In this document: positions 1 to 43,564 of the stretch, one piece after another | How positions within the stretch are numbered: position 1 is the first letter of the stretch | Layout: every line of letters starts with the position of its first letter | Assembly: GCA_945861965.1 (NCBI GenBank) | Contig: CAMAWM010000001.1 | Coordinates: forward strand, 1 to 43,564 | Source: Chitinophaga pinensis | GTDB taxonomy: Bacteria; Bacteroidota; Bacteroidia; UKL13-3 | Direction: 5' to 3' | Length of the DNA: 43,564 nucleotides | Program-made: the position numbers and the translations under genes | The notes under the pieces: generated by a model | Seen by the model: only the letters and a program-made list of their open reading frames with translations | Databases searched by the model: none | What the model was told of the DNA's origin: nothing

Positions 1-3000
1 GTTTGAAACTTTATCGTAATTTTTTTTAATAATTTCATTAAAAATTAGGTCGCTTCCTACTGTCATCATAGTCCCTTTAACGTATTTAAAATAATACCAA
101 CCGCCTCCAATGGGTTGTAAATAAATTATTATTTCATCACCTCCTCTTCTTTTTGTTATTTCAATTTTGCCATTCATTCTTTTCTCAAACAAGAATTTTT
201 CAAAACTACGAATTCCGAAATTCCCAATATTGACAAATGACCTGGTTGGTTGATTCCACATAAATTTTATATCCGTAAAAAAAATAGTTTTAAATAATTC
301 ATCCAATGTTTTTCCTGTTAAATCTATTGCCGGATCGTCTGATAATTTCTTCAAGTTTTTTTCTTCTACCAATTCGGGCAAACTTAATTTCAAATGTCTT
401 TTTAATTCAGAATGTTCTGCATCCAAATTATTATGGGGTGCCATATCAGAGGCGTCAATAATTGAATCAACCATTAAGCGCATTGCAGCAGGAGGCAATT
501 GAAAATCAACAATCATGGTAAGATTCATTGTAAATAATGTATCTTTTAAATTAAAAAGTGCACTTCCAGCAGTTGCAATTTTAAAATGTGGTGTTTCAAA
601 ACCTAAATTAAATAACCCTTCGCCATACACTTGTTTTTTGGGCTCGTTTACAACCATAAAATTGCCTTTTTGCATGGGTTTATTAAATACTTTGTCATAC
701 GGACCAATTCTAAATTCATCTAAAACTTCGTTGTGAGCAAATGTACCTTCGCATTTAAATAATTCGGCATCGCTTGCTTTATATTTTCGAGTAAAAAGTG
801 CAGGATAAACATGGGTTGAATCTGTACTAACATAAAAGCCATTGACTAAAGTATACATTTGTGCATTTTTTAAGGGGGGCAATAAATTTATATAAACAGA
901 ATCTGGATTGATTACTGCAGCCGATTTGAACCAGTCTGTATGTGGTAAATACAGATTGTGTACGGGATGAAAAAATCCATTGTATTCTAAATTTTTATTG
1001 TAAGAATGTAAAAGTGCATTTCCACGAAAAGTTAATTTTGGCTCAATCATAAAATCAATAGAATCTGGAATCACAGATTTACCACCAAGAAATTGTTGCT
1101 CTTCAATATAAATTTGACTCAAAAAGAATTTTTGTACTTTTTTATTTTTATCAACATAAATATAATTTCCCAATCCTGTCACATTTGTTCTGCCATCAAT
1201 TTTTAGAGAAACCTGTTCGATTCGATGAAATTTATTGATAGTATCGGCAGTAATTATTGCATTCAATAACATATCCATTTCTGCGTTTTCGCGAATAGTA
1301 ACTTTGCCGCTATCGGGCAATACTCGGCTATCTGCAATATTTATATATGGAACATTGGATGCTTTCAAAATAAAATGATCTACAGAAATTTTTACACTGG
1401 AGGTTTTAAAAGTTAATCGCTTTTGGTTAGGGCGTTTTGAAATTAAAAAGCTAGCACAATATTTATTTTCTTGCTCAGTTGAGCCCTTAAATTCAAGTGT
1501 GCGTGGAGCCATATCCCATCGTAAATGTGAGAATGAACCATCGTAGTTATTATAAAAAAAATTGTTGTTTATTTCACAGGGTTTATTGTAGGTAAATTCT
1601 GCATATCGTTCATCTACATTTACATAAGCATTAACACTTTTAGTTGAGAAAGCAATTTTGCTTGTATCTTTTGGCCAACGCTGACGAAAGGTTGCATTTT
1701 CGCTTAAAAATTCTGCAGGTTTCAATGTATAAATATCGGCCAACAATTCTCCGTCTTCTATTGTAAGCGATCCTTTTGCCATCATTGCAAAGGGCGTTAA
1801 AATTATTGTTCCGCGCAACTCGGCTCTATCGTATGCAATTTTTATTGGCTCACCTCTGTTGCTAATAAACATGGTGTCTTGATATGGAATCCAGTGGTTG
1901 TAAACATTTTTTGAATTGATAACAGTTGGGAACAAAGAACTTTTGTCGTTTTCAAAACTTTCGCATTCAGAATTCATGCTATCTAAAAAGAAAACAAACC
2001 TATCACTTGCCGATCTTGAAGCTAAATAATAAATGATTCCACCTTCGCCAATTAATCCATCGTTGCTCAATCGTAACGCAACTTTTGCTGTTCCTTTGTC
2101 TTTGTATAATTGGTATGTAAAGTTTGGATCGTTTGGAATATAAAATCCGAGAGATTTATCGGGTTGCAAATAAATTTCCTGTCTCATATCAGGCACAATT
2201 CCATCGCTAACCAATGTTCCGGCCAAAGCCAAAGTATATAAATTTAGGTTGCTTAAACTATCAAGTCTAAACGGATCAACGGCAAACCAAAACCTATCTT
2301 TTGTATAACTTCCTTTTTGAGTTGTTGGGTAAGCATAAAAAACTTTGCTGCCCACTTCACTTGTAAAAATGGGATAATTAGTAAATCGTTTTCTGCTTCC
2401 TTTATTATACGGATGATCAATTTCAAGCGTGCCATAAATATTTTCAATTACACTTTTTACATGCATTAATGATTGCAAAGAATCATCGTAATACAAAAAT
2501 TTTAACGAGTCAACATTGTTCAATCGAATATCAAATTTTGTATAATCAAAAAGAAAATTACTTCCATAAAAATCGGCCATTCCACCGCGCAATCTTCCGC
2601 TGAATTCCATGCTGCGATTTTTCTTTACATTTATCACTTGATTTTTTGGGACGATATAAACATTTTGCGAATCGCTGAAGTTGAATTTTGGGACACCTTG
2701 AATAATTAAATCGTTATTTATTAAACTGATTGAAGCGTTGGGAATGGCGCTAATAATGGATTTGAAAGCTATGGCATCAAAATCTGTTTTGCCATAATGC
2801 GCCAAAACATATTCCTTCAATTTTGGTTTTATGGTTATTGATCCTGACTTAATATTATAGTTCAAAAAACCCATATCCGCTAAGTCAATCATTTGAATTT
2901 TTATGTCGCTTATATTGCTTTTAAATGCAGCTGCATAAGTTCTAATATCAAATGTATTGGAATTGTTTTTTAGGCAATATTGAGAGATGCGTTGAAGGGG

Positions 3001-4329
3001 ATTGTAATCCAAAAGATTTTGAATGTGTTCGTAAATAATTTCTCTGAAATAATTGATGGATTGAAATTTTGCAGGATCATCTCCTGCCAGCATTTTGAGG
3101 TCAATTTTTGGATTGTTCAAATCCCATTTTACTTCGTCAACATAAAACTCAAGGTTGTGATAATAATCGCCAAAAGGAGCAGCACTTATGCCAGTTTTGC
3201 TATCGTGATAAAAGCTTAATCTGTCGTTTATCAAATCGTAATTAAATTGCAATTGCGGATGAAAAATGGAGTCTTTTTCTAAAAAAATAGTAAGCTCTAC
3301 TTTGTCGTTGTTTATTTTATTTTCTCTTACAAAAAACTCATCTGCGGCAACTCTCAAAACTGGTTTATTTTTGTAATAAAAATACAATTCTGCTTTTTGT
3401 TCACCGCTACTTTTTCCTAAAACTACAGCGCCTTTCATTCCAAATCCGCCTTTGTATTTTGCTCTTCCGTAATTAATTCCAGTAAATGCTTGTTCGGTAC
3501 TTTCAAATTGTGGAAAGATGGATTTATTGCCTTGTGAAAGTGGCAATGGTCTATCGAAAACTTTTCCTACAATTCCTTTTTGAAATTTACTTTTGTTGTA
3601 AAACAATGCGGAATCTGCCGACATCAAGCCATCGGTCAAATCAATTTTGTATTTATTGAGCAATGCGTAAACGCTGTAAGGATCTAAGCCAACGCGCGAC
3701 CAATCAAGTTTTCCGCCATTACCAATCCATTCGTTTGTTCCCGCCAAATATTTTCCTGATGTGTTATAAATTTCAAATGTATCGCCTGGTGTGTAACAAA
3801 ATAAATCTAATTTTTTAAAAACAAAAGTTGCCTGACCTTGCATTTGCAAATCGACATCAACCGATGAACTTGCCCAAGTAAAATTTCCTACTCGAAGCAA
3901 AACATTTTCAGAAAAAACATTTTTTGATACTATTAAAAACCGTTGAAATTCGTCTTTGCTTCTTTTGACAGCAGCAGATAAAGTTTTTTGCCAATGATCA
4001 AATTTTGTCATTTGATCGTTGTTTACAAATGCATTGATTGTTTTAATATAATAATAAAAATCTGTGTTTAATTGTGCTTGAGCTTGCAACATTTCGTTGC
4101 ACATTCTAATGACTTGAACTTTTTGTGCAGCACTTATTTTTCCGGCATTGAAGTTTCCTGCAAAATCATCAGCAGCATCTTTTGCCTCGCTTTTTCCCGT
4201 TTTCATAAACGTTTCAAATTCGTTTATAAAAACATCTGGATCAAATGAAAAACTGTTTGGACGCTGTGCGATTACAGAATTAATAAAAATGAAATAACAG
4301 ATTATTAATTGAAAAAAGCGTTTGGTCAT
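1..4329 (-). CDS. Very large secreted protein of unknown function, 3' end outside the window
   Basis: Reading the minus strand from ATG at 4329, the frame stays open for 1443 codons to the first base of the window with no stop, so this is the N-terminal part of a longer protein. Residues 1-22 form a signal peptide: a Lys-Arg start, a hydrophobic stretch rich in Phe and Ile, and a cut near VIA-Q. Residues 23 to about 125 look helical; the rest is dominated by short alternating hydrophobic/polar segments typical of beta-rich extracellular or periplasmic proteins. I recognise no catalytic motif or named domain. Large proteins of this sort without assigned function occur in Bacteroidota, but I cannot name a family. 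It is separated by about 90 bases from the ferredoxin gene on the same strand and could be cotranscribed with it. I am confident that it is coding and have no functional assignment. Confidence 0.85.
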   Translation of the reverse strand, partial: MTKRFFQLIICYFIFINSVIAQRPNSFSFDPDVFINEFETFMKTGKSEAKDAADDFAGNFNAGKISAAQKVQVIRMCNEMLQAQAQLNTDFYYYIKTINAFVNNDQMTKFDHWQKTLSAAVKRSKDEFQRFLIVSKNVFSENVLLRVGNFTWASSSVDVDLQMQGQATFVFKKLDLFCYTPGDTFEIYNTSGKYLAGTNEWIGNGGKLDWSRVGLDPYSVYALLNKYKIDLTDGLMSADSALFYNKSKFQKGIVGKVFDRPLPLSQGNKSIFPQFESTEQAFTGINYGRAKYKGGFGMKGAVVLGKSSGEQKAELYFYYKNKPVLRVAADEFFVRENKINNDKVELTIFLEKDSIFHPQLQFNYDLINDRLSFYHDSKTGISAAPFGDYYHNLEFYVDEVKWDLNNPKIDLKMLAGDDPAKFQSINYFREIIYEHIQNLLDYNPLQRISQYCLKNNSNTFDIRTYAAAFKSNISDIKIQMIDLADMGFLNYNIKSGSITIKPKLKEYVLAHYGKTDFDAIAFKSIISAIPNASISLINNDLIIQGVPKFNFSDSQNVYIVPKNQVINVKKNRSMEFSGRLRGGMADFYGSNFLFDYTKFDIRLNNVDSLKFLYYDDSLQSLMHVKSVIENIYGTLEIDHPYNKGSRKRFTNYPIFTSEVGSKVFYAYPTTQKGSYTKDRFWFAVDPFRLDSLSNLNLYTLALAGTLVSDGIVPDMRQEIYLQPDKSLGFYIPNDPNFTYQLYKDKGTAKVALRLSNDGLIGEGGIIYYLASRSASDRFVFFLDSMNSECESFENDKSSLFPTVINSKNVYNHWIPYQDTMFISNRGEPIKIAYDRAELRGTIILTPFAMMAKGSLTIEDGELLADIYTLKPAEFLSENATFRQRWPKDTSKIAFSTKSVNAYVNVDERYAEFTYNKPCEINNNFFYNNYDGSFSHLRWDMAPRTLEFKGSTEQENKYCASFLISKRPNQKRLTFKTSSVKISVDHFILKASNVPYINIADSRVLPDSGKVTIRENAEMDMLLNAIITADTINKFHRIEQVSLKIDGRTNVTGLGNYIYVDKNKKVQKFFLSQIYIEEQQFLGGKSVIPDSIDFMIEPKLTFRGNALLHSYNKNLEYNGFFHPVHNLYLPHTDWFKSAAVINPDSVYINLLPPLKNAQMYTLVNGFYVSTDSTHVYPALFTRKYKASDAELFKCEGTFAHNEVLDEFRIGPYDKVFNKPMQKGNFMVVNEPKKQVYGEGLFNLGFETPHFKIATAGSALFNLKDTLFTMNLTMIVDFQLPPAAMRLMVDSIIDASDMAPHNNLDAEHSELKRHLKLSLPELVEEKNLKKLSDDPAIDLTGKTLDELFKTIFFTDIKFMWNQPTRSFVNIGNFGIRSFEKFLFEKRMNGKIEITKRRGGDEIIIYLQPIGGGWYYFKYVKGTMMTVGSDLIFNEIIKKNYDKVSN

Positions 4330-4420
4330 TTGATAAATTTTTTACGCAAGTTACTAACGAAAACTGAATGAAAAAGCGTGTGTGGGAAAAATTAAAATAG
4401 ATTCAGATTTACTTGTAAAT

Positions 4421-4732
4421 TTAACGTGTAAATTTTATTTCCAATTCTTCAACTATTTTATTTTGTAAAACATGTTGATCAATTATTTTTTCGACATCAC
4501 TAATCTGTACCGAACCATAGTAAGTTCCTTCAGGATAAATTACAATGGATGGACCAAATCCGCAAGCATCCAAACAGCCGCTTCGTTGCGCTCTGACTTT
4601 TCCTTTCAGGCCTTTTGCAAGTAACACTTCTCTGAATTTATTTACCAATTCTAATCCGTGATTTTCACCGCAACATTTTTTCCCTTCTGCTTTCTGATTG
4701 CTGCAAATAAATATGTGTTTTTCGAATCTCAT
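4421..4732 (-). CDS. (2Fe-2S) ferredoxin, thioredoxin-like fold
   Basis: This 103-residue protein matches the thioredoxin-like [2Fe-2S] ferredoxin family. Cys10, Cys20 or Cys21, Cys53 and Cys57 supply the expected four ligands, with the second pair in the hallmark SGCLDAC context followed by GPSIVIYPEGTYYG, the usual C-terminal half of the fold. It is a small cytosolic electron carrier; the partner is not evident. It has the normal length for the family and starts at ATG 4732. It lies 30 bases downstream of pabB on the same strand, so it is probably the last gene of the uvrC-pabB-ferredoxin transcript. The family is clear; the physiological role is unknown. Confidence 0.88.
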   Translation of the reverse strand: MRFEKHIFICSNQKAEGKKCCGENHGLELVNKFREVLLAKGLKGKVRAQRSGCLDACGFGPSIVIYPEGTYYGSVQISDVEKIIDQHVLQNKIVEELEIKFTR

Positions 4733-4762
4733 TTTGTCTTTTTTTTAGGGGTGGGGTTAATT

Positions 4763-6076
4763 TTAGTTATAGGAAATAATTTCTGAAACATTTAGCACGT
4801 CCATAATTGCTTTTGATTTTAATAAACATTCAGCGTATTCGTTTTCTGCATCGCTATCAAATGTAATTGCGCTGCCCACTTCAAAATTTAAATAATTATT
4901 TTCTGCATTGTATTGAATGCTTCTGATTACCACATTGAAATCAAAATCTCCATCGGGCGAAAAATAGCCAACTGCTCCGCTATACAAACCGCGTTTGCTT
5001 TGTTCGTATTTTTCAATCAGTTTCATGGCCATTATTTTGGGTGCGCCTGTCATACTTCCCATCGGAAAAGCATTTTTTATTATGTCAATTTCATGCATAT
5101 TATTTTTTAATTCAGCCGAAATTGTTGAGATCATTTGATGCACATGTTTGAAAGAATAAATGCCAAATAATTCATCCGCTTTTACAGTTCCTGTTTTCGC
5201 ACTTTTTGCTAAATCGTTTCTGACCAAATCTACTATCATTAAATTTTCAGCGCGTTCTTTTTCTGAATTTAAAAGTTCGTTTTTTAAGTTCAAATCTTTG
5301 TCTTTATTTTCGCTACGTTTTGCAGTTCCTTTTATCGGTTGAGAATAGATTTTATTTCCTCTTTTTTTAAGAAATCTTTCGGGACTTGCACACATCAAAT
5401 ATTTTTGATGTAATTTAAAATATGCTGCAAAAGGAGTTGGCGATTCTTCCTTTAGTTTCAGGTAAGTTAATGCTGGATTGATGTTTGCATTTTCATCAAA
5501 AAACTCGACACAATAATTCAATTCATACACATCGCCTTCAATAATTTGTTGCTTGATGGATTCAACGTTTTTTAGATAAATTTCTTTGCTGGTTTTTTGC
5601 TTAAGTTGGGTAGCAGAATTTGTGAATTTTGGAATGGATGTTTGAACTATTTTATCGATTAAATTTTCTTCATCACTTACAATTTTTATGTTTAATTTTT
5701 TGTCAATTAATAGCAAATGTTTTGGTCTAAAAAAATAAGTAGATGGAAATTGTATTTTGTCATCGTGTAAGGATTCTAATTTTTCGATTTCATTTTTTAA
5801 ATCGTAGGTAAAAAAACCAAATGTAAAATTTGAATTTTCAGAAATAGCATGTTCGTTTTTCGTAAAATCTTTGAGTCTGTCCCAAGTGTTTTTTCCCTTG
5901 CCAATAATTTCTTCTTTTACCCCTGCAGCAACTATAAATTCATAATCTCCCAAACCCATTGCATGTATGCTTTCGTTAGAATCTAACACACAACAAACAT
6001 CAAAGGAGTTTGCCCAAAAAACGGCCGATTTTTTTAGATTTTCTACAGTCACTTTTTTAGCCATTAAAATATTCAT
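4763..6076 (-). CDS. pabB: Aminodeoxychorismate synthase component I
   Basis: This 437-residue chorismate-utilising enzyme converts chorismate (with ammonia from a PabA subunit) to 4-amino-4-deoxychorismate, the precursor of p-aminobenzoate and folate. The C-terminal two thirds carry the family motifs: PIKGTAKR, LMIVDLVRNDL, HVHQMISTI and GSMTGAPK. The lysine in PIKGT is the residue that distinguishes PabB from anthranilate synthase, which has alanine there, so TrpE is unlikely. No PabA glutamine amidotransferase or PabC lyase is in the window. The first ATG (6076) overlaps the end of uvrC by 20 bases; a second ATG four codons on (6064) would reduce this to 8 bases and is equally plausible. 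It is translationally coupled to uvrC in either case. Confidence 0.9.
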   Translation of the reverse strand: MNILMAKKVTVENLKKSAVFWANSFDVCCVLDSNESIHAMGLGDYEFIVAAGVKEEIIGKGKNTWDRLKDFTKNEHAISENSNFTFGFFTYDLKNEIEKLESLHDDKIQFPSTYFFRPKHLLLIDKKLNIKIVSDEENLIDKIVQTSIPKFTNSATQLKQKTSKEIYLKNVESIKQQIIEGDVYELNYCVEFFDENANINPALTYLKLKEESPTPFAAYFKLHQKYLMCASPERFLKKRGNKIYSQPIKGTAKRSENKDKDLNLKNELLNSEKERAENLMIVDLVRNDLAKSAKTGTVKADELFGIYSFKHVHQMISTISAELKNNMHEIDIIKNAFPMGSMTGAPKIMAMKLIEKYEQSKRGLYSGAVGYFSPDGDFDFNVVIRSIQYNAENNYLNFEVGSAITFDSDAENEYAECLLKSKAIMDVLNVSEIISYN

Positions 6077-7850
6077 GCACTAATTTTGCTTTTGAATTGC
6101 CGACAATTTTTTTCAACTCGTCTAATTTTGCTTCTTTAATTTTTTTCACTGATTTCAATTTGCTTAGCAAAATAGTTGCTGTTTCGCTACCAATTCCTTT
6201 TATATTTTCAAGTTCAGTTTGCAAAGTGTTTTTGCTTCTGCGCTTGCGGTGATGCATTATTCCAAAGCGATGCGCTTCGTCTCGCAGTTGTTGAATTATA
6301 CGCAACGACTCTGATTTTTTATCAATATACAAAGGCAATTCATCTTCAGGATAATAAATTTCTTCCAATCGTTTTGCAATTCCTATCACTGTTATTTTTC
6401 CATACAAATTTAATTTTTTCAAACTTGCAACAGCAGAACTCAATTGTCCTTTTCCGCCATCAATAATTACCAATTGTGGCAAACTATTATTTTCATCCAG
6501 CATGCGTTTGTATCTTCGAAAAACAACCTCTTCCATTGTTGCAAAATCATTTGCTCCTTCAACGGTTCGAGGAATAAAATGCCGATATTCTTTTTTGTTT
6601 GGCTTCGCATTTTTAAATACAACACAAGCCGAAACCGGATTTGTGCCTTGCAAATTGCTGTTGTCAAAACATTCAATGTGCGAAGGCAATTCTTTTAATC
6701 GCAAATCATTTTTCAGTGTGGTTAAAATGCGTTCGATTTTTAAGTCGGGATTTGTTTTCTCGTACTGCTCTAATTTTTCTTTTTTGTAGTACAATGCATT
6801 GCGCAAACTTATGTCAAGTAATTTTTTTTTCTCGCCTGATTTTGGAACGGTAATCTGTAATTTTTTATCTTCCCAATCCAATTCAAAAGGCACAACAATT
6901 TCAGTTTCTTTTTCATTCAATTCCTCGCGAGTTTCAGCCACTATTATGCTTAGAAGTTCAGCATCGCTTTCGTCTAATTTCTTTTTTAATTCAAATGTTT
7001 TTGTTTGAGTAATCATTCCAAACGAAACTTTTAAATAATTAACAAATGCAAATTTTTCATCGCTTGTAATGCTAAATACATCCACATCGTGATCGATAGA
7101 ATTTACAACGGTTGATTTGCTTTGGTAATTTTGCAATGCCAACAATTTCTTTTTATAAATTTCGGCTTGTTCAAAATTTAATTTTGATGAAGAATCTTGC
7201 ATCAGCTTTTTCAAATGATTTTTTACTTCGCTCAAATTGCCTCGCAAAATATTTTTTATTTGTTGCATGTTGATGTTGTAATCATCCTCAGATTGATAAG
7301 CAACACAAGGCGCTTTGCAATTGCCAATATCGTACTCCAAACAGGTTTTATATTTGTTGGCTTTGATGTATTTTTCGCTTAAATTCAGATTGCAATTTCG
7401 AAGCGGATAAATTGTTTTGATCAAATCCAAAACGGTGTGCATCGCAATTCCCGATGCATAAGGACCAAAATATTCCGAACCGTCTTTAATGCGATTGCGA
7501 GTATAAAATAGTCGCGGAAATCTTTCTTTTTTTATGCAAATTGACGAATACGTTTTATCGTCTTTTAAATCAATATTGTACTTGGGCTGAAATTTTTTTA
7601 TCAATGCATTTTCTAAAAGAAAAGCATCCATTTCGCTTTCCACTAGTGTAAATTGTACGGATGAAATTTTGCTTACAAGTGCTGCTGTTTTGCTGTTGTC
7701 AAATTTCTTTGTGAAATAACTGCCAACTCTTTTTTTAATATTTTTTGCTTTGCCAATGTATATGAGCGAATTGTTTTTATCGAAATATTTGTACACTCCA
7801 GGGCTTTGTGGAAGCGAAGAAATTATTTTTTTTAATTGCGACTGACTCAT
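6057..7850 (-). CDS. uvrC: Excinuclease ABC subunit C
   Basis: This is UvrC, the dual-incision nuclease of nucleotide excision repair acting with UvrA and UvrB. The N terminus has the GIY-YIG nuclease domain (GVYKYF, then LIYIGKAKNIKKRV). Four cysteines around residues 153-183 (NC, TC, and NCKAPC) fit the iron-sulfur ligands known in UvrC. A UvrB-binding region follows, then the RNase H-like C-terminal nuclease (ECFDNSNLQGTNPV and VIDGGKGQLSSA) and a terminal helix-hairpin-helix (IKGIGSETATILLSKL). At 597 residues it is full length. ATG 7850 is preceded by a good promoter candidate (7863-7890). It is the first gene of a likely uvrC-pabB-ferredoxin transcript. Confidence 0.95.
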   Translation of the reverse strand: MSQSQLKKIISSLPQSPGVYKYFDKNNSLIYIGKAKNIKKRVGSYFTKKFDNSKTAALVSKISSVQFTLVESEMDAFLLENALIKKFQPKYNIDLKDDKTYSSICIKKERFPRLFYTRNRIKDGSEYFGPYASGIAMHTVLDLIKTIYPLRNCNLNLSEKYIKANKYKTCLEYDIGNCKAPCVAYQSEDDYNINMQQIKNILRGNLSEVKNHLKKLMQDSSSKLNFEQAEIYKKKLLALQNYQSKSTVVNSIDHDVDVFSITSDEKFAFVNYLKVSFGMITQTKTFELKKKLDESDAELLSIIVAETREELNEKETEIVVPFELDWEDKKLQITVPKSGEKKKLLDISLRNALYYKKEKLEQYEKTNPDLKIERILTTLKNDLRLKELPSHIECFDNSNLQGTNPVSACVVFKNAKPNKKEYRHFIPRTVEGANDFATMEEVVFRRYKRMLDENNSLPQLVIIDGGKGQLSSAVASLKKLNLYGKITVIGIAKRLEEIYYPEDELPLYIDKKSESLRIIQQLRDEAHRFGIMHHRKRRSKNTLQTELENIKGIGSETATILLSKLKSVKKIKEAKLDELKKIVGNSKAKLVHEYFNG

Positions 7851-7862
7851 TATTTATGATAG

Positions 7863-7890
7863 CAAAACTATTGAATGAAATTGATTTCAA
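7863..7890 (-). promoter_or_regulatory. Candidate promoter of the uvrC cluster
   Basis: On the minus strand, TTG (7888-7890) is followed after 17 bases by TAGTTTTG (7863-7870), a full match to the Bacteroidota -7 consensus TAnnTTTG with an acceptable -33 spacing. The transcript would begin a few bases before the uvrC ATG at 7850, giving a very short leader. The upstream part overlaps a small dyad, ATTGA-TT-TCAAT (7880-7891), that might bind a regulator. Confidence 0.5.
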
Positions 7891-7917
7891 TTATTTTATT
7901 TCAATCAATCGAAATTA

Positions 7918-7953
7918 AGGTGGGTTCTAAAAATGAATTTTTAGAACCCACCT
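7918..7953. repeat. Perfect 16-bp inverted repeat with 4-base loop
   Basis: AGGTGGGTTCTAAAAA at 7918-7933 is followed by a TGAA loop (7934-7937) and its exact reverse complement (7938-7953). It looks like a strong intrinsic-terminator-type hairpin but sits between two divergent genes, so it terminates neither of them in the usual way, and no long T run follows on either strand. It lies outside both promoter candidates. Confidence 0.85.
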
Positions 7954-8028
7954 CTAATTCTTTCAGCAAATCTAACACCCTGAAATACAGCAATTAAAAA
8001 AAAGAATTGTAAAATAACAAATTAATAC

Positions 8029-8059
8029 TTGACATCGTATAATTTTAATTGTAAAGTTG
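8029..8059 (+). promoter_or_regulatory. Candidate promoter of the giant T9SS cargo gene
   Basis: TTG at 8029-8031 is followed after 20 bases by TAAAGTTG (8052-8059), matching seven of eight positions of TAnnTTTG. The predicted leader before ATG 8085 is about 20 A-rich bases without a Shine-Dalgarno sequence, as is usual in Bacteroidota. An alternative sigma-70-like reading of TTGACA at 8029 is possible but less expected in this phylum. Confidence 0.4.
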
Positions 8060-8084
8060 AAACATTAAATTAATCAAAAAAAAC

Positions 8085-11000
8085 ATGAATAAATTTTACA
8101 CAAACAATCAAACTAACAAGTCATTTACTTTTGTATGGCTGCTAGCAATTTTGCTAAACGTATTATTATTTAGCAATGGAGCAAAAGCTCAAATTTCTTC
8201 TATGGTTTACAGCTCGTCAAATCCAGTTGCTTACAGCACATTGGTTATTTCGGCCGGAACTCAAGTTAACAACACATCGACTGACGATGATGATGTGTAT
8301 GCAGTTCAAAACATTGGTTTCAATTTTGGATATTGTGGAAACACATTTACCACAGTTGGTATTGCTGCCAATGGATATTTGAAACTTGGTGGTGTTAGTT
8401 CAAATTATTATTCTGCTGCTCCATCAAACCAAGCAAACACCATTTCTGCATTCAACAACGATTTGCAAGGTGCTGGTTTGACAAACAGTAAAATTAGAAT
8501 TCAAACCATTGGTTCTGCTCCAAGCAGAGTGTGTGTAATACAATTTAGCGATTGGTCGTATTATCCATATTCAACAAGTGTGCTTTTCAATTTTCAAATC
8601 CGTTTAAGTGAAATTGACGGTCAAGTGCAAATAGTTTACGGACCTGTTACACCTTATAGTTATACTTTATCGGTTGGAGTTTCAGGAAGTACTACGGCTG
8701 ATCGTAATATGTTATCAAGTTCAACAACATGGGCAAGTCCTTCGGTTTTAACTACAGGCACAGGAACCATGACATTGTCAAATACAGTTTATCCTGATTC
8801 GGGCAGAACGTATACTTGGGGAAATCCTCCAATGGTTATTGATTCGGTTTCAACTGTTCAAGCATTGGGAAATGCATTGTTAGGTGCTTCAAACCAAGCA
8901 GCAATTGCTGCAGTTTGGTACACACGCGGTGCTACAAACCCTAAAACTATGTCGCAAATTATATTTAATACAAGCGGTACAACAAACGTTGCTGATTTAA
9001 CTGCAGCACGAGTTCTTTATACTGGAAGCAATCCTAACTTTACGATGGCTGCAGTGATAAGACAATTTGGTTCTGACATAACATCGCCAAGTGGCTCACT
9101 TACTTTTAATGGATTGGATACCCTAGCTTCGGGTCCTAACTATTATTGGTTGGTATATGATATAACTACAAACGTAAATGCATTAGGTCGCCTAATTGAT
9201 GGTACTTGTACCAGCGTTACAGATTCTGCTGCTCGTACTCCAAACATTACATCGCCAGCAGGTAACCGTGTCATTATTCAACCAATGGGCGGGGTTTATA
9301 CAATTAATCCTGTAGGTACAGGTCCTTTAAACTTTACCACATTTGCTGCTGCAATTACTGCATTAGGAAATGGAGTAGTTTCTGCGGTTACATTTAACGT
9401 AGCAGCTGCTACTTATAACGAGCAAGTTGTTATCCCAAGTACAATTCCTGGTGTATCACATATTAATACAATAACATTTGATGGAGGAAACGGAAATGCC
9501 GCTACACGTATTATTACTGGTGGTTCAGGTGGTGCTGGTCCTACAAGTTCGGCTTCGTTCTTAATCAATGGAGCAAGATATATTAGAGTTAGAAATTTAA
9601 CCATTAACAATAACAGTTCAGCAGCAGTTGGTTTTGCAATCGTTGGTTCTTCAGCAAGTTACAACGGAAGTAACAACAGTCTTTCTCGTTGTATTATAAA
9701 TATTCCTGTACAAAGCGGAACTGCTTCAACTGGGTATTTAATTTCTGTTACAGCTTCAGCTGGTGGATACGGTGTAAGTGCAATGGGTGCTGATAGTACA
9801 GTAATTGATAGCAACGTAGCTACAGGTGGTGGTTACGGAATTGTACATTACGGTATGACAAACGGAGCTTATAACCGCGGTATCAGAATTCGTGGAAACA
9901 CAATTACTACAAACTACATGGGCGGATATGTTGCCTACAATTTTGGTCAGTTTGAAGTAAAGAATAATACATTCAATATGGGTGCTGGATATGGATATTA
10001 TGGATTGTATTTTTATTACAACCAAAATAGCAGCACTTCAATCCCAACACAAATAATAGGAAACACATGGAATAATTTTGGTGGATATGGAATGTATTGC
10101 TACTATCCTTCAGCAGCAACATCTACCGCTCCATTAGAAGTATATAACAATATGTGGTGGGCAGGTGCAGGTTCATCGTATCCTGGATATTATGGTTTGT
10201 ATTTATACCAACCAGCAGGTGCCATTTCATTGGTATATCACAATACCTGGTACATGGGCGGAGCAGGAACTTCAACTACCTATTGCGGAATGTATAATAA
10301 TGGATCAAGCAGTACCTTTATTAAAAATAATATTTTTAGTGTAGGTGCAGGTTCGGCTACTCCACTTTATTGTGCAACAAGTCCAACAGGTAATATTGTA
10401 AACTACAATAATTACTACAACTGGACAAATATTACAACTGGAAACTTGTTGTATAGAGGTACATTTTACACTCCATCAACATACAAAACAGCTACTGCAG
10501 GTGGAGACTCATCGTTTAACGTAGCGCCAAGTTATGTTAACAGAGTTATTCCTACAGTTAATCTTCACCTTCTGGACAATTGTAATCCTAAAGGAGTTGA
10601 CTTAACAGCGATAGTTCCTTTGGATATTGATAACCAAACCCGTTCCGTTACTCCAAATGTTGGTGCAGACGAAGCAGGTAGTTTCAGTTTGGATGTTATG
10701 CCTCAGTTTGTGGTTAGCCCAGTGGCTCCAATTGTTACAGGCGCACAAGATTTAATCATTAAAATAAAAAATGTTGGAACTACACAGCTTACAGCTTTCA
10801 ATATTTCATACCGACATAATTTAGGAACTCCGGTTTCTCAAACTTGGTTTGGTACTTTAGATGCTTGCGATACCACTTCAGTAATATTTACAGGTTCGCA
10901 ACAAATTACATTAGTGGGTACCAACCAAATTAAAATTTATACCGATGCTCCTAATTTCAGTTCGGATGCAAACGTTTCAAACGATACAATAAATGTATCC

Positions 11001-14000
11001 ATGTTTGCACCAATGAGCGGAGTATATACCATTGGCGGTACAGGTGCTGATTTTGCAACTTTCAGTGCGGCTGCAAGTGCAGTTTCAACTGCAGGTCTTG
11101 CCGGAGCAGTTCGATTTGTAGTTGCTGCTGGTACTTATAACGATCGTTTGGTTATACCAAATACAGTTATTCCTGGATTGTCTGCAGTTAATACGATAGT
11201 GTTTGATGGTGGAAACGGAAATGCTACAACACGTGTATTAACGAATAATTCTATTTCGGGTGCTGTTATTCAAATTTCAGGACAGAAATACATTACCATT
11301 CGTAACTTAACTGTTACCAATCAAGCAGCAATGTCAGGTATTTCATTTGTTGGTTCAGCATCTAACTACAACAATACTGGTTGTGGTGTTCAAGGTTGTA
11401 TCGTAAATATTCCAGTTCAAACTGGTACTTCATCAGCGGGATGGGGAATTACTTTCAGTGCTGGTGCTGGTGCAGCAAGTGCTCAAGGTGGCGACTCTAT
11501 AACTGTGGATAGCAACATTGTAAATGGTGGAAGTTATGGTATAGTAGTTTATGGATCGACCAATGCCAATTTCAACAGATTTTTAAGAGTAAGAAACAAT
11601 ACTATAAATAGCAACAACTACATGGGTTGTTACATTGCGTATAACTACAATGCCATTGATTTTATTGGCAACAAAGTGTACATGCAAGGTGTTAACTATG
11701 GCTACTACGGTGTTTATTACTACGGCAATCAAAACGGAAGTACCACTGTTCCGCACAGATTTAACAACAACCAGATTTATGGTTTTGGTGGATACGGAGT
11801 GTATTGGTATTACCCAACATCTTCAGTATCTACAGCTACAACTCAAGTGTATAACAACATAGTTAGAGGTGGATTGGGAACCAGTTATCCTGGATATTAT
11901 GGAATGTATTATATGATGCAGAATGCAGGTGTTTCTCTATTCTACCACAACACTTTCCACATGCCAGGTGCAGGATCTTCAACATCGTACACAGGATGCT
12001 ATATTTCAGGATCAACGGCTACAGTTATTAAAAACAATATGTTTATTGTAACCGACGGTTCTTATACTCCTTTGTATTTGGGAACAAGCCCTACAGGAAA
12101 TTTGGTGAATTACAATATCTATTATAATTCTACTGGAACAACGGCTACTTTACTTTATCGTAACGGTAACTGGACATCGGCTAACTATTTGTCGAACACT
12201 GCAGGTGGAGATACTTCATACAATGTAGTTCCTCCGGTTGTTAGTTTAACAACACCTGACTTCCACTTATCTAACGGATGTATCAGAGGATTTGATTTAA
12301 CAACAGATGTTCCTTTGGATTTAGACTTATTAGCTCGTTCAACAACTCCAAATATTGGACCTTATGAATATCCAGCGGTTGCTTTGGATATTGCACCAAG
12401 TGCTATCATCACGCCTTCGTTCCCTATTTCATCAGGTGCACAAGATTTAAGAGTACGCATTTCAAACAATGGTGGAACAACTGTTACTGCATTCAACATT
12501 GCATACAGATTGAATAACGCAACGCCTGTTATTCAAGGTTGGACTGGTTCATTAAACAGTTGCGATACGACTTCGGTTTTATTTACAGGAAGTCAGCAAG
12601 TAACTTTGTTAAACGGTACCAATACATTGAAAGTGTATACTTACGCTCCAAACGGAAGTGCAGATTTAAATACTTTTAACGATACATTAAACACACAGCT
12701 TTCTACTCCAATGAGTGGAACTTATGTTATTGGTGTAGCGCCTTCTGACTTTACCACATTTGCTACTGCAATTGCAGCTATGCAATTGCGTGGAGTTGGT
12801 GGTGCAATTAACTTTGTAGTTAAAACAGCAACTTACTCTGAAAGCGTAACAGTTCCTTCAGGAATACAAGGATTGAATGCAACAAGTACTGTTACTTTCA
12901 GATCTATTGCAAACAATTCAGATTCAGTAATTGTTAATGGTAACGGAACTTCAACAACTCTTGTAGTTTCAGGTGCTTCGTATGTTAACTTTAGCAACAT
13001 GACCATTACCACTACAAACGCTGGTGTTGGATCACTTGTTATGTCTGGAGTAAATACTGGAAATACATTCTACAATGTTAAATTCATAAACTTGCCTTAC
13101 ACTACGGCAGCAACGTATATATTGTACACTCAAGGTTCAACACTTACTGATGTTACATTCAGAAGATGTTTGATTCAAGGTGGTTATTATGGTGCTTGGA
13201 TTTATAACAACGGAACCACTTGGAACAACCGAGTAACCATTGACAGCAGCACATTTAACAATATCTACTATTATCCAATGTATTTGTATTATGGATTAAA
13301 CACCAGAATTACAAACAATCAGATAAATGGTAACGGAGCTTCTGGAGTTCAGTATTTCTATACCTACTACCAAGATTCAGCTTATACAATTGCAAACAAC
13401 AGGTTTGATATGGCTTCAAACATTTCTACTGTTTACTCATACCTTACCTATTATGCAGTAGGAAATGCAGTAAACAGAGTGAGAGTAAATAACAACATAT
13501 TTACACTTGCCAACAGCAACTGTTATTTCTACGGATACTGGTATTATGGAACGTATAACGATTATTTCAACAACGTTATCAATACAGGCTTAGGTTACAT
13601 GAATTTTGGAGGAGGTAACTACCACCGTATCGTTAACAATACTATTTTTGGAAACTCAAGCAGTTATACTTCTTATCAAATTTCTGGATACACCGGAACA
13701 GAGGTTAAAAACAACCATTTAATCAACAACGCTGGAGCGTATTCATTGTATTGGTCAGGCGCACCTGGAGTAACCGAGATTTCGGATTACAACAATTATT
13801 TCTCAACCAATCCTTCCAATGCTGTATATCAAGCAGGTGCTTACAATATCAATGCACTAAGATGGTTAGCTACTAATATCACTGAAAAGAGAGATCAGAA
13901 CTCAGTGTCGTACCGTCCAGCTGCATTTACAAGCACAACTAACTTTGCTCCAAGCCCTGCAGATTCTGCTGTTTGGTCATTGAATGGTCGTGGAATACAA

Positions 14001-15107
14001 ACACCTTGGATAGCTAACGATTTAAACAACAACGCAAGACCAACAACTCTTGCAGCTGGTGTTCCTGATATTGGCGCATTTGAAGTAACACCTACATCGT
14101 TGCCACCATTGGCAACTCCAAGTGGAGCTCCAACTGCAGGCGCAACTCAGTCGTTTACTTTTGCTGGAGATACAGTTGCTAAAGTTTCTTGGGATGCTTC
14201 ATTAACACCTCCAAGTACTTTGTTTATTCGTCAATACACAACTAAGCCTGCTTCAATTGGTACAGCATTGTACTACATGTATTTCTACAACGCAATTAGT
14301 GCTAGCAATACGGGTACTTTTGGTTACGATTTGAAGATGAATTACAAAAAAGCTTGGTTAGGAACATTGGTTAATTTGCCAACTGCAACTTTAGATGGTA
14401 ACTTAACAGTTGCTCAAAAAGCAACTCCATTCACAAGTGCATGGGCTAACGTTTCAACTGGAGCAGGTGACTCAGTATTGAACACAGTAACCGGACAGTA
14501 TTTAAGCACATTTGGTTGGTTTACTGCTTCTGATATTACATATCCAGTACCAGTTAATTTAGTTGACTTGAATGCAAACCTTTCAGGCAACAATGTATTG
14601 GTAAATTGGATTACAGCAAGCGAACAAAACAGCGATAAATATATTGTTGAACGTTCAATTGACGGATCAACATTTGTAGCAGCAGGAACAGTAAAAGCTG
14701 CAGGAAACTCAAATACTTACCGTAGCTATTTGTTTACCGATGCAGGTGCTAAAGCGTTGATGGCAACAGGAACTATGTACTACCGTTTGGCAATGTACGA
14801 TCGCGATGGACATATGGAATATTCAAAAGTTGTTAGCGTAAGCAACGACAATGATGTAGAAGTTTCATTGTTCCCTAATCCATTCAACAACCAATTGGTA
14901 TTGAACATCAACAGCAATGAAAGCGGAAATGTAACAGTTGCAATCCTTGACATCAACGGAAAACAACAATACAGTTCAAGCATTTCAGTAAGCAAAGGTG
15001 CAAATACAAAAGTTCTTGAAGGATTCGAAGGATTGGCATCGGGCGTTTACTTCGCACGTATCAACAGCGAAACTTCTGTAAAAGTTATTAAATTGATTAA
15101 AAAATAA
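8085..15107 (+). CDS. Giant secreted multi-module beta-helix protein with T9SS C-terminal sorting domain
   Basis: This 2340-residue protein has a signal peptide (about 1-36, ending GAKAQ). Residues about 40-400 form an N-terminal beta-sandwich region typical of T9SS cargo (NIGFNFGYCGNTFTTVGIAANGY). Three related modules follow, starting at residues 401, 977 and 1543 with the signature M-x-G-x-Y-x-I ... F-x-T-F-x-x-A. Each has a right-handed parallel beta-helix of repeated NN-x-I and YNN-x-I rungs. The first two end in a CARDB-like adhesion domain (about 869-976 and 1434-1542). A linker domain follows, then a fibronectin-like domain (about 2156-2250; VNWITASEQNSDKYIVERS), then the type A sorting domain (about 2260-2340; VSLFPNPF ... 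GVYFARI ... VIKLIKK). It is probably exported by the T9SS and attached to or released from the cell surface, as an adhesin, matrix protein or polysaccharide-binding protein. The helices are strikingly rich in Tyr, Gly and Asn. No catalytic residues are recognisable. It is monocistronic between a promoter and a terminator. Confidence 0.93.
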   Translation: MNKFYTNNQTNKSFTFVWLLAILLNVLLFSNGAKAQISSMVYSSSNPVAYSTLVISAGTQVNNTSTDDDDVYAVQNIGFNFGYCGNTFTTVGIAANGYLKLGGVSSNYYSAAPSNQANTISAFNNDLQGAGLTNSKIRIQTIGSAPSRVCVIQFSDWSYYPYSTSVLFNFQIRLSEIDGQVQIVYGPVTPYSYTLSVGVSGSTTADRNMLSSSTTWASPSVLTTGTGTMTLSNTVYPDSGRTYTWGNPPMVIDSVSTVQALGNALLGASNQAAIAAVWYTRGATNPKTMSQIIFNTSGTTNVADLTAARVLYTGSNPNFTMAAVIRQFGSDITSPSGSLTFNGLDTLASGPNYYWLVYDITTNVNALGRLIDGTCTSVTDSAARTPNITSPAGNRVIIQPMGGVYTINPVGTGPLNFTTFAAAITALGNGVVSAVTFNVAAATYNEQVVIPSTIPGVSHINTITFDGGNGNAATRIITGGSGGAGPTSSASFLINGARYIRVRNLTINNNSSAAVGFAIVGSSASYNGSNNSLSRCIINIPVQSGTASTGYLISVTASAGGYGVSAMGADSTVIDSNVATGGGYGIVHYGMTNGAYNRGIRIRGNTITTNYMGGYVAYNFGQFEVKNNTFNMGAGYGYYGLYFYYNQNSSTSIPTQIIGNTWNNFGGYGMYCYYPSAATSTAPLEVYNNMWWAGAGSSYPGYYGLYLYQPAGAISLVYHNTWYMGGAGTSTTYCGMYNNGSSSTFIKNNIFSVGAGSATPLYCATSPTGNIVNYNNYYNWTNITTGNLLYRGTFYTPSTYKTATAGGDSSFNVAPSYVNRVIPTVNLHLLDNCNPKGVDLTAIVPLDIDNQTRSVTPNVGADEAGSFSLDVMPQFVVSPVAPIVTGAQDLIIKIKNVGTTQLTAFNISYRHNLGTPVSQTWFGTLDACDTTSVIFTGSQQITLVGTNQIKIYTDAPNFSSDANVSNDTINVSMFAPMSGVYTIGGTGADFATFSAAASAVSTAGLAGAVRFVVAAGTYNDRLVIPNTVIPGLSAVNTIVFDGGNGNATTRVLTNNSISGAVIQISGQKYITIRNLTVTNQAAMSGISFVGSASNYNNTGCGVQGCIVNIPVQTGTSSAGWGITFSAGAGAASAQGGDSITVDSNIVNGGSYGIVVYGSTNANFNRFLRVRNNTINSNNYMGCYIAYNYNAIDFIGNKVYMQGVNYGYYGVYYYGNQNGSTTVPHRFNNNQIYGFGGYGVYWYYPTSSVSTATTQVYNNIVRGGLGTSYPGYYGMYYMMQNAGVSLFYHNTFHMPGAGSSTSYTGCYISGSTATVIKNNMFIVTDGSYTPLYLGTSPTGNLVNYNIYYNSTGTTATLLYRNGNWTSANYLSNTAGGDTSYNVVPPVVSLTTPDFHLSNGCIRGFDLTTDVPLDLDLLARSTTPNIGPYEYPAVALDIAPSAIITPSFPISSGAQDLRVRISNNGGTTVTAFNIAYRLNNATPVIQGWTGSLNSCDTTSVLFTGSQQVTLLNGTNTLKVYTYAPNGSADLNTFNDTLNTQLSTPMSGTYVIGVAPSDFTTFATAIAAMQLRGVGGAINFVVKTATYSESVTVPSGIQGLNATSTVTFRSIANNSDSVIVNGNGTSTTLVVSGASYVNFSNMTITTTNAGVGSLVMSGVNTGNTFYNVKFINLPYTTAATYILYTQGSTLTDVTFRRCLIQGGYYGAWIYNNGTTWNNRVTIDSSTFNNIYYYPMYLYYGLNTRITNNQINGNGASGVQYFYTYYQDSAYTIANNRFDMASNISTVYSYLTYYAVGNAVNRVRVNNNIFTLANSNCYFYGYWYYGTYNDYFNNVINTGLGYMNFGGGNYHRIVNNTIFGNSSSYTSYQISGYTGTEVKNNHLINNAGAYSLYWSGAPGVTEISDYNNYFSTNPSNAVYQAGAYNINALRWLATNITEKRDQNSVSYRPAAFTSTTNFAPSPADSAVWSLNGRGIQTPWIANDLNNNARPTTLAAGVPDIGAFEVTPTSLPPLATPSGAPTAGATQSFTFAGDTVAKVSWDASLTPPSTLFIRQYTTKPASIGTALYYMYFYNAISASNTGTFGYDLKMNYKKAWLGTLVNLPTATLDGNLTVAQKATPFTSAWANVSTGAGDSVLNTVTGQYLSTFGWFTASDITYPVPVNLVDLNANLSGNNVLVNWITASEQNSDKYIVERSIDGSTFVAAGTVKAAGNSNTYRSYLFTDAGAKALMATGTMYYRLAMYDRDGHMEYSKVVSVSNDNDVEVSLFPNPFNNQLVLNINSNESGNVTVAILDINGKQQYSSSISVSKGANTKVLEGFEGLASGVYFARINSETSVKVIKLIKK
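9285..11012 (+). repeat. Internal module A of the giant protein gene
   Basis: This is the first of three diverged in-frame modules, codons 401-976, made of a beta-helix plus a CARDB-like domain. It aligns with module B starting 1728 bases (576 codons) later. The shared landmarks, in order, are the opening GVYTI motif, NTITFDGGNGNA (NTIVFDGGNGNA in B), the Tyr-rich rungs, a closing NVGADE/NIGPYE segment, and the CDTTSV-x-FTGSQQ strand of the CARDB-like domain. Confidence 0.8.
11013..12710 (+). repeat. Internal module B of the giant protein gene
   Basis: This is the second module, codons 977-1542, with the same domain order as module A and the highest similarity to it. The DNA copies are clearly diverged, so the duplication is old and the array should not collapse in assembly. 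Confidence 0.8.
12711..14090 (+). repeat. Internal module C of the giant protein gene
   Basis: This is the third module, about codons 1543-2002. It begins with the same M-S-G-T-Y-V-I ... DFTTFATAI signature but is more diverged. It ends in the terminal PDIGAFE motif without a following CARDB-like domain. The end coordinate is approximate. Confidence 0.65.
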
Positions 15108-15128
15108 ATAACGATTATCTAATTATTA

Positions 15129-15161
15129 AAACCCTCGCAAAGAAAATTGCGGGGGTTTTTT
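15129..15161 (+). terminator. Intrinsic terminator of the giant protein gene
   Basis: AAACCCTCGCAA (15129-15140), a six-base loop AGAAAA, and TTGCGGGGGTTT (15147-15158) form a 12-bp stem with one G-U pair, running directly into a T tract. It sits 22 bases after the stop codon and separates this gene from polX. Confidence 0.9.
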
Positions 15162-15218
15162 GTTTTATTGAATTTTTTCCTTCAACGCATTTTAACTAAT
15201 CTCGAGTAAAAATTAAAA

Positions 15219-16868
15219 ATGAGTAATTCTGATATTGCCGATATATTAAAATTATTTGCCGATTTAAGCGAGTTGCATGATGGGAATCCATTTAAAATAA
15301 AATCCTATGCAGCGGCTGCTTTTCGAATTGATAAAATGCCTCTTAAATTGGCGGATTTGGATTTGGAAAAGCTTGAAAAAGTTGAAGGCGTTGGAAAAAG
15401 TATTGCACAAAAAATTCACGAAATTAACACTACAGAAAGTTTTACTGAACTAAATGATTTGCTCAATCTAACACCCACTGGGGTTTTGCAGATTATGAAA
15501 ATTAAAGGATTGGGACCCAAAAAAGTTGAATTAATTTGGAAAGAACTGGGTGTAGAATCTATTGGTGAATTAATTTATGCGTGTAAAGAAAATAGATTGG
15601 CACAAGCAAAAGGTTTTGGATTAAAAACACAAGCAAGTGTTGTCAAACAAATTGAATTTATGTTTGTCTCAGCCAATAAATTTCATTATTCAAAAGTTGA
15701 GATTTTAGCCAATAATTTGCTAGAAGAATTAAACCCTCATTTTGATAAAAATATTTCTGTTTGTGGTGCTTTGAGACGAAAAATGGAGATTGTTGATTGC
15801 GTTGAAATAATTATTGGTGATGATGATTTTCAGTCAGCAGTTGAAATTATTTTTAATTCATCCATTTTAATCGATCCAATTGTTGATGGTACAACGATTA
15901 TTGGAAAAATCGAAAATTGTGATGTTCGGATTTATCTTGTAAGAAAGGAAGAATACATTCAACAATTATTTATTAAAACGGGTTCGGAAAATCATATAGA
16001 ACAGTTGGCGATAAAAGAATTAAATATCCAAATTACTAGTGAAGAGGAAATTTATTCAAAACTCAATTTGCCTTTTATTGAACCTGAATTGCGTGAAGGA
16101 TTATTTGAAATTGAAAAAGCGAAATCTGGAACTTTAAAGAAATTAATTGAACTTTCAGATTTAAAGGGCATTTTACATAATCACAGTACTTGGAGTGATG
16201 GATTAAATACAATAGAAGAAATGGCTAATTTTTGTATCCAACATCATTACGAATATTTTGGAATTGCAGATCATAGCAAAGCTGCATTTTATGCCAAAGG
16301 ATTGAAAGAGGATCAAGTTCTAAGTCAACATGTAGAAATTGATAAATTGAACGATAAATTATTTCCATTTAAAATTTTTAAAGGAACCGAATGCGATATT
16401 TTAAACGATGGAAATTTGGATTATTCGGATGAAATTTTAAAAACTTTTGATTATGTGGTTGTATCAATTCACAGCAATTTAAAAATGAGCGAAGAAAAAG
16501 CAATGCTACGATTATTAAAAGCAATTGAAAATCCATACACCAGTATTTTAGGTCATCCAACAGGCAGATTATTATTGATTAGAGAAGGATATCCAATTGA
16601 TCATAAAAAAATTATTGATGCCTGCGCGGCTAATGAAGTGGTCATTGAGATTAATGCAAATCCATATCGATTGGATATAGATTGGCGTTGGATTGATTAT
16701 GCATTGAATAAAAATGTGATATTGAGCATTAATCCAGATGCACACGAATGTGATGGATTGCACGATATGTATTATGGTACATTAATAGCGCGAAAAGGTG
16801 GTTTATATAAAGAGATGTGTTTGAATGCAAAGAGCAGAGAAGAAATCACTGCTTTTTTTAATCGTTAA
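15219..16868 (+). CDS. polX: PolX-family protein with intact PHP domain and altered polymerase active site
   Basis: This 549-residue protein has the PolX layout: a helix-hairpin-helix DNA-binding region (about 1-150; VEGVGKSIAQKI, IKGLGPKKVELI), a nucleotidyltransferase palm (about 175-300) and a C-terminal PHP phosphoesterase (about 315-549). All PHP metal motifs are present: HNH at 320-322, ADH at 350-352, TECD at 390-393, H418, GHP at 445-447 and PDAH at 506-509. In the palm, the canonical motif GSxRR...DxD reads GALRR (183-187) followed by VDCVE, so the two catalytic aspartates align with Cys194 and Glu196; only the third, Asp235, is kept. Noncanonical PolX proteins lacking polymerase activity and acting as exonucleases have been described, and this one fits that class. 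A DNA-repair 3'-5' exonuclease role is therefore likelier than gap filling. Its stop overlaps the end of the convergent M1 peptidase gene by 11 bases. Confidence 0.88.
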   Translation: MSNSDIADILKLFADLSELHDGNPFKIKSYAAAAFRIDKMPLKLADLDLEKLEKVEGVGKSIAQKIHEINTTESFTELNDLLNLTPTGVLQIMKIKGLGPKKVELIWKELGVESIGELIYACKENRLAQAKGFGLKTQASVVKQIEFMFVSANKFHYSKVEILANNLLEELNPHFDKNISVCGALRRKMEIVDCVEIIIGDDDFQSAVEIIFNSSILIDPIVDGTTIIGKIENCDVRIYLVRKEEYIQQLFIKTGSENHIEQLAIKELNIQITSEEEIYSKLNLPFIEPELREGLFEIEKAKSGTLKKLIELSDLKGILHNHSTWSDGLNTIEEMANFCIQHHYEYFGIADHSKAAFYAKGLKEDQVLSQHVEIDKLNDKLFPFKIFKGTECDILNDGNLDYSDEILKTFDYVVVSIHSNLKMSEEKAMLRLLKAIENPYTSILGHPTGRLLLIREGYPIDHKKIIDACAANEVVIEINANPYRLDIDWRWIDYALNKNVILSINPDAHECDGLHDMYYGTLIARKGGLYKEMCLNAKSREEITAFFNR

Positions 16869-18528
16869 GTTTTTTCACATCAATTAAAATTGTACTCAAA
16901 TCAATTTTAAAATCATCGGGATTTGTATAACTCAATTCTATGTTTCGCCATTTTGATTCTGCGATTAAATAAGAAAAACTGTTTTTAGTAATGCTTGCTC
17001 TGATTGGCATTTCCAAGCCACGTACATTGCTTTTTAGTCTGTATTGAAGCTCAAGTCCAGCGGCATTATTTTTTTTGATTTTATATTCGAATACAGGAAG
17101 TGTAGCTCGATGTAAATACTGAAGAAAAAATTCCGAAAAATCATATCCAGTTCTCTTAATCAAAAAGTCTTCAATCATTTTTGAGCTTGCAATTTTTCGT
17201 TTGAAGGCAATACTTAAATCGTACAAACTATTCATCCAAAGTGTATCGTTATTTAGCATATTTCGCATGGTATGTAGCATCCAACTTCCTTTGTAATAAA
17301 TGTCGTTATCTTTTCTGTTGTGAAAACTTACATCGTAAATTCCAATCATAGCTTGTCGGTTTTTTATTTTTTGTTTTTGCTCCAACAAATACTCAATGGC
17401 TTTTTCTTTTCCCAATGTAGATTCAACATACAAAGCTTCTGCATACGTTGTAAAAGATTCGTGCAGCCACATATCAGCAGCATCGTTACAACTAATGCTG
17501 TTTCCAAACCATTCGTGCCCACTTTCGTGTACGATGATAAAATCAAAATCAAATTTATTGTTTGAGAAATGATTGCCATAACTCACACAACTTTGGTGTT
17601 CCATTCCCCAATAATCGGTTTCAACTAATTTATAACCATCGTCCCAAAACGGATACGGTCCAAAATATTTTTCGAAACTTGCAAGCATCGTTTTGCATTG
17701 CTTAAAATGTTTATCGGCATCGGCTTCATGTCCTTGCAGAATATAATAATCAAGATTTAATACTCCATTTTTTGTGCTTGTATAATGGTCTTGAAGTCGT
17801 GTGTAATTTGCAACATTGATGGTGATATTGTAATTGTTTATTGGATAAGAAACTTGCCAATCAAATTGTTTAAATCCATTTTGCAATCTCAATTCGCCAA
17901 CAAATTTTCCGTTCGAAACGCCAACTAAATTATCAGGAACTTGCAAATGCATCAACATCGTTTCTGCTTCATCACTCAAATGATCTTTGCACGGTAGCCA
18001 GCAACTTGCGCCAATTCCTTCGCAAGCCAAACCAACCCAATCGTTGTTTAATCGGTCTTTTTTCCAAACAAATCCGCCATCCCAAGGTGCATTTTTTGCT
18101 TCAATCGGATTTCCCGAAAAGTAAACAATGATTTTTTCAGTACTTCCTTTGATTAACTTATTTTTGAATGAAACAAAACAAGCATTGCTATCTCGTTCAA
18201 ATTTTAATTCCTCTTTCCCATGTTCAATTTTTTCAATTTTCATGTTGGCGAAAAAATCGAGTTGGATTTTTTTTGCATCGTTCATTGTCAAAAATGTAAT
18301 TTCATTTTTGCCTGAAATAAATTTTTTTTCGGGATCTACCTTTACAGTTATTTCATACGTTTTCACATCGTAACAAGTCCGAAATTTTGTAAGTTTCCCA
18401 TGAAGATAATCGTATTTGCTAAAGGATTGAGAATGCAATGTGCCAATAATAAAAAAAGCTATCACACTTAATTTCAGTCTGATATTGTTTGAATAGTACA
18501 ATGAATAGGATGTGTTTTTCAAAAGCAA
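16858..18528 (-). CDS. Secreted M1-family metallopeptidase (aminopeptidase-like)
   Basis: This 556-residue gluzincin has zinc ligands His334 and His338 (HESGH) and Glu357, exactly 18 residues after the second His, as in family M1. The exopeptidase motif appears as GMEH (308-311), a common Bacteroidota version of GAMEN. An N-terminal beta-sandwich domain precedes the catalytic domain. A hydrophobic export signal around residues 18-33 (SVIAFFIIGTLHSQ) suggests a periplasmic or surface location. The start is uncertain: the frame opens with TTG at 18528 and no ATG lies before the signal, so another TTG (for example at 18501) is possible. It lies 15 bases after trhO and may be cotranscribed. Its 3' end overlaps polX by 11 bases. 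Confidence 0.88.
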   Translation of the reverse strand: MLLKNTSYSLYYSNNIRLKLSVIAFFIIGTLHSQSFSKYDYLHGKLTKFRTCYDVKTYEITVKVDPEKKFISGKNEITFLTMNDAKKIQLDFFANMKIEKIEHGKEELKFERDSNACFVSFKNKLIKGSTEKIIVYFSGNPIEAKNAPWDGGFVWKKDRLNNDWVGLACEGIGASCWLPCKDHLSDEAETMLMHLQVPDNLVGVSNGKFVGELRLQNGFKQFDWQVSYPINNYNITINVANYTRLQDHYTSTKNGVLNLDYYILQGHEADADKHFKQCKTMLASFEKYFGPYPFWDDGYKLVETDYWGMEHQSCVSYGNHFSNNKFDFDFIIVHESGHEWFGNSISCNDAADMWLHESFTTYAEALYVESTLGKEKAIEYLLEQKQKIKNRQAMIGIYDVSFHNRKDNDIYYKGSWMLHTMRNMLNNDTLWMNSLYDLSIAFKRKIASSKMIEDFLIKRTGYDFSEFFLQYLHRATLPVFEYKIKKNNAAGLELQYRLKSNVRGLEMPIRASITKNSFSYLIAESKWRNIELSYTNPDDFKIDLSTILIDVKKLND

Positions 18529-18543
18529 AAAATTGGATTGTTA

Positions 18544-19476
18544 TTACGAATCTATGGAATGTCGAGTATAATATCCAGTTCCGTTATACACGCGCTTTTT
18601 TGGGTTATTTTTACACTCGTCATTACAAGCACCCTGCATTTCTTCAGAGCATTTTTCGCACATATTAAATTGTTCGTTGCAATCAATGTTTGCACAATTT
18701 AAACTGCGGTTTGTTGGCTCGTCACATTGCTTACACATTGCTATAAACTGCGGATTTACATTGTTTATCGGAATAGAAACTCTTCCGTCAAACACATACA
18801 ATGCGCCATCAAAATCTTTTCCGCCTGTCTCTTTCGAATAGCCAATAATTCCGTTGTGTAATTGAAACACATCTTTGAATCCTTCTTTTAATAACAATGC
18901 ACTGGCTTTTTCGCATTTAATTCCACCGGTACAACAAGTTATTATTTTTTTGTTTTTGTATTTTTTAAGTTCAGCAATTTTTTGCGGAAACTCTCTGAAG
19001 TTTTCAATGTCAAGTGTAACAGAATTTTTAAACTTACCTAATCTTGTTTCGTAATTGCTTCTAACATCCAACACCAACACATCGTCCTGTTCTTTCATCT
19101 GTTGAAATTCGGCACCATTTAAGTGTATTCCAGTTTGTTTTGTTGGATCAATTATTTTAGGATTTCGCAAGCCACTAAAAACAATTTCTTTTTTTAATCT
19201 TACATGCATTCGTTGAAATGCGTGTTCGTTTGATGCATCAATTTTAAATTCGATTTTCGCAAAACGAGCATCGGATTTTAAGTCTTTCATGTACTGTTCG
19301 CAGGCTTCAACTTTGCCACTAATACTTCCGTTAATTCCTTCGTTGGCAATATAAATTCGACCTCGAAGTTTTAAACTTTTGCAATACGCCAAATGCTTTT
19401 CAGCAAATTGCGATGCATCATCAATTGTGGTGTAATTGTAGTAAGCTAAGATTAAGTATTTGTCTGAACGATCCAT
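18544..19476 (-). CDS. trhO: tRNA uridine(34) hydroxylase, rhodanese-type
   Basis: This 310-residue TrhO (YceA) family protein hydroxylates U34 of certain tRNAs in an oxygen-dependent route to 5-hydroxyuridine and related wobble modifications. The N-terminal ferredoxin-like domain has RGRIYIANEGINGS (39-52). The central rhodanese domain has VLDVRSNYE (134-142) and the active loop CTGGIKCEKAS with the catalytic Cys at 182. The C-terminal region is a Cys-rich zinc-binding-like segment (CKQC, C-x-C pairs, CEKC, CNDEC). Length and domain order are normal for the family. ATG 19476 is preceded by TACCTTCG (19488-19495, minus strand), a close relative of the -7 consensus. It lies 67 bases downstream of tyrS. 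Confidence 0.93.
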   Translation of the reverse strand: MDRSDKYLILAYYNYTTIDDASQFAEKHLAYCKSLKLRGRIYIANEGINGSISGKVEACEQYMKDLKSDARFAKIEFKIDASNEHAFQRMHVRLKKEIVFSGLRNPKIIDPTKQTGIHLNGAEFQQMKEQDDVLVLDVRSNYETRLGKFKNSVTLDIENFREFPQKIAELKKYKNKKIITCCTGGIKCEKASALLLKEGFKDVFQLHNGIIGYSKETGGKDFDGALYVFDGRVSIPINNVNPQFIAMCKQCDEPTNRSLNCANIDCNEQFNMCEKCSEEMQGACNDECKNNPKKRVYNGTGYYTRHSIDS

Positions 19477-19543
19477 TTATTGTAGTACGAAGGTATTGGA
19501 TTTTAGAATCAAAATTGCTGATAGCAATTACGATTTAATTGAA

Positions 19544-20824
19544 TTATAAAGCAACAATTAAGTAATAATTCTTCTTCCCTTTTTGTATTACCAAATATTT
19601 ATTGTTGATGAGTTGTGTTGCATTAATTGCTAAATTAATATCATCGGTTTTTTCTTTGTTGATGCTTACTCCGCCAGCTTGAAGCATTTTTCGCGCTTCG
19701 CCTTTCGAAGTAAAAATTTGTGTTTTTTCGGCCAATAAATCTAAGATAGGAATCCCGCTTTCAAATTCTGATTTTGCAATTTTGAATTGAGGAACACCTT
19801 CAAAAATATCTAAAAAAGTATTTTCATCTAATTTAGCAAAAGCATCTGCGGTTGCGTTGCCAAATAAAATGTTGGATGCTTCAACTGCCGATTCGTAATC
19901 GACAACTGAGTGAACACGAATTGTAATTTCTTTTGCCAATGCTTTTTGCAATATTCTTTCATGCGGTGCTTTTGCATGTTCAGTTTCTAAGGTTTCAATT
20001 TCATTTTTGCTAAGCAAAGAGAAAATGCAAATAAAAATTTTTACATCTTCATCGCTTGCATTCATCCAAAATTGATAAAATTTATAGGCGGATGTTTTAG
20101 AAGCATTCAACCAAATATTCCCACTTTCTGTTTTGCCAAATTTTGTTCCATCTGCTTTTTTTATCAAAGGCGTTGTTAAGGCAAATGCATCGGCAGTTTG
20201 TGATTTTCTTCGCAATAATTCTGTACCTGTAACAATATTTCCCCATTGATCGCTACCGCCCATTTGTATTTTGCAGTTTTTGTTGTGGTACAAATAGTAA
20301 AAATCAAATCCCTGAACTAATTGATAGGTGAATTCAGTAAAACTCATTCCGGTTTCCAATCTGTTCTTTACCGAATCTTTTGCCAACATGTAATTGATGG
20401 AAATATGTTTGCCAACATCTCTAATAAAATCAAGAAATGTAAAATCTTTAAACCAATCGTAATTGTTTACAATTTCAGCAGAATTTTCACCGCAATTAAA
20501 ATCTAAAAATTTTTCGAGTTGTTTTTTTTGGCAGTTAAGATTGTGTTGTAATATTTCTTCGCTTAGCAAATTGCGTTCTTCGCTTTTGCCGCTTGGATCG
20601 CCAACCATTCCAGTAGCGCCACCTATCAATGCAATAGGTTTGTGTCCGCATTTTTGAAAATGCATCAAGGTCATTATTTGAACTAAATTTCCTACACCAA
20701 GCGAATCGCTTGTTGGATCAAAACCAATATAGCCACTAACCATTCCTTTGCTAAGCAAATCCTCAGTTCCGGGCATTATATCGTGCAACATGCCTCGCCA
20801 TTTCAATTCTTCAACAAAGTTCAT
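19544..20824 (-). CDS. tyrS: Tyrosyl-tRNA synthetase with unusual HIGH-motif sequence
   Basis: This 426-residue class I TyrRS charges tRNA-Tyr. It has the Rossmann catalytic domain (GFDPTSDSL at 34-42), the tyrosine-binding region ([13 protein letters not shown] and [11 protein letters not shown] at 187-197), the KMSKS-equivalent KFGKT (228-232) and the C-terminal S4 RNA-binding domain ([17 protein letters not shown]). The HIGH motif reads GVGN at residues 43-46: the first His is Gly and the last is Asn. Asn in the last position is known in TyrRS enzymes, but Gly in the first is not what I expect, because that His helps stabilise the adenylation transition state. Everything else is intact and full length, so I call it functional. 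Confidence 0.94.
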
Positions 20825-20979
20825 CGTAAATGTTTTTTTGCGAAAATAGTTATTTTTGGGGTTTTGAAATGCTTTTTAAGTATCGTAAAAGACGCCTAAA
20901 TTCTTAATGTTTCTATTTTATGTAGCAAAAAATTCAGAATGATAAAATTGTCAGTTATTTTAAATTCATTTGCAAAACA

Positions 20980-22080
20980 ATGTTCGAAATAGGATTAACA
21001 GCTACACTTTTTTTGTTTTTATGTATTCAAATTGCACTTCTTGTTTCTTTGCTTTTGCTTGAAAAAACTAAAAAAGGAATTTCTACAACACATTTTCCAT
21101 TTGTTTCAATATTAATTGCTGCACGAAACGAGGAGGAAAATATTGTAAACTGTTTAAAAAGTATTGAATTTCTTGATTACCCAATTGAAAGCTATGAAGT
21201 TTTAATTGGCAATGATTCTTCGACAGACAAAACTTCAGAAATCGTCTGTAAATTTATAGATGGCAAACCCAATTTTAAATTAATTGAAATTACTCAAACA
21301 CTTGGAAAAGCAAGAGCGAAAGCAAATGTTTTAGCCAATTTAGTTAAGGAATCAAAAGGCGATATTTTATTTGTAACAGATGCCGATATTGAAGTAAAAT
21401 CTACATGGATAAAAGCGCTAATAAAACATTTTGATAATGCAAAAATTGGAATTGTTTCAGGAAGTACAATTGTTCGCGACAAAGGTTTTTTTGCGTCAAT
21501 GCAAGGTTTGGATTGGTTGTATTTTTCGGGAATGTTAATTGGTTTTGACCGAATGGGAATTAAAAGCACAGCAGTTGGCAACAACATGGCATTTAGAAAA
21601 TCAGCATATCTAAGCACAGGAGGGTATGAAAACATAGATTTTTCGGTAACCGAAGATTTTAAACTTTTTTCTGAAATTAGAAAACAAGATTGGCAATCAG
21701 TAAATGTAATTGAATTTGACAGTTTGAATTTCTCAAAATCTCAAAAATCAGTTTCGGATTTTTTACACCAACGAAAGCGCTGGATGCTTGGTGCAATGGA
21801 TTTGCCTTTTGAATGGAAAATAATTTTTGGATTGTATGCTTTGTTTTATCCAATACTTTTTGTGTTGTTTTCTTTCAATCCTACCAATGCTGTTTTTATC
21901 TGTATTGCAAAAATCACTTTACAAAGTTTGATCATCTTTCACCTTAATTTTAAACTAAAATTAAAGAACAATTGTTTTCAGATTTGCCTCTTAGAATTGT
22001 TTGTAATTTTTAGCACTGTTTCAACTATGTTGTTTTTTGTGTTGCCTATAAAAATGTTGTGGAAAAACAGAATTTACTAG
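20980..22080 (+). CDS. Membrane-associated family 2 glycosyltransferase
   Basis: This 366-residue GT-A fold glycosyltransferase starts with a membrane helix (about 5-27). The catalytic domain follows, with VSILIAARNEEEN (42-54), the DAD metal/nucleotide-sugar motif (134-136), TED as catalytic-base region (224-226), and QRKRW (264-268), which fits the QxxRW motif of processive GT2 enzymes. Two or three hydrophobic segments end the protein (about 280-360). The product could be a membrane-anchored glycan or glycolipid; the substrate cannot be told. No other exopolysaccharide genes are nearby. It is followed after 29 bases by the metallo-hydrolase gene. Confidence 0.88.
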   Translation: MFEIGLTATLFLFLCIQIALLVSLLLLEKTKKGISTTHFPFVSILIAARNEEENIVNCLKSIEFLDYPIESYEVLIGNDSSTDKTSEIVCKFIDGKPNFKLIEITQTLGKARAKANVLANLVKESKGDILFVTDADIEVKSTWIKALIKHFDNAKIGIVSGSTIVRDKGFFASMQGLDWLYFSGMLIGFDRMGIKSTAVGNNMAFRKSAYLSTGGYENIDFSVTEDFKLFSEIRKQDWQSVNVIEFDSLNFSKSQKSVSDFLHQRKRWMLGAMDLPFEWKIIFGLYALFYPILFVLFSFNPTNAVFICIAKITLQSLIIFHLNFKLKLKNNCFQICLLELFVIFSTVSTMLFFVLPIKMLWKNRIY

Positions 22081-22109
22081 CAATATTAAGCTACATTTGT
22101 TGCCAATAA

Positions 22110-22748
22110 ATGATATATATTCAGTCTTTTACTTTCAATGATTTTCAGGAAAATACCTACATACTTTTTGACGAAACAAAAGAGGCAATTATAATAGATG
22201 CGGGTTGTTTCTATGAAAACGAAAAACACGAACTTTCAGATTTTATAGTTTCAAAAAAACTCAAACCGGTCAAATTAATTAATACACATTGCCACATCGA
22301 TCATGTATTGGGAAATGAATATTGTGCGAAAAAATATGACCTAAAACTTTATTTACACAAAGACGAACTTAAAACATATAGCGATGCTGAAAAATGGACT
22401 GCAATGTTTGGAATTCCTCCATTAACTCAACCTCAAATTATTGAGTTTATTGATGAAAATTCAATCGTTAATTTTGGCAATTCTGAACTTAGTATTTTGT
22501 CAACTCCGGGCCATTCTGTTGCAAGCATTTCATTTTACAACAAAGCGCAAAATTTTGTCATTGCGGGCGATGTTTTATTCAGACAAAGTATTGGAAGAAC
22601 CGATTTGCCAGGAGGCAACTTTGATGTGTTAATATCAAGTATTAAGAATAAAATATTTACCTTGCCTGATGAAACAATTGTTTATTCGGGTCATGGAATC
22701 GAAACGACAGTTGGATATGAAAAAACACACAATCCGTTTTTACAATAA
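22110..22748 (+). CDS. Metallo-beta-lactamase-fold hydrolase (glyoxalase II-like)
   Basis: This 212-residue protein has the metal-binding motif THCHIDH with His60, His62, Asp64 and His65. It also has STPGHS for the next His ligand, FVIAGDVLF for the bridging Asp, and a final YSGHG. This pattern fits the short hydroxyacylglutathione-hydrolase-like group, which hydrolyses thioesters or related substrates; the exact substrate is unknown. It probably follows the glycosyltransferase in one transcript, although TACATTTG at 22092-22099 could serve as a separate -7 element. ATG 22110 is the natural start because the first strand (IYIQSFTFNDFQENTY) begins right there. Confidence 0.9.
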   Translation: MIYIQSFTFNDFQENTYILFDETKEAIIIDAGCFYENEKHELSDFIVSKKLKPVKLINTHCHIDHVLGNEYCAKKYDLKLYLHKDELKTYSDAEKWTAMFGIPPLTQPQIIEFIDENSIVNFGNSELSILSTPGHSVASISFYNKAQNFVIAGDVLFRQSIGRTDLPGGNFDVLISSIKNKIFTLPDETIVYSGHGIETTVGYEKTHNPFLQ

Positions 22749-22769
22749 ATTAAAATTTAAACCGAAGCT

Positions 22770-22916
22770 ATGAACTGGCAATATTTAGTAGTTGCATTGA
22801 TTTTTGCTTTTGCTTGTTACTACATTATAAAAATAATTATTAAAAGCACAAAAGGCGAAAGCCACTGCGAGAGCGGGGATTGTAAGCATGTAATCAAACC
22901 AGAAAAAAAATCATAA
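22770..22916 (+). CDS. Small Cys-rich membrane protein, FeoB-associated type
   Basis: This is a 48-codon ORF. It encodes an N-terminal hydrophobic helix (residues about 5-24, beginning MNWQYLVVALIFAFACYYII), a basic stop-transfer stretch, and a tail with CESGDC followed by KH and a Lys-rich end. This matches the pattern of the short FeoB-associated Cys-rich membrane proteins: one transmembrane helix and a cytoplasmic Cys-x4-Cys cluster. Those proteins are thought to accompany ferrous iron transport, but no feoA or feoB is in the window, so the role is inferred only from shape. It lies 21 bases after the hydrolase gene on the same strand. Confidence 0.65.
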   Translation: MNWQYLVVALIFAFACYYIIKIIIKSTKGESHCESGDCKHVIKPEKKS

Positions 22917-22991
22917 ATTAGTACAAGACACACAATACCAATTTGCAAAATCTGTCGTTATCCTAAATCAAAAAGCTATTTTGCATCGCAA

Positions 22992-24431
22992 ATGAAATTC
23001 TTAAAATTAGTAATTCTTCTTTTTATAATTTGTATTACAATTCAAAGTTGTAGAAAGGATGATGAATTTACAAAAGCCGGAATTCACTTGAAATTTTCAA
23101 CCGATTCGTTAGACTTTGATACAATTTTTTCGATGAAAGAAAACGGAGGAACAGAACCGCTTTCTATCACGCTACAACTTCGAGTTACAAATCCTGATGC
23201 ATACGCTGTGAAAACAAATATTAGGATGAAAGGAAATCAATATGGAATATATAAATTAAATGCTGATGGAAGAAGTGGCAACGGACCTTTTCAGGAAATT
23301 GATGAAGTTGAAATTCGCGGAAAAGACAGCATTTTTATTTTTGTTCAGGCATATATAAACCAAATTTCTTCCAATGTTCCGTTTGTTGTAGCTGATCAAA
23401 TATTGTTTGAAACCAATGGAGTAATTCAAGATGTAGATATTATTTCATACCCGCAAGATGCAAACTATTTAAGAGATTCGGTATTGGCAACGGGCACATT
23501 AAATTGGAGCAATTCAAAACCATATGTTATTTATAATTCAATTTTAATTCCTGAGGGATGTACATTAAATATTCCTTCAGGCACAAAAATTTACAGCCAT
23601 ACACAATCTGTAATTCTAGTTGAGGGAACATTAAATGTTCAGGGAAATGTTTTAGATCCAGTAGTTTTTCAAGGCGATAGATTAGAGGACGATTATAAAG
23701 ATGTTTTTGGGCAATGGATTGGAATTTGGTTTAGGCAAAAAAGCAAGAATAATGTTGTTCAAGGAGCAGTTATAAAAAATGGATATTTAGGCATAAGAGT
23801 GGATTCATCATCGGTTAATAGCAATCCAAAATTAACACTCAAACAAACCATAATTAAAAACATGAGTGCCGTTGGATTGTTATGTTATTCGGCAGATATA
23901 AAGGCGGAAAATAACTTGATTGTAAATTGCGGACAATATACTTTTGTCGGAGAATTAGGGGGGACGTACGAACTTACTCACAACACTTTTGCGGCATACA
24001 ATGGTCAAACAGGAAGACAAAATCCATCTTTTTATTTAAGCAATTCGCCCTATAAAGATTCTGCAGGAACGCCCTATAAATTTCCTTTGAATTACACGTT
24101 GATCAACAATATTATTTATGGGCCAAATGAAGACGAGATTTATTTTAATAAAGAAATAGATGGCGGAACAATTACCGAAACAGTAAAAAACAATGCAATA
24201 AGAACAAAAGAATTTTTCAATTATTTAAGTGTAAGTACAAGTTCTATAAACCAAAACATGTTGAATATTGATCCGTTATTTTCAGAAACATATACTAGCA
24301 AATTTGATTTGAAGGCTGGAACTCCCTGTAAAGGAAAAGGTTTAAGCGGAATTGGAATTAATATTGATCTAAAAGATATCTCGCGAACAACAAATCCCTA
24401 TCCGACAATTGGCGCTTACGAAGCACCTTAA
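22992..24431 (+). CDS. Lipoprotein with right-handed beta-helix domain
   Basis: This 479-residue protein starts with a lipoprotein signal (MKFLKLVILLFIICITIQSC, lipid attachment at Cys20), followed by an acidic RKDDE tail start. Residues about 35-150 form a beta-sandwich-like domain. From about 165 onward are beta-helix rungs with an N-terminal cap (SILIPEGCTLNIPSGTKIYS) and repeated units such as LTLKQTIIKNMSAVGLLC. It ends with a PTIGAYE motif that also closes beta-helix modules of the giant protein at 8085-15107. It is probably anchored in the outer membrane; function is unknown, perhaps glycan binding. No polysaccharide lyase catalytic residues are recognisable. Confidence 0.85.
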   Translation: MKFLKLVILLFIICITIQSCRKDDEFTKAGIHLKFSTDSLDFDTIFSMKENGGTEPLSITLQLRVTNPDAYAVKTNIRMKGNQYGIYKLNADGRSGNGPFQEIDEVEIRGKDSIFIFVQAYINQISSNVPFVVADQILFETNGVIQDVDIISYPQDANYLRDSVLATGTLNWSNSKPYVIYNSILIPEGCTLNIPSGTKIYSHTQSVILVEGTLNVQGNVLDPVVFQGDRLEDDYKDVFGQWIGIWFRQKSKNNVVQGAVIKNGYLGIRVDSSSVNSNPKLTLKQTIIKNMSAVGLLCYSADIKAENNLIVNCGQYTFVGELGGTYELTHNTFAAYNGQTGRQNPSFYLSNSPYKDSAGTPYKFPLNYTLINNIIYGPNEDEIYFNKEIDGGTITETVKNNAIRTKEFFNYLSVSTSSINQNMLNIDPLFSETYTSKFDLKAGTPCKGKGLSGIGINIDLKDISRTTNPYPTIGAYEAP

Positions 24432-24490
24432 TTAATAAATAAATGTAAGGATGGAAATTGATTATTTTCGCCATCGGATTTTATAAATAC

Positions 24491-26509
24491 ATGCTTCAAT
24501 TCAACAAAAAAAATTACAACAATGAGGTTTTAATAGATTTATACAAATCCATTTTAAAGCCACGAATGATTGAAGAAAAAATGTTGATTCTTCTTCGTCA
24601 GGGAAAAGTTAGCAAATGGTTTAGCGGAATTGGTCAAGAGGCAATAAGTGTTGGTTGTGTAAAAGCCTTGAACGCGGATGAATATGTTTTGCCTTTGCAT
24701 AGAAATCTTGGAGTTTTTACAGCACGAAACATTCCGTTTGCAAAACTTTTTAGCCAATGGCAAGGAAAAGTTGATGGTTTTTCAAAAGGAAGAGAACGCA
24801 GTTTTCATTTTGGCACCAATGAGTTTCACATTGTAGGAATGATTTCTCATTTAGGCGCAATGCTTGGTGTTGCCGATGGAATAGCATTGGCAAATAAATT
24901 AAAAAATGAAAAAAAAGTAACTGTAGTTTTTAGCGGTGATGGAGGTGCAAGCGAAGGCGATTTTCACGAAGCATTAAACACAGCTGCCGTTTGGCAATTA
25001 CCCGTTATTTTTTTAATTGAAAACAATGGCTATGGGCTTTCAACTCCAAGCAGCGAACAATTTAATTTTAAAAGTTTTGTCGATAAAGGAATTGGTTATG
25101 GCATGGAAGCTATCAGTATTGACGGAAATAATATTTTAGAAGTTTTTGATACATTTAATACGCTTACAAAATCAATAAGAGATAATCCACGCCCAGTTTT
25201 GCTCGAGTGTTTAACATTTAGAATGCGTGGACACGAAGAAGCTTCGGGTGTTAAATATGTGCCGCAAGAATCATTTGAAATTTGGGCTAAAAAAGATCCA
25301 GTTATAAATTATCAGCGTTATTTAGTTGAGCAAAATATATTGACTGAAGATAAAATTCAAAGCATTAGAAATGAAATAAAAAATGAAATAGATGCTGGAG
25401 TTGATGAGGTTTTATCAAAACCAGAAATCATACCAAATACTGAATTTGAACTTAAGGATGTTTATCAAAAAGTGGAGTTGCCAATAAGCACACATTTTGA
25501 TAATTTGCAACATGTAATCGTCAAACCACAATCGAATAAAAAAACCAAAAAGCGTTTGGTTGATGCAATCAGCGATGGATTGCGGCAAAGTATGAAACGC
25601 CATCCCGAATTGGTTTTAATGGGACAAGACATTGCAGAATACGGTGGAGTTTTTAAAATCACACAAGGGTTTTTAGAAGAATTTGGAAAAGAAAGAGTTC
25701 GCAATACACCACTTTGCGAAAGTGCAATAATTGGTGCTGCATACGGAATTTCAATTAAAGGAATGAAGGCAATGGTTGAAATGCAATTTGCTGATTTTGC
25801 AACGGTTGGTTTTAATCAGATTGTAAATAATTTGGCAAAGAGTTATTACCGTTGGGGACAAAATGCAGATGTGGTAATTCGTATGCCAACAGGTGCAGGA
25901 GTTGGCGCAGGGCCATTTCATTCTCAGTCAAATGAAGCTTGGTTTTTTCATGTGCCTGGATTAAAAATTGTGTATCCATCAACACCAAGTGATGCAAAAG
26001 GATTATTGACTGCAAGTATCAACGATCCAAATCCAGTTTTGTTTTTTGAACATAAAAATTTGTATCGATCAGTAGAATTAGAGGAAGCAGTTTTTGACGA
26101 TTATTATATGTTGGAAATTGGACCAGCACGAAAAGTAAGAGAGGGAAAAGAGGTATCAATTATTACTTACGGAGCAGGTGTGCATTGGGCGATGAAATAC
26201 GTTGCCGAAAAAAATATTGATGCAGATATTGTAGATTTAAGAACACTTTTGCCTTGGGATAAAATTGCTGTGGAAGAAAGTGTGAAACGAACAGGGAAAG
26301 TTATTATTTTGCATGAAGATACTTTGACAGGTGGAATAGGAGCTGAAATTGCGGCACACATTGCGCAACATTGTTTTCAAAATTTAGATGCGCCTATTGT
26401 TCGCACCGCTAGTTTGGATACTCCAGTTCCGTTTAATTTGGATTTAGAACAAAATTTTTTACCCAATGAAAGATTTAAAACGGATTTGGATAAATTAATA
26501 AATTATTGA
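24491..26509 (+). CDS. Fused alpha/beta E1 subunit of a 2-oxoacid dehydrogenase (branched-chain type)
   Basis: This thiamine-diphosphate enzyme joins both E1 subunits of a 2-oxoacid dehydrogenase in one chain. Counting from ATG 24491 (672 residues), the alpha half (1 to about 335) has the TPP motif GDGGASEGDFHEAL starting at about residue 149 and ending in IENNGYGLSTP. The beta half (about 350-672) has GQDIAEYGGVFKITQGF, CESAIIGAAYG and a transketolase C-terminal domain (VREGKEVSIITYGAG). Such fusions are frequent in Bacteroidota and are usually assigned to branched-chain 2-oxoacid oxidation, although pyruvate cannot be excluded. E2 and E3 are not in the window. The frame could open earlier at TTG 24458, but the ATG is adjacent to the conserved start of the domain. 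The next gene begins 4 bases after its stop. Confidence 0.92.
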   Translation: MLQFNKKNYNNEVLIDLYKSILKPRMIEEKMLILLRQGKVSKWFSGIGQEAISVGCVKALNADEYVLPLHRNLGVFTARNIPFAKLFSQWQGKVDGFSKGRERSFHFGTNEFHIVGMISHLGAMLGVADGIALANKLKNEKKVTVVFSGDGGASEGDFHEALNTAAVWQLPVIFLIENNGYGLSTPSSEQFNFKSFVDKGIGYGMEAISIDGNNILEVFDTFNTLTKSIRDNPRPVLLECLTFRMRGHEEASGVKYVPQESFEIWAKKDPVINYQRYLVEQNILTEDKIQSIRNEIKNEIDAGVDEVLSKPEIIPNTEFELKDVYQKVELPISTHFDNLQHVIVKPQSNKKTKKRLVDAISDGLRQSMKRHPELVLMGQDIAEYGGVFKITQGFLEEFGKERVRNTPLCESAIIGAAYGISIKGMKAMVEMQFADFATVGFNQIVNNLAKSYYRWGQNADVVIRMPTGAGVGAGPFHSQSNEAWFFHVPGLKIVYPSTPSDAKGLLTASINDPNPVLFFEHKNLYRSVELEEAVFDDYYMLEIGPARKVREGKEVSIITYGAGVHWAMKYVAEKNIDADIVDLRTLLPWDKIAVEESVKRTGKVIILHEDTLTGGIGAEIAAHIAQHCFQNLDAPIVRTASLDTPVPFNLDLEQNFLPNERFKTDLDKLINY

Positions 26510-26513
26510 ATCA

Positions 26514-26804
26514 ATGCGCCAATCAAACGAACATACCATAAAGGAAGTTATCAATGATTTTTTGGAAAGTCAAAAGCTGAAAACTAAGCTGACCGAAATA
26601 AATATTATTAATAAGTGGGAAGAATTAATGGGTCCGCTGATAGCAAAAAAAACCACAAAAATTTATTTTCATCAAGGCAAACTTTTCTTATATATCGAAT
26701 CGGCTCCTTTGCGACACGAATTGAATTTTCAACGCAGCAGAATAATTGCAATTGTAAATACCGAAGCTGGTGAGCAGTTGATAGAAGATGTGGTTTTGAG
26801 GTGA
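26514..26804 (+). CDS. DciA-like protein (DUF721)
   Basis: This 96-residue protein has the DUF721 pattern: a helical start, then WEELMGPLIAKKTTKIYFHQGKL, LFLYIESAPLRHEL and a final helix. DUF721 includes DciA, the ancestral bacterial loader of the replicative helicase, and the short Bacteroidota members keep only the KH-like domain seen here. A helicase-loading or nucleic-acid-binding role is likely but not proven. The start ATG is 4 bases after the E1 dehydrogenase stop, so it is cotranscribed with a gene of unrelated function. It converges with the 26808-27248 gene, with only 3 bases between stops. Confidence 0.8.
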   Translation: MRQSNEHTIKEVINDFLESQKLKTKLTEINIINKWEELMGPLIAKKTTKIYFHQGKLFLYIESAPLRHELNFQRSRIIAIVNTEAGEQLIEDVVLR

Positions 26805-26807
26805 AAA

Positions 26808-27248
26808 CTATTCGGGAATCTCACCATTAAATTTTACATTCAGCACTGTGTTTTTTATTCCTTGCTGAAAAATCTGCTTGACATTTTCCTTAAACTTCCG
26901 TTTATCATCCATAAAAAACATACGATCTTCAACACGTTTACTTTTCATTCCTTTGTATTCAAAATAGTAAGTAATGAAAATCCGAACCATCGATTTTTTC
27001 ATATTGCTTCTCCTAGCACCATCGTAATCGCGAACTTTAATTTTAACCTGAACTATAAGCGAGCCACTACTTATCAGAGTTGTTTTATCGCTTTCTGAAC
27101 CAACTTTTAATAAAACTGTTTGGTTGTTACCACTAAAGTTTTCAGTTTTGATTGATGCCGAAATTTCGCTTAGATTCATTGAAATTTGTTGCGCTTTTCC
27201 AATCACGAAAAATGAAAGGAGAAGAATGCTCAAAGTTATTTTTTTCAT
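26808..27248 (-). CDS. Small secreted protein of unknown function
   Basis: This 146-residue protein has a clear signal peptide (MKKITLSILLLSFFVIGKAQ, cut near residue 19). The mature part alternates beta-strand-like segments (QTVLLKVGS, GSLIVQVKIKVRDYDG, MVRIFITYYFEYKG) and ends with a helix and a basic stretch. I recognise no family. It is probably periplasmic. It is transcribed divergently from the 27310-27720 gene across a 61-base spacer in which the two -7 boxes abut. Confidence 0.7.
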   Translation of the reverse strand: MKKITLSILLLSFFVIGKAQQISMNLSEISASIKTENFSGNNQTVLLKVGSESDKTTLISSGSLIVQVKIKVRDYDGARRSNMKKSMVRIFITYYFEYKGMKSKRVEDRMFFMDDKRKFKENVKQIFQQGIKNTVLNVKFNGEIPE

Positions 27249-27250
27249 AT

Positions 27251-27284
27251 TTTGTTTTTAAATTTCTTCAAAAGTATATTTTTG
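27251..27284 (+). promoter_or_regulatory. Candidate promoter of the 27310-27720 gene
   Basis: TTTG at 27251-27254 is followed after 22 bases by TATTTTTG (27277-27284), a full -7 consensus match. It predicts a leader of about 20 bases before ATG 27310. It overlaps the divergent promoter of the neighbouring gene. Confidence 0.45.
27269..27276 (-). promoter_or_regulatory. Candidate -7 box of the 26808-27248 gene
   Basis: The minus strand reads TACTTTTG, a full match to TAnnTTTG, 20 bases before the ATG at 27248. No convincing TTG lies at the -33 position. Confidence 0.4.
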
Positions 27285-27309
27285 ACAAACACTTTAAAAA
27301 TAATAACGT

Positions 27310-27720
27310 ATGAAAGAATCATTCAAATTTTGGTTGCCTCCTATGTTGATGGTAACCGCCATTTTGTGTTTTTGGGCTTTTAAAACCGAAAATGTAAAAC
27401 AAGACAAGGTTTATATCTTTAAACAATTTTCTACTGTTGAATCTGTTATAGCTGGTGGTCTGGGGCGTTCTAGGATTTTAACTACTGATGATAATGGAAC
27501 TTTGGTTGAAAAAGATTTATTAAATTTTTATAGCTTAGTAGGAATTAATTTTGGAAACATAGCCAATAATGACAGGCTTATTGTAGAAAAAGTCAACGAA
27601 TGGACTATTCAGGGATGGGAGTTGTATCAAATTTCGACCGGTTCGCAAACAAATATGAGTGGCGGTACTACCTCTACCGGAATTTTTATTACTCGGTATC
27701 TTTTCAGAAAATCGCAATAA
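27310..27720 (+). CDS. Small membrane-anchored or exported protein, DUF4177-like C terminus
   Basis: This 136-residue protein starts with an uncleaved-looking hydrophobic segment (residues about 7-24, FWLPPMLMVTAILCFWAF). The C-terminal half contains VNEWTIQGWELYQIS, then a Gly/Ser/Thr-rich linker and IFITRYLFRK. An N-x(n)-GWE-L motif followed by a final YLFRK strand resembles the DUF4177 fold, a small alpha-beta unit of unknown function; I rate this as suggestive only. A strong hairpin terminator follows 13 bases after the stop. Confidence 0.65.
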   Translation: MKESFKFWLPPMLMVTAILCFWAFKTENVKQDKVYIFKQFSTVESVIAGGLGRSRILTTDDNGTLVEKDLLNFYSLVGINFGNIANNDRLIVEKVNEWTIQGWELYQISTGSQTNMSGGTTSTGIFITRYLFRKSQ

Positions 27721-27733
27721 GAATTTCTAATAA

Positions 27734-27766
27734 AAATAACCCATGATTAAAAAGCGTGGGTTATTT
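27734..27766. terminator. Hairpin terminator between convergent genes
   Basis: AAATAACCCATG (27734-27745) pairs with CGTGGGTTATTT (27755-27766), a 12-bp stem with one G-U pair and a 9-base loop. It lies between the stop of the plus-strand gene at 27720 and the stop of the minus-strand msrA at 27811 and can serve both, with A-rich and T-rich flanks on the two sides. Confidence 0.8.
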
Positions 27767-27810
27767 AAACACGTATCTTAAGCTACAATTAAAAATCGAA
27801 TTGCAGAGAA

Positions 27811-28470
27811 CTAATTCTCGCCTTTCAGCTTTAATTTATCTTTAAAAACCTTTCTGAATTTTTCAATCTTTGGCGCAATAACAAATGTGCAATACGATTC
27901 GCCTGAATTTTGTTTGTAGTAATTCTGATGATAATCTTCGGCTTTGTAAAATTTATCGAGTTTTGTTATTTCAGTTGTAATTGGGTTGCTGAATGCAGCG
28001 CTTGAATCCAATTCTTTTTTATACTTTTCTGCTAGCGTTTTTTGTTCTTCATTTATGTAAAAAATTGCAGATCGGTATTGAGTTCCAACATCATTTCCTT
28101 GTCTGTTTAGTGTTGTTGGATCATGAGTTTGCCAAAAAACGGAAAGCAATGTTTCGAATGAAACCTTTGAAGAATCGTACGTAATGCGAGCAACTTCGGC
28201 ATGTCCTGTATTTCCGGTACAAACTTCTTTATACGTAGGATTGGGAGTAATGCCGCCACAATAACCACTCTCAACCAATGCTACTCCATCAATTAACTGA
28301 AAAATTCCTTCGACACACCAAAAACATCCAGCCGCAAAAACAGCAGTTTCTAATTTATTATTTTGGTCTGTAGTCATTTGTAATTTTACTTGTTTTTTTT
28401 CAGCAGTTTGTGCACATGCTGTTATTGTAAGCGTCAATAATACAAATACATTTGCCTTAAAAATAATCAT
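27811..28470 (-). CDS. msrA: Peptide methionine sulfoxide reductase MsrA, predicted lipoprotein
   Basis: This 219-residue MsrA reduces methionine-S-sulfoxide in proteins. The active site GCFWCVEG is at 48-55 with the nucleophile Cys49. The family blocks VVESGYCGG-like (VALVESGYCGG), PTYKEVCTGNTGHAEV and FWQTHDPTTLNRQGNDVGTQYRSAIFY all follow. Unlike cytosolic MsrA, it begins with an export signal that ends in a lipobox-like TITAC, so Cys19 may be lipidated and the enzyme placed in the periplasm or at the outer membrane. Envelope-located Msr proteins are known in other bacteria. No MsrB domain or gene is present here. Confidence 0.94.
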   Translation of the reverse strand: MIIFKANVFVLLTLTITACAQTAEKKQVKLQMTTDQNNKLETAVFAAGCFWCVEGIFQLIDGVALVESGYCGGITPNPTYKEVCTGNTGHAEVARITYDSSKVSFETLLSVFWQTHDPTTLNRQGNDVGTQYRSAIFYINEEQKTLAEKYKKELDSSAAFSNPITTEITKLDKFYKAEDYHQNYYKQNSGESYCTFVIAPKIEKFRKVFKDKLKLKGEN

Positions 28471-28562
28471 ACTTTTTTCAATATTGTATCTGATTTATTT
28501 TCAGTTAAAAGATTTTTTAACAAAAAAATTAAATCAATTGATTTCAAATTTAAAAATAAAAA

Positions 28563-29942
28563 ATGAGGAATTGTATTATTCTATTAATTCTAACTATTTC
28601 ATGCAACTTTAACATAGTTGCACAAAATGATTCTGCAGAACAAAAAACTCCATTTGAGGGAATGGAAATAAATTGGATTAATGGCCAAAACAGACAACAG
28701 GAATTTCTATTAACACTAAAAAAAGGATCAGAAATTGTAATAACTGGATTTGCATATTTGGATTCGTATTACAATTTCAATTTTGCAAAACCGATAGACA
28801 ATACCCAAACAATTTCGGCAACAATTGGAAGGCATAACGAAGTTACATTAAATCTTGCAAGCATAGGTTTTGAAACGTCTTACAATAATATTTTAGCCAG
28901 GGTTTTTGTTCAATACGGGCAAATGTTAGCAATTGTTCAGGATCAGGATGCATCGGTTTTTCGTGGTAGAAATACAGGAATAAATAATTTAAAATTCATA
29001 CGCGAAGCAGCAGCTGGATATCATTTTAATAAATGGAAAGGTATCAATGTAGAAATGGGAATATTTTCCAGTTTTATTGGATTGGAAAGTTACTTAACAC
29101 AAGAAAACTGGAATTATCAACGAAGCATGGTTTCTGATTTCACTCCATTTTATTTTACGGGTGCGCGAGTTCAACTATTTCCAACAACAAAATTAAAAAC
29201 TGAGCTTTGGATTCTTAATGGTTGGCAATCCTATAATAGTTTTAGCAATTCTCCCGGTTTAGGCAGTTCTACTTTGTGGAGACCTAATGAAAACCTTCAA
29301 TTAGTAGCTAATTTTTATACTGGAAAAGACACAAATAATCCCGACACATTAGGAAATCAATCTCAAAGAATTAGGTTTCATCACGATAATTGTATTGTGG
29401 CTAGGTATTATAAAAAACCTAAATCTACTGCCATTTCGCAGGCGGCTTTTTGTATCAATTCTCATTATGGTTTTCAATCAAACAACGAAGCGAAAGACGA
29501 AGTGAAATCTTCCGAAAATTTTATGTTTGGCGCTGCTGTTTCAAACCGAATTTGGTTTAATAAAAACAAACTTGCATTGACATTACGTGGTGATTATTTA
29601 ACTAATCAATCGGTTGAAAACGGAAATAATAAATCACCGTACATGGCATTTTTACCTGCTGAACCAGGAAATAAAACAAACAATTATGACGTAGCAATTG
29701 CTAACAATGAAAAGTTAAAATTGTTTCAGTTTACAAGTACATTTGATGTGATGCCTAACGATAATTTAACTTTCAGATTTGAATATTGTTACCGCAGTTC
29801 AAGCATTCCATATTTTTTAGGGTCAGGTGGAACCACATCGCCAAGTGCTTGGATAAATGGACCTTCAACAATAAATCCTTGGTCTGCCGATTTGAAAAAA
29901 GATGAGAACAGAATTACGATTTCTGTAAATTTTAGGATGTAA
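28563..29942 (+). CDS. Outer-membrane beta-barrel protein, BBP2 (OmpL-like porin) type
   Basis: This 459-residue protein has a signal peptide (about 1-20, ending IVA-Q). The opening strand (ITGFAYLDSYYNFNFAKPIDNTQ) is close to the signature first strand of the putative beta-barrel porin-2 family. Amphipathic strands continue to the end, with the last one (ENRITISVNFRM) carrying the C-terminal aromatic-x signature of outer-membrane barrels (Phe then Arg-Met). It is likely a general or specific diffusion channel; the substrate is unknown. It is monocistronic. Its stop lies only 25 bases before the stranded acyl-CoA dehydrogenase fragment at 29967. Confidence 0.85.
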   Translation: MRNCIILLILTISCNFNIVAQNDSAEQKTPFEGMEINWINGQNRQQEFLLTLKKGSEIVITGFAYLDSYYNFNFAKPIDNTQTISATIGRHNEVTLNLASIGFETSYNNILARVFVQYGQMLAIVQDQDASVFRGRNTGINNLKFIREAAAGYHFNKWKGINVEMGIFSSFIGLESYLTQENWNYQRSMVSDFTPFYFTGARVQLFPTTKLKTELWILNGWQSYNSFSNSPGLGSSTLWRPNENLQLVANFYTGKDTNNPDTLGNQSQRIRFHHDNCIVARYYKKPKSTAISQAAFCINSHYGFQSNNEAKDEVKSSENFMFGAAVSNRIWFNKNKLALTLRGDYLTNQSVENGNNKSPYMAFLPAEPGNKTNNYDVAIANNEKLKLFQFTSTFDVMPNDNLTFRFEYCYRSSSIPYFLGSGGTTSPSAWINGPSTINPWSADLKKDENRITISVNFRM

Positions 29943-29966
29943 TTCTGAAAGAGTTTTAAGTGATTT

Positions 29967-30061
29967 TTATTTTAGAATAGTCCGAGCTATCACTATTTTT
30001 TGAATTTCGCTAGTCACTTTGCCAATTGTACAAAGTTTTGAATCGCGATAAAATTTTTCAA
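29967..30061 (-). pseudogene. Stranded 3'-end fragment of an acyl-CoA dehydrogenase gene
   Basis: About 79 of 95 positions match 30891-30985, the 3' end of the intact acyl-CoA dehydrogenase gene, in the same orientation and at a constant offset of 924 bases with no indels. On the minus strand it still encodes about 30 residues of the C terminus in frame with the same TAA stop ([13 protein letters not shown], then KVTSEIQKI, then the final ILK). The catalytic-base motif GEGTSE has become GKVTSE. Similarity stops abruptly at 30061 and an in-frame TAA follows upstream of it. It is too short to be a gene: it is a leftover of an insertion or of a lost tandem paralogue. Confidence 0.85.
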
Positions 30062-30086
30062 GTTAAATTAATTTCCCCCTTTTTCT

Positions 30087-30094
30087 TACTTTTG
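30087..30094 (+). promoter_or_regulatory. Candidate -7 box of the nucleotidyltransferase cassette
   Basis: TACTTTTG matches TAnnTTTG fully and lies 11 bases before ATG 30106, giving an almost leaderless transcript. No good -33 TTG is visible. It lies just inside the left repeat boundary, so the cassette seems to carry its own promoter. Confidence 0.35.
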
Positions 30095-30105
30095 AATAAG
30101 TTAAA

Positions 30106-30342
30106 ATGGAAAACGAAGAAGAAAAAAATAAAGTAAATGAAGACGCGTTTCTATATAAAAGGGAAATCCGTTTTTTTAACTCGTTTGAAGAGCAGGCAGA
30201 ATATGAATTATTTGAAATGGCGAAGCTTACACCAATAGAACGGCTTATGCAGATGCGGAAATTTATTAACATAGCCTATGCAATGCACGGGTACAATCCT
30301 TCCAAATTGCCGTCAAAACATAAGATAAAAATAATAACATGA
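30106..30342 (+). CDS. Small helical protein paired with a nucleotidyltransferase
   Basis: This 78-residue charged protein is acidic at the start and strongly basic at the end (KHKIKII). It is predicted helical, with the segments FNSFEEQAEYELFEMAKL and TPIERLMQMRKFINIAYAM. Its TGA stop overlaps the ATG of the nucleotidyltransferase gene (ATGA), so the two are translationally coupled. I recognise no named family; it has no HEPN motif and no helix-turn-helix that I can identify. By position it resembles the first gene of a two-gene toxin-antitoxin module, or a dedicated partner or adaptor of the enzyme. It is flanked by the duplicated acyl-CoA dehydrogenase end. Confidence 0.75.
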   Translation: MENEEEKNKVNEDAFLYKREIRFFNSFEEQAEYELFEMAKLTPIERLMQMRKFINIAYAMHGYNPSKLPSKHKIKIIT

Positions 30343-30812
30343 ATGTTTTCGATTCTTACACTCACGAATTGCTTTTAACCCTTAATAAAGAACAAGTCGA
30401 GTATCTTGTTGTTGGCGGATATGCAGTAAATTATCATGGATACAGACGTACCACCGGAGATATTGACCTTTGGATAAAACCTGAGAATGGCGAAAATAAG
30501 GAAAGGATTTTAAGGAGTTTACATCGTTTAAAAGTTTCGGAAAGTAAATTGAAACAATTAAAAGCATTAGATTTCACAAAGCATGTTGTTTTTATTGATG
30601 GTGAAGAGCCATTTAAAATTGATTTTATGACACAGGTTTCGGGCGTTAATTTTGATGATGCATGGAAACAAAAAATTATAGCCAATATTGATGATTTAAA
30701 TATTCCCTTTTTACATTTATCCGATTTAATTGTTTCGAAAATAACAACTGGACGTAATAAAGATAAAATAGATATTGAAGAACTTCAAAAGATACAAATG
30801 CGCAAAAAATAA
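30339..30812 (+). CDS. Nucleotidyltransferase-fold protein (AbiEii/DUF6036-like)
   Basis: This 157-residue protein has the minimal nucleotidyltransferase core. The motif VVGGYAVNYHGYRRTTGDIDLWI gives the GG(x)...DxD site, with Asp at about residues 41 and 43. A second acidic strand is FKIDFM (about 93-98). The C-terminal helix contains LSDLIVSKITTGRNKDKIDIEEL, typical of the small AbiEii/DUF6036-like enzymes. Related proteins are toxins of type IV toxin-antitoxin pairs, antitoxins of MNT-HEPN pairs, or enzymes of unknown function. Catalytic residues are intact. With the preceding 78-residue gene it forms a two-gene cassette lying between direct repeats of a gene end. A role in defence or stasis is a guess from family and context. 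Confidence 0.82.
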   Translation: MNVFDSYTHELLLTLNKEQVEYLVVGGYAVNYHGYRRTTGDIDLWIKPENGENKERILRSLHRLKVSESKLKQLKALDFTKHVVFIDGEEPFKIDFMTQVSGVNFDDAWKQKIIANIDDLNIPFLHLSDLIVSKITTGRNKDKIDIEELQKIQMRKK

Positions 30813-30890
30813 TTTGCCGCAATCGTTTAAAGTCTTAGTTCTAAATTAAATTCTTATAGGTGCCTAACATAGCAAAGGTATTTGACAAAT

Positions 30891-30985
30891 TTATTTTAGA
30901 ATCTCTCTCGATATTACTATTTTTTGTATTTCGCTAGTTCCTTCACCAATGGTACAAAGTTTTGAATCGCGATAATATTTTTCGA
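30891..30985 (-). repeat. Right copy of the direct repeat flanking the nucleotidyltransferase cassette
   Basis: This is the functional copy: it is the native 3' end of the acyl-CoA dehydrogenase gene, including its stop. The mutated copy is at 29967-30061, same orientation, 924 bases away. Together they bracket 30062-30890. Confidence 0.85.
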
Positions 30986-32033
30986 CCGGAAAATCTTTTG
31001 TGTAACCATATCCACCAAAAATTTGAACTGCTTCGGTGCTTGCCCACACACACACTTCGCTTGCATAATATTTTGCCATTGCACTTTCTTTAGTCATTGG
31101 CAATCCGCGCATTTTCAAATCTATTGCCTGCATAGTTAGTAATTCTGCTGCCTCAATTCGCATCGCCATATCTGCCAGTTTAAAAGCAATTGCCTGGAAA
31201 TTTGAAATTGGCTGTCCAAATTGTTGTCTTTCTTTTGAGTATTTTAACGAAGCTTGATATGCGCCTTTTGCAATTCCTAAAGCCAATGAAGCAATTGAAA
31301 TTCTTCCGCCATCCAACACTTTCATTGATTGCTTAAATCCTTCTCCAATATTTCCCAAAATATTTTCGTTTGGAATTCGGCAATCTTCAAAAATCATTTC
31401 TGCAGTCTCGCTTGCGCGCATTCCTAATTTATTTTCTTTTTTGCCTCCGCTAAAACCTTTTATTCCTCTTTCAATTACAAACGCAGTTATACCATTTGAA
31501 TCTAAAGGCTCACCCGTTCTTGCCAAAACAACGGCTACATCGCTACTTATTCCGTGAGTTATCCAGTTTTTTGTGCCGTTTAATATCCAATCGTTTCCAT
31601 CTTTTTTTGCAACACATTGCATTCGCATTGCATCGCTTCCTGTATTGGCTTCGGTCAATCCCCATGCTCCAATCCATTCGCCTGTTGCAAGTTTGGGCAA
31701 CCATTTTTTCTTTTGCTCTTCGTTGCCAAATTGCAAAATATGTCCCGAACAAAGTGAGTTATGTGCAGCCATGCTAAGCCCAATTGAGCCGCAAACTTTT
31801 GACAACTCTTGAATTGCTGTCGAGTATTCAAAATAACCAAAACCAGCGCCACCGTATTCTTCAGGAATTAAAACGCCTAATAATCCAAGTTTGCCCATTT
31901 CACTAAACATTTCGCGTGGAAAATGTTGTGATTCGTCCCATTCCATTACAAAAGGTCTTATATTTTTTTCTGAAAAATCGCGCACCGTTTGCGCTACAAT
32001 TTTTTGATTTTCTGTCAACTCAAAACTCAGCAT
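30891..32033 (-). CDS. Acyl-CoA dehydrogenase
   Basis: This 380-residue flavoenzyme catalyses alpha,beta-dehydrogenation of an acyl-CoA. The full domain set is present: an N-terminal helical domain, a middle beta domain with [12 protein letters not shown] (FAD/substrate contacts) and [13 protein letters not shown], and a C-terminal helical domain with [30 protein letters not shown] and the catalytic-base motif GEGTSEIQ with Glu364. Length is standard. It could act in short- or branched-chain acyl-CoA degradation, which would fit the 2-oxoacid E1 dehydrogenase at 24491, but the substrate is not determined. Its last 95 bases are duplicated at 29967-30061 on the far side of the nucleotidyltransferase cassette. 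It starts 47 bases after the helix-hairpin-helix gene. Confidence 0.94.
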
Positions 32034-32080
32034 TTCTTAGTATTAAAAGTGGCGCAAGTATAGTCTTTTGCAAGTGAAAT

Positions 32081-32971
32081 TTATTCAACAAAACCATACA
32101 ATATTATTTTATTGAAGATTGAATCGCTAATAATTTTGATTTTTTTTAAATCGTCAATGTGTTCAAAAATACCATGCTGAGTGCGATAGTTGACGATTGC
32201 ATTTGAAATGTTGTATTTGAAATATGGATGTTTTTTTAATTCTTCAAACGATACATTGTTTAAGTTAAAATGATTTGCTTTTTCGGCATCTACATTTATT
32301 TTTTCTTCCAAATCGTACAAAATATCTTCGTCAAAACCCCAAATTTCATTTAGCTGATTTAAACTTATAAATCCGCCAAGTTTCTCTCGGTATTCTAAAA
32401 TTCGATGTGCTAATGCTGGACCTATTCGGTATAATTTAACTAGTTCTATGGAGTCGGCTGAGTTTAATTCCAGAGTAGTTTTAGTTGATTTCTTATATTT
32501 GTTAGTTTCATCAAAAGTCGAATTTGAATTTCGTTTTATGACTTCATTTTTAATTCGTATAAATGGAATTAACGTATTCAATAAAGTCGTTTGAATGCCA
32601 TATATTTTTGTTAAATCCTTTGAGGTTTTAAATCGTCCACTTTTGTTCAGATAATTTTTAATAGTCGAGATATTTTTTTCAGTAAATCCTAATGCTGCTA
32701 ACTCTTTTTCGTTTGCAGTATTTGGATCGAAATAAAATAAAGCAGTTGGATTTTTACGACTAGAGATTGAATCGTTTGAAGTAAAAAAATCTGGATTTGA
32801 TTTTTCAATACTTGCAATTTTAATATCGATAGGTTTTGAAGGAAAAAGCAAAGGATAAACTTTTGGAATTGCGATTAACACAACTAACAACGCAAACAAT
32901 GCAATAATTCCACTGCGTTCTGATTTTGAGAAATAGAAATATTTTTTCAAGAAAATTTCAAATTTCTTCAT
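32081..32971 (-). CDS. Membrane-anchored helix-hairpin-helix protein (ComEA-like)
   Basis: This 296-residue protein has a short basic N terminus (FYFSKSERSG), a single transmembrane segment (about 20-43) and then three helix-hairpin-helix units: about 80-115 (LAALGFTEKNISTIKNYL), about 165-225 (LNSADSIELVKLYRIGPALAHRILEYR) and the C-terminal end (FEELKKHPYFKYNISNAIVNYR). The arrangement resembles the Bacteroidota ComEA-like proteins, which may bind DNA at the cell surface, but this is a family-level inference. Its ATG overlaps by 14 bases a 47-codon membrane-protein ORF upstream. The acyl-CoA dehydrogenase follows on the same strand. Confidence 0.87.
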   Translation of the reverse strand: MKKFEIFLKKYFYFSKSERSGIIALFALLVVLIAIPKVYPLLFPSKPIDIKIASIEKSNPDFFTSNDSISSRKNPTALFYFDPNTANEKELAALGFTEKNISTIKNYLNKSGRFKTSKDLTKIYGIQTTLLNTLIPFIRIKNEVIKRNSNSTFDETNKYKKSTKTTLELNSADSIELVKLYRIGPALAHRILEYREKLGGFISLNQLNEIWGFDEDILYDLEEKINVDAEKANHFNLNNVSFEELKKHPYFKYNISNAIVNYRTQHGIFEHIDDLKKIKIISDSIFNKIILYGFVE

Positions 32972-33101
32972 CTTTTCTTTTGCTTCGAGGCGGGTTTATT
33001 TTTTTATTTTTTACGATGAAGAAATAAAGCAATAAACAAACGAAAATTCCACCACCTAATTCAGATAAATACCAAAGCCAATAATTTACTTCTACTTGCA
33101 T
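32958..33101 (-). CDS. Possible 47-residue single-pass membrane protein
   Basis: An ATG at 33101 opens 47 codons ending with TGA at 32958-32960. It encodes MQVEVNYWLWYLSELGGG, a hydrophobic stretch to about residue 30 (IFVCLLLYFFIV), and a strongly basic tail (KNKKINPPRSKRKDEEI). This is the composition of a genuine small N-out/C-in membrane protein. Its end overlaps the start of the helix-hairpin-helix gene by 14 bases, which suggests translational coupling. It fills an otherwise empty spacer downstream of the reductase gene at 33119. I know no family name. Confidence 0.5.
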   Translation of the reverse strand: MQVEVNYWLWYLSELGGGIFVCLLLYFFIVKNKKINPPRSKRKDEEI

Positions 33102-33118
33102 GTTTTTATTATAAATTT

Positions 33119-34024
33119 TTATTTTAATGATTTCAGTTGATCATCAACTATCTTTAGACCTGCTTCAAAACTACGAGGTTCATATCCTAATTCATTCCTT
33201 GCTTTATCTAAGATAAAACCTGTAATAGGAGGCCGTTTTGCAGGTTGATTAATTCCTTCGCTTGATGAAATATGGATCAGTGATTTATCTAGTTTCCAAA
33301 ACTCAGCAACTCGATAAACCAAATCAAAAATACTCATAAAATTTTTTCCGCTTATATTAAAAATACCATTAGATTTTTTTTGTGCAGCTAACAAACACCC
33401 CAAAGCAAGATCTTCGGCCAAAGTTGGTGTACGAAATTGATCGCTTACAACATGTATATTTTTTCCTTGTTCTAGATTGTTTTTTGCCCATAGTACAATG
33501 TTGCTTCGGCTCATATCACTAACAACACCATAAACCAAAACTGTTCGTAAAATTGTCCAACTATTACATTTGTTTATTACAGCTTCTTCTCCTTTTAGTT
33601 TCGATAATCCATAATAACTGATTGGATTTGGAATCTCATTTTCCAAAACCGGACCATGTGTTCCGTCAAAAATAAAATCAGTTGAAATATGAATTAGGTG
33701 AATCTTGAAATTGTTACATTCTTCAACCAAAAAGTTTACCGCTTCAATATTTAATTTATCGCATCCTTCACGATCGCTTTCGCAGGCATCTACATTGGTC
33801 ATGGCTGCTGTATTTATTACAACTTCGGGTTTGTGTTTTGCTAAAACATTTTTTATTTCCTCGTGATTACTAATATCAAGCGATTCGTAAACATATTTGT
33901 TTTTTTCTGGGTAACGATCTTCGCCACGAGCTGTAGCAATAAGCTCCACATCGATTTGTTGTCTACATAAATCTGTTAGTTTTTGACCTAGCAATCCATT
34001 GCTTCCCGTTACCAGAATTTTCAT
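33119..34024 (-). CDS. RmlD-like SDR reductase (dTDP-4-dehydrorhamnose reductase family)
   Basis: This 301-residue extended SDR protein has the NAD(P)-binding TGSNGLLGQ at 6-14, the NTAAMTNVDACE motif typical of RmlD, ISTDFIFDGTHGP, the catalytic YYGLSK (Tyr and Lys of YxxxK) and the substrate-side motif FNISGKNFMSIFDLV. RmlD makes dTDP-L-rhamnose from dTDP-4-keto-rhamnose, but no rmlA, B or C genes are nearby, and Bacteroidota carry stand-alone homologues with unclear substrates, so I leave the symbol empty. The promoter candidate at 34029-34059 would give a leaderless transcript. Confidence 0.85.
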   Translation of the reverse strand: MKILVTGSNGLLGQKLTDLCRQQIDVELIATARGEDRYPEKNKYVYESLDISNHEEIKNVLAKHKPEVVINTAAMTNVDACESDREGCDKLNIEAVNFLVEECNNFKIHLIHISTDFIFDGTHGPVLENEIPNPISYYGLSKLKGEEAVINKCNSWTILRTVLVYGVVSDMSRSNIVLWAKNNLEQGKNIHVVSDQFRTPTLAEDLALGCLLAAQKKSNGIFNISGKNFMSIFDLVYRVAEFWKLDKSLIHISSSEGINQPAKRPPITGFILDKARNELGYEPRSFEAGLKIVDDQLKSLK

Positions 34025-34028
34025 GTCC

Positions 34029-34059
34029 CAAAAATAGATTTAGGATTTGGTATAGACAA
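34029..34059 (-). promoter_or_regulatory. Candidate promoter of the RmlD-like gene, nearly leaderless
   Basis: On the minus strand TTG (34057-34059) is followed after 20 bases by TATTTTTG (34029-34036), a full match to the Bacteroidota consensus. The -7 box ends only 4 bases before ATG 34024, so transcription should start at or next to the start codon. Confidence 0.45.
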
Positions 34060-34205
34060 GAACTTGATTTTATTTTTAGTGATTAACAAATCAATTGTTT
34101 GATTTAATTTAAATTATTAATAATCAATGGTTAAACAATCAAAACACGTAGTATAAATGCTTTGAATCATCAAAAAATATCTGCCACTCTGTCATTAAAA
34201 GGATT

Positions 34206-34213
34206 TATATTTG
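34206..34213 (+). promoter_or_regulatory. Candidate -7 box of the miaB operon
   Basis: TATATTTG matches TAnnTTTG fully, 22 bases before the TTG start of miaB at 34236. The -33 region is weak (CTG at 34181-34183, spacing 22). Its position supports the TTG as the true start because a start further upstream would precede the transcript. Confidence 0.42.
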
Positions 34214-34235
34214 TCGTCCAAAAATTTAAAATATC

Positions 34236-35615
34236 TTGAGTGAAGTAGTTGCAGATATTAAACCTGAAAAGGCCATTCGTAAATTGTACATTGAAACTTA
34301 CGGATGCGCTATGAACTTTGCCGATAGCGAGGTGGTTGCATCCATTATGGCTGATAAGGGATTTAAAACTACCAACGAAATTTCAGAAGCAGATGTAATT
34401 TTTGTAAATACTTGTTCTATTCGCGACAATGCCGAATCAAGAGTTTGGGGGCGATTACGAGAAATTAAATTTCAGAAAAAAAGAAATCCAGGAATAATCA
34501 TTGGAGTTTTGGGATGTATGGCCGAAAGGTTGAAATCGCAATTATTAGAAAAGGAACAAGTAGTTGATATAGTTGTTGGTCCAGATGCTTATCGAGATAT
34601 TCCTCAATTGATTGCTCAGGTTGAAGAGGGACAAAAAGCGGTGAATGTACTTTTGTCAAGAGAAGAAACATATGCAGAAATAACTCCAGTAAGATTAAGT
34701 AGCAATGGCGTAACAGCATTTATTACAATAACTCGAGGTTGCGATAATATGTGTAGTTTTTGTGTTGTGCCTTTTACACGAGGTCGTGAAAGGAGTCGAT
34801 CATCTGAGTCGATCGTTGCTGAAGCGCAAAATTTATACGACAACGGATACAAAGAAGTAACCTTACTTGGTCAGAATGTAGATTCGTACGAAGAAGAAAA
34901 TGAAGCGGGAGAAACGGTTTGTACATTTGCGCAATTGCTTGAAAAAGTAGCGCAAATTGCAGCTGATTTGCGAGTTCGTTTTTCGTCATCTCACCCAAAA
35001 GATATAACAGATGATGTTTTGTACACAATAAAAAAGCACAATAATATTTGCAATCATATTCATTATCCTTTACAAAGTGGAAACAGCCGTATTTTAAATT
35101 TGATGAATCGAACGTATGATCGAGAATGGTTTAAAAATCGTTTGGATAAAATTCGTTCAGTCATTCCTGATTGTGGAATATCTAGCGATGTAATTGCAGG
35201 TTTTTGTTCTGAAACCGAAAATGAACATGCAGAAACATTAAGTATGTTTGAGTATGCGCAATTTGATTTTGCGTACATGTATCAATACAGCGAAAGGCCT
35301 GGAACTCTGGCTGCAAATCGCTATAAAGACGATGTGACTCCAGAAATAAAACACCGAAGATTAAATGAAATTATTGTCTTGCAACAATCCATTAGTTTGA
35401 AGAAAAACAAAAATGAAATTGGCAATGTTCATACTGTTCTTATTGAAGGATTATCTAAAAAATCCGAGAATGATTTTAGAGGCAGAAACAATCAAAACAG
35501 GGTGGTTATTTTTCCAAAAGAAAATTATACAAAAGGACAATTTGTGAAAGTAATAATTGAACAAAGTACCGCTACAAGTTTGATTGGAAAAGCAATTGAA
35601 CTTGTTCAATTCTAA
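34236..35615 (+). CDS. miaB: tRNA-2-methylthio-N6-dimethylallyladenosine synthase
   Basis: This is MiaB, the radical-SAM methylthiotransferase that converts i6A37 to ms2i6A37 in tRNAs. The N-terminal UPF0004 domain has cluster cysteines Cys24 (YGCAMN), Cys60 ([10 protein letters not shown]) and Cys94 (LGCMAERL). The radical-SAM motif is Cys169, Cys173 and Cys176 ([10 protein letters not shown]). A C-terminal TRAM domain follows ([13 protein letters not shown] ... [21 protein letters not shown]). At 459 residues it is normal length. The start is TTG at 34236: no ATG exists before the conserved motif at residue 18, and a -7 box lies 22 bases upstream. It heads a three-gene operon, with 14 bases to the next gene. 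Confidence 0.94.
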
Positions 35616-35629
35616 TAAATTTAGATAAT

Positions 35630-37051
35630 ATGTTTTATTTAATAGGATTAATATTTTGTATTCCGCTGCTCTTTATTTTAATAAAAGGGTTTAATACTAT
35701 TTTTAAACCAGATGTTCATCCATTGAACTTGCATTTCTATACAATTTCTGACGAAGCGTTTTTTGAAAAATGGGATTCGTTTCTTTATAAATTCAATTTG
35801 TATTACCGCAATTTGAACGAAGAAGGAAGAATAAAATTTAATAAAAGATTAAAAGAATTAGCATCAACTATTTTGGTTGTCGGAAAAGAAAATCTACAAA
35901 TTACAGATGAAATAAAAATTATTTTACTTTCCTATATCGTTCAATTGACCTATGGTTTAAAGAATTTTAAACTTCAAGGATTTGAACATATTTATCTTTA
36001 TCCCAATGAATTTTTTTCAAAGAAAAGTGAAGAAAGTTTAAAAGGTGCAACCTACACTTCAAAAATAATTGCTTTGTCGTGGAGGCATTTTGCCGAAGAA
36101 CATTTGCAAGCCCGCGATGGAAATAATGTTGGACTTCATCAATTGGCTCTTGCATTAAGCAGAACGGTTTCAAACGGTAGAAATTACGATTTGAGTTTTG
36201 GTAGTTATTTGGATAAATGGTTTGAAATTGCATCGGCAGAAACAAAACAAAAACCAACAATTGCGAATGATTTTTTTGCTGATTTAAATATAGAAGATCG
36301 CAAACAATTTTTTGCTAAAAGTGTAGAATGTTTTTTTGAAATTCCTGAGCAACTACGATTAAAACTCCCAAATACGTATGCTCATTTATCCTTGTTGTTA
36401 AATCAGGATTTGTTAAATATTTCAGACAACTATAGCTATAAGAAAGACCGATTTAACAACCTACATTTAGTATCGCATTTGCCACAAAAAATTAAAAAAT
36501 CATTTAAGTATAGAGATTGGCATTGGTCGTATAGTATCGTGTTTTTTGGATTGCTTTTAAGTCCAATATTTTTTTACTTTTTATTGCACAATGTTGCCAT
36601 TAATTTACAACAATTGTTGTATGCAATAATCATTGGAGGAATTGTTGCATCTGCGTTGTTTTACAACTTGTTTAAAGAAATGGAACTTTTTACTTCGTAT
36701 AAATTATTTTTAGTGTATTGTATGCTTGCCTTAGCGCCTGTTTTTTTATTTATTTCGCTTTCGTTAAACTTATTTATAAATTATCCAGAAAAGAAAATTT
36801 CAATACATCAAATCGAATCTGTAAATAGAAATTATTATTACGATAGCAGAGGAAATGCAGTTGCTTTAAAATCGATTACATTTTATTTTGGCGATCAGTT
36901 TTTGAATGATTTTCCATTTCTCAGAACTTTCGAATCCGATGAAATTCCTTCAGGAATAATCAGTCATCATACACAAGTGCTTTATGAAATCACAACTGGA
37001 TTATTTGGAATTCCAGTTATTAAAAACAAAAAAATTATCACAGAAGAATGA
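35630..37051 (+). CDS. Multi-pass membrane protein with degenerate MtfA/M90-like peptidase domain
   Basis: This 473-residue protein has an N-terminal membrane helix (about 2-20), then a soluble domain (about 35-270) that follows the layout of the M90 peptidase MtfA. The zinc motif region reads GLHQLALALS where the family has HEFAHAL-D, so the Glu is Gln171 and the second His is Leu174. A downstream motif is kept (KSVECFFEIPEQLRLKLPNTYAHL, matching the SExFFE-x-P segment). Three hydrophobic helices follow (about 300-319, 328-346, 358-383), then an extracytoplasmic tail of about 90 residues. It is therefore probably a non-catalytic relative used for binding. Its TGA overlaps the ATG of the sigma-54 activator (ATGA). 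MtfA of enterobacteria binds the transcription factor Mlc, so a regulatory link to the adjacent activator is a reasonable but unproven inference. The family match is by pattern, not by search. Confidence 0.7.
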   Translation: MFYLIGLIFCIPLLFILIKGFNTIFKPDVHPLNLHFYTISDEAFFEKWDSFLYKFNLYYRNLNEEGRIKFNKRLKELASTILVVGKENLQITDEIKIILLSYIVQLTYGLKNFKLQGFEHIYLYPNEFFSKKSEESLKGATYTSKIIALSWRHFAEEHLQARDGNNVGLHQLALALSRTVSNGRNYDLSFGSYLDKWFEIASAETKQKPTIANDFFADLNIEDRKQFFAKSVECFFEIPEQLRLKLPNTYAHLSLLLNQDLLNISDNYSYKKDRFNNLHLVSHLPQKIKKSFKYRDWHWSYSIVFFGLLLSPIFFYFLLHNVAINLQQLLYAIIIGGIVASALFYNLFKEMELFTSYKLFLVYCMLALAPVFLFISLSLNLFINYPEKKISIHQIESVNRNYYYDSRGNAVALKSITFYFGDQFLNDFPFLRTFESDEIPSGIISHHTQVLYEITTGLFGIPVIKNKKIITEE

Positions 37052-38283
37052 ACATACAAGAAATTAAACAACGCTACGAAATCATTGGCAATTCGCCATT
37101 GTTAAATTATGCTTTGGAAACAGCAGTGAAGGTTTCGCCAACAGATATTACAGTTTTAATTAACGGTGAAAGTGGTGTTGGAAAAGAAGCATTTTCAAAA
37201 ATCATTCATTCGCTTAGCGCACGAAAACACGGACCATTTATAGCCGTAAACTGCGGTGCAATTCCAGAAGGAACAATAGATTCCGAATTGTTCGGTCACG
37301 AAAAAGGATCTTTTACAGGAGCGGTTGATATGCGCAAAGGATATTTCGAAACCGTTAGCGGTGGAACAATTTTTTTGGATGAAGTAGGGGAGTTGCCATT
37401 GGAAACTCAATCGCGATTGTTAAGAATTTTAGAGAGTGGAGAATTTATTAAAGTTGGTTCCAGCAAAGTGCAAAAAACAGATGTGCGAATAATTGCAGCA
37501 ACTAATCGCAATTTGTTAGACTATTCAGCAAGTGGAAAATTTAGAGAAGATTTATACTACAGACTTTCAACGGTGCCAATTAAAGTGCCATCGTTGCGCG
37601 ATAGAAAGGAAGATGTTTATTTATTATTTAGAAAATTTAGTGCTGATTTCTCAGAAAAATATAAATCAAAACAGGTTGTACTAAACGATGAAGCACAAAA
37701 TATTTTAACCAATTATCGTTGGCCTGGAAACATTCGTCAATTGAAAAACATAGCCGAACAACTTTCGGTTTTAGACGAAGATAAAAATGTAAATGCTTAC
37801 GAATTGACACAAGTATTGCCAGCCGAAAGTACTAATTTGCCGGCATTGTTAGGAAATGTTTCGCATGAAAAACACTTGAGTGAACGAGATATTTTTTACA
37901 AAGTTTTGCTTGATTTGCGAAAAGATTTAAACGACTTAAAAGGAATTGTTTTTGATATGATGCAAGCTGGAAATTTTCATTCGGCTGATTACTTAAATTT
38001 AAAACAAGAACAAATTAACAGAACATTTTCGGATAAAAATTTTTCGCAAAATTCTCCAAATGTAATGATGCCAAACATTACACAAATGCAAGCTCCGGCA
38101 ATTATTGAAATTCCGGTTTTGCAAGCCGAACCCGAAATTTTATCTCTTGAACAAAGGGAAAAGGAGCTGATCAAAAAAGCATTAGTAAAATACAATGGAA
38201 AAAGAAAAAAAGCTGCTAATGAATTAGGAATCTCTGAAAGAACATTGTACAGAAAAATTAAGCAATACGATTTAGAAGATTAG
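37048..38283 (+). CDS. Sigma-54-dependent transcriptional activator without sensor domain
   Basis: This 411-residue AAA+ enhancer-binding protein starts almost directly with the ATPase domain. Walker A is GESGVGKE (40-47), the sigma-54 contact loop is GSFTGA (87-92, Ala replaced by Ser in GAFTGA), Walker B is GGTIFLDEVGEL (about 105-116), and the sensor and arginine-finger region includes REDLYYRLSTVPIKVPSLRDR. A linker with Gln/Asn/Pro-rich composition follows, then a Fis-type helix-turn-helix (KKAANELGISERTLYRKI). It has no receiver, PAS or GAF domain, so its signal must come from another protein or from its level. The immediately upstream, translationally coupled membrane protein is the obvious candidate. 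Related activators lie next to miaB in other Bacteroidota. Confidence 0.9.
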   Translation: MNIQEIKQRYEIIGNSPLLNYALETAVKVSPTDITVLINGESGVGKEAFSKIIHSLSARKHGPFIAVNCGAIPEGTIDSELFGHEKGSFTGAVDMRKGYFETVSGGTIFLDEVGELPLETQSRLLRILESGEFIKVGSSKVQKTDVRIIAATNRNLLDYSASGKFREDLYYRLSTVPIKVPSLRDRKEDVYLLFRKFSADFSEKYKSKQVVLNDEAQNILTNYRWPGNIRQLKNIAEQLSVLDEDKNVNAYELTQVLPAESTNLPALLGNVSHEKHLSERDIFYKVLLDLRKDLNDLKGIVFDMMQAGNFHSADYLNLKQEQINRTFSDKNFSQNSPNVMMPNITQMQAPAIIEIPVLQAEPEILSLEQREKELIKKALVKYNGKRKKAANELGISERTLYRKIKQYDLED

Positions 38284-38301
38284 CAATTTCATTGAATTGC
38301 T
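38282..38301 (+). terminator. Small hairpin between convergent genes
   Basis: AGCAATTT (38282-38289) pairs with GAATTGCT (38294-38301) across a CATT loop, one G-U pair, and is followed by TTT. It begins inside the stop codon of the sigma-54 activator gene and overlaps the stop of the convergent phosphorylase gene. Weak but well placed. Confidence 0.5.
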
Positions 38302-39104
38302 TTTATTAATTCTTTCATCAAAATCGTCATTTTAGGTTCAGCAATTTGTGCCGCTGCAATAACTTTTTCTAATGTAGTTGGTTCTAAAATTTCAGGAAAT
38401 CCTAAATCGGTAATTACAGTAATTCCAAATACTTTCATATTGGCATGTCGTGCAACAATTACTTCTGGCACAGTACTCATTCCAACTGCATCTGCGCCCA
38501 TCAGATGCAACATTTTATACTCAGCTTTTGTTTCCAAAGTGGGTCCTTGTACAGCTACATAAGTTCCTTCGTGAAGTAAAATATTGTTTTCAATTGCAAT
38601 TTTTTTAGCAAGTTCAATTAAATTTTTATTGTAAGGTGTGCTCATGTCCGGAAATCGAGGGCCTAATTCTTCGTAATTTTTTCCTCGCAATGGATGTTCT
38701 GGTAATAGGTTGATATGGTCATTAATTATCATCAAATCGCTGACATTAAAATTTCTATTTAACCCACCTGATGCATTGCTAATAAACAAAGTATTTATTC
38801 CAAGTTGCTTCATCACTCTAATAGGAAAAGTAATTTGTTGCATGCTGTATCCTTCGTAATAATGAAACCTTCCTTGCATTACAACAACTTGTTTCCCGCT
38901 TAATTTTCCGAACAATAATTTGCCTTTGTGGCTTTCAACGGTTGATACCTGGAAATGTGGAATGTCGATATAGTTTAATTCGCATTCAATTTCAATTTCA
39001 TCAGCAAGCGAACTTAAACCTGTGCCAAGTATTATTCCAATAGTTGGCTTGAAAGAATGTTTGGATAAAATAAAATCAGTTGCTTCGTTTATTTGCTTCA
39101 ACAT
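38289..39104 (-). CDS. punA: Purine-nucleoside phosphorylase, trimeric type
   Basis: This roughly 271-residue trimeric PNP cleaves purine nucleosides with phosphate to base and ribose 1-phosphate. The family motifs are [14 protein letters not shown], the phosphate-binding [19 protein letters not shown], the base-binding [17 protein letters not shown] (with Glu) and [15 protein letters not shown] followed by ITDLGF. The frame could open at TTG 39110, but ATG 39104 ([10 protein letters not shown]) is preferred. It still overlaps lpxK by 29 bases, so the two are coupled. PNP next to lpxK is an arrangement I have seen in Bacteroidota. Confidence 0.93.
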
Positions 39105-40149
39105 AATCAAATATCATTGTATTAAATTCATTTTTACTCGAATCAAAAAAATCAATTTCTAAAGGAAGATAAAACAGGTTTTTGTTTTTAAAAATCGTTT
39201 TAAATTCATCACCTTCTAAGCGCATCGCGTCTTTTTCGGTGGTAATAATTAATTTTTTATCTGACGCCTCTTCATCGTAAAAACGCAAAATTCTTTCAGC
39301 GTCTTCAATTGTGTAATGATGATGATCAGCAAATTTTATATGTGTTATCGTATTTTTAAAATGCGAAGAAATATAATTCTCAAAACTTGTTGCATTGGCA
39401 ATTCCTGAAAACAAAACGACAGTGTGATTTTTAAATTCATTTTGTGTTATTGTTTCGTCACCAAAAACAGATTTCAAATCCCCGAAATTTTGGAATGAAA
39501 AAAAGATTTTTTGGTTTTCAGTAGGATTAATTTCCGATTCGAGTTTTTTCATTTCCTCCGAATTTAAAACTTGCGGACATTTAGTTACAACAATTGCATG
39601 GGCTCGTTTATATGCAAATCTATATTCTCGTAATGTTCCGGCTGGAGCTAAGTAATCGCGAGTAAAAAGATTGTTGTAATCCGTAAGCAAAATGTTTAAA
39701 CCTGCCGTAATTGCTCTGTGTTGAAAAGCATCGTCTAACAAAACAATATCAGTTTCTGGAGCGTCATATAATAAATTGGGGACGCCAATTACTCGTTGTT
39801 CACAAACTCCAACTTCTATTGTATCGGCAAATTTTCGTTTAATTTGTAATGGTTCATCGCCAATCATTTCCGCATCGCTTTGTTCATTTGCAAAAACATA
39901 ACCTCGCGTCACTCTTTTATAACCACGACTGAGCATGGCAACTTTATGTTTTGAACTTAACAAACGAATTAAATACTCGATATGTGGCGTTTTACCAGTT
40001 CCGCCAAATGCTAAATTTCCAACATTAATTACAGGCAAATCGAATTTTACTGAGCCCAATAGTTTAAAATCATACAGCAGATTTCTAAGCAATAAAAGTA
40101 TTGCATAAACCAAAACCAATGGCGCTAATATGATTCTAACAAGTATCAA
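39076..40149 (-). CDS. lpxK: Tetraacyldisaccharide 4'-kinase
   Basis: This is LpxK, which phosphorylates the 4' position of the lipid A disaccharide precursor at the inner membrane. A membrane-associating N terminus ([22 protein letters not shown]) precedes the P-loop GGTGKT (49-54, in [19 protein letters not shown]). The family motifs [29 protein letters not shown] and [10 protein letters not shown] follow. At about 357 residues it is full length. The start is TTG at 40149; no ATG precedes the conserved RNLLYD region, so a non-ATG start is required. Its 3' end overlaps the phosphorylase gene. It indicates an LPS-containing Gram-negative envelope. Confidence 0.94.
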
Positions 40150-40235
40150 ACGGTTGGCAATGTAAGTAGATTTTTAAAAAGGATTTGTGAAATGGAATTT
40201 TGAAGTCTAAATATTTGTACAATTTTAATTGAAAA

Positions 40236-40709
40236 CTATTGAACCATTTTATTTGCACAATAACTGCTTGCAAAGGCATCTGGTTTGGCTTTAAACACAA
40301 ATCCCATACTTAAAATGTAACCCATCGCTTCGTGCAATGCTCCATGAGATTTGAACTGAGGATTGGTGTTGATATCGGCATGTATTTCCATATCTATATT
40401 GTAAGTATCTAACAAATCGCAAAGTTCGTATGCAATTGCAATTGACTTAGAAACTTCGTTCAACATTCTTTCTTTTAAAGTAAATTTTTGTTTTGATTTT
40501 TCGCTGCTGATAAACATAAAACCACCACGCTTTTCGCGTACAAAAACTATAACGGTTGCGAACTCTGTAACTGCTTGTGTTACCTGGCTGTCTGTGCCAA
40601 TGCAAACTTTTAGCTTGTTGCCATTTTTAGTTTCATTGACAATTGTTTTTTCTACTTCATCCAGTATATTGTAATGAATTTCTTCGCCATTAAATCTTCG
40701 CCATTGCAT
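40236..40709 (-). CDS. YkuK-like RNase H-fold protein (DUF458)
   Basis: This 157-residue protein has the start WRRFNGEEI, the first strand VCIGTDSQV with the Asp expected in this RNase H-like family, a second strand ATVIVFVREKRGGF and the later IEIHADIN-like segment (MEIHADINTNPQFKSHGA). This is the YkuK/DUF458 family, a predicted RNase H-fold protein whose activity is, to my knowledge, not established. Length and motif order are normal. It lies upstream of lpxK on the same strand with an 86-base spacer, and no functional link is evident. Confidence 0.85.
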   Translation of the reverse strand: MQWRRFNGEEIHYNILDEVEKTIVNETKNGNKLKVCIGTDSQVTQAVTEFATVIVFVREKRGGFMFISSEKSKQKFTLKERMLNEVSKSIAIAYELCDLLDTYNIDMEIHADINTNPQFKSHGALHEAMGYILSMGFVFKAKPDAFASSYCANKMVQ

Positions 40710-40929
40710 AGCTTAATTTTTTTATAAAAATAAAACCTAAATTCAGAATAACAACATTATTTTATTCAATAATGATGTTTGATATAGTTATTGTAGAGTC
40801 AACATTTTTAATTTTTCAATTTATATGTTAAATATTTATATGATAGTTGAGTTGTATTTTGATCGTTAATTAGTTATCCTCGCAAGGTATTTCCTATTTT
40901 ACTAATCAATTAAAAAACATCCAATAATT

Positions 40930-43101
40930 ATGAAAAGATTTTTTGTTTTAGCAAGTGTTTTATTGTCGCTAAACTCTTTTTCGCAAAACACGTTTAAGGC
41001 AATTGTTAAAGAAAAAGACAGCGATAAAATATTAACCGGAGCTAGTTTACAATTTGAAGGAACAAATTTTGGAGGATTTGCAGACTCTAATGGTTCGATA
41101 GTAATTTTAAATATTCCTGATGGAAAATATATCCTCAATATTTCATTTTTAGGATACGCTAGTTTTATTGATTCAATCGAATTTCCATTAAAAGATAATG
41201 AAGCTAAAACTTATTTTTTAGAAAGCGAAGGCGATGAAATGGAAGCTGTAATAATCAGCACAACACGAAGCTCGAGAACGGTTAAGGATATTCCTACACG
41301 AGTTGAATTTATTGCTGGAGAAGAGTTAGATGAAAAAGCAAATATGAAGCCGGGCGATATACGAATGATGTTAAATGAAAGCACTGGAATTTTAGTTCAA
41401 CAAACATCTGCAACTTCTGCCAATGCATCGATCAGAATTCAAGGTTTGGATGGCCGATACACTCAAATTTTAAAAGATGGTTTTCCGTTGTATTCTGGTT
41501 TTGCAGGTGGATTGAGTTTGCTTCAAACGCCTCCACTTGATTTAAAACAAGTCGAACTTATAAAAGGTTCGGCTTCTACATTGTATGGTGGCGGTGCAAT
41601 TGCGGGATTAGTAAATTTGATTTCGAAAGAACCAACTGATAAAAAAGAATTGAAATTGCTCATCAATGGAACTTCGGCAATGGGTTTAGATTTGAATTCT
41701 TTTTTTGCAAAAAGATATGATAAAATGGGTATTACTTTATTGGCAACACGCAATAGCAACAAAGCGTATGACCCCGCAAATGTTGGATTTTCTGCAATTC
41801 CGAAATTTGAACGCTACACATTAAATCCTCGATTGTTTTATTATTTTAATGAAAACACGAAACTCAATTTCGGAATAAATTCAACATGGGAAGAAAGGCT
41901 TGGCGGTGACATGAAATACATTAATGGCGACAGAGATACTTCGAATAATTATTTCGAAAAAAACAATACAAAACGAATTGCAACTCAAATGTCATTCGAA
42001 CATAAAATCAATGAAAACAAGTCGTTGAAATTAAAAAATAGCATCAGTTATTTCGAACGACAAATTGCCATTCCTGGATATTTATTTGATGGCATTCAAT
42101 ACAATACTTTTACAGAAATGAATTATGTGGTGAATACTAAAAAAGCCGAATGGATTGGTGGTTTAAATTTGTGGACCGAAGATTTTACTGAGAAAAAAGT
42201 TGACACTTTACCATTAAGAAATTACACTCAGAACACCTTTGGATTATTTTTTCAAAATATTTTCAAAGCGACAAGTAAACTAACCGTTGAAAGCGGATTG
42301 AGAGCCGATTATGTAAATGAGTACGGATTAATATTTTTGCCGCGAGTTTCATGTTTATTTGTAATAAATCAAAGCTTGAACTCGAGATTAGGAGGAGGAT
42401 TTGGTTACAAATCGCCAACAATTTTTACCGAAGAAAGCGAGCGATTACAATTCAGAAAAGCGTTGCCAATTGATTCAAAAACAAACACACTTGAAAAAAG
42501 TTATGGCGCCAATTGGGATATAACTTACCGTTGCAGTTTTGCCGATGAAAAAATATCATTCAACTTGAATCATTTGTTTTTTTATACTCGACTAAATAAT
42601 CCGTTAAAATTAATAGCATTGACAAATGAAATGTGGCAATTTCAAAATTTATCTGCTCATTTTGAAACCAAAGGAATGGAAACAAATATGAAATTTGGTT
42701 ACCAAGATTATAAATTGTTTTTAGGATATACTTATACCGATATTAAAATAATTAGTGGAACATCAGAAGCAAGAAATCCACTAACACCAGAGCATCGCAT
42801 AAATGCTGTGTTGATGTATGAAGTGGAAGAAAAATGGAAGTTGGGATTAGAAGCATATTATTTCAGCGAACAATATTTAAGCGATGGAACAACAGGAAAA
42901 GATTTTTGGATAATGGGATTTATGGCTGAAAGACTTTGGGAAAATTTTTCGTTGTATATCAACTTTGAGAATTTTTTGGATGCTCGCCAAACTAAATTTG
43001 GCACTATTTACACTGGAGCTAGAAACAATCCGAACTTTAAAGAAATATATGCGCCTTTGGATGGATTTGTTATAAATGGTGGACTTAAGATACGGCTTTA
43101 A
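40930..43101 (+). CDS. TonB-dependent outer-membrane receptor
   Basis: This 723-residue receptor has a signal peptide (about 1-18, ending SFS-Q), a carboxypeptidase-regulatory-like beta-sandwich typical of Bacteroidota receptors (about 20-108; GASLQFEGTNFGGFADSNGSIVILNIPDG), a plug domain (about 115-235; IRIQGLDGRYTQILKDGFPLYSG ... VELIKGSASTLYGGGAIAGLVNLISKEP) and a 22-strand barrel ending VINGGLKIRL. There is no SusD partner gene next to it, so it is not a SusC/D pair; siderophore, vitamin or metal uptake is more likely, but the substrate cannot be told. It is transcribed alone. The 220-base upstream spacer has no promoter I would defend. Confidence 0.93.
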   Translation: MKRFFVLASVLLSLNSFSQNTFKAIVKEKDSDKILTGASLQFEGTNFGGFADSNGSIVILNIPDGKYILNISFLGYASFIDSIEFPLKDNEAKTYFLESEGDEMEAVIISTTRSSRTVKDIPTRVEFIAGEELDEKANMKPGDIRMMLNESTGILVQQTSATSANASIRIQGLDGRYTQILKDGFPLYSGFAGGLSLLQTPPLDLKQVELIKGSASTLYGGGAIAGLVNLISKEPTDKKELKLLINGTSAMGLDLNSFFAKRYDKMGITLLATRNSNKAYDPANVGFSAIPKFERYTLNPRLFYYFNENTKLNFGINSTWEERLGGDMKYINGDRDTSNNYFEKNNTKRIATQMSFEHKINENKSLKLKNSISYFERQIAIPGYLFDGIQYNTFTEMNYVVNTKKAEWIGGLNLWTEDFTEKKVDTLPLRNYTQNTFGLFFQNIFKATSKLTVESGLRADYVNEYGLIFLPRVSCLFVINQSLNSRLGGGFGYKSPTIFTEESERLQFRKALPIDSKTNTLEKSYGANWDITYRCSFADEKISFNLNHLFFYTRLNNPLKLIALTNEMWQFQNLSAHFETKGMETNMKFGYQDYKLFLGYTYTDIKIISGTSEARNPLTPEHRINAVLMYEVEEKWKLGLEAYYFSEQYLSDGTTGKDFWIMGFMAERLWENFSLYINFENFLDARQTKFGTIYTGARNNPNFKEIYAPLDGFVINGGLKIRL

Positions 43102-43167
43102 TTTTTTTTCAATTGCTATTTTACTGCGTTTGCATATTATTTGTAAATTCGCCTTTTTGTAAATTAA

Positions 43168-43564
43168 ATGTCGAACTACGATTCAAAAATTCTAATTCAA
43201 AAACTTGACGAATTCATTCGCAAGTATTATAAAAATCAACTGATAAAAGGTGTTATTTATTTTACTGCTTTAGTACTTGTTGCATTTTTGACGACTGTAA
43301 TTTTAGAATTCTTTGGAAGATACAATTCATTGGTTCGTGGAGTTTTGTTTTATACTTTTTTGACTTTTAGTGCATATTGTTTGTCAAAATATTTGCTAAT
43401 TCCACTAGCACATCTTTATCGAATCGGAAAAATTATTTCGTATCGTCAAGCTTCACAAATTGTAGGGAATCATTTCACAGAAATAAAAGATGTTTTACTC
43501 AATACATTACAATTAAATGAGGAATCAAAGCTGCATAAGTCAAATTTATTGGAAGCGGCAATTG
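43168..43564 (+). CDS. N-terminal part of a large membrane protein (DUF4175-like), truncated by the window
   Basis: ATG 43168 opens a frame that stays open to the last base (132 codons). It begins MSNYDSKILIQKLDEFIRKY, has two hydrophobic segments (about 28-46 and 58-79), and then a conserved-looking stretch (YRIGKIISYRQASQIVGNHF and KDVLLNTLQL). This N terminus resembles the large Bacteroidota membrane proteins annotated as DUF4175, which carry a long coiled-coil or extracytoplasmic region. Function is unknown. The rest lies outside the window. Confidence 0.75.
   Translation, partial: MSNYDSKILIQKLDEFIRKYYKNQLIKGVIYFTALVLVAFLTTVILEFFGRYNSLVRGVLFYTFLTFSAYCLSKYLLIPLAHLYRIGKIISYRQASQIVGNHFTEIKDVLLNTLQLNEESKLHKSNLLEAAI

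Follow-up and report, generated by a model that had tools for sequence, protein, structure and literature searches.

A nucleotidyltransferase gene pair between two copies of an acyl-CoA dehydrogenase gene end: a probable insertion with long target duplication in Bacteroidia

The window analysed here, meaning the whole stretch of 43,564 nucleotides, carries a cassette of two small genes, one of them coding for a nucleotidyltransferase (NTase), which separates an orphan copy of an acyl-CoA dehydrogenase (ACAD) gene end from the live gene. The cassette is most likely an insertion scar with toxin-antitoxin (TA)-like cargo, an event of a known kind in a new setting, with evidence of recurrence. We consider it likely that the gene pair entered the gap between a porin gene and the ACAD gene in a single insertion, which duplicated about 94 bp of the target. 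The recurrence of such structures in related bacteria points to a simple and little-studied entry route for small gene sets.

Results

Repeat pair and content of the cassette

The two copies of the gene end form a direct repeat of 94 nt, 84% identical, ungapped and spaced by 924 bases (Table 1); the repeat that the initial annotation had described is thus real. It starts 1 bp past the ACAD stop codon, and 23 bp separate the orphan copy from the end of the porin gene. Read in frame with the live gene, the left copy (30 residues compared) still translates to the ACAD C terminus, in agreement with the earlier description of it as an orphan. The copies are unlike at 17 of 96 positions, nine of which are third, five first and three second codon positions. 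The 830 bp between them hold only an open reading frame (ORF) for 78 amino acids and one for a 157-residue NTase, which overlap via ATGA, so that the proposed two-gene content was confirmed as well.

A 95-bp query taken from the repeat matched two places in the genome (2.10 Mb, 61 contigs), the second with an E-value of 7.9e-23, and no third match was found there. As a chance control, a set of 503 units, each of one or two genes and 450-1100 bp long, was drawn from about 1.25 Mb (~59%) of the same genome. Three were bracketed by a direct repeat of at least 35 bits: two are overlapping units within the cassette (103 bits) and the third is a gene with a tandem paralogue (41 bits), which puts the background at 1 of 501 other units; at 30 bits, six of the 503 units were bracketed. 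Chance similarity of the two copies is ruled out by the genome-wide query together with this control. Elsewhere in the window, at 9399-12691, imperfect coding repeats (66-75%) with a spacing of about 1.7 kb probably represent tandem paralogous genes.

Table 1. Features of the cassette and of four insert-like segments in the same genome. Positions of the first eight features refer to the window, those of the last four to their own loci and contigs; terminators and promoters were assigned by eye.
Feature	Position	Strand	Evidence or remark
BBP2/OmpL-like beta-barrel porin gene, left neighbour, convergent with the ACAD gene	28563..29942	+	Pfam PF07642, E 8.2e-57
Orphan ACAD 3' end (left target copy)	29966..30059	-	altered at three positions invariant in 27 relatives
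Inner left flank, extending to the first start codon	30060..30105	+	sequence
78-aa partner ORF	30106..30342	+	no family match above cut-off
157-aa DUF6036/DUF2204 NTase ORF, start overlapping the partner stop (ATGA)	30339..30812	+	Pfam
Inner right flank of the cassette	30813..30889	+	single-copy in its own genome
Live ACAD 3' end (right target copy)	30890..30983	-	repeat comparison
ACAD gene, full length, 380 aa	30891..32033	-	homology, family match
L197, HTH + HipA-N + HipA-C operon	17192-19263 (C1:60192-62263)		between 42-bp, 98% copies of the ribosomal L20 terminator
L199, two genes at the 3' end of a hydrolase-like gene (by eye)	16212-19221 (C1)		56 bp, 91%
L206, TPR-protein gene	1040-2973 (C7)		107-bp, 94% duplicate of the neighbour's promoter and start codon
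L248, Kelch/secretion-tail gene and 165-aa gene	8725-10860 (C13)		119-bp, 95% copies, promoter and 5' end of a UvrD-like helicase gene

Origin of the orphan gene end

The ACAD ends of 27 relatives were compared with both copies (29 loci had been fetched, of which two were missed by the C-terminal pattern). At three sites the orphan alone departs from a G that the live gene shares with all 27 relatives; the name catalytic-base motif for the GEGTSE of this gene end is a label of the initial annotation. In a FastTree phylogeny of 93 nt the orphan and the live copy are sisters with a support of 0.859, on branches of 0.249 and 0.112, respectively. Both copies have KIV in place of the KLV of 27 of 27 relatives, and at codon positions 1 and 2 the copies differ by 12.9%, compared with 6.5% when the live gene is set against its nearest relative. 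The sister placement, the excess of change at these positions and the common isoleucine suggest a local duplication followed by loss of constraint. To judge from this alignment, the orphan most likely derives from the lineage's own ACAD end as an old copy that is now unconstrained, a reading that combines a narrow margin, a short alignment and moderate support.

The margin matters for a second explanation, homology-assisted illegitimate recombination, in which a donor DNA with the cassette and a related ACAD end would have paired on one side and been joined illegitimately on the other, one copy being donor-derived. It would account for the 16% difference between the copies, for the one site at which the orphan has the T of 27 of 27 relatives and the live gene an A (F to Y), and for the end of homology at the stop codon, where homology between species often ends; moreover, the copies are barely nearer to each other (0.183) than to their nearest relatives (0.204 for the orphan, 0.194 for the live gene). 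We nevertheless regard it as unlikely, as the two copies are sisters which share an isoleucine found in none of the relatives, and as each of the recurrent cases with 94-98% identity would need a near-identical donor with the cassette at the same gene. A gene end carried in from a foreign genome, as first suggested, is therefore not favoured, and the question whether the orphan is closer to the local or to a foreign gene is answered, narrowly, in favour of the local one.

The ACAD locus in relatives

In 21 of the 29 ACAD loci of relatives the gene adjoins a gene for an HHH protein. Beside ACAD, neither the porin nor the partner nor the NTase had a match in any of the 29 (flanks up to 1.5 kb), and no further genome of genus g1 was returned by the searches. 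Since no porin match was found at these loci, the empty site of the window was not found among them. Comparison of the interval between porin and ACAD, which the initial annotation had proposed as a check, hence found no porin-ACAD junction in the relatives; tblastn found one ACAD match per locus in 29 of 29 (flanks again up to 1.5 kb). A decayed full tandem paralogue, offered earlier as the alternative to integration, is not favoured by this result. Nor does it suit a two-step origin, with tandem duplication of the ACAD end or the whole gene and a later insertion or replacement between the copies. Such a sequence of events would give the same final structure at one locus, but many loci would each have had to go through it independently, every time with cargo between the copies, and we hold it to be highly improbable. 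At six of the loci (L010, L016, L017, L019, L028 and L031) a gene that by eye looks like an XerC-type recombinase gene lies downstream of ACAD.

Insert-like segments elsewhere in the genome

A scan for direct-repeat pairs (spacing 300-3000 bp, 40 bits) covered 1,251,189 of 2,103,224 bases, small overlaps included, and returned 38 pairs, 32 of them coding on both sides. The other six comprise a tandem paralogue pair (L215), the cassette of the window and the four insert-like segments of Table 1. The operon of L197 might be labelled HipBST-like. At L199 the stop codon of the gene survives in the orphan, and the live gene has gained an 18-residue extension of new sequence, which is what an insertion would produce. 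Because some of these cases carry ordinary secreted-protein cargo, the process would not be TA-specific.

Related NTase units in Bacteroidia

Close relatives of the NTase are patchily distributed. At an E-value of 1e-36 they occur in 16 of 395 genomes drawn from the class (our own included), spread over 12 families. A search within the family found them in 9 of 64 genomes, the same 64 that were drawn by the order-level search; at 1e-40 a search drawn from the phylum found the NTase in 1 of 395 genomes, our own. We collected 79 NTase units with their surroundings, 63 of which have a small partner gene directly upstream. In this set, which includes the discovery locus, counts one contig twice (L080 and L140) and has two units at L182, a direct repeat of at least 40 bits within 400 bp brackets 11 of the 78 units whose flanks were usable; among control units it does so in 8 of 309 (one-sided Fisher test, 2e-4). 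At a threshold of at least 80 bits the counts are 9 of 78 versus 2 of 309 (1.4e-5). The control genes came from the NTase regions themselves (360 units, 309 with usable flanks), and ORFs were called by a simple longest-ORF rule in place of a gene finder.

The enrichment persists when dispersed-looking or REP-type repeats are removed, a class judged by eye and not by counts in genomes (L127, L161 and L162 among the NTase units; two in L127, L146 and L162 among the controls): 8 of 75 NTase units versus 4 of 305 control units remain at 40 bits (p 4e-4). Two of the four remaining controls are TA-like themselves (L134, VapBC-like, and L125; both named by eye). No bracketing repeat at 40 bits was found in 67 of the 78 NTase units, among them the second NTase gene of our own genome (L139), where the best repeat scored 18.4 bits. 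Eight distinct loci, the window included, have NTases at least 59% identical; five are bracketed (the window, L121, L182, L140 and L161, the last by a repeat that looks dispersed) and three are not (L141, L181 and L183). A repeat-first scan added repeats that the unit test had missed, among them repeats of 43 bp in G109 and of 37-39 bp in G067 and G072; 73 repeat pairs passed its filter, many of them internal repeats of one region (L153).

The repeats are differing local sequences. They are gene 3' ends in the window, G061 and L083, terminators in G069, G072 and G067, a 3' flank with terminator in G010, and promoter regions in G109 and G327, terminators and promoters being assigned by eye. In G061 a 114-bp repeat (95%) is the 3' end of a 228-aa gene; the orphan copy is interrupted by a stop codon in frame and has lost 1 bp. 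The repeat of G024 (130 bp, 97%) starts in the final codons of the left gene, takes in a terminator and runs through the stop codon of the right gene. L083 is weaker evidence because its left copy lies at a contig end. Related pairs thus recur beside duplicated local sequence, which is what the initial annotation had proposed to look for. The searches for empty sites found none for the cassette of G061, whose 110-aa N-terminal piece matches 4 of 62 genomes (best beyond G061, 42%), and none for that of G109, whose family holds one genome.

More complex arrangements were noticed as well. Two repeat families (229 bp, 73%, and 88 bp, 95%) are interleaved at 7601-10152 of L136 (G010:C26), in an array made up of an NTase pair, a PIN-domain (VapBC-like) pair and a lipoprotein gene. 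Two different NTase pairs lie in tandem at 860-2790 of L182 (G327:C27), separated and flanked by three promoter-like repeats of ~110-150 bp. Beside the NTase pair of L125 (G004:C12), at 11170-12616, a HEPN-like 112-aa gene and an HTH-NTase-like 198-aa gene (both by eye) are flanked by 33-38-bp repeats. At 2880-4773 of L133 (G005:C55) a 115-bp repeat (96%) of part of aspS, one copy of it orphan, encloses GNAT acetyltransferase and lipoprotein genes, and the live aspS runs on into an extra tail.

The diversity of the repeats bears on the agent of insertion. The initial annotation had proposed an integrase specific for gene 3' ends that acts in trans, so that the cassette would be a mini-island with the gene end as its attachment site (attL/attR). 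The window and G061, both with the order orphan end, gene pair, live end at a gene 3' end, would be what such an enzyme leaves. The repeats, however, are locus-specific, include promoters, 5' ends and terminators, and span 37 to 229 bp; inspection of 14 inserts by eye showed no common cassette-end motif, the 19 ORFs of at least 100 aa listed in 20,980-43,098 of the window yielded no recombinase family, and there is no tRNA in the window. We therefore regard this agent as very unlikely. What stands of the proposed integration is a small two-gene insert, TA-like in its layout, bracketed by a duplicated gene end.

The rny-polA junction with and without insert

In genus g3, where the rny gene was recovered from 17 of 19 genomes, terminator hairpins at the rny-polA junction were inspected by eye at five loci. 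Two loci without a cassette (L107 and L120) have rny-polA gaps of 346 and 130 bp with one terminator hairpin. In L103 an NTase pair is flanked by two hairpins, and L104 shows the same arrangement up to the contig end. In L109 (G058:C113) a DUF433 gene and an apparently frameshifted short gene lie between two near-identical copies of the rny terminator; the score between these two is 0.90, and neither exceeds 0.74 with any other copy. The two copies within L104 score 0.64 and those within L103 0.69, less than the right copy of L103 scores against the left copy of L109 (0.74), while the right copies of L103 and L104 score 0.95. These scores of L103 and L104 fit an older shared insertion and alone do not show local duplication. 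As two different pairs, NTase and DUF433, each lie between two terminators, one junction has been occupied by both.

The NTase and its partner

The NTase scores above the curated Pfam cut-offs of PF19502 (42.6 bits, cut-off 23.6) and PF09970 (31.8 bits, cut-off 20.3) and thereby belongs to the DUF6036/DUF2204 families. An alignment of four sequences shows that the GG and DxD positions, which we take to be the NTase signature motif, are retained. No Pfam family scored above cut-off with the 78-aa partner, and NCBIfam and PADLOC gave no match to it; folded without alignment it is predicted to be mostly helical, and homologues with 52-68% identity lie upstream of the closest NTases. With the signature residues retained and a helical partner gene alongside, the pair is probably a TA-like or defence module. 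PADLOC gave a weak AbiEii match to the NTase (E 0.0063). The structure model of the NTase is of low confidence (pLDDT 59); its best Foldseek matches, TM1012, LnuA and MenT1, carry no weight, since the model is weak and none has an E-value below 0.001.

Carriage by phages or plasmids and a structured RNA at the junctions were also rejected. The NTase subtype had no match in phages and none confirmed in viral contigs, and the 16 plasmid records that matched it were all below 60% identity. A search for structured RNA at the junctions (29700-31200) gave one sub-threshold snoRNA match.

Discussion

The empty site would have read porin, about 23 bp, ACAD 3' end. A break inside ACAD, ~31 codons (stop included) from its end, would place a first copy of the ACAD end next to the porin gene, then the cassette, then a second copy that runs on into ACAD; the genes on either side would remain intact and the first copy would be free to decay. 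In general terms, A-B-C would become A-B-insert-B-C, in which the first B runs on from A and the second into C, and because B is present twice the genes that end in B are intact on both sides. We infer that each locus underwent a single insertion that duplicated B, and neither an integrase nor conserved element ends would be required. As to the chemistry, incoming DNA may have been captured at a break with long staggered ends that were then filled in; alternatively, a replicative template switch could have returned upstream of its departure point.

Selection would retain duplicating over deleting events. Repeat borders lie within a few bases of a stop codon in the window (1 bp), in G061 (6 bp) and also in G024, L199 and L248. 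Such borders are not obviously predicted by random breakage, and selection for intact genes would be the simplest reason for them. Such selection would not be strict, because the live gene of L199 gained its 18-residue tail.

More tentatively, Bacteroidia might gain small operons by a general transposase-free capture which leaves target duplications of ~40-230 bp, and this might be a common route of gene gain. If so, the duplication would protect the ends of the neighbours and could give the newcomer a ready terminator or promoter. The capture would carry TA-like pairs (the NTase pair, the DUF433 pair, the HipA operon) as well as other cargo, and with this range 'long target duplication' would not be peculiar to restriction-modification genes.

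These loci bear on how very small operons, TA-like ones included, pass from genome to genome with no obvious mobile element to carry them. An orphan copy, set beside the live one, would be a datable footprint of the event. The structures are possibly reversible, as recombination between the copies would restore the empty site, and the insertion reading predicts exactly one copy at a site without insert. For annotation, a pseudogene-like fragment beside a small operon can be the scar of a target duplication and not a lost paralogue.

Comparison with known systems

Among TA systems with an NTase, AbiEii/AbiE and MenAT have the two-gene layout and the NTase signature in common with the cassette. 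Beyond this the likeness consists of the weak AbiEii match and of MenT1 among the weak fold matches to a low-confidence model. The cassette differs in that its NTase belongs to DUF6036/DUF2204 and that the 78-aa partner matches neither an HTH family nor the AbiEi-type HTH antitoxin of type IV AbiE systems. HEPN-MNT modules likewise place an MNT-like NTase beside a small gene, but the partner in the cassette matches no HEPN family.

Mobile islands that integrate at gene 3' ends leave that end present twice, with one copy live. The cassette resembles them in this respect and differs from them in having no fixed attachment sequence and in the duplication of 5' ends and terminators at other loci; no integrase lies nearby among the 19 ORFs mentioned above.

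The closest parallel is the insertion of restriction-modification genes with long target duplication, which Nobusato et al. reportedly described for Helicobacter pylori in 2000. PMC3874152 treats the long direct repeats around such units, variable and 'in the order of 100 bp', as target duplications; the claim also appears in the introduction of PMC3031569 and in passages of PMC1643837. PMC2731543 treats short target repeats, and PMC2869330 transposed Arabidopsis genes with flanking repeats. The available passages on 'long target duplication' contain no application to NTase pairs or Bacteroidota.

As far as these passages go, the cassette resembles the restriction-modification cases as a discrete gene unit, with possibly addiction-like cargo, between long variable repeats (here 94 bp, 84%). 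The repeat is likewise locus-specific and derived from the local target, although 3 of 11 NTase cases have dispersed-looking repeats instead. One copy at an insert-free site was found at rny-polA in two g3 loci, and no relative with the porin-ACAD junction of the window was found. The cassette differs from the restriction-modification cases in lacking a strain-level pair of empty and filled sites for the window, in its setting in Bacteroidia and in its cargo, an NTase pair in the window and NTase, HipA-type, DUF433 or secreted-protein genes across the loci. What is known is insertion with long target duplication; what appears new, to go by the same passages, is the NTase-pair cargo and the setting in Bacteroidia.

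Follow-up and report, generated by a model that had tools for sequence, protein, structure and literature searches.

The two genes that occupy positions 30,106 to 30,812 of the window (the whole 43,564-nucleotide stretch of DNA analysed here) probably constitute a mobile two-gene toxin-antitoxin module that, by analogy, would work much as MenAT1 does and would employ an antitoxin of an undescribed family. The computed support for this reading comprises the conserved pairing of the two genes, their joint inheritance, the retention of catalytic residues, a MenT1 fold, natural fusions of the two proteins, and the insertion of the pair as a bare unit in a close relative. Toxicity, a tRNA target, binding between the two proteins and inhibition by blockage of the active site are proposed by analogy with MenT1 and MenA1.

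The two genes and their resemblance to MenAT1

Both open reading frames are intact and lie on the forward strand, in an assembly of 2.1 Mb in 61 contigs that is 96% complete. The upstream gene (30,106 to 30,342) encodes a protein of 78 residues, likely an antitoxin or inhibitor by its likeness to MenA1, and the downstream gene (30,339 to 30,812) a nucleotidyltransferase of 157 residues that is the corresponding candidate toxin. The small protein carries the core FEEQ..(11)..LTPIERL, is recovered with its own profile HMM family, and matched nothing in Pfam, NCBIfam or PADLOC; searches of 35 members of the small family against the same three libraries returned chance-level matches only, with neither HEPN nor any other Pfam family at E < 0.02. 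The nucleotidyltransferase was assigned to DUF6036 (E = 7e-11) and DUF2204 (E = 1.4e-7), two domains on which our literature search found no paper, and retains G26-G27, T39, the DxD pair D41 and D43, K134 and D145, with D95 as a candidate third carboxylate.

These results bear out most of what a sequence-only reading had said of the pair: the 78-residue partner has no AbiEi match in the Pfam, NCBIfam and PADLOC scans, it lacks the Rx4-6H motif of HEPN proteins, the enzyme keeps its GG...DxD site, and the genes share a 4-nucleotide ATGA overlap (30,339 to 30,342, forward strand). Its argument from a private -7 box fared less well. Although the box, TACTTTTG, is present at 30,087 to 30,094 of the forward strand, the window contains TANNTTTG 83 times where chance alone predicts 78 ± 9, and no TTG-type -33 element was seen upstream of TACTTTTG; the box therefore provides no evidence for a private promoter or for an obligate pair.

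The structure model of the nucleotidyltransferase (pLDDT 94) found its best solved match in MenT1, whether alone or in complex with its antitoxin (Foldseek E about 1e-5), and superposed on it with a Z of 13.5 over 142 residues at 3.2 Å. A profile of the enzyme family searched against the PDB likewise placed MenT1 first (E = 5e-7). MenT1 is a toxin that modifies tRNA by adding CMP to tRNA 3' ends, and its residues T39, D41, K137 and D152 have been probed for toxicity by alanine substitution (PMC10435456). These four residues align with T39, D41, K134 and D145 of the enzyme studied here and are invariant in 29 homologues. Among the other structures compared, TM1012 scored a Z of 13.0, the antibiotic-modifying enzymes ANT(2'') and LnuA about 10, and MenT3 about 9. 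The only somewhat weaker likeness to LnuA and ANT(2'') counts against the toxin-antitoxin reading and, together with a weak Pfam match to aminoglycoside-2''-adenylyltransferase (E = 0.06), could indicate an antibiotic-modifying enzyme of their kind with an accessory protein. We regard that interpretation as very improbable, given the better score of MenT1 and a recurrent placement of the pair beside cas9 that does not fit it; moreover, neither LnuA nor ANT(2'') is known to depend on a small obligate partner.

MenA1, the antitoxin of MenT1, is a 68-residue, two-helix protein without a DNA-binding domain that is encoded upstream of MenT1 and blocks its active site. The model of the 78-residue protein likewise consists of two helices (residues 27-39 and 43-59) with loose ends, at a pTM of only 0.49, so no claim on its fold is made beyond a hairpin. 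A fold search with this model gave no match, and MenA1 was not among the PDB chains matched by the profile of the small family, the proteins being very short. The pair thus resembles MenAT1 (Rv0078B-Rv0078A) in joining a small, non-DNA-binding, two-helix upstream protein to a minimal nucleotidyltransferase of the same fold with the same four functional residues. It differs in that the enzyme matches DUF6036/DUF2204 in Pfam and not DUF1814, the domain that defines MenT, and in that no sequence similarity between the small protein and MenA1 could be detected. We do not file the pair as a member of MenAT, although it would be MenAT1-like in its working. The present family also differs from MenAT1 in being far more widely spread, in the long dual-coding overlap of most members, and in the Cas9 fusions of some relatives.

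Type IV AbiE systems (AbiEi/AbiEii) and MenAT3/4 also employ a nucleotidyltransferase toxin of the same superfamily, but their winged-helix antitoxin of the AbiEi/COG5340 type is missing here and both proteins of the window's pair are much smaller; the PADLOC AbiEii profile matched the enzyme at 0.006 over 57 residues only. Closer in outline are the type VII HEPN-MNT systems (HepT/MntA), in which a minimal polymerase-beta nucleotidyltransferase is likewise paired with a small helical protein. On that model the roles would be reversed, the small protein acting as the toxin and the nucleotidyltransferase as an antitoxin that nucleotidylates it, an arrangement proven elsewhere for MntA/HepT (PMC7641770). 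We consider this quite unlikely for the present pair. The small protein is not a HEPN protein by motif or family match and is predicted to have two helices rather than four, and the nearest structures of the enzyme are MenT toxins. The conserved YW pair of most family members is missing from the window's small protein, which consequently offers no invariant tyrosine to be modified. Gene order points in the same direction: the MNT gene is almost always first in MNT-HEPN (PMC3710099), while at the present locus, as in 144 of 179 loci, the small gene precedes the enzyme gene.

Under the preferred toxin-antitoxin reading, the small protein would be made first, from the upstream overlapping gene, and its helical hairpin would bind the nucleotidyltransferase and cover the active site. 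If the supply of small protein failed, the enzyme, which is of the DNA-polymerase-beta type, would be freed and, if it acts as MenT1 does, would add nucleotides to tRNA 3' ends and so stop translation.

Conservation and coupling of the pair

A scan of 84,980 species genomes returned at least 561 relatives. In the best 80 of these, all named loci and the ones examined, the partner was recognised by profile in 79 (in three or four of them weakly); in the 80th (L115) a diverged copy of the small protein ends a Cas9. Among the best 80 are loci from Bacteroidota, Ignavibacteria, Verrucomicrobia, Planctomycetes, Acidobacteria, several proteobacterial groups, Spirochaetes, Armatimonadetes, Fibrobacteres, Elusimicrobia, Nitrospirota, Oscillochloris (Chloroflexota), a Rubrobacteraceae and a Woesearchaeote. 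The first small-protein profile gave 74 matches in 9,351 open reading frames of these loci, nearly all of them adjoining the nucleotidyltransferase, and an independent Bacteroidia set contained a partner-like open reading frame upstream of the enzyme gene in 30 of 30 loci. The sequence-only reading had proposed a co-occurrence check and had reasoned that the pair would be no system if the enzyme occurred widely without the small protein, or if the latter proved to be part of an unrelated conserved gene. Neither was found: in the close family the enzyme nearly always adjoins the small protein, and the latter does not belong to any unrelated conserved gene.

Across 179 loci, a small-ORF profile detected the partner adjacent upstream in 144, downstream in five and within the same open reading frame in four, leaving 26 loci without a recognised partner, mostly those of distant nucleotidyltransferases. 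Family-wide, the small partner has 60-80 residues, is a predicted helical hairpin and matches no known family. Some more distant groups of the enzyme lack a partner, such as six loci of a single genus outside the window's class (L073, L075, L077, L081, L084 and L086, genus g54), where a related nucleotidyltransferase stands without a recognisable one. A reversed order, with a partner-like small gene after the nucleotidyltransferase, is clear in L059, L161 and L097 and weak in L094 and L100. On a Fibrella plasmid (L047), the gene for a 635-residue DUF6036 protein adjoins an AbiEi/AbiEii pair and is preceded by a small gene of another kind.

The two proteins share a common history. Distances between small proteins and between nucleotidyltransferases, computed from non-overlapping regions of both, correlated with a Mantel r of 0.67 (n = 120), compared with a highest value of 0.14 in 2000 shuffles. 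The coupling extends to the coding sequence itself. In 73 loci the two genes overlap in different frames by roughly 50-60 nucleotides, so that common DNA encodes the tail of the small protein, RLQRVYxIIKR, and the first helix of the enzyme, DFKEFIxLLN. Relative to the usage of the gene itself, third codon positions of the nucleotidyltransferase within the long overlap deviate strongly for D (Z = -8.0), F (-10.4), K (+5.4), E (-7.0) and N (-8.9). While the bias in F and N codons can be explained by avoidance of stops in the other frame, that in D, K and E codons indicates selection on the residues of the small protein. No such bias was detected in 53 short-overlap loci, all values of which lie within |Z| 1.9; the window's pair, with its 4-nucleotide overlap, is of this short-overlap kind. 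A dual-coding overlap means that the two genes are locked together. The window's genome also holds a second, diverged pair of the long-overlap kind (L002, positions 1326-1929, G000:C12), between a phosphoribosylformylglycinamidine-synthase-like gene and a tatC-like gene, both named by eye.

In three Saprospiria homologues (L133, L157 and L169), the small protein and the nucleotidyltransferase are naturally joined in one open reading frame, with the catalytic residues kept. Such fusions are odd for a releasable antitoxin and would also fit a regulatory or substrate-presenting subunit. Another apparent fusion (L151) was set aside, its middle segment being out-of-family.

Mobility of the pair

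Homologues of the nucleotidyltransferase were found in 71 of 296 sampled genomes of the phylum, in up to four copies and with a patchy distribution, and plasmid copies adjoin type I restriction-modification (R-M), VapC and AbiE genes. A search of phage records and viral contigs for the enzyme gave no match. The patchiness, the company of type I R-M and AbiE genes on plasmids, and the mobility described below are traits of toxin-antitoxin systems and count in favour of that reading.

In the window, the pair is flanked by direct repeats of 94 nucleotides, 84% identical, which the sequence-only reading had not mentioned. The right copy (30,890 to 30,983) corresponds to the 3' end of an acyl-CoA dehydrogenase gene that is intact and lies on the reverse strand (30,891 to 32,033), and the left copy (29,966 to 30,059) is a degenerate version of the same end, read on the minus strand. 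The segment between them (30,060 to 30,889), about 830 bp with only the two genes, is the inferred inserted unit, and the dehydrogenase gene, with orthologues in 61 of 62 genomes of the family, is the apparent target of insertion. In none of 29 inspected loci of relatives does the pair lie beside this gene. No clean empty site at the window's own locus could be read in the family genomes, among which no other genome of its genus appeared, because this gene has different neighbours in each genus.

A clean comparison was provided by L035, a locus from the window's family whose nucleotidyltransferase is 62% identical. Here two copies of a sequence of 108-114 nucleotides stand with about 910 bp between them, comprising only the two genes of the pair, and in L224, from the same genus as L035, the flanks are joined at a single copy of that sequence, as expected of an empty site. 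The flanking repeats and this empty site together indicate that the bare module inserts with a long target duplication, and no transposase is part of the inserted unit. An empty site could also arise through deletion by recombination between the repeats, but the repeats themselves require a prior insertion. The pattern extends to other members of the family. When 500 nucleotides on each side of the pair were compared, long flanking repeats (E < 1e-10) were detected in 28 of 132 pair loci and in 3 of 408 segments drawn at random from these loci; the count includes a few places represented by two loci, as well as some dispersed kinds of repeat. At least seven loci (L001, L035, L154, L187, L126, L162 and L006) have one repeat copy that forms the end of a neighbouring gene, itself intact. 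Two further candidates, L071 (G132) and L069 (G124), were not counted as clean target duplications, since they lie in local arrays of imperfect repeats with many nearby copies in the contig, and L156 and L072 may be dispersed repeats.

Insertion with a long target duplication has been described for R-M systems by Nobusato 2000 and Furuta 2010, as cited in PMC3874152 and PMC3031569. The two cases are alike in involving a bare selfish module, variable direct repeats roughly 100 bp long and a relative with an empty site; they differ in that a nucleotidyltransferase pair here takes the place of R-M genes and the repeats often consist of a neighbouring gene's 3' end.

Cas9 fusions in relatives

In six type II CRISPR loci, the small-partner domain forms the in-frame C-terminus of the Cas9 open reading frame and the nucleotidyltransferase gene follows directly. 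These are L113 (Pedobacter mendelii), L115 (Saprospiraceae UBA3362), L116, L244 (G091), L255 (G591) and L286 (G400). The nucleotidyltransferase gene is situated between cas9 and cas1 in all six; cas2 accompanies them in L113, L244 and L286, and four of the loci (L113, L115, L244 and L255) contain CRISPR-like arrays. NCBIfam named Cas9 at 1e-116 to 1e-129 in the three proteins tested, as well as Cas1 and Cas2 of L113. An ordinary Cas9 of the window's family (L287) ends just past ...IKLNVDRLGN, whereas the fusions extend some 75-110 residues further. A single clade of the six fusion-locus nucleotidyltransferases was rejected (AU p = 9e-5): that of L113 groups with a free-standing copy, and those of L116 and L286/L265 group with another, which implies that capture occurred at least twice. 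The window's genome yielded no Cas9. In L287 (G349:C430, complement of about 2600-2950), cas9 is immediately followed by a free-standing small partner, and no nucleotidyltransferase was found adjoining this partner, which is perhaps an antitoxin left behind after loss of the toxin. In L255, a gene that by eye resembles a REP-associated transposase (9433-10065) lies between the nucleotidyltransferase and cas1.

The natural fusions of the small protein, both to the nucleotidyltransferase and to Cas9, could also be those of an adaptor, which would present a substrate or tether the enzyme to an RNA or protein machine without inhibiting it and, on Cas9, would recruit the enzyme to the guide RNA or the site of cleavage. 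Such a role seems unlikely to us, as the mobility and the patchy, free-standing spread of the pair point to an addiction-like element, and the closest analogue in function, MenA1, acts by inhibition.

If the toxin-antitoxin reading applies to these loci as well, an antitoxin domain is attached to Cas9 in some Bacteroidota, and Cas9 itself would restrain the toxin. This leads to a broader proposal, which we advance tentatively and consider possible rather than probable: an undescribed class of protein toxin-antitoxin systems would have been captured repeatedly by type II CRISPR-Cas, with the C-terminus of Cas9 as the antitoxin and the nucleotidyltransferase as a tRNA-modifying toxin that would be released if Cas9 were lost, degraded or blocked. 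The fused form might then serve as a protein-based guard of CRISPR immunity, and the pair in the window would represent its free-standing, mobile source form. The guard function is suggested by analogy with CreTA, an RNA toxin-antitoxin that guards CRISPR-Cas and is coupled to it via the guide RNA and Cascade of type I (PMC9458426, PMC10097628). The likeness lies in the coupling of a toxic module to a CRISPR effector, and it concerns relatives of the window's pair and not the pair itself; unlike CreTA, the module is made of protein and its putative antitoxin is fused to a type II Cas9. In the open-licence literature, we found no paper describing a fusion of a nucleotidyltransferase or an antitoxin to Cas9, and the term nucleotidyltransferase is absent from the two papers closest to the subject.

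Taken as a claim about a distinct minimal toxin-antitoxin or defence family, the sequence-only reading stands in part: the pair does belong to a distinct and widely conserved two-component family, while toxicity, inhibition and defence are suggested by similarity to MenT1/MenA1. The family offers a clear case outside R-M systems of a selfish pair whose two genes move by themselves, with a long target duplication. If the toxin-antitoxin reading is true, it would represent a large, taxonomically broad class of nucleotidyltransferase toxin-antitoxin systems with a new small-antitoxin family unnamed in current libraries, and would extend the MenAT1 kind well beyond mycobacteria. The repeated fusion to Cas9 further predicts that some Cas9 proteins carry an antitoxin, and that loss of Cas9 would release the toxin.
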